The notes beneath the pieces were generated by a model that saw only the letters and a program-made list of their open reading frames with translations, had not been told where the DNA came from and searched no databases. Shown here one piece after another: positions 1 to 64,000 of a stretch of 64,000 nt of DNA (position 1 is the stretch's first letter; each line of letters starts with the position of its first letter). The stretch spans positions 1,116,001-1,180,000 of the forward strand of contig CM065888.1 in assembly GCA_033439255.1 (NCBI GenBank), given 5' to 3'. Made by a program: the position numbers and the translations under genes. Origin of the DNA: Hericium rajendrae (Eukaryota > Basidiomycota > Agaricomycetes > Russulales > Hericiaceae).

Positions 1-833
1 GCCGATGCGCGCATCACTGTGCTCGTACTGCCCGCTGACGGGCAGGCCAAGGAGCGTATTGTCGCGATGACGGTCTGGCTGCCCCCGCATAAGCGCATGG
101 CTGGGACTGAAGAAGACGGCATGCGCACGGGCATCGGGCCGGTCATCGAGGGATGGGGCCGCGGATGGATGCAGGTAAATAATGAATTCGATCCTTTGTC
201 TCGCGTTGGCGAGTTCGTTGACTACGTGGTCGCAAATGTAGCGAGAAAAGATGTATCACGAAGGAAGCAATGCGGCCATTTCGGATGCGCTCGCTGGGCG
301 GAGCGTCAAGGGTGGTCCGCTGGGGATCTGGTATCTCCAGTTTGCGTGCACCAGACCCGGGTATCAGGGTAAAGGTGCACGGCGAGCCTTGGAAGAACCT
401 AGCTCCTCTTATCTGCTGTGCGTCCCGCGCTGAAGGGATTTTACAGGATACCTGTCGCGCCTGATGAGAGAGATGCATGCGTTCGTTCCAGACGCCATCA
501 TCGCATTGGATTCGACGTCCGCCAAATCAAGAGCGGCATATCAACACCTCGGCTTCGAGGTATGTGTCGTCGCACTTGATCAAACCCTTCACGTCGCCAC
601 TTGTGTCCCACGGCTGATCCATGCTTGGCGGGACCAGCTCGTTAAGACATCCAGAAGAGGGCAGAGCGAAGTGGATAGTAGAGGTCTTTTGGCTAGCGGG
701 GAAGAGGCGACAGGCTTCGAACTCTATACCATGGTGAAGGTAAGTAGGATTTCATGACTGAAGAACGAGAAGCTTGCTGCTGATGGCTGTTTAGTGGCCT
801 GCACTGGCTGGGAGAGTCGATCGAGGGCGTTGA
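1..833 (+). CDS. GNAT-family N-acetyltransferase, 5' end missing
   Basis: Partial gene whose start lies before the window. The exon model I can support is <1-174, 242-374, 447-559, 638-739, 795-833; all introns are 55-78 bases with GT-AG ends and keep the frame. The joined protein has the acetyl-CoA-binding motif of GNAT enzymes (family knowledge): 'LQFACTRPGYQGKG' is the beta4-strand plus Q/R-x-x-G-x-G/A loop. The last helix and strand follow, 'DSTSAKSRAAYQHLGFE', and a short tail ends in a W-P-A motif. Basidiomycetes carry many such small GNAT proteins of unknown substrate; the acyl acceptor cannot be told from sequence. No disruption is seen in the part present. Confidence 0.8.
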
Positions 834-1064
834 TTTAAGTATGAATTTCATGGTAGGAGACTTTGATCTATGTCGCCGTCGCCGTCGCTTGTGCCAGGTC
901 GATGTGTTCGATTTTGAACTCGAACTTCTTCACCCATCAGTTCGTAATGATGTATACAGACGTAGAATTCTTCCCGTCGTGGAAGAAATCTGATTAGTTT
1001 CATCAGAAGTCTGGTGTATGTAGCTCCAAACAAAAAAAAAATTGGGACTTATCAAGATCCATAT

Positions 1065-1147
1065 CTCCCTGGCGGGGAGTCGAACCCCGCTCTCCCGCGG
1101 TCAGCAAGGATGACAGGCGGGTGTACTGGCCGATATACTACCAGGGA
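1065..1147 (-). tRNA. tRNA-Asp (GTC) with an 11-nt intron
   Basis: Read on the minus strand, the 7-bp acceptor stem (TCCCTGG / CCAGGGA) is followed by a D arm, an anticodon stem CCCGC/GCGGG with loop CTGTCA plus C, and a T arm CGGGG-TTCGACT-CCCCG. The discriminator base is G, as expected for tRNA-Asp. The intron TCCTTGCTGAC sits right after position 37, the canonical site for nuclear tRNA introns. The anticodon is GTC. A T-run is present just beyond the 3' end on the minus strand (the A-run at about 1030-1041 on the plus strand), consistent with a Pol III terminator. Confidence 0.93.
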
Positions 1148-1388
1148 CTTGATGACTGATTAAAATTAAATATCAAGACGTAAGAGAGAAAACCTTAACT
1201 TGGACGCCAGATAATTTCAGGGCTTGCACTGTGCAGCTTTCACCTCACGCGCTGGTGTGCACGAACCAGCTCATTCGACTGGCACAAACATCTCGGTGGT
1301 CCGTGGAGATAGTCAGAATCTGGTCCCAGTTTACTGACCGCACATCTTGCAACAATTTTTAGAGCTGTCAAACTACTGGAACGCCACC

Positions 1389-4300
1389 ATGAGCACAAAC
1401 GACCTCTTCTCCTTCCTCGACGAAGCGCCCCCGGAGGACACGATCGAGTCACCGGAAACCACCAACCATGATATGGAAGTCGATTCGGAACCTGCCCTGT
1501 CTGCAGGCCCGAGCACGAGCCGCGTGCCGCTCAAACGCAAGCCGGAGTCTCCGCCAGAGACACATCTGAACGGCCAAGACGGCATGAATGGCGTCGAGCC
1601 GCCTTCGGCGAAGAGGGCGCGCTCTGAGAGCCCTGCGCAGCAGCCGGTGGTAGTGGACGAGTTCGAGACGGAAGCGAAGCGCGAGGTCGCTGTGAGCGCG
1701 GGATTGACGGGTGCGGCGGAGACGGCGGGATCGCGGTTGGAGCTTAAGCATCAGGTGCGCGGGACATCATGCACACGAGTCTGTTTGGTTGGCCTCTGAT
1801 AATGGTTGTGTGATGCGGTAGGTGCGGCATCAAGTCGCTGTTCCTCCGGGATACGACTATGTCCCCATCTCGCAACACGTTCCTCCGGCGAAACCAGTGC
1901 GCGAATACAAATTTACGCTGGATCCGTTCCAGCAAGTCTCGATATACGCTATTCAACGAAACGAGAGTGTGCTTGTGTCTGCGCACACTAGTGCGGGGAA
2001 GACCGTTGTCGCGGAGTATGCGATCGCGCAGGCGTTGCAGAACAAGCAGAGGGTCATCTACACGAGTCCTATCAAAGTTAGTGGTAAAGTTTCTGGGAAG
2101 TGCGACGCAGTTTGCTAACCGTGTTAAACAGGCACTCAGTAATCAGAAGTACCGCGAGATGGAAGCCGAGTTTGGCGATGTTGGCCTCATGACGGGAGAT
2201 GTTACTCGAAACCCTACTGCATCATGTCTAGTCATGACTACAGAGGTATGTGGCCCTTTGCTTGCTATCAATTCACTGTCGTTTACCCTCAATGGTTACC
2301 TAGATTCTGCGTTCAATGCTCTACCGTGGTTCGGAAATCATGCGCGAGGTCGCGTGGGTCATCTTCGACGAGATCCATTACATGCGCGACAAAGAGCGTG
2401 GTGTCGTCTGGGAAGAGACCATCATTCTGCTCCCGCACAGCGTGCGATACGTTTTCCTCTCCGCCACCATCCCCAACGCGATGCAGTTCTGCGAATGGAT
2501 ATGCAAATCGCATGAACAACCTTGTCACGTCGTCTATACGGACTTCCGGCCGACGCCGCTACAGCACTATCTTTTCCCGGCTGGCGGCGAGGGTATATAT
2601 CTTGTCCTGAACGAGAAAGGTGAGTTTAGGGAAGATAATTTCTCGAAGGCGATGGGTACGCTGCAGGAGAGAATGGGAGAGGACCCGTCAGATCCTAGAA
2701 GTGGGAAAGGTCGGAAAGGGAAGTCGAAAAAAGGAGGCGATAAGAAAGGTAAGGAAGAAACATTGCAACACCTGGTAACAATCATCTGACCATCCACAGG
2801 CCCTTCGGATATCTCGAAAATCATCCGCATGATCATGCTCAAGAACTTTAACCCTGTCATTGTCTTCGCGTTTAGCAAGCGCGAATGCGAAGCCCTTGCG
2901 CTCACGCTCTCCAAGTTCGAGTTCAACTCCGTAGATGAACAAGCGTCCGTCGAGAAGATCTTCACCAACGCCATTGCCGGTCTCGCGCCGGACGACCGCG
3001 CGCTGCCGCAGATTTCGAACCTGCTCCCGCTCCTCAAGCGCGGCATCGGCATCCATCACGGCGGGCTGCTGCCAATCCTCAAGGAGGTGATCGAGATTCT
3101 GTTCCAGGAGGGCCTCATCAAGGTTCTCTTCGCCACGGAGACCTTCTCCATCGGCCTCAACATGCCCGCGAAGACTGTCGTCTTCACGGCCACGCGCAAG
3201 TTCGACGGGCGCGAGTTCCGCGATCTGTCCTCGGGCGAGTACATCCAGATGTCGGGGCGCGCGGGGCGTCGTGGACTGGACGACCGCGGTGTTGTTATCA
3301 TGATGTGCGACGAGAAGCTCGAGCCCGCTGCGGCTAAGAACATGATCAAGGGCGAGGCGGACCGGCTCGATTCGGCATTCCATCTGGGGTACAATATGGT
3401 GCTGAACTTGATGAAGATCGAGGTCATCAGTCCGGAGTACATGCTGGAGAGGTGTTTCTTCCAGTTCCAGAGCAGCGCGGGAGTTCCCCTTTTGGAGGAC
3501 GGTACGTCTGTCTTTGCTCGCTACAGAAACCTGTGATCTCACTATGGGCCATCGTGCAGAGCTCAAGAAGGAAGAAGAATTGAAGTCGAAGATTGCCATT
3601 CCGGATGAGGAGCTCGTCGCGGAGTATTATGAGTATCGCCAGCAGCTCGACCAGATGCGCGCGGACTTCCGCGACGTGATCACCCATCCCAGCTATAGTT
3701 TGCCTTTCCTTCAGCCCGGGCGACTCGTCAAGATCAAATTCAAGGATCTGGACTTCGGCTGGGGCGTTGTTCTCAACTACCAGAAGCGCCTTCCGCCAAA
3801 GGTACGTCTTCCATGATGTTTCCTTGGGATAACATCGCTCAACGTTCAGAACAGAATCGACCAGCGCCTGTACTCGATGAACTTCCTCCACACGAGCAGT
3901 ACATTGTTGATGTCCTGCTCAATTGCGCCTCGGGCTCTTCCGTACCGAAAGAAAAGGAGCGTGACACCCTGCTCGCGGTACCTGGTGGGGTCAAGCCCTG
4001 TCCACCAGGACAGAAGGGCGAGCCGCTTGCCATGCCAGTACTGTTGTCAACGATAGATGGCATCAGCCATCTGCGCATGAACTTGCAGAAGGACCTGCGC
4101 TCGCTTTCTGCGCGCGAGACGGTATGGAAGGGCGTGCAGGAAGTCCACCGGCGCTGTCCAGACGGGATCGGCATGCTCGACCCGATTGAGAACATGGGCA
4201 TCACGGATGAGAAGTTCAAGGCCCTTGTCAAGGTAATGATATGCTGTCTCCTCGATGTCGGGAATTTGCAACTGATAGTGTTTTCTGCCGTAGAAAATCG

Positions 4301-5156
4301 AGATGATGGAAAAGAAGATGTTTTCGAGCCCGCTACACAGCGATCCCCGGCTACCAGAGCTGTATTCCGCATATGCGCGCAAGCGAGAAGCACAGGACCG
4401 CATACGCGGGCTGAAGAAGCGCATACAGGCGACGCACGACGTGCTCCAGATGGAGGAGTTGAAGGCGCGGAAGCGTGTACTGCGCAGGCTTGGCTTCACA
4501 AATGCCGAGGACATCGTGGACATGAAGGGACGTGTGGCGTGCGAGATCAGCTCGGGCGACGAGCTGCTGCTGACTGAGCTCATCTTTAACGGCGTGTTCA
4601 ACCAGCTGTTGCCCGAGCAGTGCGCGGCTCTTCTGAGTTGCTTTGTGTTCACAGAGAAGGTGAGTCCATCCTCAGGTGACGTATGAGTCGGCTTGGCTTA
4701 CTGACTTCCTGGTGCAGAGCGAACAGCAGACGAAGCTCAAGGAGGAGCTGGCCGCGCCCTTGCGTGTGATGCAGGAGATCGCGCGGCGCATCGCCAGGGT
4801 GTCGAAGGAGTCCAAACTTCCGATCGTCGAGGAAGACTACGTGTCTTCATTCAAGGTCGAGCTGATGGACGCCGTCGTCCAGTGGTGTCGCGGAGCGTCA
4901 TTCGCCGACATCTGCAAGGTTCGTGCTCCGGCTTCATATCACCTCGCGACTGCAGGCTGACACCTCTATCCAGTTGACCGATCAGTTCGAAGGCAGCCTG
5001 ATCCGGGTTTTCCGCCGGCTGCAGGAGCTGATCCGCCAGATGACCCAAGCGGCGAAAGTCATCGGCAACACTGAGTTGCAACAAAAGTTCGAGAAGGCAT
5101 CCGAGATGCTCGAACGACCAAATTCCGTCATCTTCGCTTCGTCGCTGTATCTGTAG
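1389..5156 (+). CDS. MTR4: Exosome-associated RNA helicase Mtr4/Dob1
   Basis: Ten exons can be placed: 1389-1754, 1822-2076, 2132-2245, 2304-2748, 2800-3501, 3560-3801, 3855-4232, 4294-4659, 4718-4918, 4974-5156, giving about 1,083 residues, the usual Mtr4 size. The first ~120 residues are low-complexity and acidic. Helicase motifs: Walker A AHTSAGKT (~176-183), DEIH box (~267-270), 'SATIPN', and motif VI '[12 protein letters not shown]' (~545). The C-terminal half carries the long arch/KOW insertion ('[12 protein letters not shown]') and the DSHCT domain ending 'FASSLYL'. In yeast and animals Mtr4 is a 3'-5' helicase of the TRAMP complex that feeds RNA to the nuclear exosome (family knowledge). 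The start at 1389 opens the first in-frame exon. A lysine-rich insert lies at ~375-394. The gene looks intact. Confidence 0.95.
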
Positions 5157-5439
5157 TAGCCTTATATCCGTTTTATACTGTAGAGACACATCATGGTACG
5201 CACGCGAGCATTTGTAGTTTGTCTTATGTATCGGGGTCATCAGTCGAGATGAAACAGCCATTGAATATTGAATATGAGATATACAATCTACGTAAGGGTA
5301 TATCGAAAAATAGACAACCTAAACGTCCCAATTTGAAACCGAAAAGAGAAAAGACCAAAGCTACGTGTACAGAGGAAGAAGTAGATTCTTTCGAACAAAG
5401 ATCCTGATGTTATTCTTCACTTCGCCCTTTCCTTCGCAT

Positions 5440-7952
5440 TTAGCAGGCACCGCCATCGGTCCACACGTCCGCTGCCAAACATCAGTTAATGATATTTCTA
5501 TCTCGAAGATTAGGGATACACACCTGATCCGCCGGGAGTGTCGCCCTGCGTCCACCACTTCGCAGTCCACAGATGACCGTCTGCAAAGGTATCAGTCCGG
5601 AAGTACTTGTAAATGCAGCACACGAGGACTTACTGTAAGTCGCGGTTTGACCGCCAGTAAACACAGCCTAAAGCGGACGGAAAACGTCAATTCAAACCCG
5701 GTCAGAAATATAGAGAGGTCTACTCACTCCTGCGCTCCACGCTGGGACGCCAGCGCACTGGCCGCCCGGACCGCCGGTAGGGCCAGTCGGCGCAGAGGTC
5801 GTGGTCGGAGACGCGCCGCCCATTTGGTTCCGGATGTTGTCCCACTTGCTGTTCGGGAAGCTAGATCATGCATAGTCAGTCACACCGGACATCCATATTG
5901 GCCGAGAATACGTACTTGATATGGTTCTGTCATGGGATTGTGGTCAGCCTGCGAATGTACGGCGCGTGAAGGAGCTGCTCACCTCGGTCTGGTCGAGGTT
6001 GCCGTATACGCCGTGGATCGTGCCGACGAGCGAGTCAGCGCCCACTTTGTCGGTCGACAACTGTCGGCGCAGATAGCACGTGTCAGGAGGAGGCAGTGAC
6101 AGGCAATGGCCATGAAGCGCTTACATCCCAGTACATGGACCCAGCCATCCCGTTGTCCTGTACGTACTGCGCCTTGAGAGTCGCGATGTGGGGCGTATCG
6201 TACGAGACGAGCTCCTGCGATGCCGAGTCGTACGAGTAGCTTGAGACGTCGGTCGTGTTTTCGAACACTTGGGCGCCGGCGATGGGCAGCACCTTGTACG
6301 AGTAGATGCCAGCCTGGATTGTCCCAGGGCCAATCTAATGCGGAGATCGATATCTGCGATGACAAGGAGGAAGATGTTAAACTTACTCCGTCGTACGACT
6401 GGCCGAGACCTGCAGTTTTCTCGAAGGCGCGGCCATACAGCGGGATACCTGCGTAATGTGAGGACATGGAAGGTGGATCATGTGTGTTTGGCTTCTCACC
6501 CATCACAATCTTGTCTGCGTCTGCGCCGGCAGACTTGAAGTACTTGACAGCCGCATCGGTGTTCACGCCAGTACGCACGCCATCGTAGAGATTGGCTTGG
6601 TTGTCAGACTGAGACATACGAAGGTTAGCTACACGAAGTGAAATGCGCTGTAAGAAAAGCTTACCCATGTCAACCAGGAGCCGGCATAGTCGTATGCCTA
6701 GAAATGCCGTCAATACCCAGAGGCGAGCGACGCCAACAGAGCTGGTCGTACCATAAGATTCCAGTAGGTCAAGGCGGAGTTCATCTCAGGCACCACGAGA
6801 TTGGCATAGTTCTCGGGACCGGCGGAAACAGCAGCCTGCGTAAGGTTCGAGGGTTAGTCAAGTCGGTCAGTGTGAGAACATGGGACATACGGTCAGTTGG
6901 TAAGTTGTAGAGTCGCCCTTCTGCTGCGCCAGGTTATCGAAGGCGGTGCGAAGCTCAGAGTACAGATCGGCGAAGCCTTGGCCTTGGGCATCGTTCGCAG
7001 GGTATTCAAAGTCTAGATCGCTAGTGACGTACGCTCCTTAAGCATGACACGTAATAGTACTTAAAAGATTGGAAAGACGTACATGCCATCGAAAGCGTAG
7101 TCCTCGATAAGCTGAACTGCACTCTTCACGAACGTCGCGCGGAGGGAAGCGTCGGTGACAAAGGCGAAGTGACCGCTTTGTGAGTACGTCCAGCCTCCGA
7201 CGGAGAGGAGAACTTTAAGGTTCCTGGGAGAAAGCTCGGTCAACGGTAACATAGAAGAGTCCTGTGAAGTAATATTACCTATTAGCTAGTTTGAGGAGAT
7301 ATAACTACTCGCGAAACTTCAGTGATGTGGATTTGCACGTATGGAGAGCGGATCCTACCTGCTTCAAGCAACCATAAAGGTTGTTTCCTGGCTCGTCCCA
7401 TGAGTCACCGGGGAAATGTTTCTACAGTAGAAGAATCCACCATGAGCTCCTGGAGAGGAAGGAAAGGGAGATTCGGGGGGTCCTTACTTGCTCGTCAGCA
7501 TAAGAGTCCGTCAGGCTGATCGTACCGGTGGTCGGCGAGACGTCGGCGAACGAGTACAAGATGTGCGAGAGCTCCGACGGGATGATATCGGTAGGCTCTG
7601 CGTGCAGGAAACAATTAATCCTTCAATGACAGATTGCGAACCATAAACAACGCACGGAAGTTGGCGCCATAGATACCCCTTCGAGTCAACAGAGGGTAAA
7701 CACGCCAATAAGAAAAACATATTACGACTCGAGAACTCACCAGTTCGTAAAGTACCCAGCGTTTACCTTTGCGCCTGAACGCCGTTGTATGATATGGGGC
7801 TTCACGTTCGTCTCCGTCTTGAACTCATGGGGTGCATTCTTGTAGCCCGCCGGACGCTGCATGACCTGGGTCGCATTGACGATCGCGACTGCCGCAAGCA
7901 AAACAGATACCAGAGCACATAGACGATTCAGCAGGGAAGTTGTCGTCGCCAT
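5440..7952 (-). CDS. Secreted GH18 chitinase with C-terminal CBM5-like domain
   Basis: Minus-strand gene with about ten short introns. It starts at 7952 with a signal peptide (hydrophobic core [15 protein letters not shown]). The GH18 barrel follows: '[12 protein letters not shown]' (beta3 strand), then the catalytic DxxDxDxE motif read across an intron as DGM/DLDFEYP, with the last Glu as proton donor; then 'AYDYAGSWL', '[16 protein letters not shown]' and 'GMAGSMYWD'. A Gly/Pro/Thr linker leads to a C-terminal chitin-binding module with '[18 protein letters not shown]' and the final VWTDGGAC. It should hydrolyse beta-1,4-GlcNAc in wall remodelling, mycoparasitism or nutrition; which one is not visible here. 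All pieces are in frame once introns are removed, so it looks functional. It converges with MTR4, the stops being 283 bases apart. Confidence 0.9.
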
Positions 7953-9459
7953 AGTGTAAGAAGCTGCGAGTGCGCCTTGGGAGAGGAGAAATCAGCAGCT
8001 AGGAGCGGTGTCCGACCACACAAGAGTGCATCTGCGTCCTATTTGTACTCAGACCAATGCCAAGCTGGCTACTGGACAAGATGGAGATGGCTCTAGGCGT
8101 GATAGTCCGATTCGCAAGGGAAATCCAAGTGCCAGCATGGTTCATCGTCAGGAGCAAGGGGCGGGAAGATGGGTACCCTAGAGTTTGCAGCTTGGCCCAC
8201 TACCGCAGAGGACAAGCATACTAACGATAGCCGTGGCCATGTGCTGCGTGTCAAGATTAGAACGATGCAGTCCATCACCGAATGAACGCAGAGCGTGGTA
8301 TCGTGAAGAAGGACGGTCAGCCACATGGATACAAGGCAGCAAAGAGTCACGTACCCGGCGTCGCTGAAAAGAACCAGTTGGCTGACGTGGCGGGTCCGTG
8401 TGGGATAAGCGTGGATCGAACTAAGCAAGACAACTACCCCGTCAACGCCTCGCAGTAACGATCGTCTGCGGAGGTTGTGAACATCGCAACGAGAAGAGAA
8501 GAGCGGTGTAGGGCTATAGAGGCGGGCTGCCGTCTGGAAACCGTAGCACGTTGCTTTCGCCCAGGTACGTCCAAAACGACAATCTGACGCCTGGCACATG
8601 GCATACATAGCGATAGCAGAGCCACGGACTCACCTCGGCAGACCGACCAAAGCAAGTCGCCACAAGAGCTTTGGAGCAGAATACGCAGCATGCAGCACAG
8701 ACGCCCATGGCAGCCAACCCGAAATATCGATCTTCGAGAGGCCGATAAGAATGCAGCTACCCAAATAGTCCCAAGCTGCACCGTGCAAGTAACGCTTGTC
8801 GAATAGAGATTGATAAAGGAGATCCTCGACATGCCTCCTGCAGGAAAGGAGTACGAACATCGGATACGAGCTCGCGTGGTCCCAACGGGTCGCTGATCTG
8901 TTCCACGTGGAACGATTCATGCGAGCGCAGTACCTTGCTGGCACGACAATCCGCGAGAGGGTACAATCGAAATCGAGGCCGACATTCCATCTACGGAAAG
9001 ACTTCCATCGTCGCCAGGGAGGAAAGTCTTCCCAAACGTCAAGATCCCGCTATAGACTGTGCGAGAGATCGAGAGGATGCTTCTGGAATCGAAGTCCTTG
9101 CCTCCGACGGGAAGGCAGTCCGTGCGAAGGCATAGATATCGCGATTAGTCTGTCTAAGAGCTCAAGCTCGCACATGCATGCGTCTCGTCACCAAAAACTT
9201 GGGTGAGCACTTAGTGAATGCAATAGATAATTTATGATTGTCCGATTGCTTTTAGGCATGAAATCTGCATCATGTTTATAGAACGACTGAAGTCAGATAT
9301 CATTGCTCCTCGATTGGTGACAAAAGGTTATCGGCAGACCTTTTATTACCTCTTGATGGTCTACCTTGACTGGAGCAGCGTATTCAGCTGCTTCAAGCGA
9401 ATCAAAGAGATGGATCGATGGCGCAGCAGCTCGACGAGCAGTGGAGAAGGAAGGAAGGA
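7953..9459. other. No supported gene between chitinase and KDZ element
   Basis: This stretch has several overlapping medium-length reading frames on the minus strand (8093-8608, 8630-8944). Two are hydrophobic in patches, but none joins into a convincing spliced protein and none matches a family I recognise. The first ~200 bases are probably the chitinase promoter. A remnant of a membrane-protein gene is possible but not shown. Confidence 0.4.
9449..9459. repeat. Possible target-site duplication, left of KDZ element
   Basis: GGAAGGAAGGA directly abuts the left inverted repeat, and the same 11 bases lie directly right of the right one at 18039-18049. The sequence is a (GGAA) microsatellite, so the true duplication may be shorter (8 bp is reported for Zisupton elements) and slippage could mimic it. 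Confidence 0.5.
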
Positions 9460-9673
9460 CACCTCACCTTCCCACACTTTGGCCTTAGTTAAGGTGGACG
9501 GCTCGGTAGGGCGTCGGCCTTCATCTAGGCCAGACACCCAGATTCCCCCTTAGGATTTTAGCTCAGGTTTTATCGTCCGACTTGGAACATATTTTGCTGC
9601 TCCCCACTGTATGTTTAAGCATATGTTTTCTGTCATTCGGAACGGAGGTCGGGGGCCTCGGCATCATCCCGGC
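9460..9673 (+). repeat. Left terminal inverted repeat of the KDZ element
   Basis: Begins CACCTCACCTTCCCACACTT and ends CATCATCCCGGC. It is repeated in reverse complement at 17825-18038 with one G/A difference, in the stretch CTTGGAACA versus CTTAGAACA. It contains no convincing coding sequence; the same short translated tail (ending DTQIPP) appears in both copies only because they are copies. Confidence 0.9.
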
Positions 9674-9940
9674 ATCGCTGATCCGATCCGTACTCTGGAC
9701 CGCGAGGCTCATAGATTACGTAATCGGATTGACTGTCGACAAACCTGCTTCATGGGCGCTACATTTCGGAGGACTTCCGGGAGGAACCGGGTGTGTAGGG
9801 AGAGATCATGATCACATGATCCCTAGGACTGCATATCGTGTAGGAGTAGTCAAGCAAGCTATGGCATTCTGGCGGTATACACTAGTAACGACTGAGCTCA
9901 GGAATTAAGGGATAATGTCACATAGTGAATAGGAATTGTG

Positions 9941-11874
9941 TTAGTATGGCATATCATAACTCGGAGGCAGAAACGACAGCGCAGGATCCAAGAAATACTG
10001 TGGATCGGCCTGCGCGTATTGATCGTTGAGGAACGGCATCAAATCGCTGTTCGATGGGAAAGGATCTTGAGGTCCATCGTCTTCCATGAATGCCACCAGA
10101 CTATCCCAGTTGCCAGTCGGCCTGTCCGCAATGCGGCTGGGGCCTACGAACGCATAAGATCATTGCACATGAGGCAAAAGGACGATAGCGTACCGGCAAT
10201 CTGTTGTTGGCTGGAGTCCCATGCAGGCGAAAGCAGGAAGTTGGCTGCTGCCTCACTCGCACCAGGGCCGAACGAATTCTGCGCCGTCGCTTCGAAGTCC
10301 TGCGCTCTTGTCGTTGTCTTCGCACGTTCGGTGAGTGATCGCGCTTGATTCTCCTTGTCGATGTCAGCACCGAGCATACCTGCCTCCTCCTCTGCCTCCT
10401 CCTCTTCCTCCTCTTCTTCGTCAGAGGAGGTGATGAATGGCTTGCTTTTCACCTTGTAAGAAGCGCCCTTAGCCGCGCGAGAAGCGCTGTTCGTCGTGCG
10501 AGAACTCTGCTTCGATTTGGCGCCGGCATCGTTGGATGGCATGTCGTCCGCGCGCTTCTTCCCTTTGTCGCTGCGAGTCTTGCGAGGGGGACGCGGTGGT
10601 ATCTCGCCCGACGAGATCTTTTCTATGTATTCCTTATCTCTCTCGAGAAACTCGTCCTCTGATACCTTCTTCCAATAGGTCTTGCCATCCGTCCACGACT
10701 TGAGAAGTGTTTCGCAGTCCTCGATTCCGCTGCATGCAGTTGTCGGCGCCGCGAACTGAATCCCTTTCGGCCATCCCTCGATCACTACAAGATGCTCTGC
10801 GGCGATCGTGTTCCAGTAATTGGCCCACTGCTTCATTCGTAGGTTGGGGTCACCGGTCGCTTCGGCTACGGACTTCGTAAGTAATTGCTTGTACGAAATA
10901 TCTTGTGCGCGACTAACCGAGTTTGGCGTCGACGATATCTCGAACCGCCTGTCTCAGCTGTGTGACTTTGGTATGACTTTGCCCAGCCCCTTTGAAGTGA
11001 GGTCAGCACTGTAACAACCATCGGAGCACACAGCACACTCACCTTTTAATCCCTGCACAGCAAAGCCTTCAAGTTTCGACACGAAATCTTGTAGGTCCGT
11101 CTTGAAGATATGCGGTATGAAATTTGCGACCTTCTCGGTTGCGAATTCCAACGGCTTGAAGTTGAACTCGCTAGTCCCGCGTGTCGCAAATACCAAGAAC
11201 TCGACCCCAGTGCGGGCGTTCAAATTGGTCAACTGAAGCGAAGGTAAGTCCAACGAAATAACTCGAGAACCACGATACTTACTTCCTTCTCAATTTGCAG
11301 AATAGTGTGTATGGCATCGTTTTGCTTCGAATTATCTGTACCCCATTCGCCGACCTTTCGGCTTTTCTTGTAAGCTTCGAATTCCTTGACGAGAGCCTTC
11401 CTGTCGTCCTCCTCTAACTCTTTGTATTTCTCTGCTGAACTTCGCGATAGGGCACCGCTCACCAAATCCTCTTGCTTCATTGGATCTAAGCAGGGATGAG
11501 ATATATGAGTACGGGCATCAAGCAGAAAGTTCAGTGGTTAATGTACCTCCACTCGCGCGTGCTTCCTGACCCATTTTCCAGCCGAACGCGTGCCATGCGT
11601 TCGTTTTCTCATGCTTGCCCCGCGCAAACTGACTTCCACCCATGTGAACAGCCTGTTCGACTTTCGCCAGTGACTTCTGGTGCGTCGTTGCTGCTTTCTC
11701 GCATCTGGCTTTTATATCAGCAGTGATGTCTGCCAGCTCCGTGGTGTACGCGTTGCTAGCTTCTTTGCGCCTCGCAGCGACTTGCTTTCGCGCCTCCCCG
11801 GATAGCTTTGCTCGAGGCTTATGGGGGACGTGATCTTGCGTAAGTTTCGCATTTTTGAACCTGACGACAGGCAT
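9941..11874 (-). CDS. HMG-box-like protein, KDZ cargo gene
   Basis: Minus-strand gene with several short introns, starting at 11874 (MPVVRFKNAKLTQD) and ending at 9941 (SYDMPY, stop). The N-terminus is basic (KPRAKLSGEARKQVAARRK). The segment 'NAWHAFGWKMGQEARA', followed after an intron by 'YKELEEDDRKALVKEFEAYK', has the spacing and residues of a divergent HMG box (inference). The middle has 'RTGVEFLVFATRGTSEFN' and 'FKTDLQDFVSKLEGFAVQG', then 'MKQWANYWNTIAAEHLVVI'. The tail is basic then strongly acidic (a run of Glu at ~10405-10440) and ends in a Pro/Asp/Phe-rich segment that could be an activation or interaction region. I know similar proteins only as unnamed Agaricomycete sequences. Lying between the element's inverted repeats, it is presumably carried as cargo. 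Confidence 0.7.
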
Positions 11875-12341
11875 CTGTAACGCGCATAATGCAGTGAGCC
11901 AGCAATCAATATTGACGAAGAGATGCGGCATACAAATAGGATATATGGTGCACCGCGGCCTTAAAAAATCCCCAAGGGTTGGGTATAGAGGCCTCCACGA
12001 CGGGAAAGGAGGGGAGGAAGGAAGGGGGTATCTGGGAGCTCAAACTGACGGCGACAACAGTCGCTCGAGTGGGAGACAAGGCAATAAATTATGACCACGT
12101 GATATTTCCACTAGTAAGCATGTGCCTCTACTACTCTATGGACACTACGAGCTGACTATGAAATCAAACTACAGTTTGACGAGACCAGTGGGTATGTGTA
12201 AGAATATCTACGACAATTTATGCAGCCAAAAAAAGTGCTAACAACATAATCAAGCAGCTAAGTGAAATCATGAATGCGCTATACTCGAGACACCTCGAGC
12301 GACGTTTTATAGAATGCTAACGGGGGCGCAGATGAGCTAAA
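11875..12341. other. Intergenic spacer inside the KDZ element
   Basis: No gene recognised. It separates the start of the HMG-like gene from the 3' end of the middle cargo gene and probably holds the promoter of the former. An alternative upstream ATG at 11931 would lengthen the HMG-like protein by 19 residues. Confidence 0.5.
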
Positions 12342-13808
12342 TTAAACAGTACAGATTTCACAGAAAATACCACATACCGCCGGTCCTACGACTTCCACCC
12401 CGACCCTCGCAGTTCCGCCGGCAGCCTTGTCGAGTAGCAGAGCGGCGGCGGCGCTTGCAGCTACCGGATAGTCAAAACCCCAGACCTTTTCCATCACCGG
12501 AATCCATTGCAAGCTCGGGACGTTGTTTGACAAGTCGCGCAACGGCTGCGCCCACTTGTCGGACAATGCGTACCGCGCCATTGCTTCCAGCGTTTGAGGG
12601 CCGAGATCAGCCACAACACCTTTCGCAATAGCGGGTTGGGTGTTTGTATTACCCTCAGTTTCTTCCTCGCCGGTGTCGACAGGGTTCGAGAGCGGCTCGT
12701 CTGATGCGTGTGTCGGGAGGGTGGTAATGAGTTCGGGGTGATTGACAAAGATCCCCGGCAGTGGCTTTTGCCCAGCACGACGACGAGGGGGAGAGGGTAT
12801 GTCATCGGACAGGTCCTGGCTTTGTGCGGGCAATCCGTCGCGTTGAGGTGGCGAAGAATTGCTGCGCCGGCGATGTTGATGTTCTGTCTTAGCAGGACGG
12901 CGCATTCCCATTTTTCGGAATGCTTGCTCAGCGCTTGAGGTGTCTTCGTGGTGTAGGGCCTCTTTAGGATCGGCGCGGATGTCAAACAAATGGTCTGAAG
13001 GAACGATACAGTGGGATTAAGTCTTTCTGGGTATAAATCAAAGCATAAAGCACGCACCTGCAGTCTGCTTCCTCGCTGACCCCTTTCTATCCATCAGAAT
13101 ATGCTCCATTTCGCCCGGTGAATGACAGATGAACTGGAGTCTTGAAGAACCACGTGGGTGAGGGAGAGGAAGAGCTGTTGTCGCTAGACGCAGGCGAGCA
13201 TCGGGGCTTAGCATCCTCGCCCGGGTGACTTCACTGGGTGGTAATGGTAAGCCGGAAGCCTCTCGATATGTCTGGACTCGCTGAAGATACGGTAGCGCAA
13301 TGTCCTCAGCGAAGAGTTGCACCATCTCGGCAATTGGATGTGCCAGAGACTCTCGGTGATGATTCACTTCTCGTGGCGGTAAGTAGGCATCGATTGTTAT
13401 GTTGTCGGCACTGATTGGAGTTCCCGCGGGAAGAAAACCAGGTACATGCAAGAAGATGGAGAACCCCGCATCAATGCGGTCCAACGTTGTGATCTACGCA
13501 AGCGCATGAGACACGGTGCCAGGCATCCAGATAGGAGTACGTACAGCATCCAAGGCATCGTCAAAGGTTTTCCATACAACTCCGGCCTGAGAGTCCTTTT
13601 CTCCAGGACGGCGAGTGTTGGTTTCTTGATAGAGATCAATGTACGAGGTGTGTAGCCCCCCGCCGCTCAGTGAATGATGCAGGTCGTCTTTATGCGCTCC
13701 AATGCGAGCGTACGCTCGCGCTATCGCATCTGTTGTAAACGACAGTGAGTTCGTTTCCTTTTTCAATCGAGCAAAGGTTGACGGAAGATATGAATAGCTG
13801 TTAGACAT
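12342..13808 (-). CDS. Unknown protein, middle cargo gene of KDZ element
   Basis: Three or four exons on the minus strand, from 13808 (MSNSYSYLPSTFARLKKE) to 12342 (GIFCEICTV, stop). The second block includes 'GFSIFLHVPGFLPAGTPISA' and 'EVNHHRESLAHPIAEMVQLF'. The third is polar with Arg/Ser/Pro-rich stretches (12780-12900), followed by a conserved-looking C-terminal block 'WIPVMEKVWGFDYPVAASAA'. I do not recognise the family; no catalytic motif, membrane segment or zinc site is evident. Its position between the transposase and the HMG-like gene, and on the same strand, suggests it travels with the element. It might be an auxiliary transposition factor, a silencing-evasion factor or captured host sequence; nothing in the sequence decides. 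Confidence 0.6.
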
Positions 13809-14223
13809 GATGACGAGACGAAAGAATGTGGATGGAGTTGAGAGATGATAAGAGGTGCAAGACGGAAGTGACAATATTTACAACTCGTGCCAGCCTTTTA
13901 GATCTTACTAGTGCACGACGCAACGCGGCGCCACTAAGTTTACTGCACATACGTGCGTCGCGTGATATCTACCTTACATTCAAACCTTCCCCCCTCCATG
14001 CATTCTGTCTTATTTACTGGATATACATATTGTCGCTGGCTTGCTAGCAGTCCTACTTATCTTGTGTCTATTTATCACACTTCGAAATACAAAATGTCGT
14101 TAGCTATGTACACAGTTTGAGTCAGGCGCAATCGAGCACTAAGCATCGAGATGTCGACATAAACTACTTGTCGATGCCGACTGCAGACTCGGATCACATT
14201 ATAATATACCATGTATTATGTAC
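13809..14223. other. Intergenic spacer inside the KDZ element
   Basis: AT-richer than the flanking genes, with no reading frame worth calling. It contains the presumed promoter of the middle cargo gene and the 3' flank of the transposase. Confidence 0.5.
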
Positions 14224-17200
14224 CTATTCGTTAATAGTATCTACGAAGTCCGTAAAAGCTTCAATGTCCTCTGACAAGTCACCTTCTTGGAGGACATCGT
14301 CATAATTCTCCTCCGAATGTACCATGCGAGCTTGTAACTCGTTTGCACCTTCGTCAGCTCCATTGCTCGAATTCAGCTCTCCTGAATCTGTTTGAGAGGT
14401 ATCTTGCACTCGAATACCAAGATCGCGCCTGCCTGAAAAGCCCGGCATCGCCATCACGCGCTGTAGACGATGCTCATGTAGCGCATTAATGGCGCCACGC
14501 AGTGCCCATCGCCTTCGAAGCTCACTTGCGAGCGGTGCATCTGTCGCTTCCATACGTGATATTGCAGATGTGTAGTCAACCGCTTCTTGATGAATTGCGG
14601 TGCGCAGGCGTCGGAGTTCGACATTTAACCTCGAGATCTCCTCGCGAGCACGGGCCAACTCCAGATGCTTTATGGTAAGAGCACGATGTGCGGGTTTGGC
14701 CCAGTCTTGACTTCGGACATCGGTTCGCGAGTCTCGTAACAGATCGAACTCGCCCAGGAAACTGTAGTCCACGATTTCCTTCCAGGACAGTGATGGGCGC
14801 GGCGGGACAAGTCTCTGTGCCTGCGTGTTGTAACGCGAAAGCGCAGTTCGAATGGCATCAGAGCGGCGCTGGAGTGCCTTGGCGATATGTACTCGAAGCT
14901 TGTAGCCTGAGAATGAAGTCAGTTTCAAGCCGACTACAGGTCACAGCCAAACAGACCTGTCCCGGATATATTCAACTTTGACAGCTCGAATAAGCGCTGT
15001 ACGACGAGCCGCTCTAGTTCGTCTAGCGCTTTCCTGTAGGCTCGATGTGTTGCATCCTGTTTGACCTGTTGGTACTCTGCCGTATTCTCATCCCATCGCT
15101 CGCTTTCGAGATCGAGCTGGTTCTCGAGTAGTGTAACATGACTTTCTCCGTTTTGTAGACGGGTCAGAGCTGTCCGTACTTGGCGATTTGCCTTCTTCAT
15201 GTCACTATGAAGAGCGGGCGTGGCAATTTGGTACCGTAGCTTGTCGACAGCCGCCATCGCAGCTGACCAGTCTGAGCTACAAAGCAAGAAGTCAGATCAA
15301 ACAAAGACGGAAGGAAGCCCGGCAGAACACTTACCGATAGACATTGAGCTTGTCGAGGGCTTCGATATAGTCATATTTGAGGGTCTCCGCGACAGGTTCC
15401 TGTTTGAGGCTACTGAGATACTTCTTTTCGGCAGCGAGATACTGCTCGAAGTTGGCATCTTCAAGCCCGAGTTCGACTTTCTTGGTCTCTATCTCTTGAG
15501 GATAGTCAACCACGACTGTCAGAGCGTCGCGATAATGATTAAAGATGAAGCGACCTGGAAATATCTGTCAGTGTTCAGGTTTAACATGCCAAGATCTGAA
15601 TACGTACTAAGCGTGGCATACTTGTCTTCGTCCCAGAAGGCGAAGTGTTGCTCAATAGCCTGGTGGCGATGGAAGCGCGTAGCATGACGGGTCAACGCGG
15701 CGACACCATTGGATGCAGAGAAGACGCGCTCGCATCCTTCAAAATTTGCGCGGCCCATGCCTGATACATTGCGAGGATGCCAATCCGCCTGGCAGAGTGC
15801 GTTGTGGCCATAGCCATGGAAGCTACCTAGAATGAGTCGGAAACGCTGGTCGCTCGCCAATTGTCCAATCGAGCTTCCGGCGAGGGTCTTAGAAAATGCG
15901 CACGCGATGTCGTATCCGCAGACAATGTCGGGGCCATATATCTCTATCAGCTTGTTGACCAACGCGAGCGGGTACTTCGCGCTAGGATACTTATGCATCA
16001 GTATAAGCAATGAGATCATAGACATTGACTTACAGCTCGCCACTGCGTACCATATCGCAGATGATAAGTACGTGACCGTGCCTGCAGGATACCAAGAAGA
16101 TGCCGCATTCTGCATACATCGAAAACATGCGTTTGCGCTCTTCTGGTCCTGCATTCTTCCAGCGCTCGATACACGTAGCTACAGGGTCATTATCGTCGTC
16201 ATTGACCCAGTCGCCGTCCCCGTCGGCGCCAGCAGTAGGAAGACGCCCTTTGCCCTGACTCTGTTTGTCCGATGTCAGTGGCTGGCATTCATGGGCCTAC
16301 GACGAGACTGAGCATACCGCGTGAGATTTTACTTCGTCTTTGAAGACGTCGACTTCTTCTGGTGTGACCCAATAGTCCGAACGAGGTTTTCGAGAGTCCA
16401 AGCGATCGAGCAATGTGCGGTATGTGGCATCAGTGCGCTTGAGGGAATTATTGCCGTCCATTTCACATAGAAAGGAGTATTCAAGGGACTCCTCATCTTC
16501 AAGGCGATAAAAACATGGTGGGCAGCAATTGAGGTTTCGCCAGTTCGGCGTGTCGCGCTGCAAGACCTTGCTAACCCGGAGATCCACTTGATGCAAGATC
16601 TCAAGATAGATGTCGTATGCGATAGCGAATTGCTCGCTCAGGTAGCGGCGGTAAGGTATCTATGTAAGATATCAGCCTCTGGGAATGCTTCACAAAGTCC
16701 CGATGACTCACATTATGAAGATGGCACAATGTTCGAACTTGTGCCTGTACACTGTACCGAGGGGAGGTCCGGTGAGTCTGGCGATACAGCTCCAGCGTTT
16801 GGATCGTAATCGCAACTGTTGGATGAAGCGGCGCTGATCCAAGATATCCGTTTCGAAGCAGGGTGACGTTCGGCCAAACATCGTCTTGCTCTATTGTTAG
16901 TGTTCGCAATCCACGCTCTGCCATATAAACCAGGTCAGCAATGCTCTATAGGTTCAAAAAAAGCGCACCATATGTATCTACGAGCTCGATCTCGAGCTGG
17001 TTCCCACCAATCTCCTGCTCATCGTCTAGACGGCTACTTGATGTTGATGCTGTGCTTGGTAAACCCTCCGCAAATGCAGAGGTTGTCGACGTGCTTGGCT
17101 CCTTCTCCTTGGAATGATGCCATTGGAGATAGGCATCAGTTATCTTGTCTATCTGCACATCCCAATGCCTGTTGCGAACTTCAACGCGGTCGCGGCGATT

Positions 17201-17675
17201 GCGGTAATCGTGCCGTTGTCTGAGGGCAGGAAGATTGTCAGTTCACGGTAAAGACACAGCTAGCCGGCATACCTTCCAGTCATACTCGCAAGGTCTTCTG
17301 CAAATGACTCGAAAACCTCAAATTCTCCGCCTTCGTGGCTCATATCGAAGCCTTCTTCGCCAGGCGGCATGGTCTGGAAGGCGGCGGCATCGTTGCCTCC
17401 CTCGTCGTCGTCATCACGGATCGGGTTGTCAAGGTCCATTTGCTCGACAAGGACCCGGTCACTGCTGCACATGGCTGTTTGGATAGGTGGTTAGATTGAC
17501 CTAAAACATCCAGGTGGGTCCACTCACATGCTATAGCATCTGCGCGCTGCACCGCCGTTTCGGATTTGCGCTGAGCCTGCAACGATGCCTTCAGGACGGT
17601 CTTTGTGATCCCATTGTTCGCCCTGCGATGCGAGACTGATGAGCGGGACAAGCCTTTGTATCGTTTACCTGACAT
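14224..17675 (-). CDS. KDZ (Kyakuja-Dileera-Zisupton) transposase
   Basis: Large multi-exon minus-strand gene, about 900-1,000 residues, from MSGKRYKGLSRSSVSHRR at 17675 to 'DFVDTINE' at 14224. The N-terminal part holds a CxC-type cysteine cluster ('NLNCCPPCFYRLED', ~16510-16530). The RNase H-like catalytic core follows: 'FLCEMDGNNSLKRTD' gives the first Asp, 'GPDIVCGYDIACAF' the second, 'HGYGHNALCQADWHPR' is the conserved His/Cys block, and 'FEGCERVFSASNG' gives the catalytic Glu. The C-terminal third is a long coiled coil rich in Leu/Arg/Glu with an acidic tail. These are hallmarks of the KDZ transposases described in basidiomycetes (family knowledge). All exons read through, so the enzyme may be active. 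An upstream ATG at 17750 is possible, but the downstream start gives the usual basic N-terminus. Confidence 0.88.
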
Positions 17676-17824
17676 ATTGGCTGTAGGACATATGTTCACT
17701 TCGCTCGAGACGCGTCTGCTGCGTTCGTTTAGGGTCACGTGCACTGTCAATGATCATTTGATTGATTGATCAACCGGGGGTACCTCTAGAGTCTAAATAA
17801 TCTCCTCGGTCCGGATCAATTCAC

Positions 17825-18038
17825 GCCGGGATGATGCCGAGGCCCCCGACCTCCGTTCCGAATGACAGAAAACATATGCTTAAACATACAGTGGGGAGCA
17901 GCAAAATATGTTCTAAGTCGGACGATAAAACCTGAGCTAAAATCCTAAGGGGGAATCTGGGTGTCTGGCCTAGATGAAGGCCGACGCCCTACCGAGCCGT
18001 CCACCTTAACTAAGGCCAAAGTGTGGGAAGGTGAGGTG
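17825..18038 (-). repeat. Right terminal inverted repeat of the KDZ element
   Basis: Reverse complement of 9460-9673 with a single difference seen by eye. It lies 149 bases beyond the transposase start codon, so it probably overlaps or adjoins the transposase promoter, as in many cut-and-paste elements. Confidence 0.9.
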
Positions 18039-18049
18039 GGAAGGAAGGA
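18039..18049. repeat. Possible target-site duplication, right of KDZ element
   Basis: Same GGAAGGAAGGA as at 9449-9459, immediately outside the right inverted repeat. Low sequence complexity limits certainty. Confidence 0.5.
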
Positions 18050-18210
18050 AGTATATTCCGCAGCGGTCCCAATAAGGAACATAGCGGCCCGCATGCCGAG
18101 TAGCCAGGCACAGACTACATACTGACATGCGTATCGTGTAACTACTCCGATCACTGCTCAGGGAGACAACATAACCAAAAATCAGTAAATGAAAGACAGA
18201 GAAGAAAGGC

Positions 18211-18352
18211 CCGATGAAAAACCCATGCCCGGAAAACCTTCTATAAGGAAAAAACCGTGACTATGGGAAAACCGGGCCCACCCGATGAAAAACCCATACA
18301 GGGAAAACCTCAGGTGAGGAGAAAACCACTGCAATGGGAAAACCAGGTGAAG
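18211..18352. repeat. Two-copy 71-bp tandem repeat with GGGAAAACC motifs
   Basis: The motif CCGATGAAAAACCCAT begins at 18211 and again at 18282. Within each 71-bp unit, GGAAAACC-like motifs recur three or four times. The units are imperfect copies. No coding function is apparent. Confidence 0.65.
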
Positions 18353-19552
18353 GATATGCATCAACCCTGAGCAATGTCCATAGCGACACGCTTGTGAGCC
18401 AGCAGCTCACGACGAGACAAGGACCAACACACCGGGGGATGACCTGCACTGAGGGATGGACTGCCAATGGCCATGCAGTCAAGAGCTCCGTGACCTCCAA
18501 TGCAAGGGATAGTGGTCACAGTCGAGCACGGCATGCTCGGGTGTTCGGATGGCTTGCCAGCAAAAGCCGCATAAGCACCAGCCGTGCATAACACAGCAGT
18601 TGATATTGCAGGCGGGCAAGCGGGCAATGGTCAGAGAGCGGCAGTCACATTAGTGCGACGTGGGAAGCAGGTATGGAAACCCGGAGGTATGGCCGGAAGA
18701 AGAAGACGGTGTGGATGGGACATTCTGCGTGACAGACAAGCTCGGTGCGGCCATGAAGGAACATTGCAGAGGGAGACTTGTCGAGAGTAGTGCTGCAGTA
18801 TGCCAGCTGTAGACGGCGATATCGGAGCGGCTCGAGCTGAGTATCAGTAAACAGGGAAACCAGCGGGGAGCGCCACGATAGACCTAGCAATCGGCGCCGA
18901 AACATTATATTAGAATACATCCAATGGCGCGATAAGGCCAGCGTCAATGTCAGAGAGAATGCCGCGACCACGAAGGAAGTGAGGGACAACCTTCGCAGTG
19001 TATAGGATACAGCCCTGCCAGACAGGCAGGGAGCCAATGAGGTCACTTAGTGCGAAGGTGATATTCCCCAGATTACGCGCCTTCTGTGCCTTAGGAAAAT
19101 AGGAAAACAGTGCGGTAGGAATATGTTGCACTTTGTCGAGCACGAAGCCAGAGGTATATGAAGCAGGCGGGGACAGCAAGCATTGCTCGGAAAGCGCATG
19201 TAATGTCCGTACAGGGAAAGCGTGTGCAATGTCCGTACAGAGCGTGTCGGCAGAGCTTCTAGGAGAAAGGCATCAAATAAAACACGCACAATGACAGAAT
19301 TGAAATTGGCAAAAAACAGAATCAGGTCGGCGAGCGATACGGTACATGAGCAACCCGCGGGACGTCAGAAATAGGAGCGTTGGCCAACAGGGGCGCAACA
19401 AGGGGCATGGCCGGTATGGTACACAGGACACGTAGAGGCCACACATCCAGAAAGACAGCGCGGACGACAAGGTGCAGCAGGAGCGTGTAGAGGTAGGCAG
19501 ACCGGCGCCGCCAGCGCGGGGCTCGGGGCGGCGACGTGACGTGTCGTGGTAT
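18353..19552. other. Gene-poor stretch with only fragmentary frames
   Basis: Several medium-length minus-strand frames overlap here. The longest sensible one (about 18910-19179, with 'FALSDLIGSLPVWQGCILYT') has no recognised family and no clear splice partners. The short string TGTCCGTACAG recurs at about 19203 and 19231. It is best read as decayed or repeat-derived sequence next to the KDZ insertion. Confidence 0.4.
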
Positions 19553-19975
19553 GGACTCGCAGAGCAAGTGTGTTCATCAATGAACCACCGAATCGTGGGA
19601 TGGCCCATGCGGACTCGCGGAGCGAGTCTATTCCTCAACATATGAGCCTGAGCGACGGCCTGAGCCCTGTCGCGCACGTCCGAATCGGACTCGCAATGCA
19701 AGTCTGTTCCTCAACGTGTGGACTGGCAGCGTGAGCATCACACAGCCAATGGACTCGCAGAGCGAGTCTATTCCTCAACAACATCTCCCCGGAGCGGCGG
19801 ATTACCGGAGCGAAGGCTTGAGCACTGTCGCGCATGTCCCAATGGGACTCGCAAAGCGAGTCTGTTCCTCAACGTGTGGACTGACAGCGCAAGCGTCACG
19901 TAGCCAGTGGACTCGCAGAGCGAATCTGTTCCTCAACGACATCTCCCTGGAGTGGCCAACTGCCTGAGCGACGGG
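19553..19975. repeat. Hairpin-forming tandem array, six units
   Basis: Six copies of a 28-29 bp core begin at 19553, 19611, 19687, 19751, 19845 and 19909. Each core has GGACTCGC-nnn-GCGAGTC (a short perfect or near-perfect inverted repeat, able to form a 7-bp hairpin with a 3-base loop) followed by TRTTCCTCAAC. Spacers alternate: copies 3 and 5 share a 64-bp unit with GTGTGGACTG, while copies 4 and 6 share spacer sequence beginning ACATCTCCC. The higher-order period is thus 158 bp. No protein-coding reading is consistent across units. Confidence 0.8.
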
Positions 19976-20678
19976 AGAGACGGACCGCATCCTGTCAAGG
20001 TAGAGAAGTGGCAAGTGTCAACTGACGCTGAGACAATTGATGGTGAGAACCACAGCCACTTTTGGACATGTGAGCGCTCAAATTTCAAAGCCGGTGGGCG
20101 GCTGTGGGCGGTCCTCGCAACGAACCACCATGAAGTCTTCCTCTACTAGTGTATGTGAGGGCGATCTCAGTATTCGTTTCAATGATCAAGTGTCGCGTTT
20201 GACAGAAAGATGAATTGAAATGGTTAGTCCTTAATCTTCTACAATGACAAAGAGATGAGCAAGACCTAATTGCAAGAGCGCAAACACATTGTCTACAGAG
20301 TCGATGAAACAAATACCACGTCCTGACCTAGTCAAATGACCGATGGCGTAGCCTGGTGTAGCGCTATAAAGCGTTTCAATTTCCATGGATTTCTCGTTTA
20401 AAACGTGTCGGGTCACCGGCCAAACAGGTAGTCCCCCGTCTCACTCGTTCCACCGGTATATTGGTGGTGTTTATATCTTCCCATGACTCCCTCTCACCGA
20501 TGACTTTGACTGACGCGATGCTAGACTTTGCAAAGCTCACTCGTTTTCACCCATTTCAGAATCGTCTGAGTTATCCGCAAATCGAGTTCTCGCGTTTGAC
20601 CAGTTTTCGTGTGAGTGAGAGCCTACCTATGGACTATGATTTCTGATCACAAACCTTGCATAGAACACCAAAATAGCC
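19976..20678. other. No supported gene
   Basis: Only short unconnected reading frames are present on both strands. It lies between the hairpin array and the decayed gene at 20679 and shows nothing I can name. Confidence 0.5.
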
Positions 20679-21545
20679 ATGAGCACTAGTTTGAACGACT
20701 CGTATGACGCGCTGCCAATGCCTCAGAGAGAGCCGAGCTGTGGTTGACGGGAGAGCAAATCGGCTCGCTTGCCCAGAGGCTCATAGACCAGGAATAGACA
20801 GATTGGTTCGCAAATACGACCTATGACACGGCAGAAGCTCTTAGCCTCTTGCTCCGCACTGCACCTTCGCCTCCCTTGTTCAATCTCGATGCGAAGCAAT
20901 GGAAGATCCAGGTACCGAGCGACGCCCAGCAGAACTGCCCGCCCATCACTGACTTCCGGGGGATCATGCTTAGTCCTATTTACAGCCGTATGTGTTCAAG
21001 GTGAAGGACGACTTCGGCGGGAAAGATAAGAGCACAGTGATCGCATTCGGAACGTGCCTCGACATCGAGAAGAACGATCACCGGCGTGGTGACGCGGTCA
21101 ACATGTGCGTATATCTTCGCGGCGGCATGCTCGTTCAGAAACCTCCGTGACGACGTCCACCCGTTCATCTTGAACGACATCAACTCAAAATACCAAGTCA
21201 CTAGCAAGTAGGCATCCGGTTGGTATCAGTTCGCCAAGATCGAGGGAAAGCAGAGCGTCGGGAAGCGATGGGCTCTGCAAGGCGGGACTGTGCCCCCCGA
21301 CTCAGTCGTGAAGGGGCTGTATTGGGGTAAGGGACGGTCCATGTGGGCGAATCGCCGGTAATTCTGCTTGAAACAGTCAAGGGCCAGCTTTACGATGGTG
21401 ATTCCCTTCCCAGGCTTACCTTCGCGATCAGCAACTGCTGGATCGACTGCGTAAGTAGTTCACGGACGTACGTCTTTCGTGGACTGGCCTCATCCTCGCG
21501 GAAACGAGTGTTATGGTGGAGGTGGAGGCTATATTGCTATACGTA
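20679..21545 (+). pseudogene. Decayed gene of unknown family
   Basis: Protein-like sequence continues across this region but changes frame at least twice and is cut by several stop codons that no GT-AG intron removes neatly. Readable pieces include MSTSLNDSYDALPMPQRE, 'ELWLTGEQIGSLAQRLID', 'LLRTAPSPPLFNLDAKQW', 'CPPITDFRGIMLSPIYSR', 'DKSTVIAFGTCLDIEKND' and 'SGWYQFAKIEGKQSVGKR'. Their order and composition suggest one ancestral globular protein. I do not recognise the family. It appears to be a host-type gene in decay within a repeat-rich neighbourhood. Confidence 0.5.
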
Positions 21546-22040
21546 GTATCCAGGGTATGATATCTTCTTGTTCGAGTCTGTCTTCCCAATGGTAATGCGA
21601 CCGGTCAATTGCTTGCTTGCTTGTGATCGCATTACGTTCCAGAAACGAGTTGCGGGCTGCTAAGCTTCCGTTCTGTTTATCGCTGATAACAGAGTCCTGA
21701 TGGTTGGAAGCAAGCCTGCAAGCCTTTTGGTCGACATGAGATCCCAAATATGATGGTCAGTGGGAGTTACATGCCAAATCTGCATATATGTTTACTCAGC
21801 CAGTCTCGTAGAACAATCTGATGCCTTTCGAACAGTTCTCTGATTCTGTCAGACCCGTGGAGCACTTATCACTTTTCTCAGCGAAGGCATTTATAACCTC
21901 CGCATCAACTGACAGACGTCCAGCTGACCCATCAGTGCATCATCCAGGAGGCGCGCAGGACCGGTATATATTAGCGTGGCCATCCTCCACATCCTATTGC
22001 ATTCTAAAGAAGTTGAGTCTCTTGACATACGACCTCGACC
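21546..22040. promoter_or_regulatory. Upstream region of the dioxygenase gene
   Basis: No gene seen. A TATA-like stretch (GGTATATATTAG, about 21962-21973) lies roughly 70 bases before the start codon at 22041, a reasonable core-promoter position. Direct evidence for use is lacking. Confidence 0.4.
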
Positions 22041-23437
22041 ATGCCAGGCGTTGCGTTTCCGCCGTTCCCCGACGACGTTCCGACCGTCCCACTCCTCATC
22101 ATCGACTACGACCTCGTCAAATCGGGTGACCAGACGGAACTAAACCGGCTCTGGGAGGCGGCGACGCAGCTGGGCTTCTGGTAGTAGGTACATCCCCCCT
22201 CCCCACGGCCTGCACCTTGACGGCCCCTGTTCAGCCTCAAGAACCACGGCGTCGACGAGGAGGTCAACGCCATGTTCGACATGGGCGCCGAGACGATGGC
22301 GCTGCCGCTCGCGGAGAAGATGGAGTATGAGCAAGGGGACGACGGCATCTCCTTCGGGTAGGTGATACGGCTTTCTCTTCCCTCGACCCGGGGCAGCGCG
22401 TGACGCTCCCGTTGCCACGCAGCTATAAAGCGGCGGGCGCATGCGCGACAGACGAAACCGGCGCACTCGACCGCGTCGAGTTCATCAACGTCGCGAAGGA
22501 CGACGCGCTGCGCTTCCCGGCCGTCGCGCACCGCACGTACCCGTCCGCCGTCAACGCGCGCATGGCGTCCACGATCCGGCCGTTCGTCGAGAAGTCGATG
22601 GCGGTGAACGGCGTGCTCATCGACGCGCTCAACGACATGCTCGGGCTGCCGAAGGGCGCGCTCACTGCGCGGCATAGCGTGGAGGAGCACAGCGGGAGCG
22701 AGGCGCGGTGTATCCGGTCGCCGCCGAACCAGGAGGTCGCGCCGGACAAGGCTGCCATCGGCGCGCACACCGACTTTGGCTCGCTGGTACGCAGGCCGCC
22801 AGCCCGTGCTCCGTCATAGGATGCTCATCTGTATTACCAGTCGTTCCTTCACAATCGCCTGGGAGGCCTGCAGGTGCTCCCGCCAGGCACAGACACCTGG
22901 AAATACGTGAAGGTGCGCGTGAAATAACATGCCGTACAAATGAACCCATCCTCCAATTTCTCACCAGCCCATCCCCGGCCACGCCGTCTGCAATCTCGGC
23001 GACGCCATGGCCGTCTTCAGCGCCGGCATCCTGCGCTCCAACCTCCACCGCGTTGTGTACGCCCTCCCTTCCCCTCCCTCCTCCATCCCCAATCTCACGG
23101 AAACTCATAGCCCGCCCCCCGGCGCCCAACGCGCCTTCGAGCGCTGGTCGCTCGTGTACTTCACGCGCCCCGGCGCAGGACAGCGCCTCGCGCCCCTCTC
23201 GGACGAGAGCATGACTATCGCGGAGGCGGCTGCGGAGTCGGCGGGGAGGTTCGATACGGGCGTGAGCGCTGGGGAGTGGTTTGCGCGCAGAATTCGGAAC
23301 CAGCGGATTAAGAATCGGACGGTGAGTTCGTTCGGTGAGCGGGAGGGCATGCGGAGTGCTGATTGTTTGTGGTGCTTCAGGGTCCGGAAACGTGGCGGGC
23401 GAGTCGGGGGACGGAGCATCGGCCTGAGGCCGTGTAA
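22041..23437 (+). CDS. 2-oxoglutarate/Fe(II)-dependent dioxygenase, IPNS-like
   Basis: Seven exons resolve cleanly: 22041-22180, 22235-22357, 22423-22786, 22820-22912, 22968-23056, 23111-23321, 23381-23437, encoding 358 residues. The N-terminal DIOX_N part has 'VPLLIIDYDLVKSGD' and the 'LKNHGVDEEV' block. The catalytic double-stranded beta-helix has the iron ligands His203 and Asp205 (GAHTDFGSL), His267 (SNLHRVV), and the 2-oxoglutarate-binding Arg281-x-Ser (RWSLVYF). 'NRLGGLQVLPPG' is the usual strand between them. This is the isopenicillin-N-synthase-like superfamily, which hydroxylates, desaturates or cyclises small molecules; the substrate cannot be inferred, and no biosynthetic cluster surrounds it. 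It looks complete. It converges with the GT2 gene. Confidence 0.9.
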
Positions 23438-23871
23438 ACGAAGTCTAGCGTTTTGAAGGGCAGATCCATGTGTACAACGCACCCTGTACAGTAGCGATAT
23501 GGCGTTTCACTGCTGTTGTACCAACATTGTATCATAGTAAGCACTTGACGCAATCGCATTTTTTTCGTAGATTTCGAATGGAGCACAGTGCAAGCACTGG
23601 ACCTGGCCCATATGCAGGTATCAAACAGGTATATTTCTATATAGCACCAAAAACAACCATCAAAACAGCAATTCCGCGCGTAAAGTCGTGTCCATGACAT
23701 GGCCAGACAGAAAAAAGACAACAACATCAAAGTGTCCGGCACAGAGCGTGAGTCCGTAAAGGGTATGGGTATCTACGATCTAGGTATCAATCTACACTTG
23801 ACATATCTCTAAACGAGCGTGAACGGGACAGCAGCAGTCCAAGGCGGATTGTACGTCCAGGATGCAAAGAA
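23438..23871. other. Intergenic between convergent dioxygenase and GT2 genes
   Basis: Two 3' ends face each other here. I see AT-rich stretches suited to polyadenylation but no gene. Confidence 0.5.
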
Positions 23872-26800
23872 TTAGTACGAGAAGATCATGAGCCACGGGT
23901 TCAGCACGATCGGGAACAGGATGTGGCACCCGAGCACGATGCTGTCACCCGCACCACCATCAGCCGCGCACGCCGTCACAGAGAGAGAGGAAAGGACGCA
24001 CGCGAGGGGGAAGATGACGGCCCAGCTCCCGCCGTCGACGCGCCACTCGAGCGGGACGAGCGGCGTCGCGCAGATCACGATGCCCGCGACGAGCACCACG
24101 CTCAGCAGGAACGAGAACCAGAACCTGCGCCGCGTCAGCGTCGGCGTCGGAAATAAAGAACAAAGGGGACAGGAGAGGGAAGGGGTACGCACCGCTTGAG
24201 GATGCGCGGACCCTCCTTGAAGAAGTTCGACCGCTCGACCTCCTTCTTCGTCGCGCCCCACGTCATATTATAGCTAAACAAATGCGCCAGAATCGCCTGG
24301 CTCAGCGGGATGCTCAGCCCGCCGAAGAAGAAGAAGCTGCACTCCCCACATCAGCACCCTCACCCCTTCCTCAAAAAAAAAACGCAAACGCAGACGCACA
24401 AGAACGGGATCCACATAAGGTTCACGAGCGCCGCGCGCAGCTGCGAACCATATCAGTATAGCGAGGGAGGGGAGGGGAGGGGAAGGGAGGGGGAGGGACG
24501 CACGATGTTGGTCTCGCCGAGGCGGTACTCGAGCAGCGTGAACCCGACGTTGCCCGATCCGAAAAAGACGACGGTCGTTGCGAGCCAGATCTCGAAGCTG
24601 TGCATGTAGAACGCGTCGACCGGGAACTGGAACCCGAGCAGCACGTAGTTGATCACGCCGATCGTCACCGACGCCGCGATCCCGACTGCGCCACAACCAA
24701 CTCTTAGCGTCCCTCCGGCTCTATGAAAAATGGGAACGCACAGTAGGAGAACATGTCTGTGGGAGGGTGTGTTAGATGGAGCGGAGATGGGGGAGAGGAG
24801 GGGGACGGACAGGAGAGCATCGAGATTTTGTAGTGCAGCGGCGCGCTGGACCACAGGAAGTGGTGGATCTGCGACGAGATGGGCCCGCGGCGCCACCACT
24901 GCACGATCGGGTTGAAGAGCAACCTGCAAGACACGTGAGTCCAAGACCCGTCGATCTCAAACCACGTCAAGGGACACGCACTCGCTACAACCTGCGCGCC
25001 GATGTCAGCGCGTAAACATCGAACGAAACACAACATGACGCACCATACGCATACTTCTGCCACCGATTCAGCTCATCGTCCACCGTGAGCGACACGCCCT
25101 CCTTGAACCCGCCTTGCGAGTACGTCGCCCACCTACCCCGCCCACATAAGCCACTAGACGCACATGCGGAGAAGCGCTCGCCACGCACCGGATGATGAAC
25201 CCACGCAGCTGCAACCTCAACGCCATATCAAAGTCCTCCGACACATTCCGCTCGCTCCAGATCTTCTCCTCCCCATCCGTATCCACAAACGCCGCGTCCT
25301 GCAGCGCGCTCCACCGCATAAACGCATTGTGCCCCATAAACGGCGCAACCTCGCCGTTCGCGCACGCTGTAGGCCGCGCCGTCAGTGTGCTGAAACGGCA
25401 GAGGAAGGGGAGAGGACGCACTGAGGGAGATGCACCGGTTGATGCGCCGCGTGAAGTACGCGATCCCGTTCTCGAAGTAGTGGTGCGCGACCTGCATCAC
25501 GTCTCCACACACATACATTTCATCAGCCCCTTCACACACGCCAACAACACTCCTACTACTACAGGACTCACCAGACTCGTGCTGGATAATCGCCACCCCC
25601 GGGCACTCCGCCATCTCGCGCGCCGCGTCCCGCAGGCAGTCCTGCGTCCCCCCTCCCCGTCAGCGCCTGGCACACTAGAGGGAGAAGGGAGAAGGGGGAG
25701 TGGGGCGCACCTCGGGCACGACGGTATCGGAGTCCACGATCAGAATGATCTCGCCCACGCGGCACGCGCGCGCATTGTGCGCCCACGGGCGCCAGCGCCG
25801 CCCGCTGCGCGCCCACACCTCCTCCAGCGCGCCCGCGAGCGCGCGCTCCTCCAGCGTGTCCTCCTCCACATCGTCCTCATCATCATCGCGCGTCGGCGTC
25901 TCGTGCGAAGACCGCGTCTGCGCGCGCGAGGATTGAGTAGAGGAGGAGGAAGACGGATCGGCCTGCAGCGCGAGGAGATGCCGCTCGAGCGTGCGCGAGA
26001 GCGCAAGCCCGTAGTTCATATTGCTCGCCTTCTTGAAGCGCCCCGCGCGCACGAACGTCTCGCCCTTCCCATCCGCAAGCTCTTCCGCGCCGTCGGTGGT
26101 CTCGGGCGGCGCGCCGTGCGGCGGGCGCGCGACCCAGCCGATGCCGTGCGTCGCGTAGAACGCGCGGCGCGCGGCGCGTTCGGGCTCCGGGAGCAGCTGT
26201 GTGTTGTGGTTAGACGGGGAAGAGAAGAGGAGAGGGGAGGGGAGGGGAGGAAGGGGACGCACGCGCATGCCGTCGTCGTTGATGAAGATGTTGCTCGTCC
26301 CGCCTTGCCGCGCGTATGTCTGCATCGCCGTCTTCAGACTCGCGATTGAAGGTGCCCTGTCCCACGCATGAGTTACACTTGCCAAAGCACTGAAAAGGAG
26401 AGAAGGGCATACAGGACGGCGTCGAGCCCTTCCTTGTACACCGGCATCTGGATCGTGATGTGTGGGAGCCGCGCGTCGACGGTCCGGTTCGCGCGGGGCT
26501 TTGTCGCGGAGTAGTACGTCGAGTTTTGGAAGTACTGCGCGATGGGCCCGATTCTACGTGCTATCAGTACCACCACTGCCTCCAAGATGTGATAGGACGC
26601 ACGCCATGGAGAGGTTCTGGACTATTTGCAGGTTGAAGAACTATTGGGTCGTGTGAAAGGGTTAGAAGGGAAGAGGCGAGAGGCGTAGGACGCACGAGCG
26701 AGATGCAGAACAGCAAAGGGAGCACGGCCGCGAGCGCGAAGCGCGTGAACTCGCCGTCCTGGCGCCACTCCTCGATCAAAATCTCTGCGCCAGCGTCAGC

Positions 26801-27831
26801 TCACACCCGCACCACCATACCACGTAACACCACTCACTGACACCGTTCCCGACATACACTGCGCGCAACCAGAAGTGAGCATCGACGAAAGGGCAGAGGA
26901 GGAGGAACGTACCCATCGACAAAGCAGCCGCGATCCCGTTGTACACGGGCGCATACAACACAGGCTTGCGCACCTCGGGCCCCTGGTCCTCCACATCCTC
27001 GCCCTTCTCGCCCAGGCCCTTCTCCGCGCCCTTGACCTCGACCTTCCGCCCATACCACGTGCGCCGCACGCGCGGCGCGGCCCCCGCCTTCTCGACGTCC
27101 GCAGGCGGGGAGTGCGTGACGAGGGCGGAGCGCGCGGAGGCCGCGTCGGAGAGGTTGGGCGTGCCGTGCGCGAGGGACGGCGTGCCGGAGACGGGCGCGG
27201 ACGTGGGCGGGCGGGCGCGCCATAGGAGGCGGATGAGGCGTTCTTCGAAGTCGTTGCACGTCGGGATGATGCTTGCGATCGCCTCGGACCATACCACCAG
27301 CACACGCTCGTCGCGCTATGCATAGCGTCAGAAAGTGACGGGAAGAAAAAAGGAGGGTGCGTACGACGAAGGCGGCCTTCTGCTCGCGGTCGGCGTGCGG
27401 GAGGTGCGCGATGGACTCGACGACTTGGATGCGCGTGTTCGCGTCGACGTAGACGCTCGTCTCGTCCGGGCCCCTAGTGCGACAGCGATAAGCCAAGGCA
27501 TGGAAGCACGCAGGCCGTAACAGGCGCGACTTCATCTCCGCGGCCTCCGCCTGCCCCAAGAAATGAAAAAAAGCACTCACGCTTCGCCCACGGCCGCGTG
27601 TGCAGCCGCGCTGCGCACCTTGACGGCGACGACGAGCCCCATGCGCCTCACGGCGCGCTCGAAGGGCTCGAGCGCGCGGTTCTCGTAGGGGAAGACGCGG
27701 TACTCGCCCGCGTCGTCGCGCAGGCAGACGCCCGTCGCGATGCCGGCGCCCGCGTCGGGGCGGAACCAGGCGTCGCCCTGCGTCTGCTTGAAGATGTAGT
27801 GGAGGAGCGCGTCGTAGCGGTCGTAGTCCAT
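23872..27831 (-). CDS. Family 2 glycosyltransferase, multi-pass membrane protein
   Basis: Long minus-strand gene split by many short introns, from MDYDRYDALLHYIFKQTQ (27831) to 'LNPWLMIFSY' (23872). After an N-terminal regulatory part comes a membrane-proximal region and 'ITIQMPVYKEGLDAVL', the start of a GT-A fold. 'EIILIVDSDTVVPE' carries the D-x-D metal site, 'FMGHNAFMRW' the acceptor region, 'SEDFDMALRLQLRGF' the catalytic E-D, and 'DELNRWQKYAYGASE' a (Q/R)xxRW-like motif. Several membrane spans follow ('SFLLSVVLVAGIVICATPLV'). This is the Glyco_trans_2_3 type, related to cellulose, chitin and hyaluronan synthases and distinct from standard chitin synthases. Fungal relatives are linked to surface polysaccharide and hyphal growth (family knowledge); the sugar is unknown. 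Introns are T/C-rich in the coding sense, seen as GGGGAGG runs on the plus strand. Confidence 0.85.
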
Positions 27832-28177
27832 CGCGGAGAGACGGGGACGGGGCTGGCTGGGAGGGCGCGGGGGATATATAGTGCATCGCGGTGCGTTTAA
27901 TTATGGGAGGGCTGCATGTCGCGTTTCGACAGCACTTGCCTTTTCTGGGTGCAGGCAGGCTGTCCGGGGGCAAGCGTGGAGAGGATGGATGACAAGGAGA
28001 CGCCTATCGCCGGCGGTCCCGACCGTGGCCGTCTTCTTTTCCAGTTGAGCGAATCCCGCTGCGAGATTTCCCAATGCTATTTCTCCCTCGGAGCACTGCA
28101 CAGCACCAGCAAGAAGCACATCCTATCGTCCTCCGTGCATCCCTTTCCGACGCGCGTCCTGCCAGAGCGGGCTATCG

Positions 28178-28650
28178 CGATGTGCTGAGACTCGCCATGG
28201 AAACTGCGTTTCCCTTGGCTTATCGCCTTCACCCTCGAGCCAGACGTCATCGATGACGACGCGCTAGGACATCCAATTGCCTGTTTGCATTGATGAACAC
28301 GAGGACGATGCGAAGTTTTCGTAAAGGTAGGCACCGTGAGGAGCGACGCGATTGTCCACGCGCCGTTGAATGGCGAGGGGCATCAGTCCGCGGTGAATAT
28401 CAAATCACCAAAGCTGGGCGTCGGCATCGCGTCCTATATAAAACGGTATTGGAGCTGGCAGAGGCAGCATGTTCTCCGAGAAGGAACAAGGCGCTGCAGA
28501 GCACATTTACAAGGTCTGCCTAATCAACTCATCAACACGTGTCCTTTCACTCGGTTTCGAGGCTCACCGTTACGTGGTGTCACAGAGCAGGCAATTCGTC
28601 CTGTAATGGATCAACGGGCAACGTGGGACGCAACTGAAAGGCCAGAAGCC
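28178..28650 (+). repeat. Degenerate repeat, copy 1
   Basis: The block ATGTGCTGAGACTCGCCATG... at ~28180 and the block with CAACACGTGTCCTTTCACTC at ~28532 recur in the same order at 29010-29320. Identity is moderate, so the copies are old. The family is not identified. Confidence 0.55.
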
Positions 28651-29007
28651 TAGACACCGTCGTACGCGAAGCAGACTATCTTAAAGATAAGATATGAGCG
28701 TATCTATGCAAGTAAATATAAAGAAGAGGTCATACAAAGGTTAGGCCAGTTGTAACCGTTCTCCAGAATGAGTACAATCAGCATGTACTGATGTTGAGAT
28801 CGTCGATTGGAACATAATAAATGGGCGAATCAACACGGCTTGCATGATCGCGACCGAAACCGCCATTGACGCTCTTGCCGAAGCCAGTTGCGTCTTTGTC
28901 CTCACCAGAGAGAATTTGGTGGATACGGCACGAAAAGGACGCACTATCTTTGCCGAACAAGGGAGGGAGGAAGGACCTTCTCCGGTGAAATGAGAGCGGG
29001 CTGCATC

Positions 29008-29330
29008 GAGTAGGATGTGCTGGGAGACTCACCACGGAAACTGCATTCTCCATCGCCTTATCGCTATCCAGCCGTCACACCTGAAAGGACGTGCAACTGC
29101 CCAGGCCGACACGGTGAGCTTCGTCAAAGACGGACATGAAAAAGAAGTGCTGCAATGCGGGTGTCCATCGCGTAGCACAACGCCTGCCCAATCCGTCTAT
29201 CAACGCGTGCCCTTTCATTCGGTTTGCGACGCACCTTTATGCGGCGTTGGAGCAGGCGAAGCGGCGGCGTGTGGGACGGGAGTGAAAGGCCAGAAGGCTC
29301 GCACGTTTTGGAATAGAAACAACATCACTC
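29008..29330 (+). repeat. Degenerate repeat, copy 2, with a partial third copy at ~29545-29615
   Basis: GATGTGCTGGGAGACTCACC at ~29011 and CAACGCGTGCCCTTTCATTC at ~29201 match the two blocks of copy 1; both copies end near GAAAGGCCAGAAG. A third fragment with CTGCCCAATCGATCC and AACGCGTGCG lies at ~29548. The spacing between blocks differs from copy 1, implying deletion or insertion since duplication. Confidence 0.55.
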
Positions 29331-29862
29331 ACAAGTTGTACTGTGCTCCGGTCGTGCCAAGCGACAATGTCGTCTTCGCTGGGTGACCAAATGACCAAAT
29401 GATGCAGCGACCAGTACGCTATAGCTGGGCGGCGACTCCTCAGATACGCCGATTGGTAGAAGCGTGCACAATGTGCCGCGTCAGAGTTTGGACGGTCTGA
29501 TAACGCAACGCCGGGGAACAAGGGGCTATACGCGCCGGATAGCACAATGCCTGCCCAATCGATCCATTAACGCGTGCGGTATTCGAGTCGGATTTGAGAC
29601 TCACGTTAGTGTCAAATCAGAACGCACGATCCGAATGGATCACGTTCAAGCTAAAATATCAGTGTATTACTCCAGATCCCTCGCTGAGACGAGCAGAGCA
29701 ACGCAGCCCTCATGCGTGCGTCTCGCGCCGCCAATAACAAGGCCGCAATCCGGCTTGCATGCACGCACCGACGCAAAGCACAGCGTACCATTCGCACACG
29801 AGAGCACCGCACATCCAGGGTACGAGAAACAGAATTCATTCGCCCCCGCCCTCCGCCCCCGC

Positions 29863-30765
29863 TCACGTAAAGAACTTGCGATTCTGGTTCGCCCCAAACA
29901 GATCGTGTCTGATCTCGGGCAGCATCTACACCCCCCATCAGCGGAACCCACAACCACAGAACACGAAAGACGACGCACCCGGTCCTCAAGCAGGTGCAGG
30001 CGCTCGTCGAGCGTATTATCGAGCGTGATGCGGCGCGTGCCGCTGATGAGCCTCACGCCGCCCGCGAGCTCGTCGCTCAGCTCCGGCCTTACCTCGACGG
30101 CGACGGCGCGCCCGCTGATGTCGTTGTAGCTCTTCTGCGCGGCGTCGACCGCGCGCTCGGCGACCGCGTCGTCCTTCGCGCGCGCGAAGACCGTCGCGGA
30201 CGGCTCGAGCAGGCGCAGGAAGCCCTGCACGAGCACGCCCTCGAGGAACTGCACGTACGCGCTGTCGTTCGCCGCGAGGTTCATGATCTCGCTGCGCGCG
30301 GTGAAGAAGAGGTCTTGGAGGTGCTCTTCGCGGCGCTGCAGGAGCTTCAGGCGCGACTTGTTCGTGAGGGTCGATTGGGCGCTGGGCGGGGTCAGTCGGG
30401 CGGAGGGAGGAAGGGGGGAAGAGGGGCGTACATCTTCTGCGCGGTCTCGGCGCCCTTGCGCTTCTTTTCGTATTGCGTGTCGATCGCTTGCTGCTCCTGC
30501 TTGACCAGCCGGGCCTGCACGTCGTAGTCGTATTAATTACTGATCCCACCACATCGACGCACGCGCGCACCTTTTCGATGGCGAATTCCTCGTCCGCCTT
30601 GATGCGCACCTCGCGCGCCTTCTCCACCGCCTCCTGCTTGATGAACGCGACCTAGGCGTATTGCCCCGCGTCAGCGCGGGGTCAGGGTACGGGGTAAGAA
30701 CGGCGCCGCACCATCTTGTTCATCTCGCTCAGCACCTCCTCGTCGTTCAGCGCTCGGCTCGCCAT
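29863..30765 (-). CDS. VMA4: V-type ATPase subunit E
   Basis: Minus-strand gene of about five exons, from MASRALNDEEVLSEMNKM (30765) to 'LFGANQNRKFFT' (29863), roughly 230 residues, the normal subunit E size. The N-terminal half is the long charged helix of the peripheral stalk ('AFIKQEAVEKAREVRIKA', 'DTQYEKKRKGAETAQKI'). The C-terminal half includes 'GRAVAVEVRPELSDELAGGV', 'RITLDNTLDERLHLLEDR' and 'MLPEIRHDLFG', family-typical blocks. It pairs with subunit G to hold the catalytic V1 sector to the membrane sector in vacuolar and Golgi acidification. It is head-to-head with YKT6. Confidence 0.93.
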
Positions 30766-31002
30766 CGTGTCTGTCTGTCTGTAGAAGTGGAAGTAGTTTG
30801 TCGAAGGGTAGAGCAGCAGCAGCCACCGAATCGCGGATCGCAAGCGCGCGTGTATCCAGCATTACGTAAAGCCTCCACGACGCAACGCGCCCGCTTCAGC
30901 CTCAGCAACTGAAGTACGGGCAGCTACACCCACACACCCATCCCGCCCCATCCACGCCCTCCGACCCTTGCACGACCCCGACCGCACTATAGACGCCCCG
31001 CG
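30766..31002. promoter_or_regulatory. Shared divergent promoter of VMA4 and YKT6
   Basis: Only 237 bases separate the start codons of two divergent endomembrane genes, so their promoters must overlap. The stretch has C-rich tracts toward YKT6 (about 30925-30960) and no obvious TATA box on either side. Confidence 0.6.
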
Positions 31003-31789
31003 ATGAAGATCTTCGCCCTCTCCGTCGTCCTCGCGCCCCCGGGCGCGCCGAGCGCCGTGCTCGCGCACGGCACGGACCTCAGCAGCTTCTCGTTCTACCA
31101 GAAAGGCAGCGTCGCCGAGTTCCTCACGTTCTTCACCAAGACGGTTGCGGAGCGCACGCCGCAGGGCCAGCGCCAGAGCGTGCAGGAGAACAACTACACC
31201 GCGCACGTCTACAACCGCGGCGGCGCCGAGCAGCTCGCCGGTGCGCCTCCCCCCTCCCTCCCCTCCCCTCCCTTTTCCGGTGTGACTAGTGTGTGTGCTG
31301 ATGCGGTGTGGGAGTAGCGGTGATCATCACGGACCAGGAGTACCCCGTGCGCCCCGCGTTCTCGCTGCTCACGAAGGTGCTCGACGACTTCACGGCCAAG
31401 GTGCCCCAGAGCGCGTTCGCGAACCCCGCGGCGATCGGCTTCCCCGAGGTCAATGTGTATGTGCAGAAGTACCAGGACCCGCGGCAGGCGGACGCGATCA
31501 TGCGCGTGCAGCAGGAGCTCGACGAGACGAAGGTCGTGCTGGTGCGTGTTTGTTGCGTTCGGTCGTGGGCTGGCGGTTGTTGATTGATGGTTGGGTAGCA
31601 CAAAACGATCGAGTCGGTGCTGCAGCGCGGCGAGAAGCTAGATAATTTGGTTGAGCGCTCCGAGGCGCTTTCCGCGCAGAGCAAGATGTTCTACAAGACC
31701 GCCAAGAAGGTGCGTCCCTCCTCCCTCTATCCCACATGCGCGCATACTAACGCCATGCGCAGCAAAATTCGTGCTGCTCGGTCATGTGA
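31003..31789 (+). CDS. YKT6: R-SNARE Ykt6
   Basis: Exons 31003-31240, 31318-31541, 31599-31709 and 31763-31789 give a 199-residue protein, the exact family size. Residues 1-~130 form the longin domain ([10 protein letters not shown]..., '[19 protein letters not shown]'). The SNARE helix follows with the zero-layer Arg in '[17 protein letters not shown]'. There is no membrane span; instead the protein ends Cys195-Cys196-Ser-Val-Met, the palmitoylation plus farnesylation CAAX motif typical of Ykt6. It acts in ER-Golgi, vacuolar and autophagic fusion (family knowledge). The last exon is only 27 bases, encoding the lipid-anchor tail. Confidence 0.96.
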
Positions 31790-32613
31790 GGTGGAGGTGC
31801 TGTGTGGGTGGGTGTAGATCGTTGGGTGCGCTCCGGGCCGAGATGTACAACTAGCAATACCCGCGGACGGACGGATATCTAGGTTTTTGATGTGTGCTTT
31901 GGCGTGGCGGGCGGGCGGGCGGGCGGGCGGGCGGCTGAGCAGCGAAAGGTGAGTACGACGTGGTGTATAGATGAACGGACGCTTTTAGACGAATGATCGC
32001 ACGACTGTCACGCTATCGGTTCACGAAATATGGAAGTTGACTGGGATCCCGGGTGGGTGTTGGTTTCATCGACAGTCGAACGCATGATCGGCAGGTGAGT
32101 GTGCTCCCGTCGCGCGTCGGTACCGTGCAACGAGCGCATAGCTCCGCGAGGTCTCTCTGGAACGTCTCCATACTTCCAGAAGCTAAATAGATGGCACATA
32201 ATTGGGACGTGCAGCTCTCCGACGCACATCGACGGAACGTAACACCACCCCGCCGAAAGCCAGCTGACCCTCCACACAGGACGCAGCATGCAGACTCGTC
32301 CGTGCCCATGCGATGAAGACGGTCAATATCCCCGCTCATCTCTACAGCCTCGTGCGTGTCGTAGAGATACAGAGGACACCGAGACTATTCGACACGTTTT
32401 TGCGGACAACATGCCCGTGGGCGGGGACGTGACTTCGTTCGGCAGTGCGCGGGCCCGCCGAGTCAGGACGCATGTGTCCACCAATACCACCCATCCCCGC
32501 AATCCAACGCGCATACGTTAAAATCAACCCTGCTGCTCTCTCGACCCGACCCGACCGACACCGCGCTCCACGACCTCCAACGACGAAAGATCCGCGCGCC
32601 CCAACGGGAACCT
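31790..32613. other. Intergenic after YKT6
   Basis: No gene supported. It contains a (GGGC)n microsatellite and otherwise unremarkable sequence. Confidence 0.5.
31906..31934. repeat. (GGGC)n microsatellite
   Basis: About seven tandem GGGC units, a G-rich run able to form quadruplex-like structure. It lies about 115 bases after the YKT6 stop. Confidence 0.85.
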
Positions 32614-32865
32614 CCACACCCAGGCAAAGGAAAAAAAGCCAGGACTACGGCATACACCCCTTATCTGCATCACGGGGAATCGAACCCCTGCTGACTTATC
32701 GTGCACTGTCTAAGCACTGCACCGATGAGTCTGCTGCACCAGCAATGCTCGATTTTATATGAAAGCAATTATCCAAGTACCCCATCATCAAGATGCTTGT
32801 TCAAACAATCAGCAACGAGCAGCATCAAAGCTTGTGAGGGAATAGTGTAGTGGTATCTGGATGCA
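32614..32865 (-). repeat. tRNA-like repeat unit 1 (SINE-like)
   Basis: On the minus strand, 32748-32667 resembles a tRNA: GCATTGC...GTGATGC acceptor, a D arm GGTG...CATC, and a T arm with box B GGTTCGATTCC. The anticodon arm is abnormal: the stem GTGCA/TGCAC encloses 12 bases, not 7, so no anticodon can be assigned with confidence. Flanks on both sides also match the second unit (ACCCAGGCAAA on the left, GTGTAGTGGTATCT versus GTGTAGCACTATCT on the right). The duplicated unit is therefore longer than a tRNA, as for a tRNA-derived SINE. Confidence 0.5.
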
Positions 32866-32919
32866 CATAATTAAACGGCAAAAACAAAAGGATGGAGATA
32901 CTTGTCGAGCATGTGCCAG

Positions 32920-33165
32920 TGGAACCTCCCCACCCAGGCAAAAACAGAGTCATACAATCTTCTCATTGCATGACAGGGAATCGAACCCCTGCGGACACGT
33001 TGCTGCCTTGCAGTAGGCAGTGTGTCGATGGGTCCACTGCACCAGCGATGCTCGTTGAATGTTCGGTCTCTGTTTCCTGATGATATTCATAAATCTCGTT
33101 GCCAATCTTGTTCGAAGAATCAGTTGGAGTCGAAGCGCTCGAGGAGATGGTGTAGCACTATCTAC
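32920..33165 (-). repeat. tRNA-like repeat unit 2 (SINE-like)
   Basis: Second copy in the same orientation, about 300 bases from the first. The tRNA-like part is 33051-32968 on the minus strand, with acceptor GCATCGC/GTCATGC, D arm GGTG...CATC, T arm with GGTTCGATTCC, and a stem GACAC/GTGTC closing a 23-base loop that itself contains CTGCC...GGCAG. The extended loop could be read as an intron, but the expected loop bases do not fit a normal anticodon. Confidence 0.5.
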
Positions 33166-33518
33166 ATAGACTACGGTACAAAAGTAGTTCAACAGCAAGC
33201 AGAAAAGGCGGAAGAAGGCAAGGCCCATGCATTGACTTCACCATCCACGAACCGGACATTCTGGGGCAGATCTCCGAGATGAGGGTATACGCAACAGTAC
33301 ATAACTTCAACAGTACGTAGAAAGCTTCTACACAAGGGAGAAAACAAGCTGGGGCTGTCTTTAGAAAGGAAAGCATGCGTATGCTACGATACAAGTCTAT
33401 GCACGATCGTCTGATGCACGTTCGAACAAAGCCACTACAGTATGAGTATCCGCGTCTCGTCGCAGCAGTCGTCACTTCAAAGAGGGTATTGGTATTGGTA
33501 TCAGCACCAGTCCGCCGT

Positions 33519-35814
33519 CTAACACAGCTTCCACATCTTCACCGAATCACTACGCCCGCGTCAGCCAAATCCACAGCACAGCAGCAAGCAAGGAAGAGAG
33601 GAACTCACATCCGAAACGCGCGCGCGTCGTCGTCCTGCGGCCACGTCGCGCTCCAATCATCCTGCGCCTTTGCAAAATCGCGCATCGCCGTCGCGGAGCC
33701 GTCGTACCACATCTTGCCGCCCACATTGTCCGGGAACCACCCGCTCGTCCCGCCCACCGCCAGATCCAATATCAAATAAAACTCTACACACACCCCCACC
33801 ATCAGCACGCACACTCATCTCAGGAGGAAAAGAGAAGAAACGCACCCTGATCAAACGGCGCGCTCTTCCCCGCCCCATCCCCATCCCACGGATCCGGCAC
33901 CACCACCACCGCCCCGCCCGTCCCATTCACCGCCGTCGCCGGCCACTTGCCCCTCCTCCAAAATTCCCCCTTGCCACTTTTATCCCTGTTGCTGACCGCG
34001 AGCTGCACCATGGAGTCGAGCCGCGAGTCGACGTACATGCGCACAAAGTCCGCGGTCCACTCGAGCGTGTACGTGTGGAACGCCGCGGCGAAGTCCGTGC
34101 GCTTGCGCGTCTGCCAGCCGAAGGTGCGCGTGATGAGCGCGGCGAGGGGGCCCCAGACGAGGGTGGAGCGCGCGGTGTTGAGGCCTTGGGCGGGGTATGA
34201 GGGCGCGTTGCCGCGGGCTTCCATTATCTGCGCGCGGCAGCACCAGCATTAGCAATGGGGAAGGGGGAGGAGGGGGAAGGGGAGGAGGGGGGACGCACGT
34301 CAATCTCGCCGCTGAGCGGCCACGGGCCATACGTCTCGTTCACGGGCAGCATCCATATCGCAGGCCAGAGCCAGTCGCCCCTGGGCAGCTTCGCCTTCAC
34401 ATCCACCCGCCCATACCTGATGCTCGTGCTATTCCGCGTGCTGAGCCGCGCGCTCTGCACGGGGTTGATCACCGTGCCGAGCCGCGCGGACGAGCTCGCG
34501 CTGCACGCGGTGTGGTTCGCCGACGTGCACCCGGAGAGCGTGTAGTTGCCCCCGTCCGTGACGGCCTGCAGGCCGATTTCGTCGGAGGTGAACGTGGGGA
34601 GGATGTACAGCTGCCCGTCGCGCGTGAACGCGTTCTTATCCGACGCCGTCGTCATCTGGAACTCGCCGTTCCTGCCCCAACTCATCAGCCCCCCGACACA
34701 GCACAGCACAGAAGCAGAGGCGAACGCACCCGAACCCGCCGAGCTGGACATCCCGCGTCCACGTGCTGCCGTCAAGCCCGCCATCGAACCCCTCGTCCAG
34801 CACACTGCACAGCTGCCCCTCCGGAATCATCTGCGCGCCCCCGCTGACGTACCCGCGCCAGCACAGCACCGCCGCGCCGCCGACGCCGAGCAAGAACACG
34901 CACACGGTGACCCACCAGCTCGTCCACCCGTGCGCGCCGCCGCGCCCCTTCTCCACGAGCCACGGCTTCGCCTCGCGCGGCAGCGGCGCGGGGAGCAGCG
35001 TTGACGGCAGCGGCGGGCGGCCCTTCGGCAGCGGCGGCGGCGGCGTGTCCGCGCCTGCCGTCTGCGCGTAGCTGGAGACGGGCGGGGACCAGAGCGAGCT
35101 GGGGCGCGAGGCGGGCGACTGGTGCGCCGGGCGGAAGCTCGTCGTGCTGCTGCTGCCCGGCGCGCGGCGCATGAACGGCGCGGCGGGCGGCTCGGCGTCG
35201 GAGCCGTTGAGCGCGGAGTACACGCTGAGCGTCTGCGGCGTGCCGGCGTCGTACGGCTGCGTCGCGGGGCGGCGGTCGCGGTCGCGCAGGCTGTCGAGGC
35301 TCGTGCGCGATTTGAGGCCGGGGATCGCGGTGCCGGGGTCGGGGTTGCCGGCGTAGGCCTGGAAGGGGAAGGAGAACGCGGAGGGCGGGGCGCGCGAGCT
35401 GCGGGCGGAGGTGGACACGGGTGACGGGGCGGAGGGGGTGAAGTCTTGGGCGGGGAGCGACGGCGCCTGCGAGGCGGCGCGCGTGGACTCCGTCGCGGCG
35501 AAGAATGGCGATTCGACGGCTGTGTATGCGCCCTTCGCGTTTCCTACCGAGCGGCGCTTGGCGTGCGTGCGCGACTCTGGCGCTTTGCCGGCAAGGAGCG
35601 TGGTGCTGGCCTCGCGATCCGAGTCGGAGGTCGCGGGGTCGGTAGAGGCGTCGGTATTCCAAGAGCTGCGGTCGTGCGCGGCACCGAGGAAGGATGGGCG
35701 CGGTGGCGAGAGCGGGGACGGCGAGCGCGCAAAGGACGTGCGCGGAGCATCGTCGTCGTCGCTGCCACGGCGGGCAGGCGGGGCGTTGCGGGGTCGACGG
35801 AGGGAGCTCGCCAT
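33519..35814 (-). CDS. GH16 beta-glucan-modifying protein, type II membrane
   Basis: Minus-strand gene with about six exons, from MASSLRRPRNAPPARRGS (35814) to the short last exon DSVKMWKLC (33519). The first ~310 residues are cytosolic-type, Ser/Pro/Arg-rich and low complexity. One membrane span follows, WWVTVCVFLLGVGGAAVLCW, then a lumenal or extracellular GH16 domain with 'GRVDVKAKLPRGDWLWPAIW', the catalytic ExDxxE site within GEIDIMEARGN, and 'YTLEWTADFVRMYVDSRL'. Fungal proteins of this layout (Kre6/Skn1-like and relatives) are needed for beta-1,6-glucan assembly (family knowledge). Exact assignment to that subfamily is uncertain. The gene looks complete. Confidence 0.88.
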
Positions 35815-38312
35815 GGGCGGCGGAGAGGAGGGGGGAAGAGAGAAGAGAAGACGGGCGCAGATTTGTAGGGGCCCCGCGAGGGTGGGGCGTGCTGATGCCG
35901 AATGGGACAGAGGGCTCCATGCCTTGCGTTACAGGCACTCGGTCGTCATTCGCTTTCCCAGCTTGTTGTCTCCCATCCCCGACGACGTCCGCTCCGGGCG
36001 CGTCGATTGCCGTGCCGAAGCTGGTCGCTGTCCGAGCTGCATCGAAGACCGCACGACGCGCAAAATCTAAGCTAGAAACCACCCTCAGCTGTCAGCACAA
36101 TCGGAATTGCGGTTGGAAGACGTGCACACACAGCACGATAACGGCCTCGTATGGGGACCCCGGACAGCCCTTCCCTTCATTCCTCGCCTTCTGCATTGCA
36201 CGCCTTTACAACCAGACAAGGACATGAAAATCCCCCTGCATGCGCGTTGGAAAGAGGCGATAGCCTCCGTGCCCAGTCCCAAAATCCTGCACCCAGGCAG
36301 CCCGTCGCCGCTGAACAACGGCATCCCCGGTACCCATGACATCCCACAGGTCGAGAGATTGCACGCCAGCGCTGTCAAGCAAGCTCAGAGATACCAAGCT
36401 GGATCCGCTTCGCGCCCTAAAGCTAATCCACGATCCCGCGGACGTAAGTACCAACGCCGGCGTCGCACTTAACGCATTCGGCGCGTGCCATCTATCGCTC
36501 GTCTGCTTCACATCCGGCTGGCGCCTTCATGCTCGAAGGCGATTGATGTCGAGGCCTCTGATAAATCGGAACGCTCGATATCCGGACGTAGCGACCGAGT
36601 TCGGTTCGGACCTCCCTGTTCAAAGAGTGTCTTCTATCTCGGTGTGCAACATTGCGGAAGGACATCATCTCCACTGCGGCCTTCGTGAAAAGACAGGTTC
36701 GCAGTGCGTCTGCTTCATCCGATGTCCTTGGCGTATCGCTCCTATGCACATGCACAGATAACGTCGACGAGGCAAGCGGCCTGTCACGAAAGGAGTGCGG
36801 TCCGATGCTTCTATCTCGGCGCGCAAGATTGCAGAACGACATCATCTCCACTGCGGCCTTCGTAAAAAAAGACAGGTTCGCAGTGCATCTACTTCCCTTC
36901 ATCCGACGTCCTTGGCGCATCGCGCCTATGCATAAGCACCTGCAAGCACCAGATAACGTCGACTGAGGGAACCGGCGTGTCATGAAAGGGCCGGCCAGCC
37001 AATTTCAGCGATGTTCAGCTCTCGATCTTGCGAGAATGGAGCGATGGCCCTCGTACGGCCAAGAGATGAAATAGAACGGGAAGCATGAGCGTCTAGACCC
37101 TCGACATTAATTTGAATCCACGTACGTCGTCGCCTTCATCAGTGCCTTTCGCAGCCGTCAACAGTTTAGGAGGCAGAGCAGAGGGCTTGGCGGAATACAG
37201 TCAAGAATAATAATTGTTGGTCGTGAGCTCAGTGGAGGGCCTGAACCCAAATAAAATGTGCTCGTATGCATCGAGGGAGGAGAGAACAACGCCAAACCCG
37301 AGCCCGACGCTGCCCGACGCGACGCGACAATGCATCACGTGCAACAGCAACTCCTTAATCCAGGGAAAAGCCAGCCATGAAGAGAACTTCCCAGCCATCG
37401 TACAAAGAGATTCAATCCCAGCACACATGTCCAATACTATACCGAACCGACCCAACTTGTGTTTGGACGCGGCCTTGTGCAGGCAAGTTTCTGCTGCTAC
37501 TCGCGACATTGTTGAAGACCGCGGAGCGGAGTTCGAAATTGAGGTATGCCTCCGTCGTCGTTCCCGCCATGCAGTGGAAACTTCAAATTTGTACTCCCTA
37601 CAGCCCGATACAAAAAGCCGTCGAAGGGGGTCTAGGTATGTACCGGACCACCAGCCAGCGCCCCACTCGAATGCGAATGAAGTCGGCCGCCGGCGCCACT
37701 TTGCAGCATGTCTGCTCGACCTGGCGCCGGCGTGCAGGTGCAGGTTCCCGCCCCACTCGTAGGCTGGTACCAGCCATTACAGCATCCCGCCCCGCGTCTT
37801 CCCAAGTCAGCCGACCACGCTCCCAATTCAGCGCACTTCCCACTCCAGAGCCCCCGAACCCACGTCTCCCGCACGCCGTGCCTGCTCCCCCAAATCCCGT
37901 CAGGGTCGCGCAGAAGCCCATCAGATCAGAGCTGCAATTCACACTACGCGCGTTGGGAACGGGCGGGCACGCCGACGTCATCGATGGGGGTGCGGCGAGT
38001 GTGAGTATAGTATGCGGGAGAACAGATCTGCAGTGCAGGAGAGAGCCGCGGCGACTGGCCAGGTACATATAGTGCGAGTATGGGCATGGGCGGCGTTCGC
38101 GATGCGTAAGTATATGCAGAAGCGCACCATAGCTGCTGTACGCCTATCCCGCCGTCGCGTGAATACGAATCTGAGCTTGCACACGCACCAAATCTATCCT
38201 CAAAACCTTCTGCTCCAGCAAACTCTCCACCCAATAAATTCATACCATACACCGTACACCGTACAACACCGCGGCACCCAGCACCGCGCATAAATAAACA
38301 TAAGAACCGCAA
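35815..38312. other. Intergenic region, no supported gene
   Basis: Several long overlapping frames occur on both strands because the sequence is GC-rich, but none has splice-compatible partners or a recognisable domain. It contains the 177-bp tandem duplication listed separately. The first ~250 bases are probably the GH16 promoter. Confidence 0.5.
36631..36987. repeat. 177-bp direct tandem duplication
   Basis: CTTCTATCTCGG starts at 36631 and again at 36808. Both copies share ACATCATCTCCACTGCGGCC, the stretch CAGGTTCGCAGTGC, and GATAACGTCGAC near the end. The copies differ by small indels and scattered substitutions. No coding role is seen. Confidence 0.8.
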
Positions 38313-39243
38313 TCACTCGGGGAACGAGAACCGCGCCTGCCCGCCCCCGAACGCGTAGCTCATGTCCACCGTCGGCTGGCGCGCGGGGCCGTCAATCACG
38401 GTGCGCGAGAAGCGCGAGAGCGGGACGCGCCAGATGTGCGTGAGGCCTTTCTGGTGCTGGCGCACGCTGAAGCGCACGGTCGCGAGCGCCGCGGCCGAGA
38501 CTGCCGCGGGTGAGTCTGGGGATGGGAGGATGGGAGAGAGAAGAGGGGAGGGCGCACGTAGGACCCAGTTGAGCCAGACGAAGGCCTGGAGAGCTTGCAG
38601 GTCGTGGCACCACGCGCGCGTGTCGGGGTAGTCTGTGTGGGGTTGGGTTAGCATTGCGAAAGGGGTGGGTATCCACGGAGGAAGATAGAGCGCACCGGAA
38701 GGGATGGAAGAGCAGTTCATGGGAACATGCTTCCAGCGCGAGCTCGAGAACGCGTTAAACCCTGCATCCTATCCATTAGTGAGTCGGCATAAATGATCTT
38801 TTGGGGAGGCACACCAAGCCAGAAGACGCTGAAGAGCGCGAGCACACCGATCTGGAACTGCGCGCGGGCGGTATATGCACTGCTAAGACCCAGATCGAAC
38901 ACGAACCTGTAGCACCACATCAGATGCCGTACGGGATGGACAGTGTAAAAAGAGGGCACACAGGAGGAGGGCCACGGCGAGCGTGATGATCGAAAGGATG
39001 AACGGGAACTTGTCCGCAACGTCTGCATGCGCATGCGAGTTGTGAGTGCTGGGCGGTCAGCAGGGGCGGGCGCGCGACGCACAGAAGAAGTCCTGGAACA
39101 TGTTGACGCGCGCGGCGAGCGCGAGCACGACGGTGTTGATGAGGATGATAGCCGCTGTACGAGCATCAGTCCGGTGCGCGCGCGTAAGACGCGGACGACG
39201 CACCGTACGCGGCGAAGACGGTCTTGCCGATCGAGGAAACCAT
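38313..39243 (-). CDS. MARVEL-like four-span membrane protein
   Basis: Minus-strand gene with about five exons, from MVSSIGKTVFAAYGAAI (39243) to 'GGGQARFSFPE' (38313), roughly 200 residues. Hydrophobic segments: 'AIILINTVVLALAARV', 'FILSIITLAVALLLCALF', 'FQIGVLALFSVFWLGV' and 'ALQAFVWLNWVLLSAAALA'. Between spans 3 and 4 is a Cys-containing loop ('MNCSSIPSDYPDTRAWCHDL'). This spacing matches fungal MARVEL-domain proteins of eisosomes or membrane compartments. Partner and role are not evident. The final ~45 residues are polar and probably cytosolic. Confidence 0.75.
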
Positions 39244-40219
39244 GTTGAAAGTGAAGAAAGGAAGATCCAACCAGGGATAAACGAGCGAGGGGCGCTATGC
39301 ACAGCGGAAGAGAATGAAGAGAAGATGAAATGTGGGGGAGGAGGAAGAGGTGGAGGGCGGGGTTGCGCTTGGCAACGTTGGGACGGGGTTAGGGTTCATT
39401 ACGAGCTCCGCGGTGCGTTGGATGGAAAAGGAAGGCTTCTTAGTACGTTCGTCGTTTCACTCGGGAGGGCGCCGTCATCTCGAGGAGGGCTGAGGATCGT
39501 GTGCAAGGTTGGGCAGGCTTTCAATCAGGCGGCGAGATGAGTCTTGCAAGCGGAGACAGGTTCGCCTTTCCCTTATTCAACGCGGCCGTTGCGTAGCCTT
39601 GACCGGCGAAGCGTTGAAGAGCTGCGTTAACGCTGAGATTCGAGGCTAAGGCAGTCTCAAAGGGTCCTAAGGCGAGTAGCAAATATTGGAGGGAATCGTA
39701 CAGGTGGTAGATCGACAGATAAGTACTTCATAAAGCGTGGCATTCAAGTCATACCCTATTTCAAGCTGTTCAGTTTGGAGTAAGGGCGGCTAGCGCTACG
39801 GTCACTGTCGGCTCAAATGTATGAGGACAACAGTCGGGGCATTCATGGAATCGCTTATATATGGTAGCGAATGGACATACCGTAGATACCATCTCGAGTA
39901 CATTTCCGCGTCACGATCGTAAGGATATCTACGCTCATGAATCGGCCATTGTGCCACCAACGACCCCTTCAGCGACACAATCCATCGCATACGGATACAA
40001 GCAACCAGACTCGACAATAACAGGCTCCTGCGTCGCCTCGTGTTGACGACAAGAACAAAGCCCGGCGGGGTTTCCCGGGCCGCGAGGGTGGACCTACAGG
40101 CTATTGTCATAAAACAACCCCGCATTGACCCAAACGCTTTTCACTCCTACCACCATTGCTCATACCTTGCCTCATCGCGCTTTGCTCTTACCTTTACTCA
40201 AACTTACAAACGCTCCACG
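39244..40219. other. Intergenic, promoter side of two divergent genes
   Basis: This lies between the start of the MARVEL-like gene (minus) and the first tandem-family gene (plus). Only short frames are present. The last ~100 bases (CT-rich, about 40140-40215) look like a leader before the start codon at 40220. Confidence 0.5.
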
Positions 40220-41482
40220 ATGCCACTCATGAGCACCCTCTCTCCCCAGGCGACGCTCACGGGGTGGCTCCTCCGTGCCGCCGAGCTGAGCGACGCGGAG
40301 CCCTCTTGGTCCCATGCCACCTTCACCTTCTACGACGACGCGTCCGCGTCCCCCCGCTTGCGCGCTGAGGGCGAGGACGCGCTCGCCAACTCTGCCGATA
40401 TCGACTCCTGCGCGTCGGAACACGAGGGCGACAATGGTGAACCGGCAGCGGACGGCGGCCCCCGCGCGCCGGTGGCCATCCCGCCCTTCCCACCTGTGCG
40501 CGAGCTGCACCCGTCCCTCCGATCAATCATCCAGCCCTTCCCGCCCTTGCGCAAACTGCACCCCTCGCTCCGCGCGCTCGTGCCCATCCCCGGCGCGGAC
40601 GCGACGCAGGCGCAAGACCTCGGGGGCGCGCGGGCGCCGGTCTTCTTCAAGCCCGAGCGCAGCGCGGACACGGCGCGCGACGCGCCTGACGCGCGGAAGA
40701 CGTACACGCTCGTCGTCAGGAAGAACGAGGAGACTAGCGCGGATGATGCCACTGATTCTGGTTCCGACGAATTGACGCAGTGTATGCATCCGTTTTGCTT
40801 TGACTCGCGACGGCGCGTTGACGCAATCTTTGCAGATTCTTCGGACCGGGAGGACTACGTCTCAGACGAGGACGGGATCGAGATCACGCCGGAGGAGGAT
40901 GCTCTGTGTACGTTTTTTTGGTTGTTTCGTGGGTAGATTGGGTGCTGATAATTTTGTTTTGCAGACTATGCTTCCGAGCCGGAAGATGATGATGACCGAT
41001 CGCAGGAGATCGTGGCTAAGGAGGACGAGGAGGACAGCGGGAACGAAGCTGACTGTTCTGAGGTGGATATATCGGCGCTGCAGTGTATGATTTCTGTCAT
41101 CTTTGACCGGCGGCGGGGTACTTACGACGCCTCCCTACAGACTATGATCCGGATGATTTGCATGTTCGATCGCAGGGAGTCACCGCCAAGGAGGGCGACG
41201 AAGAAAGCGACAACGACGGCGACGATGAAGACGGCGCATTGATGAAGCGTAAGTGCCTTCTCGCTTTGGCTGTAGCGCGAGCTGACAACGTCTTCGACAG
41301 GTTATTGCTCAGACGACGACCAGGTCCCTCCCCTCAGAAGAGGAGGAAGCTCGGCCACGAGCCCGCCGCACATGCAGCGGGAGCACGACGCTTCCCTCTT
41401 GCCCGCACCAGGGGTCGCGCTCTCAGACGGACTGGGAGCGCGACTAGCTTGGCCCTCTGGTAGATGCTCAGTCTACGACTAG
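40220..41482 (+). CDS. Unknown acidic protein, first of three tandem phase-1-intron genes
   Basis: Exons 40220-40781, 40836-40907, 40965-41084, 41141-41248 and 41301-41482 give 347 residues. Every intron is phase 1, and the internal exons are 72, 120 and 108 bases, all multiples of three. Exons 2-4 each begin with a split codon giving Tyr (YSSD, YYAS, YYDP) and run into acidic Ser/Asp/Glu sequence; exon 5 opens RYCSDDD, its split codon giving Arg. Exon 1 has an internal duplication, FPPVRELHPSLR / FPPLRKLHPSLR. There is no signal peptide, membrane span or known domain. The acidic, repeated make-up suggests a disordered interaction protein. I do not recognise the family. Confidence 0.7.
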
Positions 41483-41911
41483 ATAGGTGGCGGGGGTGTG
41501 AATCTTTTGAGAGGTGGGGAGGGGTCGTGATGTCCGGAGCGCGAGACTGCTCGGCGCAGGGTGTATACTGCTGATTTGCATCTATCGTTATGCCGTACTT
41601 GGATATGAAGGGTTTGTTATGTGTTTTTATGCTGTATTACTTGCATCGTCGTGCTGTTATATGTGAAATCGAAACAATTAATTGTCTGCATTGAACGGGA
41701 AACGAGCTTCGCACCATGAATTGAAACAATAGCAACGCCTTCGGGCTCCGCCCCTCCTCACAATGGCCGTCCCGTATTGACGTCACGACGTGATCCAAGT
41801 CCACATCTGCAACCTAGAATAAAAGGAACCGCTCACTGTCCTTCGCCTCTTCCTTCTCTTCCTTCATCCCACCACCAACTAGCCCTCACCCACCTGCATT
41901 TTATCATCCCA
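41483..41911. promoter_or_regulatory. Intergenic spacer repeated between tandem genes
   Basis: Holds the 3' flank of the first gene and promoter of the second. The string GCACCATGAATTGAAACAAT with AGCAACG after it (about 41710) has a counterpart at about 42800 (GCACCATAAACCTCCACAAT then AGCAACG), showing that the spacer was duplicated with the gene. AATAAAAGG at about 41817 may serve as a TATA-like element. Confidence 0.5.
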
Positions 41912-42604
41912 ATGTCTGTATCTGACATCTTGGAAACGCGCTGCTTGCCGACAGTCTGTATAAACCCACTCGAAGAGCATTGCTCACGGGAGGAGGCTCG
42001 GCTCTCTGACTCGGACGACGGGCACGCCCATGCATCCGATGAGGACGACGGGTGCTCAAGCTCATCTGAAGTCGAGCCCAAGGGGCGCTCACGCGGGTCT
42101 GACACCGCAGTCGACGAATCCTCGTGCGGCGGAGATGACCACTCCCAGTACGACGCGCCCGCTATACGCGAGTCCAGAGGTGAGTCGCGTTTGCAATGCC
42201 GCCATCCCCTGCTCACGGTCAAACGCGCATTTTAGCATTCACGATGGCATCTGGATGGTTCGAAAAGCCATTCGTCACCGAAGGCCCCCACTTCGAGTTT
42301 TATATGAAGCTCTGGAACAGCCCCGCCGCTGGAGAAGCTATGGGGGACCCATGGAAGCAGTCCGTGTTCGTGAGGAAGAACATGAGATGGTGGACCGAGA
42401 AGAGCGATGATACATCGGCGCAGGGTACGCCGTCCGTGTCATTTTATTGGCGAAGGGTTGCTGATGGCGTCTTCTTCAGACTACAAGCCCAGCTACGAGA
42501 CAAACGAGACGGAGATCTCTGGAGTCAATATTGAGGTGGCTGGTGGCCCCGCCTTGCCGACGACTAGGGTTGTCCCATACCTCGGTCGGCCGTGGGAGCT
42601 GTGA
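41912..42604 (+). CDS. Unknown protein, second tandem phase-1-intron gene
   Basis: Exons 41912-42179, 42236-42424 and 42480-42604 encode 193 residues. Both introns are phase 1 and the middle exon is 189 bases. The N-terminal exon is acidic and Ser-rich ('LSDSDDGHAHASDEDDGCSS'). The middle exon encodes a more ordered, aromatic-rich stretch ('HFEFYMKLWNSPAAGEAMGD', 'RKNMRWWTEKSDD'). The last exon starts DYKPSYETNETE. No known domain. The relationship to the first gene rests on the shared flanks, intron phase, acidic start and exon-start pattern, not on strong protein identity. Confidence 0.65.
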
Positions 42605-43096
42605 TGAGTGCCCAGCTAGGACTTGGATACGTTTGGGACACGAGTTGATGTCCTGCGCTGGTTTGCGTTTATTATTATGTCGTTCTTGGTTATGAAGGAT
42701 CCGTTGTATGTTGTCTATGCTATAAATCACTTGCCATGTAATCTTGCTGTATGTGAATTCTAAATCAACAATTATGTGTGTCGAAAACGCAACGAGGTCC
42801 GCACCATAAACCTCCACAATAGCAACGTTTTCTGCCGCCGCTCCTCCGCGGCAGTGGCTCGAGCTTGTGAACTTCGTCTCCGTTGACCTCGCGCTGCACG
42901 AACAATCGCATTGAACCCGGGCCGAGAGCAGTCCGCGGTATTCTTCGTGCCGCCAGCACAAAAGGAGTCACGACCCAAGTCCACAGTCACAACCAGCATA
43001 AATCGAGCAGACGCGCTCTCTTGACGCTTCGCCTTCCTCGTCATCTGCACGCTCACGCTCACCTCGTTCCCTCTTCCACGCCACTCTTCCAACGGC
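42605..43096. promoter_or_regulatory. Second intergenic spacer of the tandem family
   Basis: Resembles the spacer at 41483-41911 in several blocks (TTATTATGTCGTTCTTGG versus CGTTATGCCGTACTTGG; GCACCATAAACC; AAGTCCACAGTCACAACC versus AAGTCCACATCTGCAACC). No gene seen. Confidence 0.5.
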
Positions 43097-44119
43097 ATGG
43101 TATCTCATTCCCCTTCAGAAGGCGCCGCATTTAAAGGCATGGTAAACAAATCCTTGGGTGAGTGGCAACACGCGACATGCGACATGCCACTATCCCTTGC
43201 TCATGGTCAAAGCGTCTATTGCAGCCTTCGAGGCGGTTGTCCAAGGTCAGGCACATCCTGCAGGCTGTTTCGTCCGAGAGCAAAATGTCGCTTCAGAGGG
43301 CCCCATCTCTGATGCCCAGTTCGAGGTGATGAAGAGGAAATTCACTGGTGAGTCGCGACGTGGAGATGCCACCATCTCCTCATAGCCTATGGTTTCGCCG
43401 TTACAGAGTTCGGAGAGACGGTGCGCTCCCAGGCACCTCTTGAACATGCTTTCGTCCCTCTGAGGCCGAACGACACGCCTGCCCATCCTGGCTCAGAAGG
43501 TCCCGTATTGGGCACGGTTGAAGCCATGGTGGATAGGTTTCAAGGTCAGTCGCGTCGCGTCCATATCGCTATCCCTCGCTCACAGTGATGCTGTTCCAGG
43601 TTTAAAGGTGTCGGGGAACTATTTCGTGAAGCCGGAAATACCATCCATCGAGGGCAAAGGCAACGCACAGACCCAATTCGCCAAAATTGAACCTCGTGTC
43701 ATTGGTCACGCAGCGAGCGACGCGTTCCATGCATGGAAGAGTGACACCATTACGAAAGGAAGCAATGAGACAGGAATGAAGGACGGGCAGACGGCAAGGC
43801 GGAACACGGAAGGGGAGGCGAGCAATAGCATCGAGGAGATTCCGAAACTAGAGGGTGCGCCTGACCTGTTGTCTTCTTCAGCATCGGGAGCCTTACAGGT
43901 TTTATTCCAGAATGTGAGGCAGAAAGTGTGGAGTACGCCTTCACGCACCCGCCGTACCTATCCCGAGCCGAAACCTGGATGCGGACGCGTTGCGGGAACC
44001 ACCGTCTCCACGTGGAGCTGCCGAATACCTCAGTGGGAAATGACGAGGACGCGACGGTCCACCACTTCTTCCCGGATTTCGACTATGGGGGTCATGATGC
44101 ATCGCAACGCCCAGCCTAG
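43097..44119 (+). CDS. Unknown protein, third tandem phase-1-intron gene
   Basis: Exons 43097-43157, 43225-43347, 43407-43544, 43600-43854 and 43899-44119 give 265 residues. All four introns are phase 1 and internal exons are 123, 138 and 255 bases. Intron 1 (43158-43224) resembles intron 1 of the second gene: both start GTGAGT and contain CACTATCCCTTGCTCATGGT-like / CCATCCCCTGCTCACGGT sequence. The protein is hydrophilic ('RVIGHAASDAFHAWKSDT', 'ESVEYAFTHPPYLSRAE') and ends FFPDFDYGGHDASQRPA. The fourth intron is only 44 bases. No recognised domain. Confidence 0.65.
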
Positions 44120-45362
44120 ACGCGAGGGTGCAGCGGAGACCTAGCCCTACAGAGGAAAATTTGCGGGGCTTGGATCAATGCATGCTTTGCCGTGGGATAT
44201 TTATTGCTATACTGTAGTCAGTTATGCTGTATCCGTCCTATGCCGTTTATGCTGTATCGTATGCAATACGTTAATGCTGATTTATGTCAAAACACAATGA
44301 TCACTTGCCGGCATTTGGCGCGCAATGCCTTTCGCAGTAGGACATTTCCAACGTGCAGACGCAGACTCCGCAATGATTTGCACTTGCCATTCGTCCACGT
44401 CGGCCTCGAGTCGAAAGACAATGCTAGTCACCTCCGTGACTCCTGCATGCACAACCTCAGCCAACGACATAAAGCCCACTGCGCGCTACCTTGACCCCTT
44501 ATTCCCCACATGTCGCCTACAACATCATGAAGGCCCAGTCCGCTTCGGCCCCTCTCCGCCAAGATGCTGCTTAGCCCAATGATGATATCACTTTTCAGCG
44601 CGACACGACCAACTTGCCGCCAAAATTGAAGAAGATGCTGACATGAGATCGCGAAGGTGAGCCAGTTGTAGCAAACCACTACGTCCTCTTACGTGTCTCC
44701 GTGGCAGAAGATGCAGATGTCGAAAACGAACCGACAAAGGTCAGAACATCCGCTCTAAGAACCGTCATAAGGCTTCCAAAGTGCTCGACCAAATATACCA
44801 GAGGGAACAAGAGCGAGAAAAGCAACAGAATGCAAAGGGGAATGCTAGAGCTGCCGTAATTGTTGAGGAGAAGGCGTTGGACGGTGTTTTTGTTCTCTAA
44901 TTAGTCGTCTTCAGAATCCTGACGGCTTCTTCCACAGATACGGAGCTTGAGGAAGCAGAAGGTCCTTAAATGCCGCCACCAAAGCAGGATATTGAGGCAG
45001 AAGTCAAGGCCGAGCCCAGACAGGAAATGGAGCATACGCATCCGTGATCAACGTATTCGAAAAGCTGAGAGAGTCTCACTCTCAACGCCAGGATGCTAAA
45101 TGTCTTGTTAGGCAAAGGTCAAGTGCCGGAAAGAGGCCAGAAACGGATGGTAATGGCCTCGTGAAACGGGAGTGGGTCTACCAGCAGGATTCTGCCTCTG
45201 GGCTGGCCACGGCACTTGTGACGAAGCATCCGTTATAGGACGAGGCGGTGAAAAAGGCGTTTCTATGAAGAAACAGCTGGTTTGGTTCATCTGGGATGAA
45301 TTGCCGCTCCGAGTGCAAGGCACACAGCTGTTGCGCATGATATGCGTATGTATCGTTATGAC
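44120..45362 (+). pseudogene. Possible decayed fourth member of the tandem family
   Basis: The first ~300 bases resemble the 3' flank of the other tandem genes. Around 44750-44970 there is protein-like sequence ('KNRHKASKVLDQIYQREQER', 'NARAAVIVEEKALD') joined by a 53-bp phase-1 GT-AG intron to DTELEEAEGP and a stop. A further open segment at 45044-45238 starts MINVFEKLRESHSQRQDA. I could not join these into a complete gene, and stops intervene. Membership of the tandem family rests on position, intron phase and charge only. Confidence 0.3.
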
Positions 45363-45371
45363 TGGCGGCTA
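45363..45371. repeat. 9-bp target-site duplication, left
   Basis: TGGCGGCTA here is repeated exactly at 46194-46202, directly flanking the inverted-repeat element. Confidence 0.85.
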
Positions 45372-46193
45372 GTGAATGCAATCCTCCCAACGCGTTTTCG
45401 GTCGCTTTGGGGCACGTGACCGACGCGCGTCGCGCCAACTTCCTTTTTGGGTTGCGTCGCCTTTGCCTTCGCGTCGGGCGCCCCTCGGGCGAGGACTTCG
45501 ACACATTTTTTCGTCTATTTCAGCGGTAATAAAATCAGATAAAATCGAGAGAAATCATAGAAAGGTGAAGACATGCTACTGTAATCACTGGGCAGACAAG
45601 TTCAGAGATTCAACCCATCCTTTTACCCTAACTAGTGTAGTTTGTGAATGTAAAGAGTCAACCCATCTTCTCAGTAGCCAGAGGGACAATTTAAGTACCA
45701 AGGTTGGGGATGGGGTAGAATGACATGATCTTGGGCATATCCTGACAGCCAGGCAAACTTGATCACCATGTACAGACCATAGAAGTGTGTTTGAAGCTGT
45801 ATAACATGCAGCAAAGTCAGTGGGATGCAGTCAGGGTCCTACACATCTATCACAGCTCAATCTTGGCACTTAAATTGTCCCCTCTGACTACTGAGAAGAT
45901 GGGTTGACTCTTTACATTCACAAACTACACTAGTTAGGGTAAAAGGATGGGTTGAATCTCTGAACTTGTCTGCCCAGTGATTACAGTAGCATGTCTTCAC
46001 CTTTCTATGATTTCTCTCGATTTTATCTGATTTTATTACCGCTGAAATAGACGAAAAAATGTGTCGAAGTCCTCGCCCGAGGGGCGCCCGACGCGAAGGC
46101 AAAGGCGACGCAACCCAAAAAGGAAGTTGGCGCGACGCGCGTCGGTCACGTGCCCCAAAGCGACCGAAAACGCGTTGGGAGGATTGCATTCAC
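45372..46193. mobile_element. Mutator-like fold-back (TIR-MITE) element, 822 bp
   Basis: Two arms of about 335 bases in inverted orientation (45372-~45708 and ~45858-46193) surround a ~150-base centre. Outer ends are GTGAATGC...GCATTCAC. By eye the outer ~300 bases of each arm are essentially identical; differences appear only near the inner ends (for example CAGTAGCCAGAGGG versus CAGTAGTCAGAGGGG). A 9-bp duplication TGGCGGCTA flanks it. Long inverted repeats plus a 9-bp duplication are the signature of Mutator-like elements. There is no transposase, so it is non-autonomous. The 110-115-codon open frames in both arms are mirror images of one repeat, not two genes. It looks recent. Confidence 0.85.
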
Positions 46194-46202
46194 TGGCGGC
46201 TA
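46194..46202. repeat. 9-bp target-site duplication, right
   Basis: Exact copy of TGGCGGCTA at 45363-45371. Confidence 0.85.
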
Positions 46203-47176
46203 TCTGTCGTACTGTAGATGCGGTATATCTATCGCAGCGTTATCAATTGGCTCCTGTAGTCGAGAAACCATTTCGCTCTGGTATATCACTCACCTGTGCT
46301 TGACACGTAGAAGCTTCACCGGATCGCTTGCGGTCATAATAAGTACTACGGACTGTTTTGCAACGGAAGACCAGGCCACTGGCAGGCTACGTAAGACGTC
46401 CATGAGATGTCGATTTTGTGTTCCTAATGTCCTTGATTGCTTCTCTGGTTCAGTGGGAGACATGCGTGTTTGTGGGAGACTGGGAGGGACCTCAGTTCGG
46501 ATGGTGGCCGCTGCGCCGCGAAGCTACTTTGTGACTACGTAACTGTCGGCTACAAACGGTTACAAATGCATTGTAGGCCACTACGATTGGAGTCTTCAAA
46601 CCGGTGAGAGGGCGACCAAAGGGCTACTACAAAACTTGTAGTGGTTTAGGGCCGGTCAGATCATTGCCGCCGAGGTGTCCCGAATGGAAAGCGCTCAGGC
46701 TCGACCGCCGGCGCAGTACTCACTCTCCTCCCCGACCGCCAGTACCTCGACAGTACTTTGAGTGGTGGAGGGATAAACTCTCCCACCATTCGAAGGTACG
46801 CTCGTTCCGGAAAACGTCAGGACAGTTTTTTTGAGTATATCTTTTCGGAGGTACGTACTGTCTTTGGCAGACCGCATGCAACGCGATTCACGATCCTCAT
46901 GGTCCCCACTTATACTGCCGTCACCTGTCTGCACACCCCGCGCATGCTTCGCGCGCACAAATAGCACGTCCGCACACTGGCCGCGTCCACGCTACAACCC
47001 GTGTGCCCGCCGCGATCACGCGCAGCGCCCGCTGCTTCTCCCACCGCGTGCTCGCAACTCGCGACCAGCCCCCGGCGTTTCCCCAATCGATCTCACACTC
47101 ATTCCAGGACATCGCAATACGCTTTTGGCGCGCAGTCTCATTCCTAGAGAAGCTACTACAGAGACGGTGACGCATC
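46203..47176. other. Intergenic upstream of the GH95 gene
   Basis: No supported gene. The minus-strand frame that overlaps the start of GH95 (46921-47574) is its antisense shadow. The final ~250 bases are CG-rich and are probably the promoter and leader. Confidence 0.5.
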
Positions 47177-50100
47177 ATGGGGGCCAAAACGACCCGTCCT
47201 GCCCGCGGGCAGGGCGGCAGCATGCTCCCGGTGCACGATGTTATAAAAGTGCAGCGGCACGACCGCCATGGCGCACGCTTAGACGCGCTCAAGGCGTTTT
47301 TACTCCTCGCATCCTGTCTCCTCGCATTTCTGTACCTGCCGCCCGACCTCTGGACGTCTGTCATGCGCATGCTGAAGGAGCGTCTTGCGCTGCTCGTGGG
47401 CGCGGGCACTGCACGGTCTGCCCCACCCGGATTTCCGAGCTCGGGAAACGGGCTGTGGTATAGGCAGCCCGGCAAGGACTGGAATACCGAGCTGCTGCCC
47501 ATCGGGAATGGATATTTGGCGGGTGCGTGCGTGGTCGCGATCCGTTCGCCTGGTTGCTGAGTGTCTGGCAGCAATGATACCCGGCGGGACGCATCAGGAA
47601 GTGACGCAGCTTAATCTTGAGTCGCTCTGGACGGGTGGGCCGTTCCAGGATCCTGTGGGTATTTATGCTGTATTCTCTCGTATGCAGGCTTTTGAGCGAC
47701 GGCCACGCAGGCGTATAATGGGAGCAATTGGCCTGCGAGCCGGCGTGGCAAGTTGGCGAAGGAGATGCAGCAGATCCGAAGTTCCATTTTTGCTAGCCCG
47801 ACAGGGACCATCGACAGTAAAGCATCATTGTTTTTTGAGGTTGCACTTTGAGCTTATTCGTTTCGCACTGCAGATGTCGAGGAACTTGCTGTTCCCATCG
47901 GCGATTACGGTCAGTCAAAACCGGCACGAGATGTGGCTTCGCCTGTCATAAACAATCTTTACAGGATCCTATGCCGGTGCTGGATATCTGCTGTCTACAC
48001 TTGATGTCAGTGGACGCGTCTCAGACTATTTCCGCTGGCTAGACCTTGACAATGCCATCGCGCGCACGCAATGGACGCAGAATGGGACCAGCTTCTTGCG
48101 GTATGCGTATCCAACACACTGTCCAAACCGCCACCTGACCGCCTCCACAGCACTTCCTTCTGCTCAAACCCAGCGCAAGCCTGCGTTGAACACATCAACG
48201 CGAGCAGCACGCTCCCCACGCTCACATACGCATTCTCGACCGCGCTCGAGGCAGGCCTGCCCGTCCCGAACGTCACCTGCCTCGACAGCAGCACGCTCGA
48301 TATTCGCGGGGAGGTCGGCGCGCCGGGCATGGTGTACGAGCTCCTCGCGCGCGTGCAGGCTCCCACCGCGGCGCGCGTAAGTTGCGCCACGCTGCACGAC
48401 CCGTCCACCGGCCTCATGAACGCGACGATCACGGTCGCAGGCGCTCAAGCGGCGTGGGTGACCTGGGTCGGCGGCACGGAGTACTCAGCGGACGCGGGCG
48501 ACGCCGCGCACGCGTTCTCGTTCCGCGGGCCGGACCCGCACACGTCGCTCGTGTCGCTGATCGCATTGTCGGCGCCTGCGTCCCGGAATAGCACGGACGG
48601 CGCGGAGGACGAGTTCGATGCGCTGCTTGCGGAGCACGTAGAGGACTTTGCAGGGGTACTGAGGCCGTTTGCGCTCGATCTCGGGCAGACGCCCAATTTC
48701 ACGACGCCGACGGATGAGCTGTGGGCGGCGTACAAGGTCGACGAGGGCAATGCGTACTTCGATTGGCTCGTGTTCAATTACGGGCGGTATTTGCTCGCGA
48801 GCAGTGCGCGCGGGAGGCTGCCTGCGAACTTGCAGGGCAAGTGGGCGAACGCACAGATTAATATGTGGAGCGCGGGTGCGTATTCTTTTGTTTTATGGCA
48901 CTCGGAATGATGTGCTGATTGGTGGTCTGCAGATTATCGTAAGTTGGAGCGGATTTGTTCGAGCCATGGCTGATTGGGGTTTGCTAGATGCCAACATCAA
49001 TACGCAGATGAACTACTGGATGGCGGAAATGACTGGTATGAACGTCACGCAAAGCTTATGGGATTACATGGAGGTGGGTGCCCCTCACGATCCATCATAT
49101 TCGTCACTCACCATACTGTCGAGCAGAAGACATGGGTTCCTCGCGGCACCGAGACGGCGCAGACACTTTATAATATATCTAGAGGATGGGTTACCCATAA
49201 TGAGGTGCGTTTGTGTGTTTTCTCTCTCTCTCGGACTTGTGTTGATAAGTCATCTAGATGAATGTACGAAGCAGGTTTTTGCACATAACCGGGTAGAAGG
49301 TCTGGTATGCTTAATAAATGTAACTACAGATCTTCGGACATACAGGCATGAAGCTAAATGGAAACACGGCGCAATGGGCTGACTATCCCGGTCTGTCTTC
49401 TGTTCATGTCCTGTTATATATCACTTGCTCACGCCATGTTACAGAGTCCAACGCCTGGATGGTACGCATCTTATCCGTCACTACTGATTTTATCTGAGCT
49501 TTAACAGATGATCCACGCCTGGGACCACTTTGACTACACTGGCGACACCGCCTGGTGGAAAGCGCAGGGCTGGCCTCTGCTGAAGGTGCGTTCTTCATTC
49601 TCATCCTGCCCTGAGCTTGACTGATGACGGCGCACAGGGTGTGGCTGAATTCCACATGGGTAAGCTCATCCCGGACTTGCACTTCAATGACACGACGCTC
49701 GTCACGGCGCCGTGCAATTCGCCGGAACAAATACCCATCACTTTCGGTGAGTCGCCTTCAGCTCGTGTATGCATTTGAAGAACGCTAATGCTCTGATATA
49801 GGATGTGCGCATGCGCAGCAGCTCATCTGGCAACTGTTAAATGCGGCAGAGAAGGGTTATGAAGCGGCTGGAGATTCAGACGCGGCATTCTTGCAAGGTA
49901 CGTGTCTTAAATCCGCAAGATGCTCTGCTTTCTAAAAACGTCTTGTAGAGGTCAGGACGAAGCGCGCGCAAATGGACAAAGGCGTACACATCGGCTCGTG
50001 GGGCCAGCTTCAAGGTTCGTTCCATATTGTTCCACTTCCGGTGCACGCAGATCTGACATACTGTATATACAGAATGGAAACTCGACATGGACAGCCTCAC

Positions 50101-50866
50101 GGACACACACCGGCACCTCTCACACCTCATCGGGCTCTTCCCAGGCTACGCACTTGCGAACTTCGACTCTGCCGTGCAGGGCCCGATCCCGCAGCCGGAC
50201 GGGACGCTGCAGAACTACACCAACGCAGAGGTGCATGCTGCGGCGCGCATCAGCCTCATCCACCGCGGGAACGGAACGGGCCCGGACGGCGATACCGGCT
50301 GGGAGAAGGTGTGGCGCGCGGCGCAGTGGGCGCAGCTGGGCAACGCGAGCGAGTTTTACCACGAGCTATCGGTGAGTCCGGTGCGCACAGATCAGAAGAC
50401 GAGGGCTGATAAGGCTGCAGTACGCGATTGTGCGAAACTTTGAGCCGAATCTGTTCAGCACGTATCCGCCGGCCTCGACGCCGTTCCAGATCGACGCGAA
50501 CCTGGCGTATCCGGCCGTGCTCCTGGTGAGTGCCCTTTCTAGCTTCCGTATCGCGGGTCAGGCTGAACATTGGATTCGTATTAGAACGCCCTCGTGCAGG
50601 TGCCGGATGTCCCAGCGTATGACACGCCGCTCACTATCACGCTCCTGCCTGCGCTCCCGAAGAACTGGGCCTCCGGTGCTATCACGGGCGCGCGGCTGCG
50701 TGGCGGGATGACGCTGAACATGCAGTGGAGTGGCGGGATGCTGACGCATCTGAAGATAACGACAGGCCAAGCGGTGCGGCAGCGGCCTGTGCAGGTCGTG
50801 TATAAGGGGAATGCCGTCAGTATGTTCACGACGAGTGCAGGGGCCACGCAGGAGTTGTCATTTTGA
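47177..50866 (+). CDS. GH95 alpha-L-fucosidase family protein
   Basis: Multi-exon gene of about 850 residues from [17 protein letters not shown] to '[10 protein letters not shown]'. Residues ~37-60 are a hydrophobic segment ([17 protein letters not shown]) after a basic N-terminus, more like a signal anchor than a cleaved signal. The N-terminal beta domain has '[10 protein letters not shown]' and '[12 protein letters not shown]'. The (alpha/alpha)6 catalytic part has '[19 protein letters not shown]', '[15 protein letters not shown]' (the N-x-N pair), '[14 protein letters not shown]' (Glu region), '[16 protein letters not shown]' and '[14 protein letters not shown]' (Asp region), matching GH95 landmarks. 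The C-terminal domain has '[18 protein letters not shown]'. It should release alpha-1,2-linked fucose, or galactose in related enzymes, from glycans. All exons join in frame. Confidence 0.9.
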
Positions 50867-51292
50867 GAGAAAGATTCATTACGTTGTCGCTTACGTTTCG
50901 AGTCTGGAAGAAGACTTTGCGTAGAGGATTATTTCTTGCATGGAGCAGAACATGATACCCGTACTAACAGTAGTCAATGTATCATTATTTTGTGTACTAT
51001 GGCACCGAATTGTTTCTTCTACCTGTTCGTGAGCTCGGGGTGAGGAAGGATCGTGGGAAAGCCGACTTGTACGCGTCGATTGATCAAAATTCGCTGACGT
51101 CGCACCGCCGCCGGCACATTCATCAGTTGTCCCCCTCCTCATCCTCACTATTTTGTAGTGTAGAAGCTGGGCTTCTTGTCTTGATTGTAGACTAGGTGGG
51201 TATGTTCTAATAATTCTTAGAACGCATTGGTCTCACGTACGATAGGCCTCAGCTCAGCAGAGCCAGCGGACTGTCCGCTTCGTCACGATACC
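50867..51292. promoter_or_regulatory. Spacer between GH95 and P5A ATPase genes
   Basis: Contains the GH95 3' end and the promoter of the P5A gene. No gene or clear motif is seen. Confidence 0.5.
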
Positions 51293-54200
51293 ATGTACGT
51301 CTCTTCATTGCCAGCGTGGACCATGCTGGCACATGCTGGAAATGCACAGTGCTGACAGTTTACACCAGGGTCTCTGTGAACATTGTGTCCAACGAGATCG
51401 TCCGTGCCGAACTCCGGCACTCGACTCCCGTCTGGACGCATCTCTACGCCCTCCCCGCCCTCATCTGGTACCCCGTGCTCGCCTACGCCTACTTTGTCCG
51501 CTATGACTACTGGTTGAAGAGCGAAGAATGGACATTCCTTGCCTGTGTCACCCTCGGTGCCGGGCACGCCCTCAGTTTCCTTGTCACCCGCTGGAATGCC
51601 GGCGCTAAGGCATGGGTGACCACCCGTGGCGTACGCACCCTCTCGCATCGTTCTCGTTCCATTTAACACCATGATTCGCATATACAGGCTGCAACCCTCG
51701 AATCTGCCAACTCCATCCGCATCGTGCCCGCTTCCCACCGCGGCGAGGGCGAGATCGTCCCGCTCGACAAACGCGACCCATCCGACCCCTCGACCTACAC
51801 GTTCTCCTACCAGCGCGACACCTACTCTGTCCATTCGCTTTCCCCGCCCACCTTCGGTCTGCTCCCGTACCCGTCATCTCTCCACCCGCCTCTCGCGACG
51901 TACCATCAGCCCAAGCCGCTCAAGAAGGCCGAGCTGCCTGCGCTGCTGTCTCTGTACGGCAAGAACGAGTTCAATGTGCCCATTCCGAGCTTCTCGGCCC
52001 TGTTCCTCGAGCACGCGACCGCGCCGTTCTTCGTCTTCCAGGTGTTCTGCGTTGCGCTGTGGATGCTGGATGAGTACTGGTACTACAGTCTGTTCACGCT
52101 GTTCATGCTCGTGATGTTCGAGTGCACGACGGTATGGCAGCGCCTGCGCACGCTCACGGAGTTCCGCACGATGTCCGTTGTGCCCTTCGCGATCCAGGTG
52201 CTCCGCGACTCCAAGTGGACCAGCATCTCTTCCGACGAACTCTTGCCTGGCGACATCGTGTCCGTAGTCCGCCGACAGACCGAAGCGACGGTCCCCGCTG
52301 ATATTCTCCTGCTCACCGGCTCCGCCATCGTCAACGAAGCCATGCTCTCCGGAGAGTCCACACCGCTACTCAAGGAGTCCATCGAGCTGCTCGAGCCCTC
52401 TGAGGCGCTCGACGCAGACGACCTGCACCGCAGTGCAGTGCTCTTCAGCGGGACGAAGCTGCTGCAGGCAACGCCGCCATCGGGCAAGGGCTCACCCACG
52501 CCAGACGGCGGCTGCCTCGGTATCGTGCTTCGCACCGGGTTTGGAACGGCACAGGGCCAGCTCGTTCGCACGATGATCTTCTCGACGGAGCGTGTTTCGG
52601 CGAACAACCTCGAGAGCTTCTTGTTCATTGGGTTCTTGCTGATCTTCGCTATTGCTGCGAGCTGGTACGTATGGGTCAAAGGTGCGTTATGTTGCCTTTT
52701 TGATTAGTGCAAGGTTAATAGCCGTGACAGGTATCGAGAGGGATTTGAAGAAGTCGAAATTGCTGCTGGATTGTGTTCTCATCGTCACCAGCGTTGTCCC
52801 GCCTGAGCTTCCCATGGAGCTGTCACTCGCTGTCAATGCGTCGCTCGTCGCGCTTTCCAAGTACGGTACGTACTCGCCACCCTTCGTCCCGTTCCTGAAC
52901 TAATCTATGCCATTAGCGATTTTCTGCACGGAGCCCTTCCGCATTCCATACGCAGGTCGCGTCGATGTCTGCTGCTTCGATAAGACAGGGACGATCACCA
53001 CGGAGAACCTCGTCGTAGAAGGCGTAGCCGGCGTTCAGTACGCCCCATATCTTTGCCTTGATACAAGCAAACATTGACGTTGTCCCAGTCCCCAGGACCC
53101 CCTGAAGTTGCTCTCCGTCAAGGAGACCAACCGGCTCACAACGCTCACCCTGGCCGCTGCGCACGCTCTCGTCAAGCTCGAGGAGAACACCATCGTCGGC
53201 GACCCGATGGAGAAGACGACACTTGAGGCACTCGAGTGGACCTTCGCTGGCGACAGCGTCACGCCCGCGGCGCAGAATGCGCCGCATCGCACTACTGTCA
53301 CCATTCGCCGCCGCTTCCAGTTCTCGAGCGCTTTGAAGCGCATGAGCACCGTGTCGACGCTGCCGGGTGGGAAAGGTCTTATCGCGGTCAAGGGTGCGCC
53401 GGAGACGGTGCGCGGGATGCTCAAGCATGTACCTGAGGAGTATGACGACACGTTCAAGTTTTTTACGCGCCGCGGAAGTCGTGTGCTCGCGCTTGGTGCC
53501 AAGGAATTTGACTCCATCACGGTGGACAAGGTGCGCATATCTGCTGGGTCTGTGCGGAAGGCGCTCGCTAACTGTTTGGGCGTGCGGTGTAGATCAACAA
53601 GATGACGCGCGATCAGGCCGAGAGCGACTTGGTGTTCGCTGGGTTCTTGGTGTTCCACTGTCCGCTGAAGCCGGACGCTGTTGTGTCGCTCAAGATGCTG
53701 GCCGACTCGTCGCATCGTGTATGTTGTCCACTTTCCACGCTGGGCTTCGGATGTTGACTTCTTGCAGTGCGTCATGATCACTGGTGATAACCCGCTTACG
53801 GCCGTCCATGTCGCGAAGGACGTTGAGATCGTCGACCGGGATGCGCTCATCTTAGACTTGAAGGAGTACGCTGCACACGACGCTGGTGAGTCTGTCATGA
53901 CTGCTGTGTCTCATATTGTGACTAAACACACTTCAGATCTCGCCTGGCGCACTGTTGACGAGTCGAAAATCATTCCATATGATCCCTCCACGCCCCCCGA
54001 CCAGAGCCTCCTCGACGCCTACGACATCTGCGTGACCGGGGCCGCACTCAAACACGTCGCGCAGTACCCCGCGCACTGGCAGACCCTCGTCCAGTACACG
54101 TGGGTGTACGCGCGCGTCTCGCCCGCGCAGAAGGAGATGATCCTGACGACGCTGCGCTCGCTCGGCTTCGTCACGCTCATGGCGGGCGACGGCACGAACG

Positions 54201-55699
54201 ACGTCGGCGCGCTCAAGCAGGCGCACATCGGCGTCGCGCTGCTTGACGGCACGCCCGAGGACCTGCAGAAGATCGCGGAGCGCGAGCGCGTCGAACGGCT
54301 CAAGAAGGTGTACGAGAGCCAGCTCAAGATCTCCGCGCGCTTCAACCAGCCGCCGCCGCCTGTTCCGCCTGCCCTCGCGCAGTTCTATCCGGACGTCGTG
54401 GAGGCGCAGAAGAAGGCTGTGACGGACCAAGCATCAGCCCGGAAGAGGAATCCCATGGAGAAGGTGCGTTGCTGCACATCCGCAAAATGCATACATTGTT
54501 TACCATGCGCTCTAGTTCGATATGGCGTCGATTACGGACAAGATGGCGGAGATGGAGGGCGACGACGAGGTACCGAAGATCAAGCTCGGCGACGCGTCTT
54601 GCGCGGCGCCATTCACGTCGAAACTGTCCAACGTCTCAGCCAGTACGTCTCACCTTGTTTCCAGTTCCTAGCCGTGTTTGCTGACGGCTTGCAGTTACGC
54701 ACATCATCCGCCAGGGCCGCTGTACGCTCGTCGCGACCATCCAGATGTACAAGATCCTCGCGCTCAACTGCCTGATTACGGCGTATAGTCTGAGTGTGCA
54801 GTACCTAGACGGTATCAAGTTTGGCGACTACCAGGTGACGATCACGGGTATGCTCATGTCAGTGTGCTTCTTGTGCATCTCGCGCGCGAAGGTATGTTGT
54901 TCATGATCGCTGTCGTGTTCATCGAGGTGTTGACGAATGTTACTCAACAGCCTGTGGAGAAGCTGTCGCGAGAGCGCCCGCTCAGCAATATCTTCAACTT
55001 CTACGTTCTGCTCTCTGTGCTCCTGCAATTCGCGCTGCACATCGCTTCGATGGTGTACATTACCGAGTTGGCGCACGCGCTGGAAGAGTACGCCCATCCG
55101 GCCTTCGAAACCTCCTCTTCTGTGCTCACACTTACTCTTCAGCCGTGGTCCCATCGATCTCGAGGCTAAGTTTGAGGCTAACCTTCTCAACACTGCTGTC
55201 TTCCTTCTCGGTCTCTCGCAGCAAGTCTCCACGTTTTCTATCAACTACCAGGTATGTCTCTATCGACCTGCATCAAATGCCAGGCGGTCTGATGCATGCT
55301 GCGCAGGGCCGCCCGTTCCGTGAGGGCATCCGCGAAAATTCGGCACTATGGTGGGGTTTGGTTGGCGCAAGTGCCGTCGCGTTCTCGGGTGCGACAGACT
55401 TTATGCCCGAGCTCAACCGGTGGCTGCAGATCGTCGAGATGGACAGCTCGGTACGTGCATTCTCCCTTTATCGCTACCCTGACTAACTCGCCGTCCGTGT
55501 ATAGTTCAAATTCAAGCTCACCGCTGCAATGATCATTGACTTCGCCGGCTGCTGGGTGCTCGAGAAGGTCTGCAAGTTCCTCTTCGCGGATCTGGAGCCG
55601 AAGCCGCTCGTCACGCGCGGCCGCGAGCGGCGCGAGGCGCGGCGCGTGGAGGAGGCGAAGGCGCAGGCTGTCGCGGAAGTGGAGAAGAAGGCCCAATGA
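51293..55699 (+). CDS. SPF1: P5A-type ATPase Spf1 (ER membrane-helix dislocase)
   Basis: About 1,200 residues over some 14 exons, ending '[10 protein letters not shown]' at 55699. The N-terminus reads [18 protein letters not shown] and then '[20 protein letters not shown]' (first spans). P-type landmarks: actuator '[13 protein letters not shown]', the P5-specific '[15 protein letters not shown]', phosphorylation site [12 protein letters not shown], hinge '[20 protein letters not shown]', and C-terminal spans ending in a Lys/Arg/Glu tail. Spf1 removes mis-inserted tail-anchored proteins from the ER (family knowledge). I place the start at 51293 because AT plus G, joined across a GTACGT...ACACCAG intron (51295-51368), makes the ATG directly before the conserved N-terminus. 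The alternative ATG at 51316 would add a Cys-rich, non-conserved leader. Confidence 0.9.
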
Positions 55700-56014
55700 T
55701 TGGGCTGTAGAGTAGAAAGGGACGGATCCGATCCGATTGGTGTGTTCTCTGCATGCGAGAACGATGTCTGCCTGGGACGTGCTTATTATAGAGTACTCAC
55801 CGTTACCGTATGCATATCCATGTTTTGCATAATATCATCCCGCTTTGTCTTGTACCATCGAACCGCAGATCCGATCCACAGCAAGCAAGCACGAATACCT
55901 TAAATAACAATACGAACATACAAGGTCTAGCGGTATAGATGTACAAGTGTCCACGGGCACTTTCAGTTGTTGTGAAATCTAGCTCCACGTTAGTGGCCTG
56001 GCAATGCGCTATTG
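55700..56014. other. Spacer between convergent P5A and OPT genes
   Basis: Both flanking genes end here. No gene seen; AT-rich toward the centre. Confidence 0.5.
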
Positions 56015-59000
56015 TTAGTGTGCCGGTGGGGAGAGAGCATACGGCGCGTACCCAAACGTGCGTCCGTCTTCCACGGTTTTGAACGGGAGGTTCTTCCAGT
56101 CGGCCGTCTCCCGGAACACGGTGTTCCCCCACCATGTTTGTATCGAGTCTGCGCCAATGCTACCGTTGTCCGGATATTGCAAGCTAGTGTGTGTTATCAG
56201 CGCTCCACGTCCCGTGCGAAGATGACGGGTGGAGTTCACCAGAAGTACACCAAGATAACCCCTACTGCGGTTCCTGCGTCGAGCGCAGCAGAGAGAACGT
56301 CTGGCACACGACATGAGTGCTTCTATCTAGGCAGTTCAGCCAATGGTGCTCACAATTATATTTGGCCCAGAAGGGGAAGAACCGCCGTCGGATGATGAAC
56401 TGGAAGATAAACCCCAGGATGGCCCAGGGAACGAAGTTCGATGCATTGGCCGGAGGAAGCAGGCCGAGGCCTGCGAAGATGAGGCTGGGGCAACGCATGA
56501 GTATGAGTGCGGATATGTTGGATGACCCGAATTACTCACGGGAAACTACAGAAAGGAGAGACGCTCAGAACCCGTAAAGTGAGTAGTAAGAGAGCGACTT
56601 ACTTGATATAATTGAGCCATGAGTGGGGGTATCTCCGCGTCAAACACCATAGGAGGATAGGACACACGGCTCCGATGACGAAGAAAAATACGAGAGCTAC
56701 CGGTAGACTCAGCTCTGACTGATTGAGTGGAAGCTAAAAAGAAACACCGACCACTGGGGGTTGTGGGTCAGTCAAGGATGTCCGACATCAAAGTATAGGA
56801 CTCACTAGTAAATTTGTCCTTTTCCAAATTGACGAATAGGACCGACGACGCCCCACTTATACAGAGTCAATATGTCAGATCCATGAAATAATGGAAGGAG
56901 ACGTACTACGATGGAAGCAGTCCCGAAGACCTCGATATTAGCGCACGAAAAACTAGCAATGGACAAGTCAGACCGCTGCAACATTGCAAGACAGGAAATG
57001 CGTACTGGTCCTTCTGTCCCGGAGTGCAAATACCCCTGATATGCCTCATGTCAGACGAGAGCCAGGAACGAATACATTGCAACGTACTCGATGTTGGAGA
57101 ACATCCTATGTACGCCATGCATCAATGACAATCCATGTCGGAAGATAAAATGGCTGTACGTACCACTCCTGTACGCCTAGTTGTACCAGTCCAGCTACAG
57201 CAGTCGAGACCACCTGCGGTGACGTAACTGTAAGTACTCCAACTAGCGAGAACAACGCCGGCGGGACGGACCTGCGCCCAGAACATAGGACGCGGCGGCA
57301 CTTTCATGTAATGTCCCAGCTTGAAATCGCTCGTGAAGATCATAGCTAAGGGAAGGCTTATGGTTAGAGCTAGGCAACGAAAGGATCAGATAGCTCCAAA
57401 CCTTGCGACATCGTGATGTACGTCCACGTCTTCTTGCATCGATCAGCAGTGGCCGAGAAAACGACGTCCCCTACTCACCTTGAACCTGCGAAGAAGGGAT
57501 AAGTTGGGAGTACGATAGGGAAAAGATAATTTATCTACATCATCATCGCGACAGGTCTTCCAGGAAGAATCAGACCGGCAATTATCTCGCCTAGCACACT
57601 AAAAGGCGAATCAGCAGCTCTCGAAATGCATGACAACCACATCCACGCACTTCAAGCCAACCTGGCGATTAGTTATGGCTTGGATCATTCCTGCAAAAGG
57701 CATGGTGAGCAACCAACTTGACCGGAAGAAAAGTCAAATCAAACCTATGGGGACGACATAGACGAAGGCTAGACAGGACGAATCAGCGAACGCAGCTCGA
57801 GCTCCGGGCTTTGCGGACCGCACCAATGAGCAGGGCGATAAGGAGGGCCCAGATGGTCATGCCGGTTGGCCAGAGCCCGATACAGAGCCCGGCGAACAGG
57901 AACGCTACGACTAGAAGAGATAAATATGTCAGAGCCTCTAGATGAACCCGAGAAGAAAACTATTGCGAACCAAATATGCACGCATACCACCATTCTGGCA
58001 CTAGATCACTCGGTGAGCTGACGCGGACAGAAGAAGAAAAGACGGGCAGATGCGCACCCTGGCGATACCGTGACATCAGCTGCGCATGGATATCGGGCTG
58101 TTCCCTTAGCGAGCGGCCAAAGTGCAGCTTTATCGGCTTGCTGAAGTAGATTAAGGAATGCACGACGGTGGCCGTCACGGACGCGAACGCCAGGCCATAG
58201 GACACTGCAAAGGTGGTACTGCGGATCGAGACTCAGCCAGGCACAGATGCGAGAGAGCGGGTATCGTACGAAAGGAAGAGTGGGCTGTACAAATTGTAGG
58301 CGGTGGTGTTGAGGGTGGAGTCGGTGTTGAGGATGCGAGATATGTTGTATGGCTGGCCGGTGTTGTCGAAGGCGTTGCGGGACGATATGCTGCGGTGGTC
58401 ATATGGATCGCAGGCACCAGCATAGGACAGGGCAACAACTTACGGGAGGTACGAGCCGCACCACACGTTGGTATACTGTACTTGCTAAGCAAGTATGTCC
58501 AAAAGGTGGGATCGAAGAACTCACGTAGAGCAACGGTGTCAAAATCCCTGGTGAGAAACATGAGACTCCCCCGGCTCTGACAGTGAGATCGATGACGCAC
58601 AATAGAAGAAAACAAAGCTCGCGAAGATGTTTGCCTCCGCCCACCCTACCATTGAGAAATTAGCCGCTTATTACCCGGGCTGCAACCAGTGGAACGCACA
58701 AGGTGTCGCTAATCTGAGTACCGTCAGCATCAAATTGAAGCAAATAAAGTGGGATGCGTCCAACTTACGGGCTTCCGATGAAGGCGATCTGATTCCAGTC
58801 AAATGTCAGGAGAGAGAAGCCCATACCGCTCCGGTAGCTATGCGACGCGAAAACGTTACTACAGGCCCTGACGGCGAGATCAAGCACCTACCCGAAAAGC
58901 TGGCTGACAATCTATGGAAGTTATCAGTCGCGCGAATCCTACGAGAGCTCGGACCAGAAGGCAAATCGACCTTATTGTCAGGCACAATCCAACAGACCCA

Positions 59001-60239
59001 ACTGAAAACGCTGTGACGTGCGGGTTCCAATCAGATCTTGGAGCACTGCGGCAGATCTATCACGCTACCTGAGTGCCTGGAACAGATACCCTGGCACGAT
59101 ATCTGCAGAGCACACGGTCAGCACGCTTCGCGAACGGAAGAGTGCGGTATCAGCTCACACCAGATCATAGCCGCCAAGAACGCAAACAGGAAAAAGCGCT
59201 CCCTGCTCATGCCGTTGTGGAGACCGCTCCCGAAGTAGGTTTGCGAGTGCAGGGTATTGAAGAGGGCGCAAGACACGAGTGTGCCTGGCCAGACTGCGGA
59301 CAAGGTAAAACAATATGCCAGAAACTGAGTGGAAAGACATACTCATAGAGGGTGGAGCGACGAGGAAGCGCCGTGCAATGCCACCAACAGAAAATCCAAT
59401 AAATTGTGTCGACATGACTAGCATCCAGTCATCTGCGCTGCCCTAGTTAGCGTATGAACTACTAATCCTTGAGCAACATTCGCACAAATAAAATTGAAAC
59501 TCTGGTTATAATACACTCGCTGAACCGAAATGACGTCCGTCTGTCAGGCAGTCAGTGTAAATTATATGCGATGACCTATGATACGAACGCACCGCATAGG
59601 CTGATTGGGCGCCAACGCCTGCCATGACCGTAACGAGGACCTATGCAAATTAAGTTATTGTATGTCATCAAACGGAACAGGTCTCTTACATGTTCCTTGA
59701 TACTGAAGGGTCCGGGGTTGACAGACACTCCAAGGATTTTGATACGGGGCATAATACGTGCCCAAACGCGGCCCATGGGAAACGCCACCAGCTGCGCGAC
59801 GAACTTGACAGCATGGCATATGACGTTTGAGCGGGCAGAAAGGCACGTGCAGAGTCATAATGGCCACTTACACCCGATACCAAGATAGACGGATATCGAA
59901 ATGAAAAGAATTGGTTGACACCCGGAAGGAGGACAGCCCAAAATAGGCCGATCACCCATGCCCGAAGCGTGGAGGCGGGCATGGAGGGATCGTCGAAATT
60001 GGCGACAGCTGCTCGGACTTCGGGATATGGGGAGTCGACCTCTGCAATGTACGCGTTTGTCGCGTTACTCCGCAAATGACAAGGACAGACTGATCTGACT
60101 GACCTAGGCTAGCATGGGAGAAGTCTAGGTTGGGATCGAAAAAATCGGGTACCGAGTTGATGTGTGAAGTGTCTTCAGGAACTGTGGAATGTGTATGAAT
60201 CCGACCGAGTTGGCTCTCTGTATACCATTCATAAGTGTT
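56015..60239 (-). CDS. OPT-family oligopeptide transporter
   Basis: Large minus-strand gene split into many short exons, ending 'FGYAPYALSPPAH' at 56015. Reading in order: 'SVPDFFDPNLDFSHASLG', 'EVDSPYPEVRAAVANFDDPS', 'WVIGLFWAVLLPGVNQFFSF', 'FPMGRVWARIMPRIKILG', 'ARRFLVAPPSM', 'CALFNTLHSQTYFGSGLHNG', 'NISRILNTDSTLNTTAYN', 'SYGLAFASVTATVVHSLIYF', 'AITNRQVGL', 'IIAGLILPGRPVAM' and 'LPPANASNFVPWAILGFIFQ'. These are typical of the fungal OPT family, which imports tetra- and pentapeptides with protons; about 12-16 membrane spans are expected. The first coding exon could not be placed: protein-like sequence reaches at least 60239 and an ATG may lie upstream, so the 5' end given is a minimum. Confidence 0.85.
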
Positions 60240-62159
60240 ATCGCAATCGTATAGCCTTCAACTGACCCGAGGACGCCTTCTCTCTATCATGTTCGTACGT
60301 GTCCCCTTCCCTATGATAGTCCTCGGTGGTCGCAGACATTTCATTCCTTCCGCAAGGGTTATCACCCGTAATGTTTGGACTGCGAGACCTGCGATAGAGG
60401 TCTCCAATAGATATTTAGCTTGCAAAGTCGAGATATAAGACAACTACATGGAAAGATGACGGTGAAGGCTAAGTTCCGAGCAAAAAATTGGGCGTTGAAT
60501 TGGAAGACTCACCGATAAAATTGGAGTACACGGTAATTTCCACAACGCGACCGAAATGAGATGCAGGTTCGCATTCACAGTGGTAGCGGGGTATTGGGAT
60601 ATACAACACGTCAAAGCAGAAAGCAAGGGGTATCGTGAAGGTCGTGGTATGTGAGAAAGAAGGGTATCAAGGAGCAGAAGTGAGTGGGCAAGACATATCT
60701 ACAGCAAGGCACACGCGTTCAGCTTCTCTCCGTTGTCTCCCCGCGGGACTATCGCGAATCCTTACATGCACGTGATCCCGTCCCATGCACCTCCGCTGGC
60801 CATGTCGGAATTCGCATTTTCTCCTTCTCCCCACCTTTTACCTTCCCTTACATTACTTTCTGAATCTATCTCGACTGATTCTTGATACTCGCTGTGTTTC
60901 TGTATGGTCATGCTACTCAGAGCGACCATAGTTCACGTCAGTTCGCCCGCGGCACGAAAATCTGATCTGCTTACTACAGTCTGTCTCTTTATCCCGGCTT
61001 GGTATTCTTGCGCAATTCGAGGCTTGGTTGAAGTATGCAGCCCACATGGAGAGCTTGGAATCCGTATCTGATGGGTTTGCCTGCTGTACAGCCAGCGACA
61101 TTTGGATCCATGAGGAAAAGCTCTTCCGGAATCATTTTCGGCGCTATCTGACTTTCGGACCTTGGTCGTTCCGTCTTTCTCCTCAAGCATGTGTTTCTGA
61201 GTTGTGAGTGGCCGATTTGAGCCCCGGATCTGCCGAGCTACTTATCTTGTCGACGTATCTGACTTGCGATCCATTATTTTGCTAGCCTGATTCTTTCCTC
61301 TCGAGCAACCCTCGGGGCTCCCACGAAGGATAGGCATCATCAGCCTTTGGCTGCAGATCATACGTCGAGATGTGTGAATGCTGATAACCTCAAACACAGG
61401 CGCTTCCCACCGGGCACATTCGTTTGCCGCCCCATTATATATAGACCAACTCAGTTGAGGATGCTATTTATTATTGACTCCTTCGTAGAAAACCACAGCG
61501 GCTTGGTCGCACGATTGCCTAGTGGACGATAACACTAGGTAGCTCGCTGTCTTTGCCAACCTATCCTGTAACCCGTGAGAAGTCGTCTGCAAGAAGTCAT
61601 TGCGAAACTGATCAAAACGTGCTTATTTTTCACAGGAAGCTCGTATACGCAATAGTCGATACATACATACTAGGATGAGCACTGCTAGACTTCCAAGTTT
61701 ACACCGAAATCTCTCCGGGGCTCGACTACTCGCGGCAGCAGATCCTACAACATTCCACACGAGTCTTGTCCCACATCACCCTTACGGCACCATCATCATG
61801 GATCAGAGATGCCGAAGTACGACTGACCGGGTTCAAGTAGCTCAGGGCGCACTATCACCACCTGGCTGCATGGCCACCCCTATGTCAATTACGGCGTCCC
61901 ATTCTCTCGGGCAGGTTCCTTCTGCGGTTCCGAGAAACGTACCATGCACTCCCCTCACACGGGTGCTGCCACACGGGTGTTGCGCTTCTGGCAACGCTTC
62001 AGACACTATCAAAGGGCGATCTGCTCTACTTCTTTTCTTCCTTTAATTTGCTTGACGACGTGCAAGCGGTACGGGCTTGGTCTTAGTGCCGTACAATGTC
62101 TATCATTGCGATCCGCTTCCCACGACCCTCACCATCACCCTCGCGGATAAGCAGATTTC
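60240..62159. other. Intergenic, no supported gene
   Basis: The first part (to ~60700) probably holds the missing 5' exon and promoter of the OPT gene. The plus-strand frame 61675-62046 has no splice partner, no recognised family and unusual composition, so I do not call it. Confidence 0.5.
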
Positions 62160-63110
62160 TCAAGGAGTATCGGAGATGCGGTATGTGATTTTCTGCCCGC
62201 TGACCTGCGAAACGATTATTGTTTCCATGGACCAAAAGAAGGCGAGCGGGGAACCACATTTTTCCTTCGTGCATGTACAAATGCCCCTCCCGAACACTGG
62301 CAAGTCCTTTCTACATGACCAGCGGCGGGTTGGGCTTGACCTTGCGGGTCGCGAGGATGTCCGCAATCAGTTTTGCAAAGTCCTTCCCGCGCTTGGCCAT
62401 CTCTTCTGCAGGAGTCCACTACCCTGGAAACTCGAAGCTCCGGTGACCAGCGCAGTCGCCAGCATCTGGCCATTATCCAAGGAACATACATAGGAGGATG
62501 CTCACCCTGCCTAGCAGCTTGTACGCAAGCGTCATTTGGATAGTGACGCCGGGCCTGGGGCTCCCATACCGCAAATCAGCGGCGATATGACCCCCCTCAC
62601 CGCTCAGTGCGGCTGAAATAATGTCAGGCGTACCCTTTGCTACCTCTGCGATGCAGTCTACAGCATGCTTTAGCGTGCCGCCTGTAGTCTCCTTGATCTT
62701 CTTCCTAACATCGGCGTTATTATAGCCGAACACCTCATGTGCGCCGAGCGACTTCACGAGCGCAGCGTTCTTCGGCGACGCCGTGGCAATGACTCGCATC
62801 CCGGACAACTTATTTCTTGACGTACTGCCCGACAGATGAGAAGCCGCCGTACATGCGGACCGACGCGGGTGCGAAGGGCGTTGGCAGATCGTGCGACTCC
62901 CAGAGCGTCTGCATCGCGGTGAGGGGCACACGCCGACCTGTGCGCCCTCTTCGAAGGGCCAACTATGGACGACGACCTCTGCGGGCGTGACGAGATACTC
63001 AGAGAACGCGTGTATCATGCGCTGGACGATGGCACAGGTATCATCAGTTCCAGGCCGCTTCGGGGCACCGAGACATGCTCACCGCCGTGCACGAATCGTC
63101 GGCAATTAAT
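62160..63110 (-). pseudogene. Decayed zinc-type alcohol dehydrogenase / quinone oxidoreductase
   Basis: The medium-chain dehydrogenase fold is clear in pieces on the minus strand: 'AFSEYLVTPAEVVVHSWPFE' and 'MYGGFSSVGQYVKK', then the Rossmann segment 'LSGMRVIATASPKNAALV', 'LGAHEVFGYNNADVRKKIKE', 'GVTIQMTLAYKLLGR', 'EEMAKRGKDFAKLIADIL', 'KVKPNPPLVM' and the final 'SGQKITYRISDTP' with its stop at 62160. Between VGQYVKK and LSGMRV a few family residues are missing and a stop is in frame. A frame change lies in the block after WPFEEGAQ, and further stops precede EEMAKRG and follow PPLVM; no GT-AG intron explains all of them. It appears to be a host gene lost by several independent changes. The reductase next to it is intact. 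Confidence 0.75.
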
Positions 63111-63338
63111 TTGGACATGATGGCCGAGACTCGAAAGCGCGAGTGGCAAACGATCACGGTGGATGCACTATGTCATGATGCTGACATGCTCGGATGTTGC
63201 GTCTGGAGAAGCTTGCCTTCCACAATCCTCTTAAGCAAGAGAACGAAACAAAAGGTCAAGTGTCTGATTTGACATTCTAAGCGATACATTTGTTCGTGTC
63301 TGTATTTATGACGAAGGTATGGTAACTCCGGTCAGCGT

Positions 63339-64000
63339 CTAGTGGCCAAAGATGGGGACGGGCTGATAAGGCTCTTCCAAGTATTTCATGTCCTCGTCCG
63401 TCAGCTCCACGTCCAAAGCCCCGACAATGTCTTTCATCTTCTCAACGGAAGTCGAGCCGACAATCGGTGCAGAGACTACGTCCTTATGCAGCAGCCAAGC
63501 GAGTGATAGCTGAGCCATGCTGACGTTCTTCTCGCGCGCGAGCTTCTCGACACTGCAATGATTGTTTTTAGCGTCGTGCGGAGGAGAAATGGGGAAGACC
63601 AACCGGTTGATGATTTCCTCCACGCCAGCACCAATGTATCCTTTAGCCCAACTTCATGGGAATCAGCATGGGATCGGTGAAGGTTAGAAGGGATGCGCAC
63701 GGATCAGTACCGGCCCGCTTCGTCTGCTCGCCGAGCGGACGAGTGAGGTTGCCTCGCGCCAGAGGGGACCAAGGAGTGGAACCGACCCCAAAGTACTATG
63801 AGATAATTTTCAGTAAAGGCTGGTGATGGAGCGGGTCGCAGTATAGTACTGACCTTTAGCGTAGGGACCATTTCGCGCTCCTCCTCGCGGTACAAGAGGT
63901 TGTAATGGTTCTGCATGGAGATGAATGGCGTGAGGTTGTGAGTAATGGCATAGTCTACGGATGAACGTCAGAGATGTCGATCCAAAGTGCAACAGGCACT
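63339..64000 (-). CDS. Aldo/keto reductase, 5' end outside the window
   Basis: The minus-strand gene runs off the right edge. The C-terminal part is readable over several exons: 'YAITHNLTPFISMQNHYNLL' with 'YREEEREMVPTLK', then 'FGVGSTPWSPLARGNLTRPL', 'GEQTKR', and 'EKLAREKNVSMAQLSLAWLL', 'VVSAPIVGSTSVEKMKDI', ending LEEPYQPVPIFGH at 63339. These are the NADPH-binding C-terminal signatures of the AKR fold; the catalytic Tyr/Asp/Lys lie in the missing part. Substrate unknown. The visible part shows no disruption. Confidence 0.85.

Follow-up and report, generated by a model that had tools for sequence, protein, structure and literature searches.

An apparently intact, probably recently inserted KDZ-superfamily transposon of a fungus, with long terminal inverted repeats and two further genes

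Introduction

The KDZ transposase is a DDE-type enzyme with an RNase H fold. Bounded KDZ elements of fungi are already described, and three of these, KDZ1 (about 11 kb, with 241-bp terminal inverted repeats, TIRs, and 8-bp duplications), KDZ2 (9.2 kb, 139-bp TIRs, 4-8 bp duplications) and KDZ3 (10 kb, 169-bp TIRs, 4-8 bp duplications) of Cryptococcus neoformans, are reported to be mobile, with insertions into a reporter gene observed (PMC12810828). In work on Marasmius oreades, a TIR motif was characterised for KDZ and Plavaka elements, and element boundaries were set by duplications (PMC8290104); a separate study of transposon activity in Marasmius (PMC9674265) does not mention KDZ in its main text. 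Kojima 2025 (PMC12730594) gives complete TET-carrying KDZ families from several fungi, with an 8-bp duplication for Zisupton and for one Dileera family, and describes two Kyakuja families of Laccaria bicolor (Kyakuja-1_LB and Kyakuja-2_LB) that have a 7-bp duplication, 5'-CA..TG-3' ends and no TIRs, and that encode a TET/JBP dioxygenase. Accessory genes are said to be frequent in fungal KDZ elements, and KDZ elements reach 30 kb in algae (PMC12477816).

We describe here a KDZ locus in a 64-kb window of fungal DNA, the window being the whole stretch that was analysed. The original prediction for this locus held that KDZ elements are usually seen as scattered transposase genes, so that a bounded copy would fix structure, cargo and target preference; bounded and even mobile fungal KDZ elements are already in print, and the present element is therefore of an already known kind.

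Results and discussion

Element ends and flanking direct repeats

An inverted-repeat search of the window found two inverted arms of 214 nt each (Table 1), which differ by a single mismatch at position 9584, just as had been predicted. The element between the direct repeats outside these arms measures 8,579 bp (9460-18038) and its termini read CACCTC..GAGGTG, giving the CA..TG ends that are also described for the two Laccaria Kyakuja families (PMC12730594). Those families are described as being without TIRs, in contrast to the 214-bp repeats found here; TIRs are reported for Zisupton and for the Cryptococcus KDZ elements, and the present element is similar to the latter both in size (about 9-11 kb) and in having long TIRs (139-241 bp; PMC12810828). 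The Marasmius oreades KDZ elements are likewise mushroom elements with TIR motifs and with ends set by duplications (PMC8290104). Searching the window with the terminal 23-base pattern, with up to 3 mismatches allowed, returned 2 sites in 64 kb, both of them the element ends, and 0 in 100 shuffles. No 14-mer of the arms recurs elsewhere in the window, and the 25-base TIR end had no match in viral contigs, where fungal DNA is not expected.

Directly outside the arms lies the direct repeat GGAAGGAAGGA, which occurs 2 times in 64 kb when both strands are searched. Both copies sit within a low-complexity GGAA tract, and because of its period of four the flanks agree over 11, 7 or 3 bases, not over 8. 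An 8-bp target-site duplication, as described for Zisupton and one Dileera family (PMC12730594) and for Cryptococcus KDZ1 (PMC12810828), is ruled out here, as the flanking 8-mers differ (AGGAAGGA versus GGAAGGAA). A 7-bp duplication (GGAAGGA on both sides), together with the CA..TG ends, agrees with the two Laccaria Kyakuja families (PMC12730594) and would fall within the 4-8 bp range of KDZ2 and KDZ3 (PMC12810828), with 11 and 3 bp being equally compatible with the flanks. The duplication is most likely 7 bp within the GGAA tract. The matching direct repeats that had been predicted outside the arms are thus present, in that GGAAGGAAGGA abuts both arms, but a length of 11 bp is indistinguishable from 7 bp in such a tract; nor do the defined ends fix a target preference, as had been hoped, since a single copy cannot do so. 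For a duplication of 11, 7 or 3 bp, the empty site is predicted to hold 3, 4 or 5 GGAA units, respectively.

Table 1. Positions of the element features in the 64-kb window
Feature	Position	Strand	Description
Left flanking direct repeat GGAAGGAAGGA	9449..9459	.	target-site duplication of 11, 7 or 3 bp
Left terminal inverted repeat	9460..9673	+	214 bp, starts CACCTCACC
Gene C	9941..11874	-	555 aa, 6 exons; hand-made model, coding signal
Gene C exons	11547-11874, 11283-11485, 11043-11232, 10918-10989, 10194-10865, 9941-10143	-	
Candidate region of protein C resembling a GTF2I (TFII-I) repeat	10744..10960	-	aa 251-305, split by intron 10866-10917
Gene B	12342..13808	-	450 aa; exons 13545-13808, 13058-13493, 12342-12994; hand-made model, coding signal
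Gene A, KDZ transposase	14224..17675	-	990 aa, 10 exons; hand-made model and Pfam
KDZ domain of protein A	15630..16479	-	aa 330-576; span worked out manually from the aa positions, with introns
Right terminal inverted repeat	17825..18038	-	214 bp, 1 mismatch versus left arm
Right flanking direct repeat GGAAGGAAGGA	18039..18049	.	target-site duplication of 11, 7 or 3 bp

Three genes between the arms

Manual gene modelling, guided by GT-AG signals and the reading frame, gave three intron-containing genes, all on the minus strand and all without a frameshift or internal stop. Together the models hold 16 introns (9 in gene A, 2 in gene B and 5 in gene C), all GT-AG and 50-63 bp long; as the splice sites were picked by hand to keep the frame, the open frames are partly so by construction. 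A codon table trained on gene A was applied to the six frames of genes B and C, and the coding signal of both was confined to the modelled frame, with scores of 0.047 for gene B (other five frames at most -0.234) and 0.189 for gene C (other five frames at most -0.024). The GT-AG introns, the open frames and this codon signal bear out the three same-strand genes that had been expected in 8.6 kb. A scan of 9000-18500 against Rfam gave 0 matches, and 0 tRNA genes were found in the 64-kb window.

Protein A carries a KDZ transposase domain, matching the Pfam KDZ family (PF18758) with an E-value of 1.8e-77 and 260.3 bits (cut-off 26.6). The match spans profile positions 1-217 of 217, as would be expected with all the predicted catalytic blocks present, and D337, D483 and either E540 or E543, located as motifs in the sequence, are candidate residues of the acidic triad. 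N-terminal to the KDZ domain there is a match to CxC1 (E 0.0061, 17.1 bits) which is below the Pfam cut-off of 26.9, and this CxC1-like stretch (aa 191-248) is without cysteine, whereas the transposase of Cryptococcus KDZ1-3 has a CxC1 domain (PMC12810828). TET/JBP cargo was dropped as a candidate, with no Pfam match to such a domain up to E 5 in proteins A, B or C, a difference from the TET/JBP-encoding Kyakuja families (PMC12730594). Searches of the KDZ exon against viral contigs, where fungal DNA is not expected, and of the transposase C-terminal ORF against prokaryotic genome contigs yielded no confirmed relative.

A candidate GTF2I-like region in protein C

Vertebrate TFII-I (GTF2I) has six I-repeats, to which a role in protein interaction is ascribed and which lie next to a basic region that binds DNA (PMC8155576). 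The first 100 residues of protein C are basic, and its C-terminal part has a glutamate run and an acidic tail. Two Pfam entries were returned for the protein, both below cut-off, and the GTF2I entry (PF02946; E 0.15, aa 252-307, 12.9 bits versus a cut-off of 27) was outranked by DUF4113 at E 0.03, as could be expected if the resemblance arose by chance and protein C were an unrelated, lineage-specific protein. A search of aa 1-384 against the PDB, up to E 10, returned 3 chains, of which 2 were GTF2I repeats (2eje, E 0.4; 2dzr, E 1.2) and the third a bHLH protein (4h10, E 1.1, aa 18-60), which likewise suits a chance match. When the query was trimmed to aa 242-347, all 3 matches up to E 10 were GTF2I repeats (2eje, 0.055; 2dzr, 0.17; 1q60, 1.4), a uniformity that speaks against chance, although none of the E-values from either search is significant alone.

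Against a profile of five GTF2I repeats the region scored 15.7 bits, a score reached by 0 of 20,000 shuffles of the region (best 9.2 bits), and when spliced proteins A, B and C were ranked with the GTF2I profile among 1,049 stop-free segments of the window, spliced protein C came first (E 0.022) and an ORF of the same protein C exon second (E 0.12). With hhalign, the region scored 33.3 against GTF2I (probability 88%; 62% for whole protein C), whereas none of 300 shuffles exceeded 23.5 and the score was no more than 13.3 for protein A, protein B, the N-terminal part of protein C and the reversed region. In this alignment aa 251-305 cover the 52 profile positions of the repeat, with 35% identity to 2eje, and 9 of the 13 columns that are invariant across the five GTF2I repeats are kept in protein C, as counted by eye. 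The shuffles, the ranking and the hhalign controls all argue against chance. In favour of chance, whole protein C reaches just 10.7 bits against the five-repeat profile, and a single-sequence structure model of the exon-5 fragment, of low confidence (pLDDT 44.8), has helices and no strands, the first expected helix being encoded in exon 4 and so absent from the fragment. As the region was picked from the first match, the later GTF2I tests are not independent of it, and the support for the resemblance is suggestive only. We regard a chance match as the less probable reading, with some weight of its own, and judge from the sequence comparisons that the region is probably GTF2I-like, while not a match to the curated family: TFII-I has six repeats, and protein C would have one weak copy, below the Pfam cut-off.

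Two other candidate matches in protein C were set aside. An HMG box at aa 79-166 found no support in Pfam, where no HMG family was matched up to E 5, and the PDB gave just two seryl-tRNA synthetase chains (E 6.9 and 9.4) for it. A match between a viral contig and 97 aa of exon 5 consisted of 19 residues of the lysine-rich end and was judged to be chance.

Because the I-repeats of TFII-I are protein-interaction domains that lie beside a DNA-binding region, the role of the protein C region could be contact with either DNA or protein. Protein C is possibly the new aspect of this element, and a whole-word search for literature joining GTF2I with fungi and transposons found none. In mammalian GTF2IRD2 a transposase is fused to I-repeats, but there it was a hAT element that joined a repeat gene (PMC10641963). 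A speculative proposal, which we hold to be rather doubtful at present, is that a fungal KDZ lineage has, encoded beside the transposase, a protein of its own that is based on a TFII-I repeat and contacts DNA or transcription factors. If it were true, the I-repeat would be placed in a mobile element outside vertebrates, and a shared origin of the vertebrate TFII-I repeats and a transposon-encoded accessory domain would be suggested; if the I-repeat is real, KDZ biology would gain a DNA- or transcription-related partner. The long TIRs, the non-8-bp duplication, the cysteine-free CxC1-like region and protein C may together mark a distinct lineage.

Accessory genes or captured host genes

Protein B had no Pfam match above cut-off (best DUF6295, E 0.074) and nothing in the PDB up to E 10, and a single-sequence structure model of its exon 2 was of low confidence (pLDDT 56.4). 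Since Pfam gives neither protein B nor protein C a match above cut-off, to a transposon-related family or to any other, and captured TET/JBP genes are found in some fungal KDZ elements (PMC12730594), genes B and C could be ordinary host genes that a KDZ element has taken up as true cargo, and not accessory genes of its own. We think this less likely, as both genes lie near the transposase, on its strand and with open frames, and protein C has a possible transcription-factor-like region with basic and acidic ends. Accessory genes are also said to be frequent in fungal KDZ elements (PMC12477816), which by itself does not separate accessory from captured genes.

With accessory genes as the preferred reading, the transposase would bind the long TIRs and mobilise the element at its CA..TG ends, and the element would be joined to a staggered target cut, most likely of 7 bp, in the GGAA tract. 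Protein C would then probably be a nuclear accessory protein, contacting element DNA or the host transcription machinery through its TFII-I-like repeat and acidic tail, and protein B an accessory protein of unassigned fold.

Nature and age of the element

The ends, the KDZ domain, the spliced open frames and the flanking repeats support what had been proposed for this interval, a whole KDZ element, apparently young, that has long TIRs and holds two genes besides the transposase. On this sequence evidence it is very probably a fungal DNA transposon of the KDZ superfamily, autonomous and recently inserted. Its CpG content gives no sign of decay: the observed/expected ratio is 1.08 within the element, compared with 1.11 on the left side, 0.95 over the 4 kb on the right side and 1.14 over 22000-64000. 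One mismatch per 214 bp, three open frames and this CpG ratio suggest a recent insertion; the arms may have been homogenised by gene conversion, and their similarity is therefore not proof of youth. It is highly improbable that the arms stem from an unrelated event (a non-autonomous element pair or a segmental inversion) and just happen to enclose a KDZ gene: only one copy was seen and the window holds a second long inverted pair, but 0 of the 3 gene models overlap the arms, the right arm being 149 bp away from the transposase start codon and the left arm 267 bp away from the gene C stop, matching direct repeats flank the arms, and the arm length is within the TIR size range of the Cryptococcus KDZ elements.

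For a fungal KDZ element in which no TET/JBP gene was matched, the locus provides precise ends, models of three genes and a clear prediction of the empty site. The element could be used to search for families and in an activity assay.

Surroundings of the element

When the flanks were joined (up to 400 bp from each side), stop-free stretches across the junction reached at most 96 aa, and all 7 of the ORFs that were scanned up to about 4 kb away from the element were without a Pfam match; no host gene appears to have been broken by the insertion. Pfam matches at E 0.01 were found for 7 of 20 further ORFs of the window, comprising an MTR4-type helicase (2 pieces), a GH95 enzyme, a P-type ATPase (2 pieces), a zinc-binding dehydrogenase and a piece of a vacuolar ATPase E subunit just under the cut-off. 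Taken with the short introns, these matches indicate a fungal source, possibly a mushroom-forming basidiomycete, a group with similar KDZ proteins. The pieces of the MTR4-type exosome helicase gene lie at 2790-4577 on the plus strand, and a minus-strand ORF at 5979-6785, with no Pfam match at E 0.01, reads by eye like a chitinase fragment.

Two tandem copies of a 67-71-nt unit are found just to the right of the element (18210-18347), and a 158-nt unit is repeated in tandem at 19646-19971 (2.1 copies). The second inverted repeat of the window, at 45365-46200, has arms of 321 nt (3 mismatches) and a loop of 194 nt, without a clean flanking direct repeat, and is a candidate for a fold-back or MITE-like element or for an assembly palindrome.
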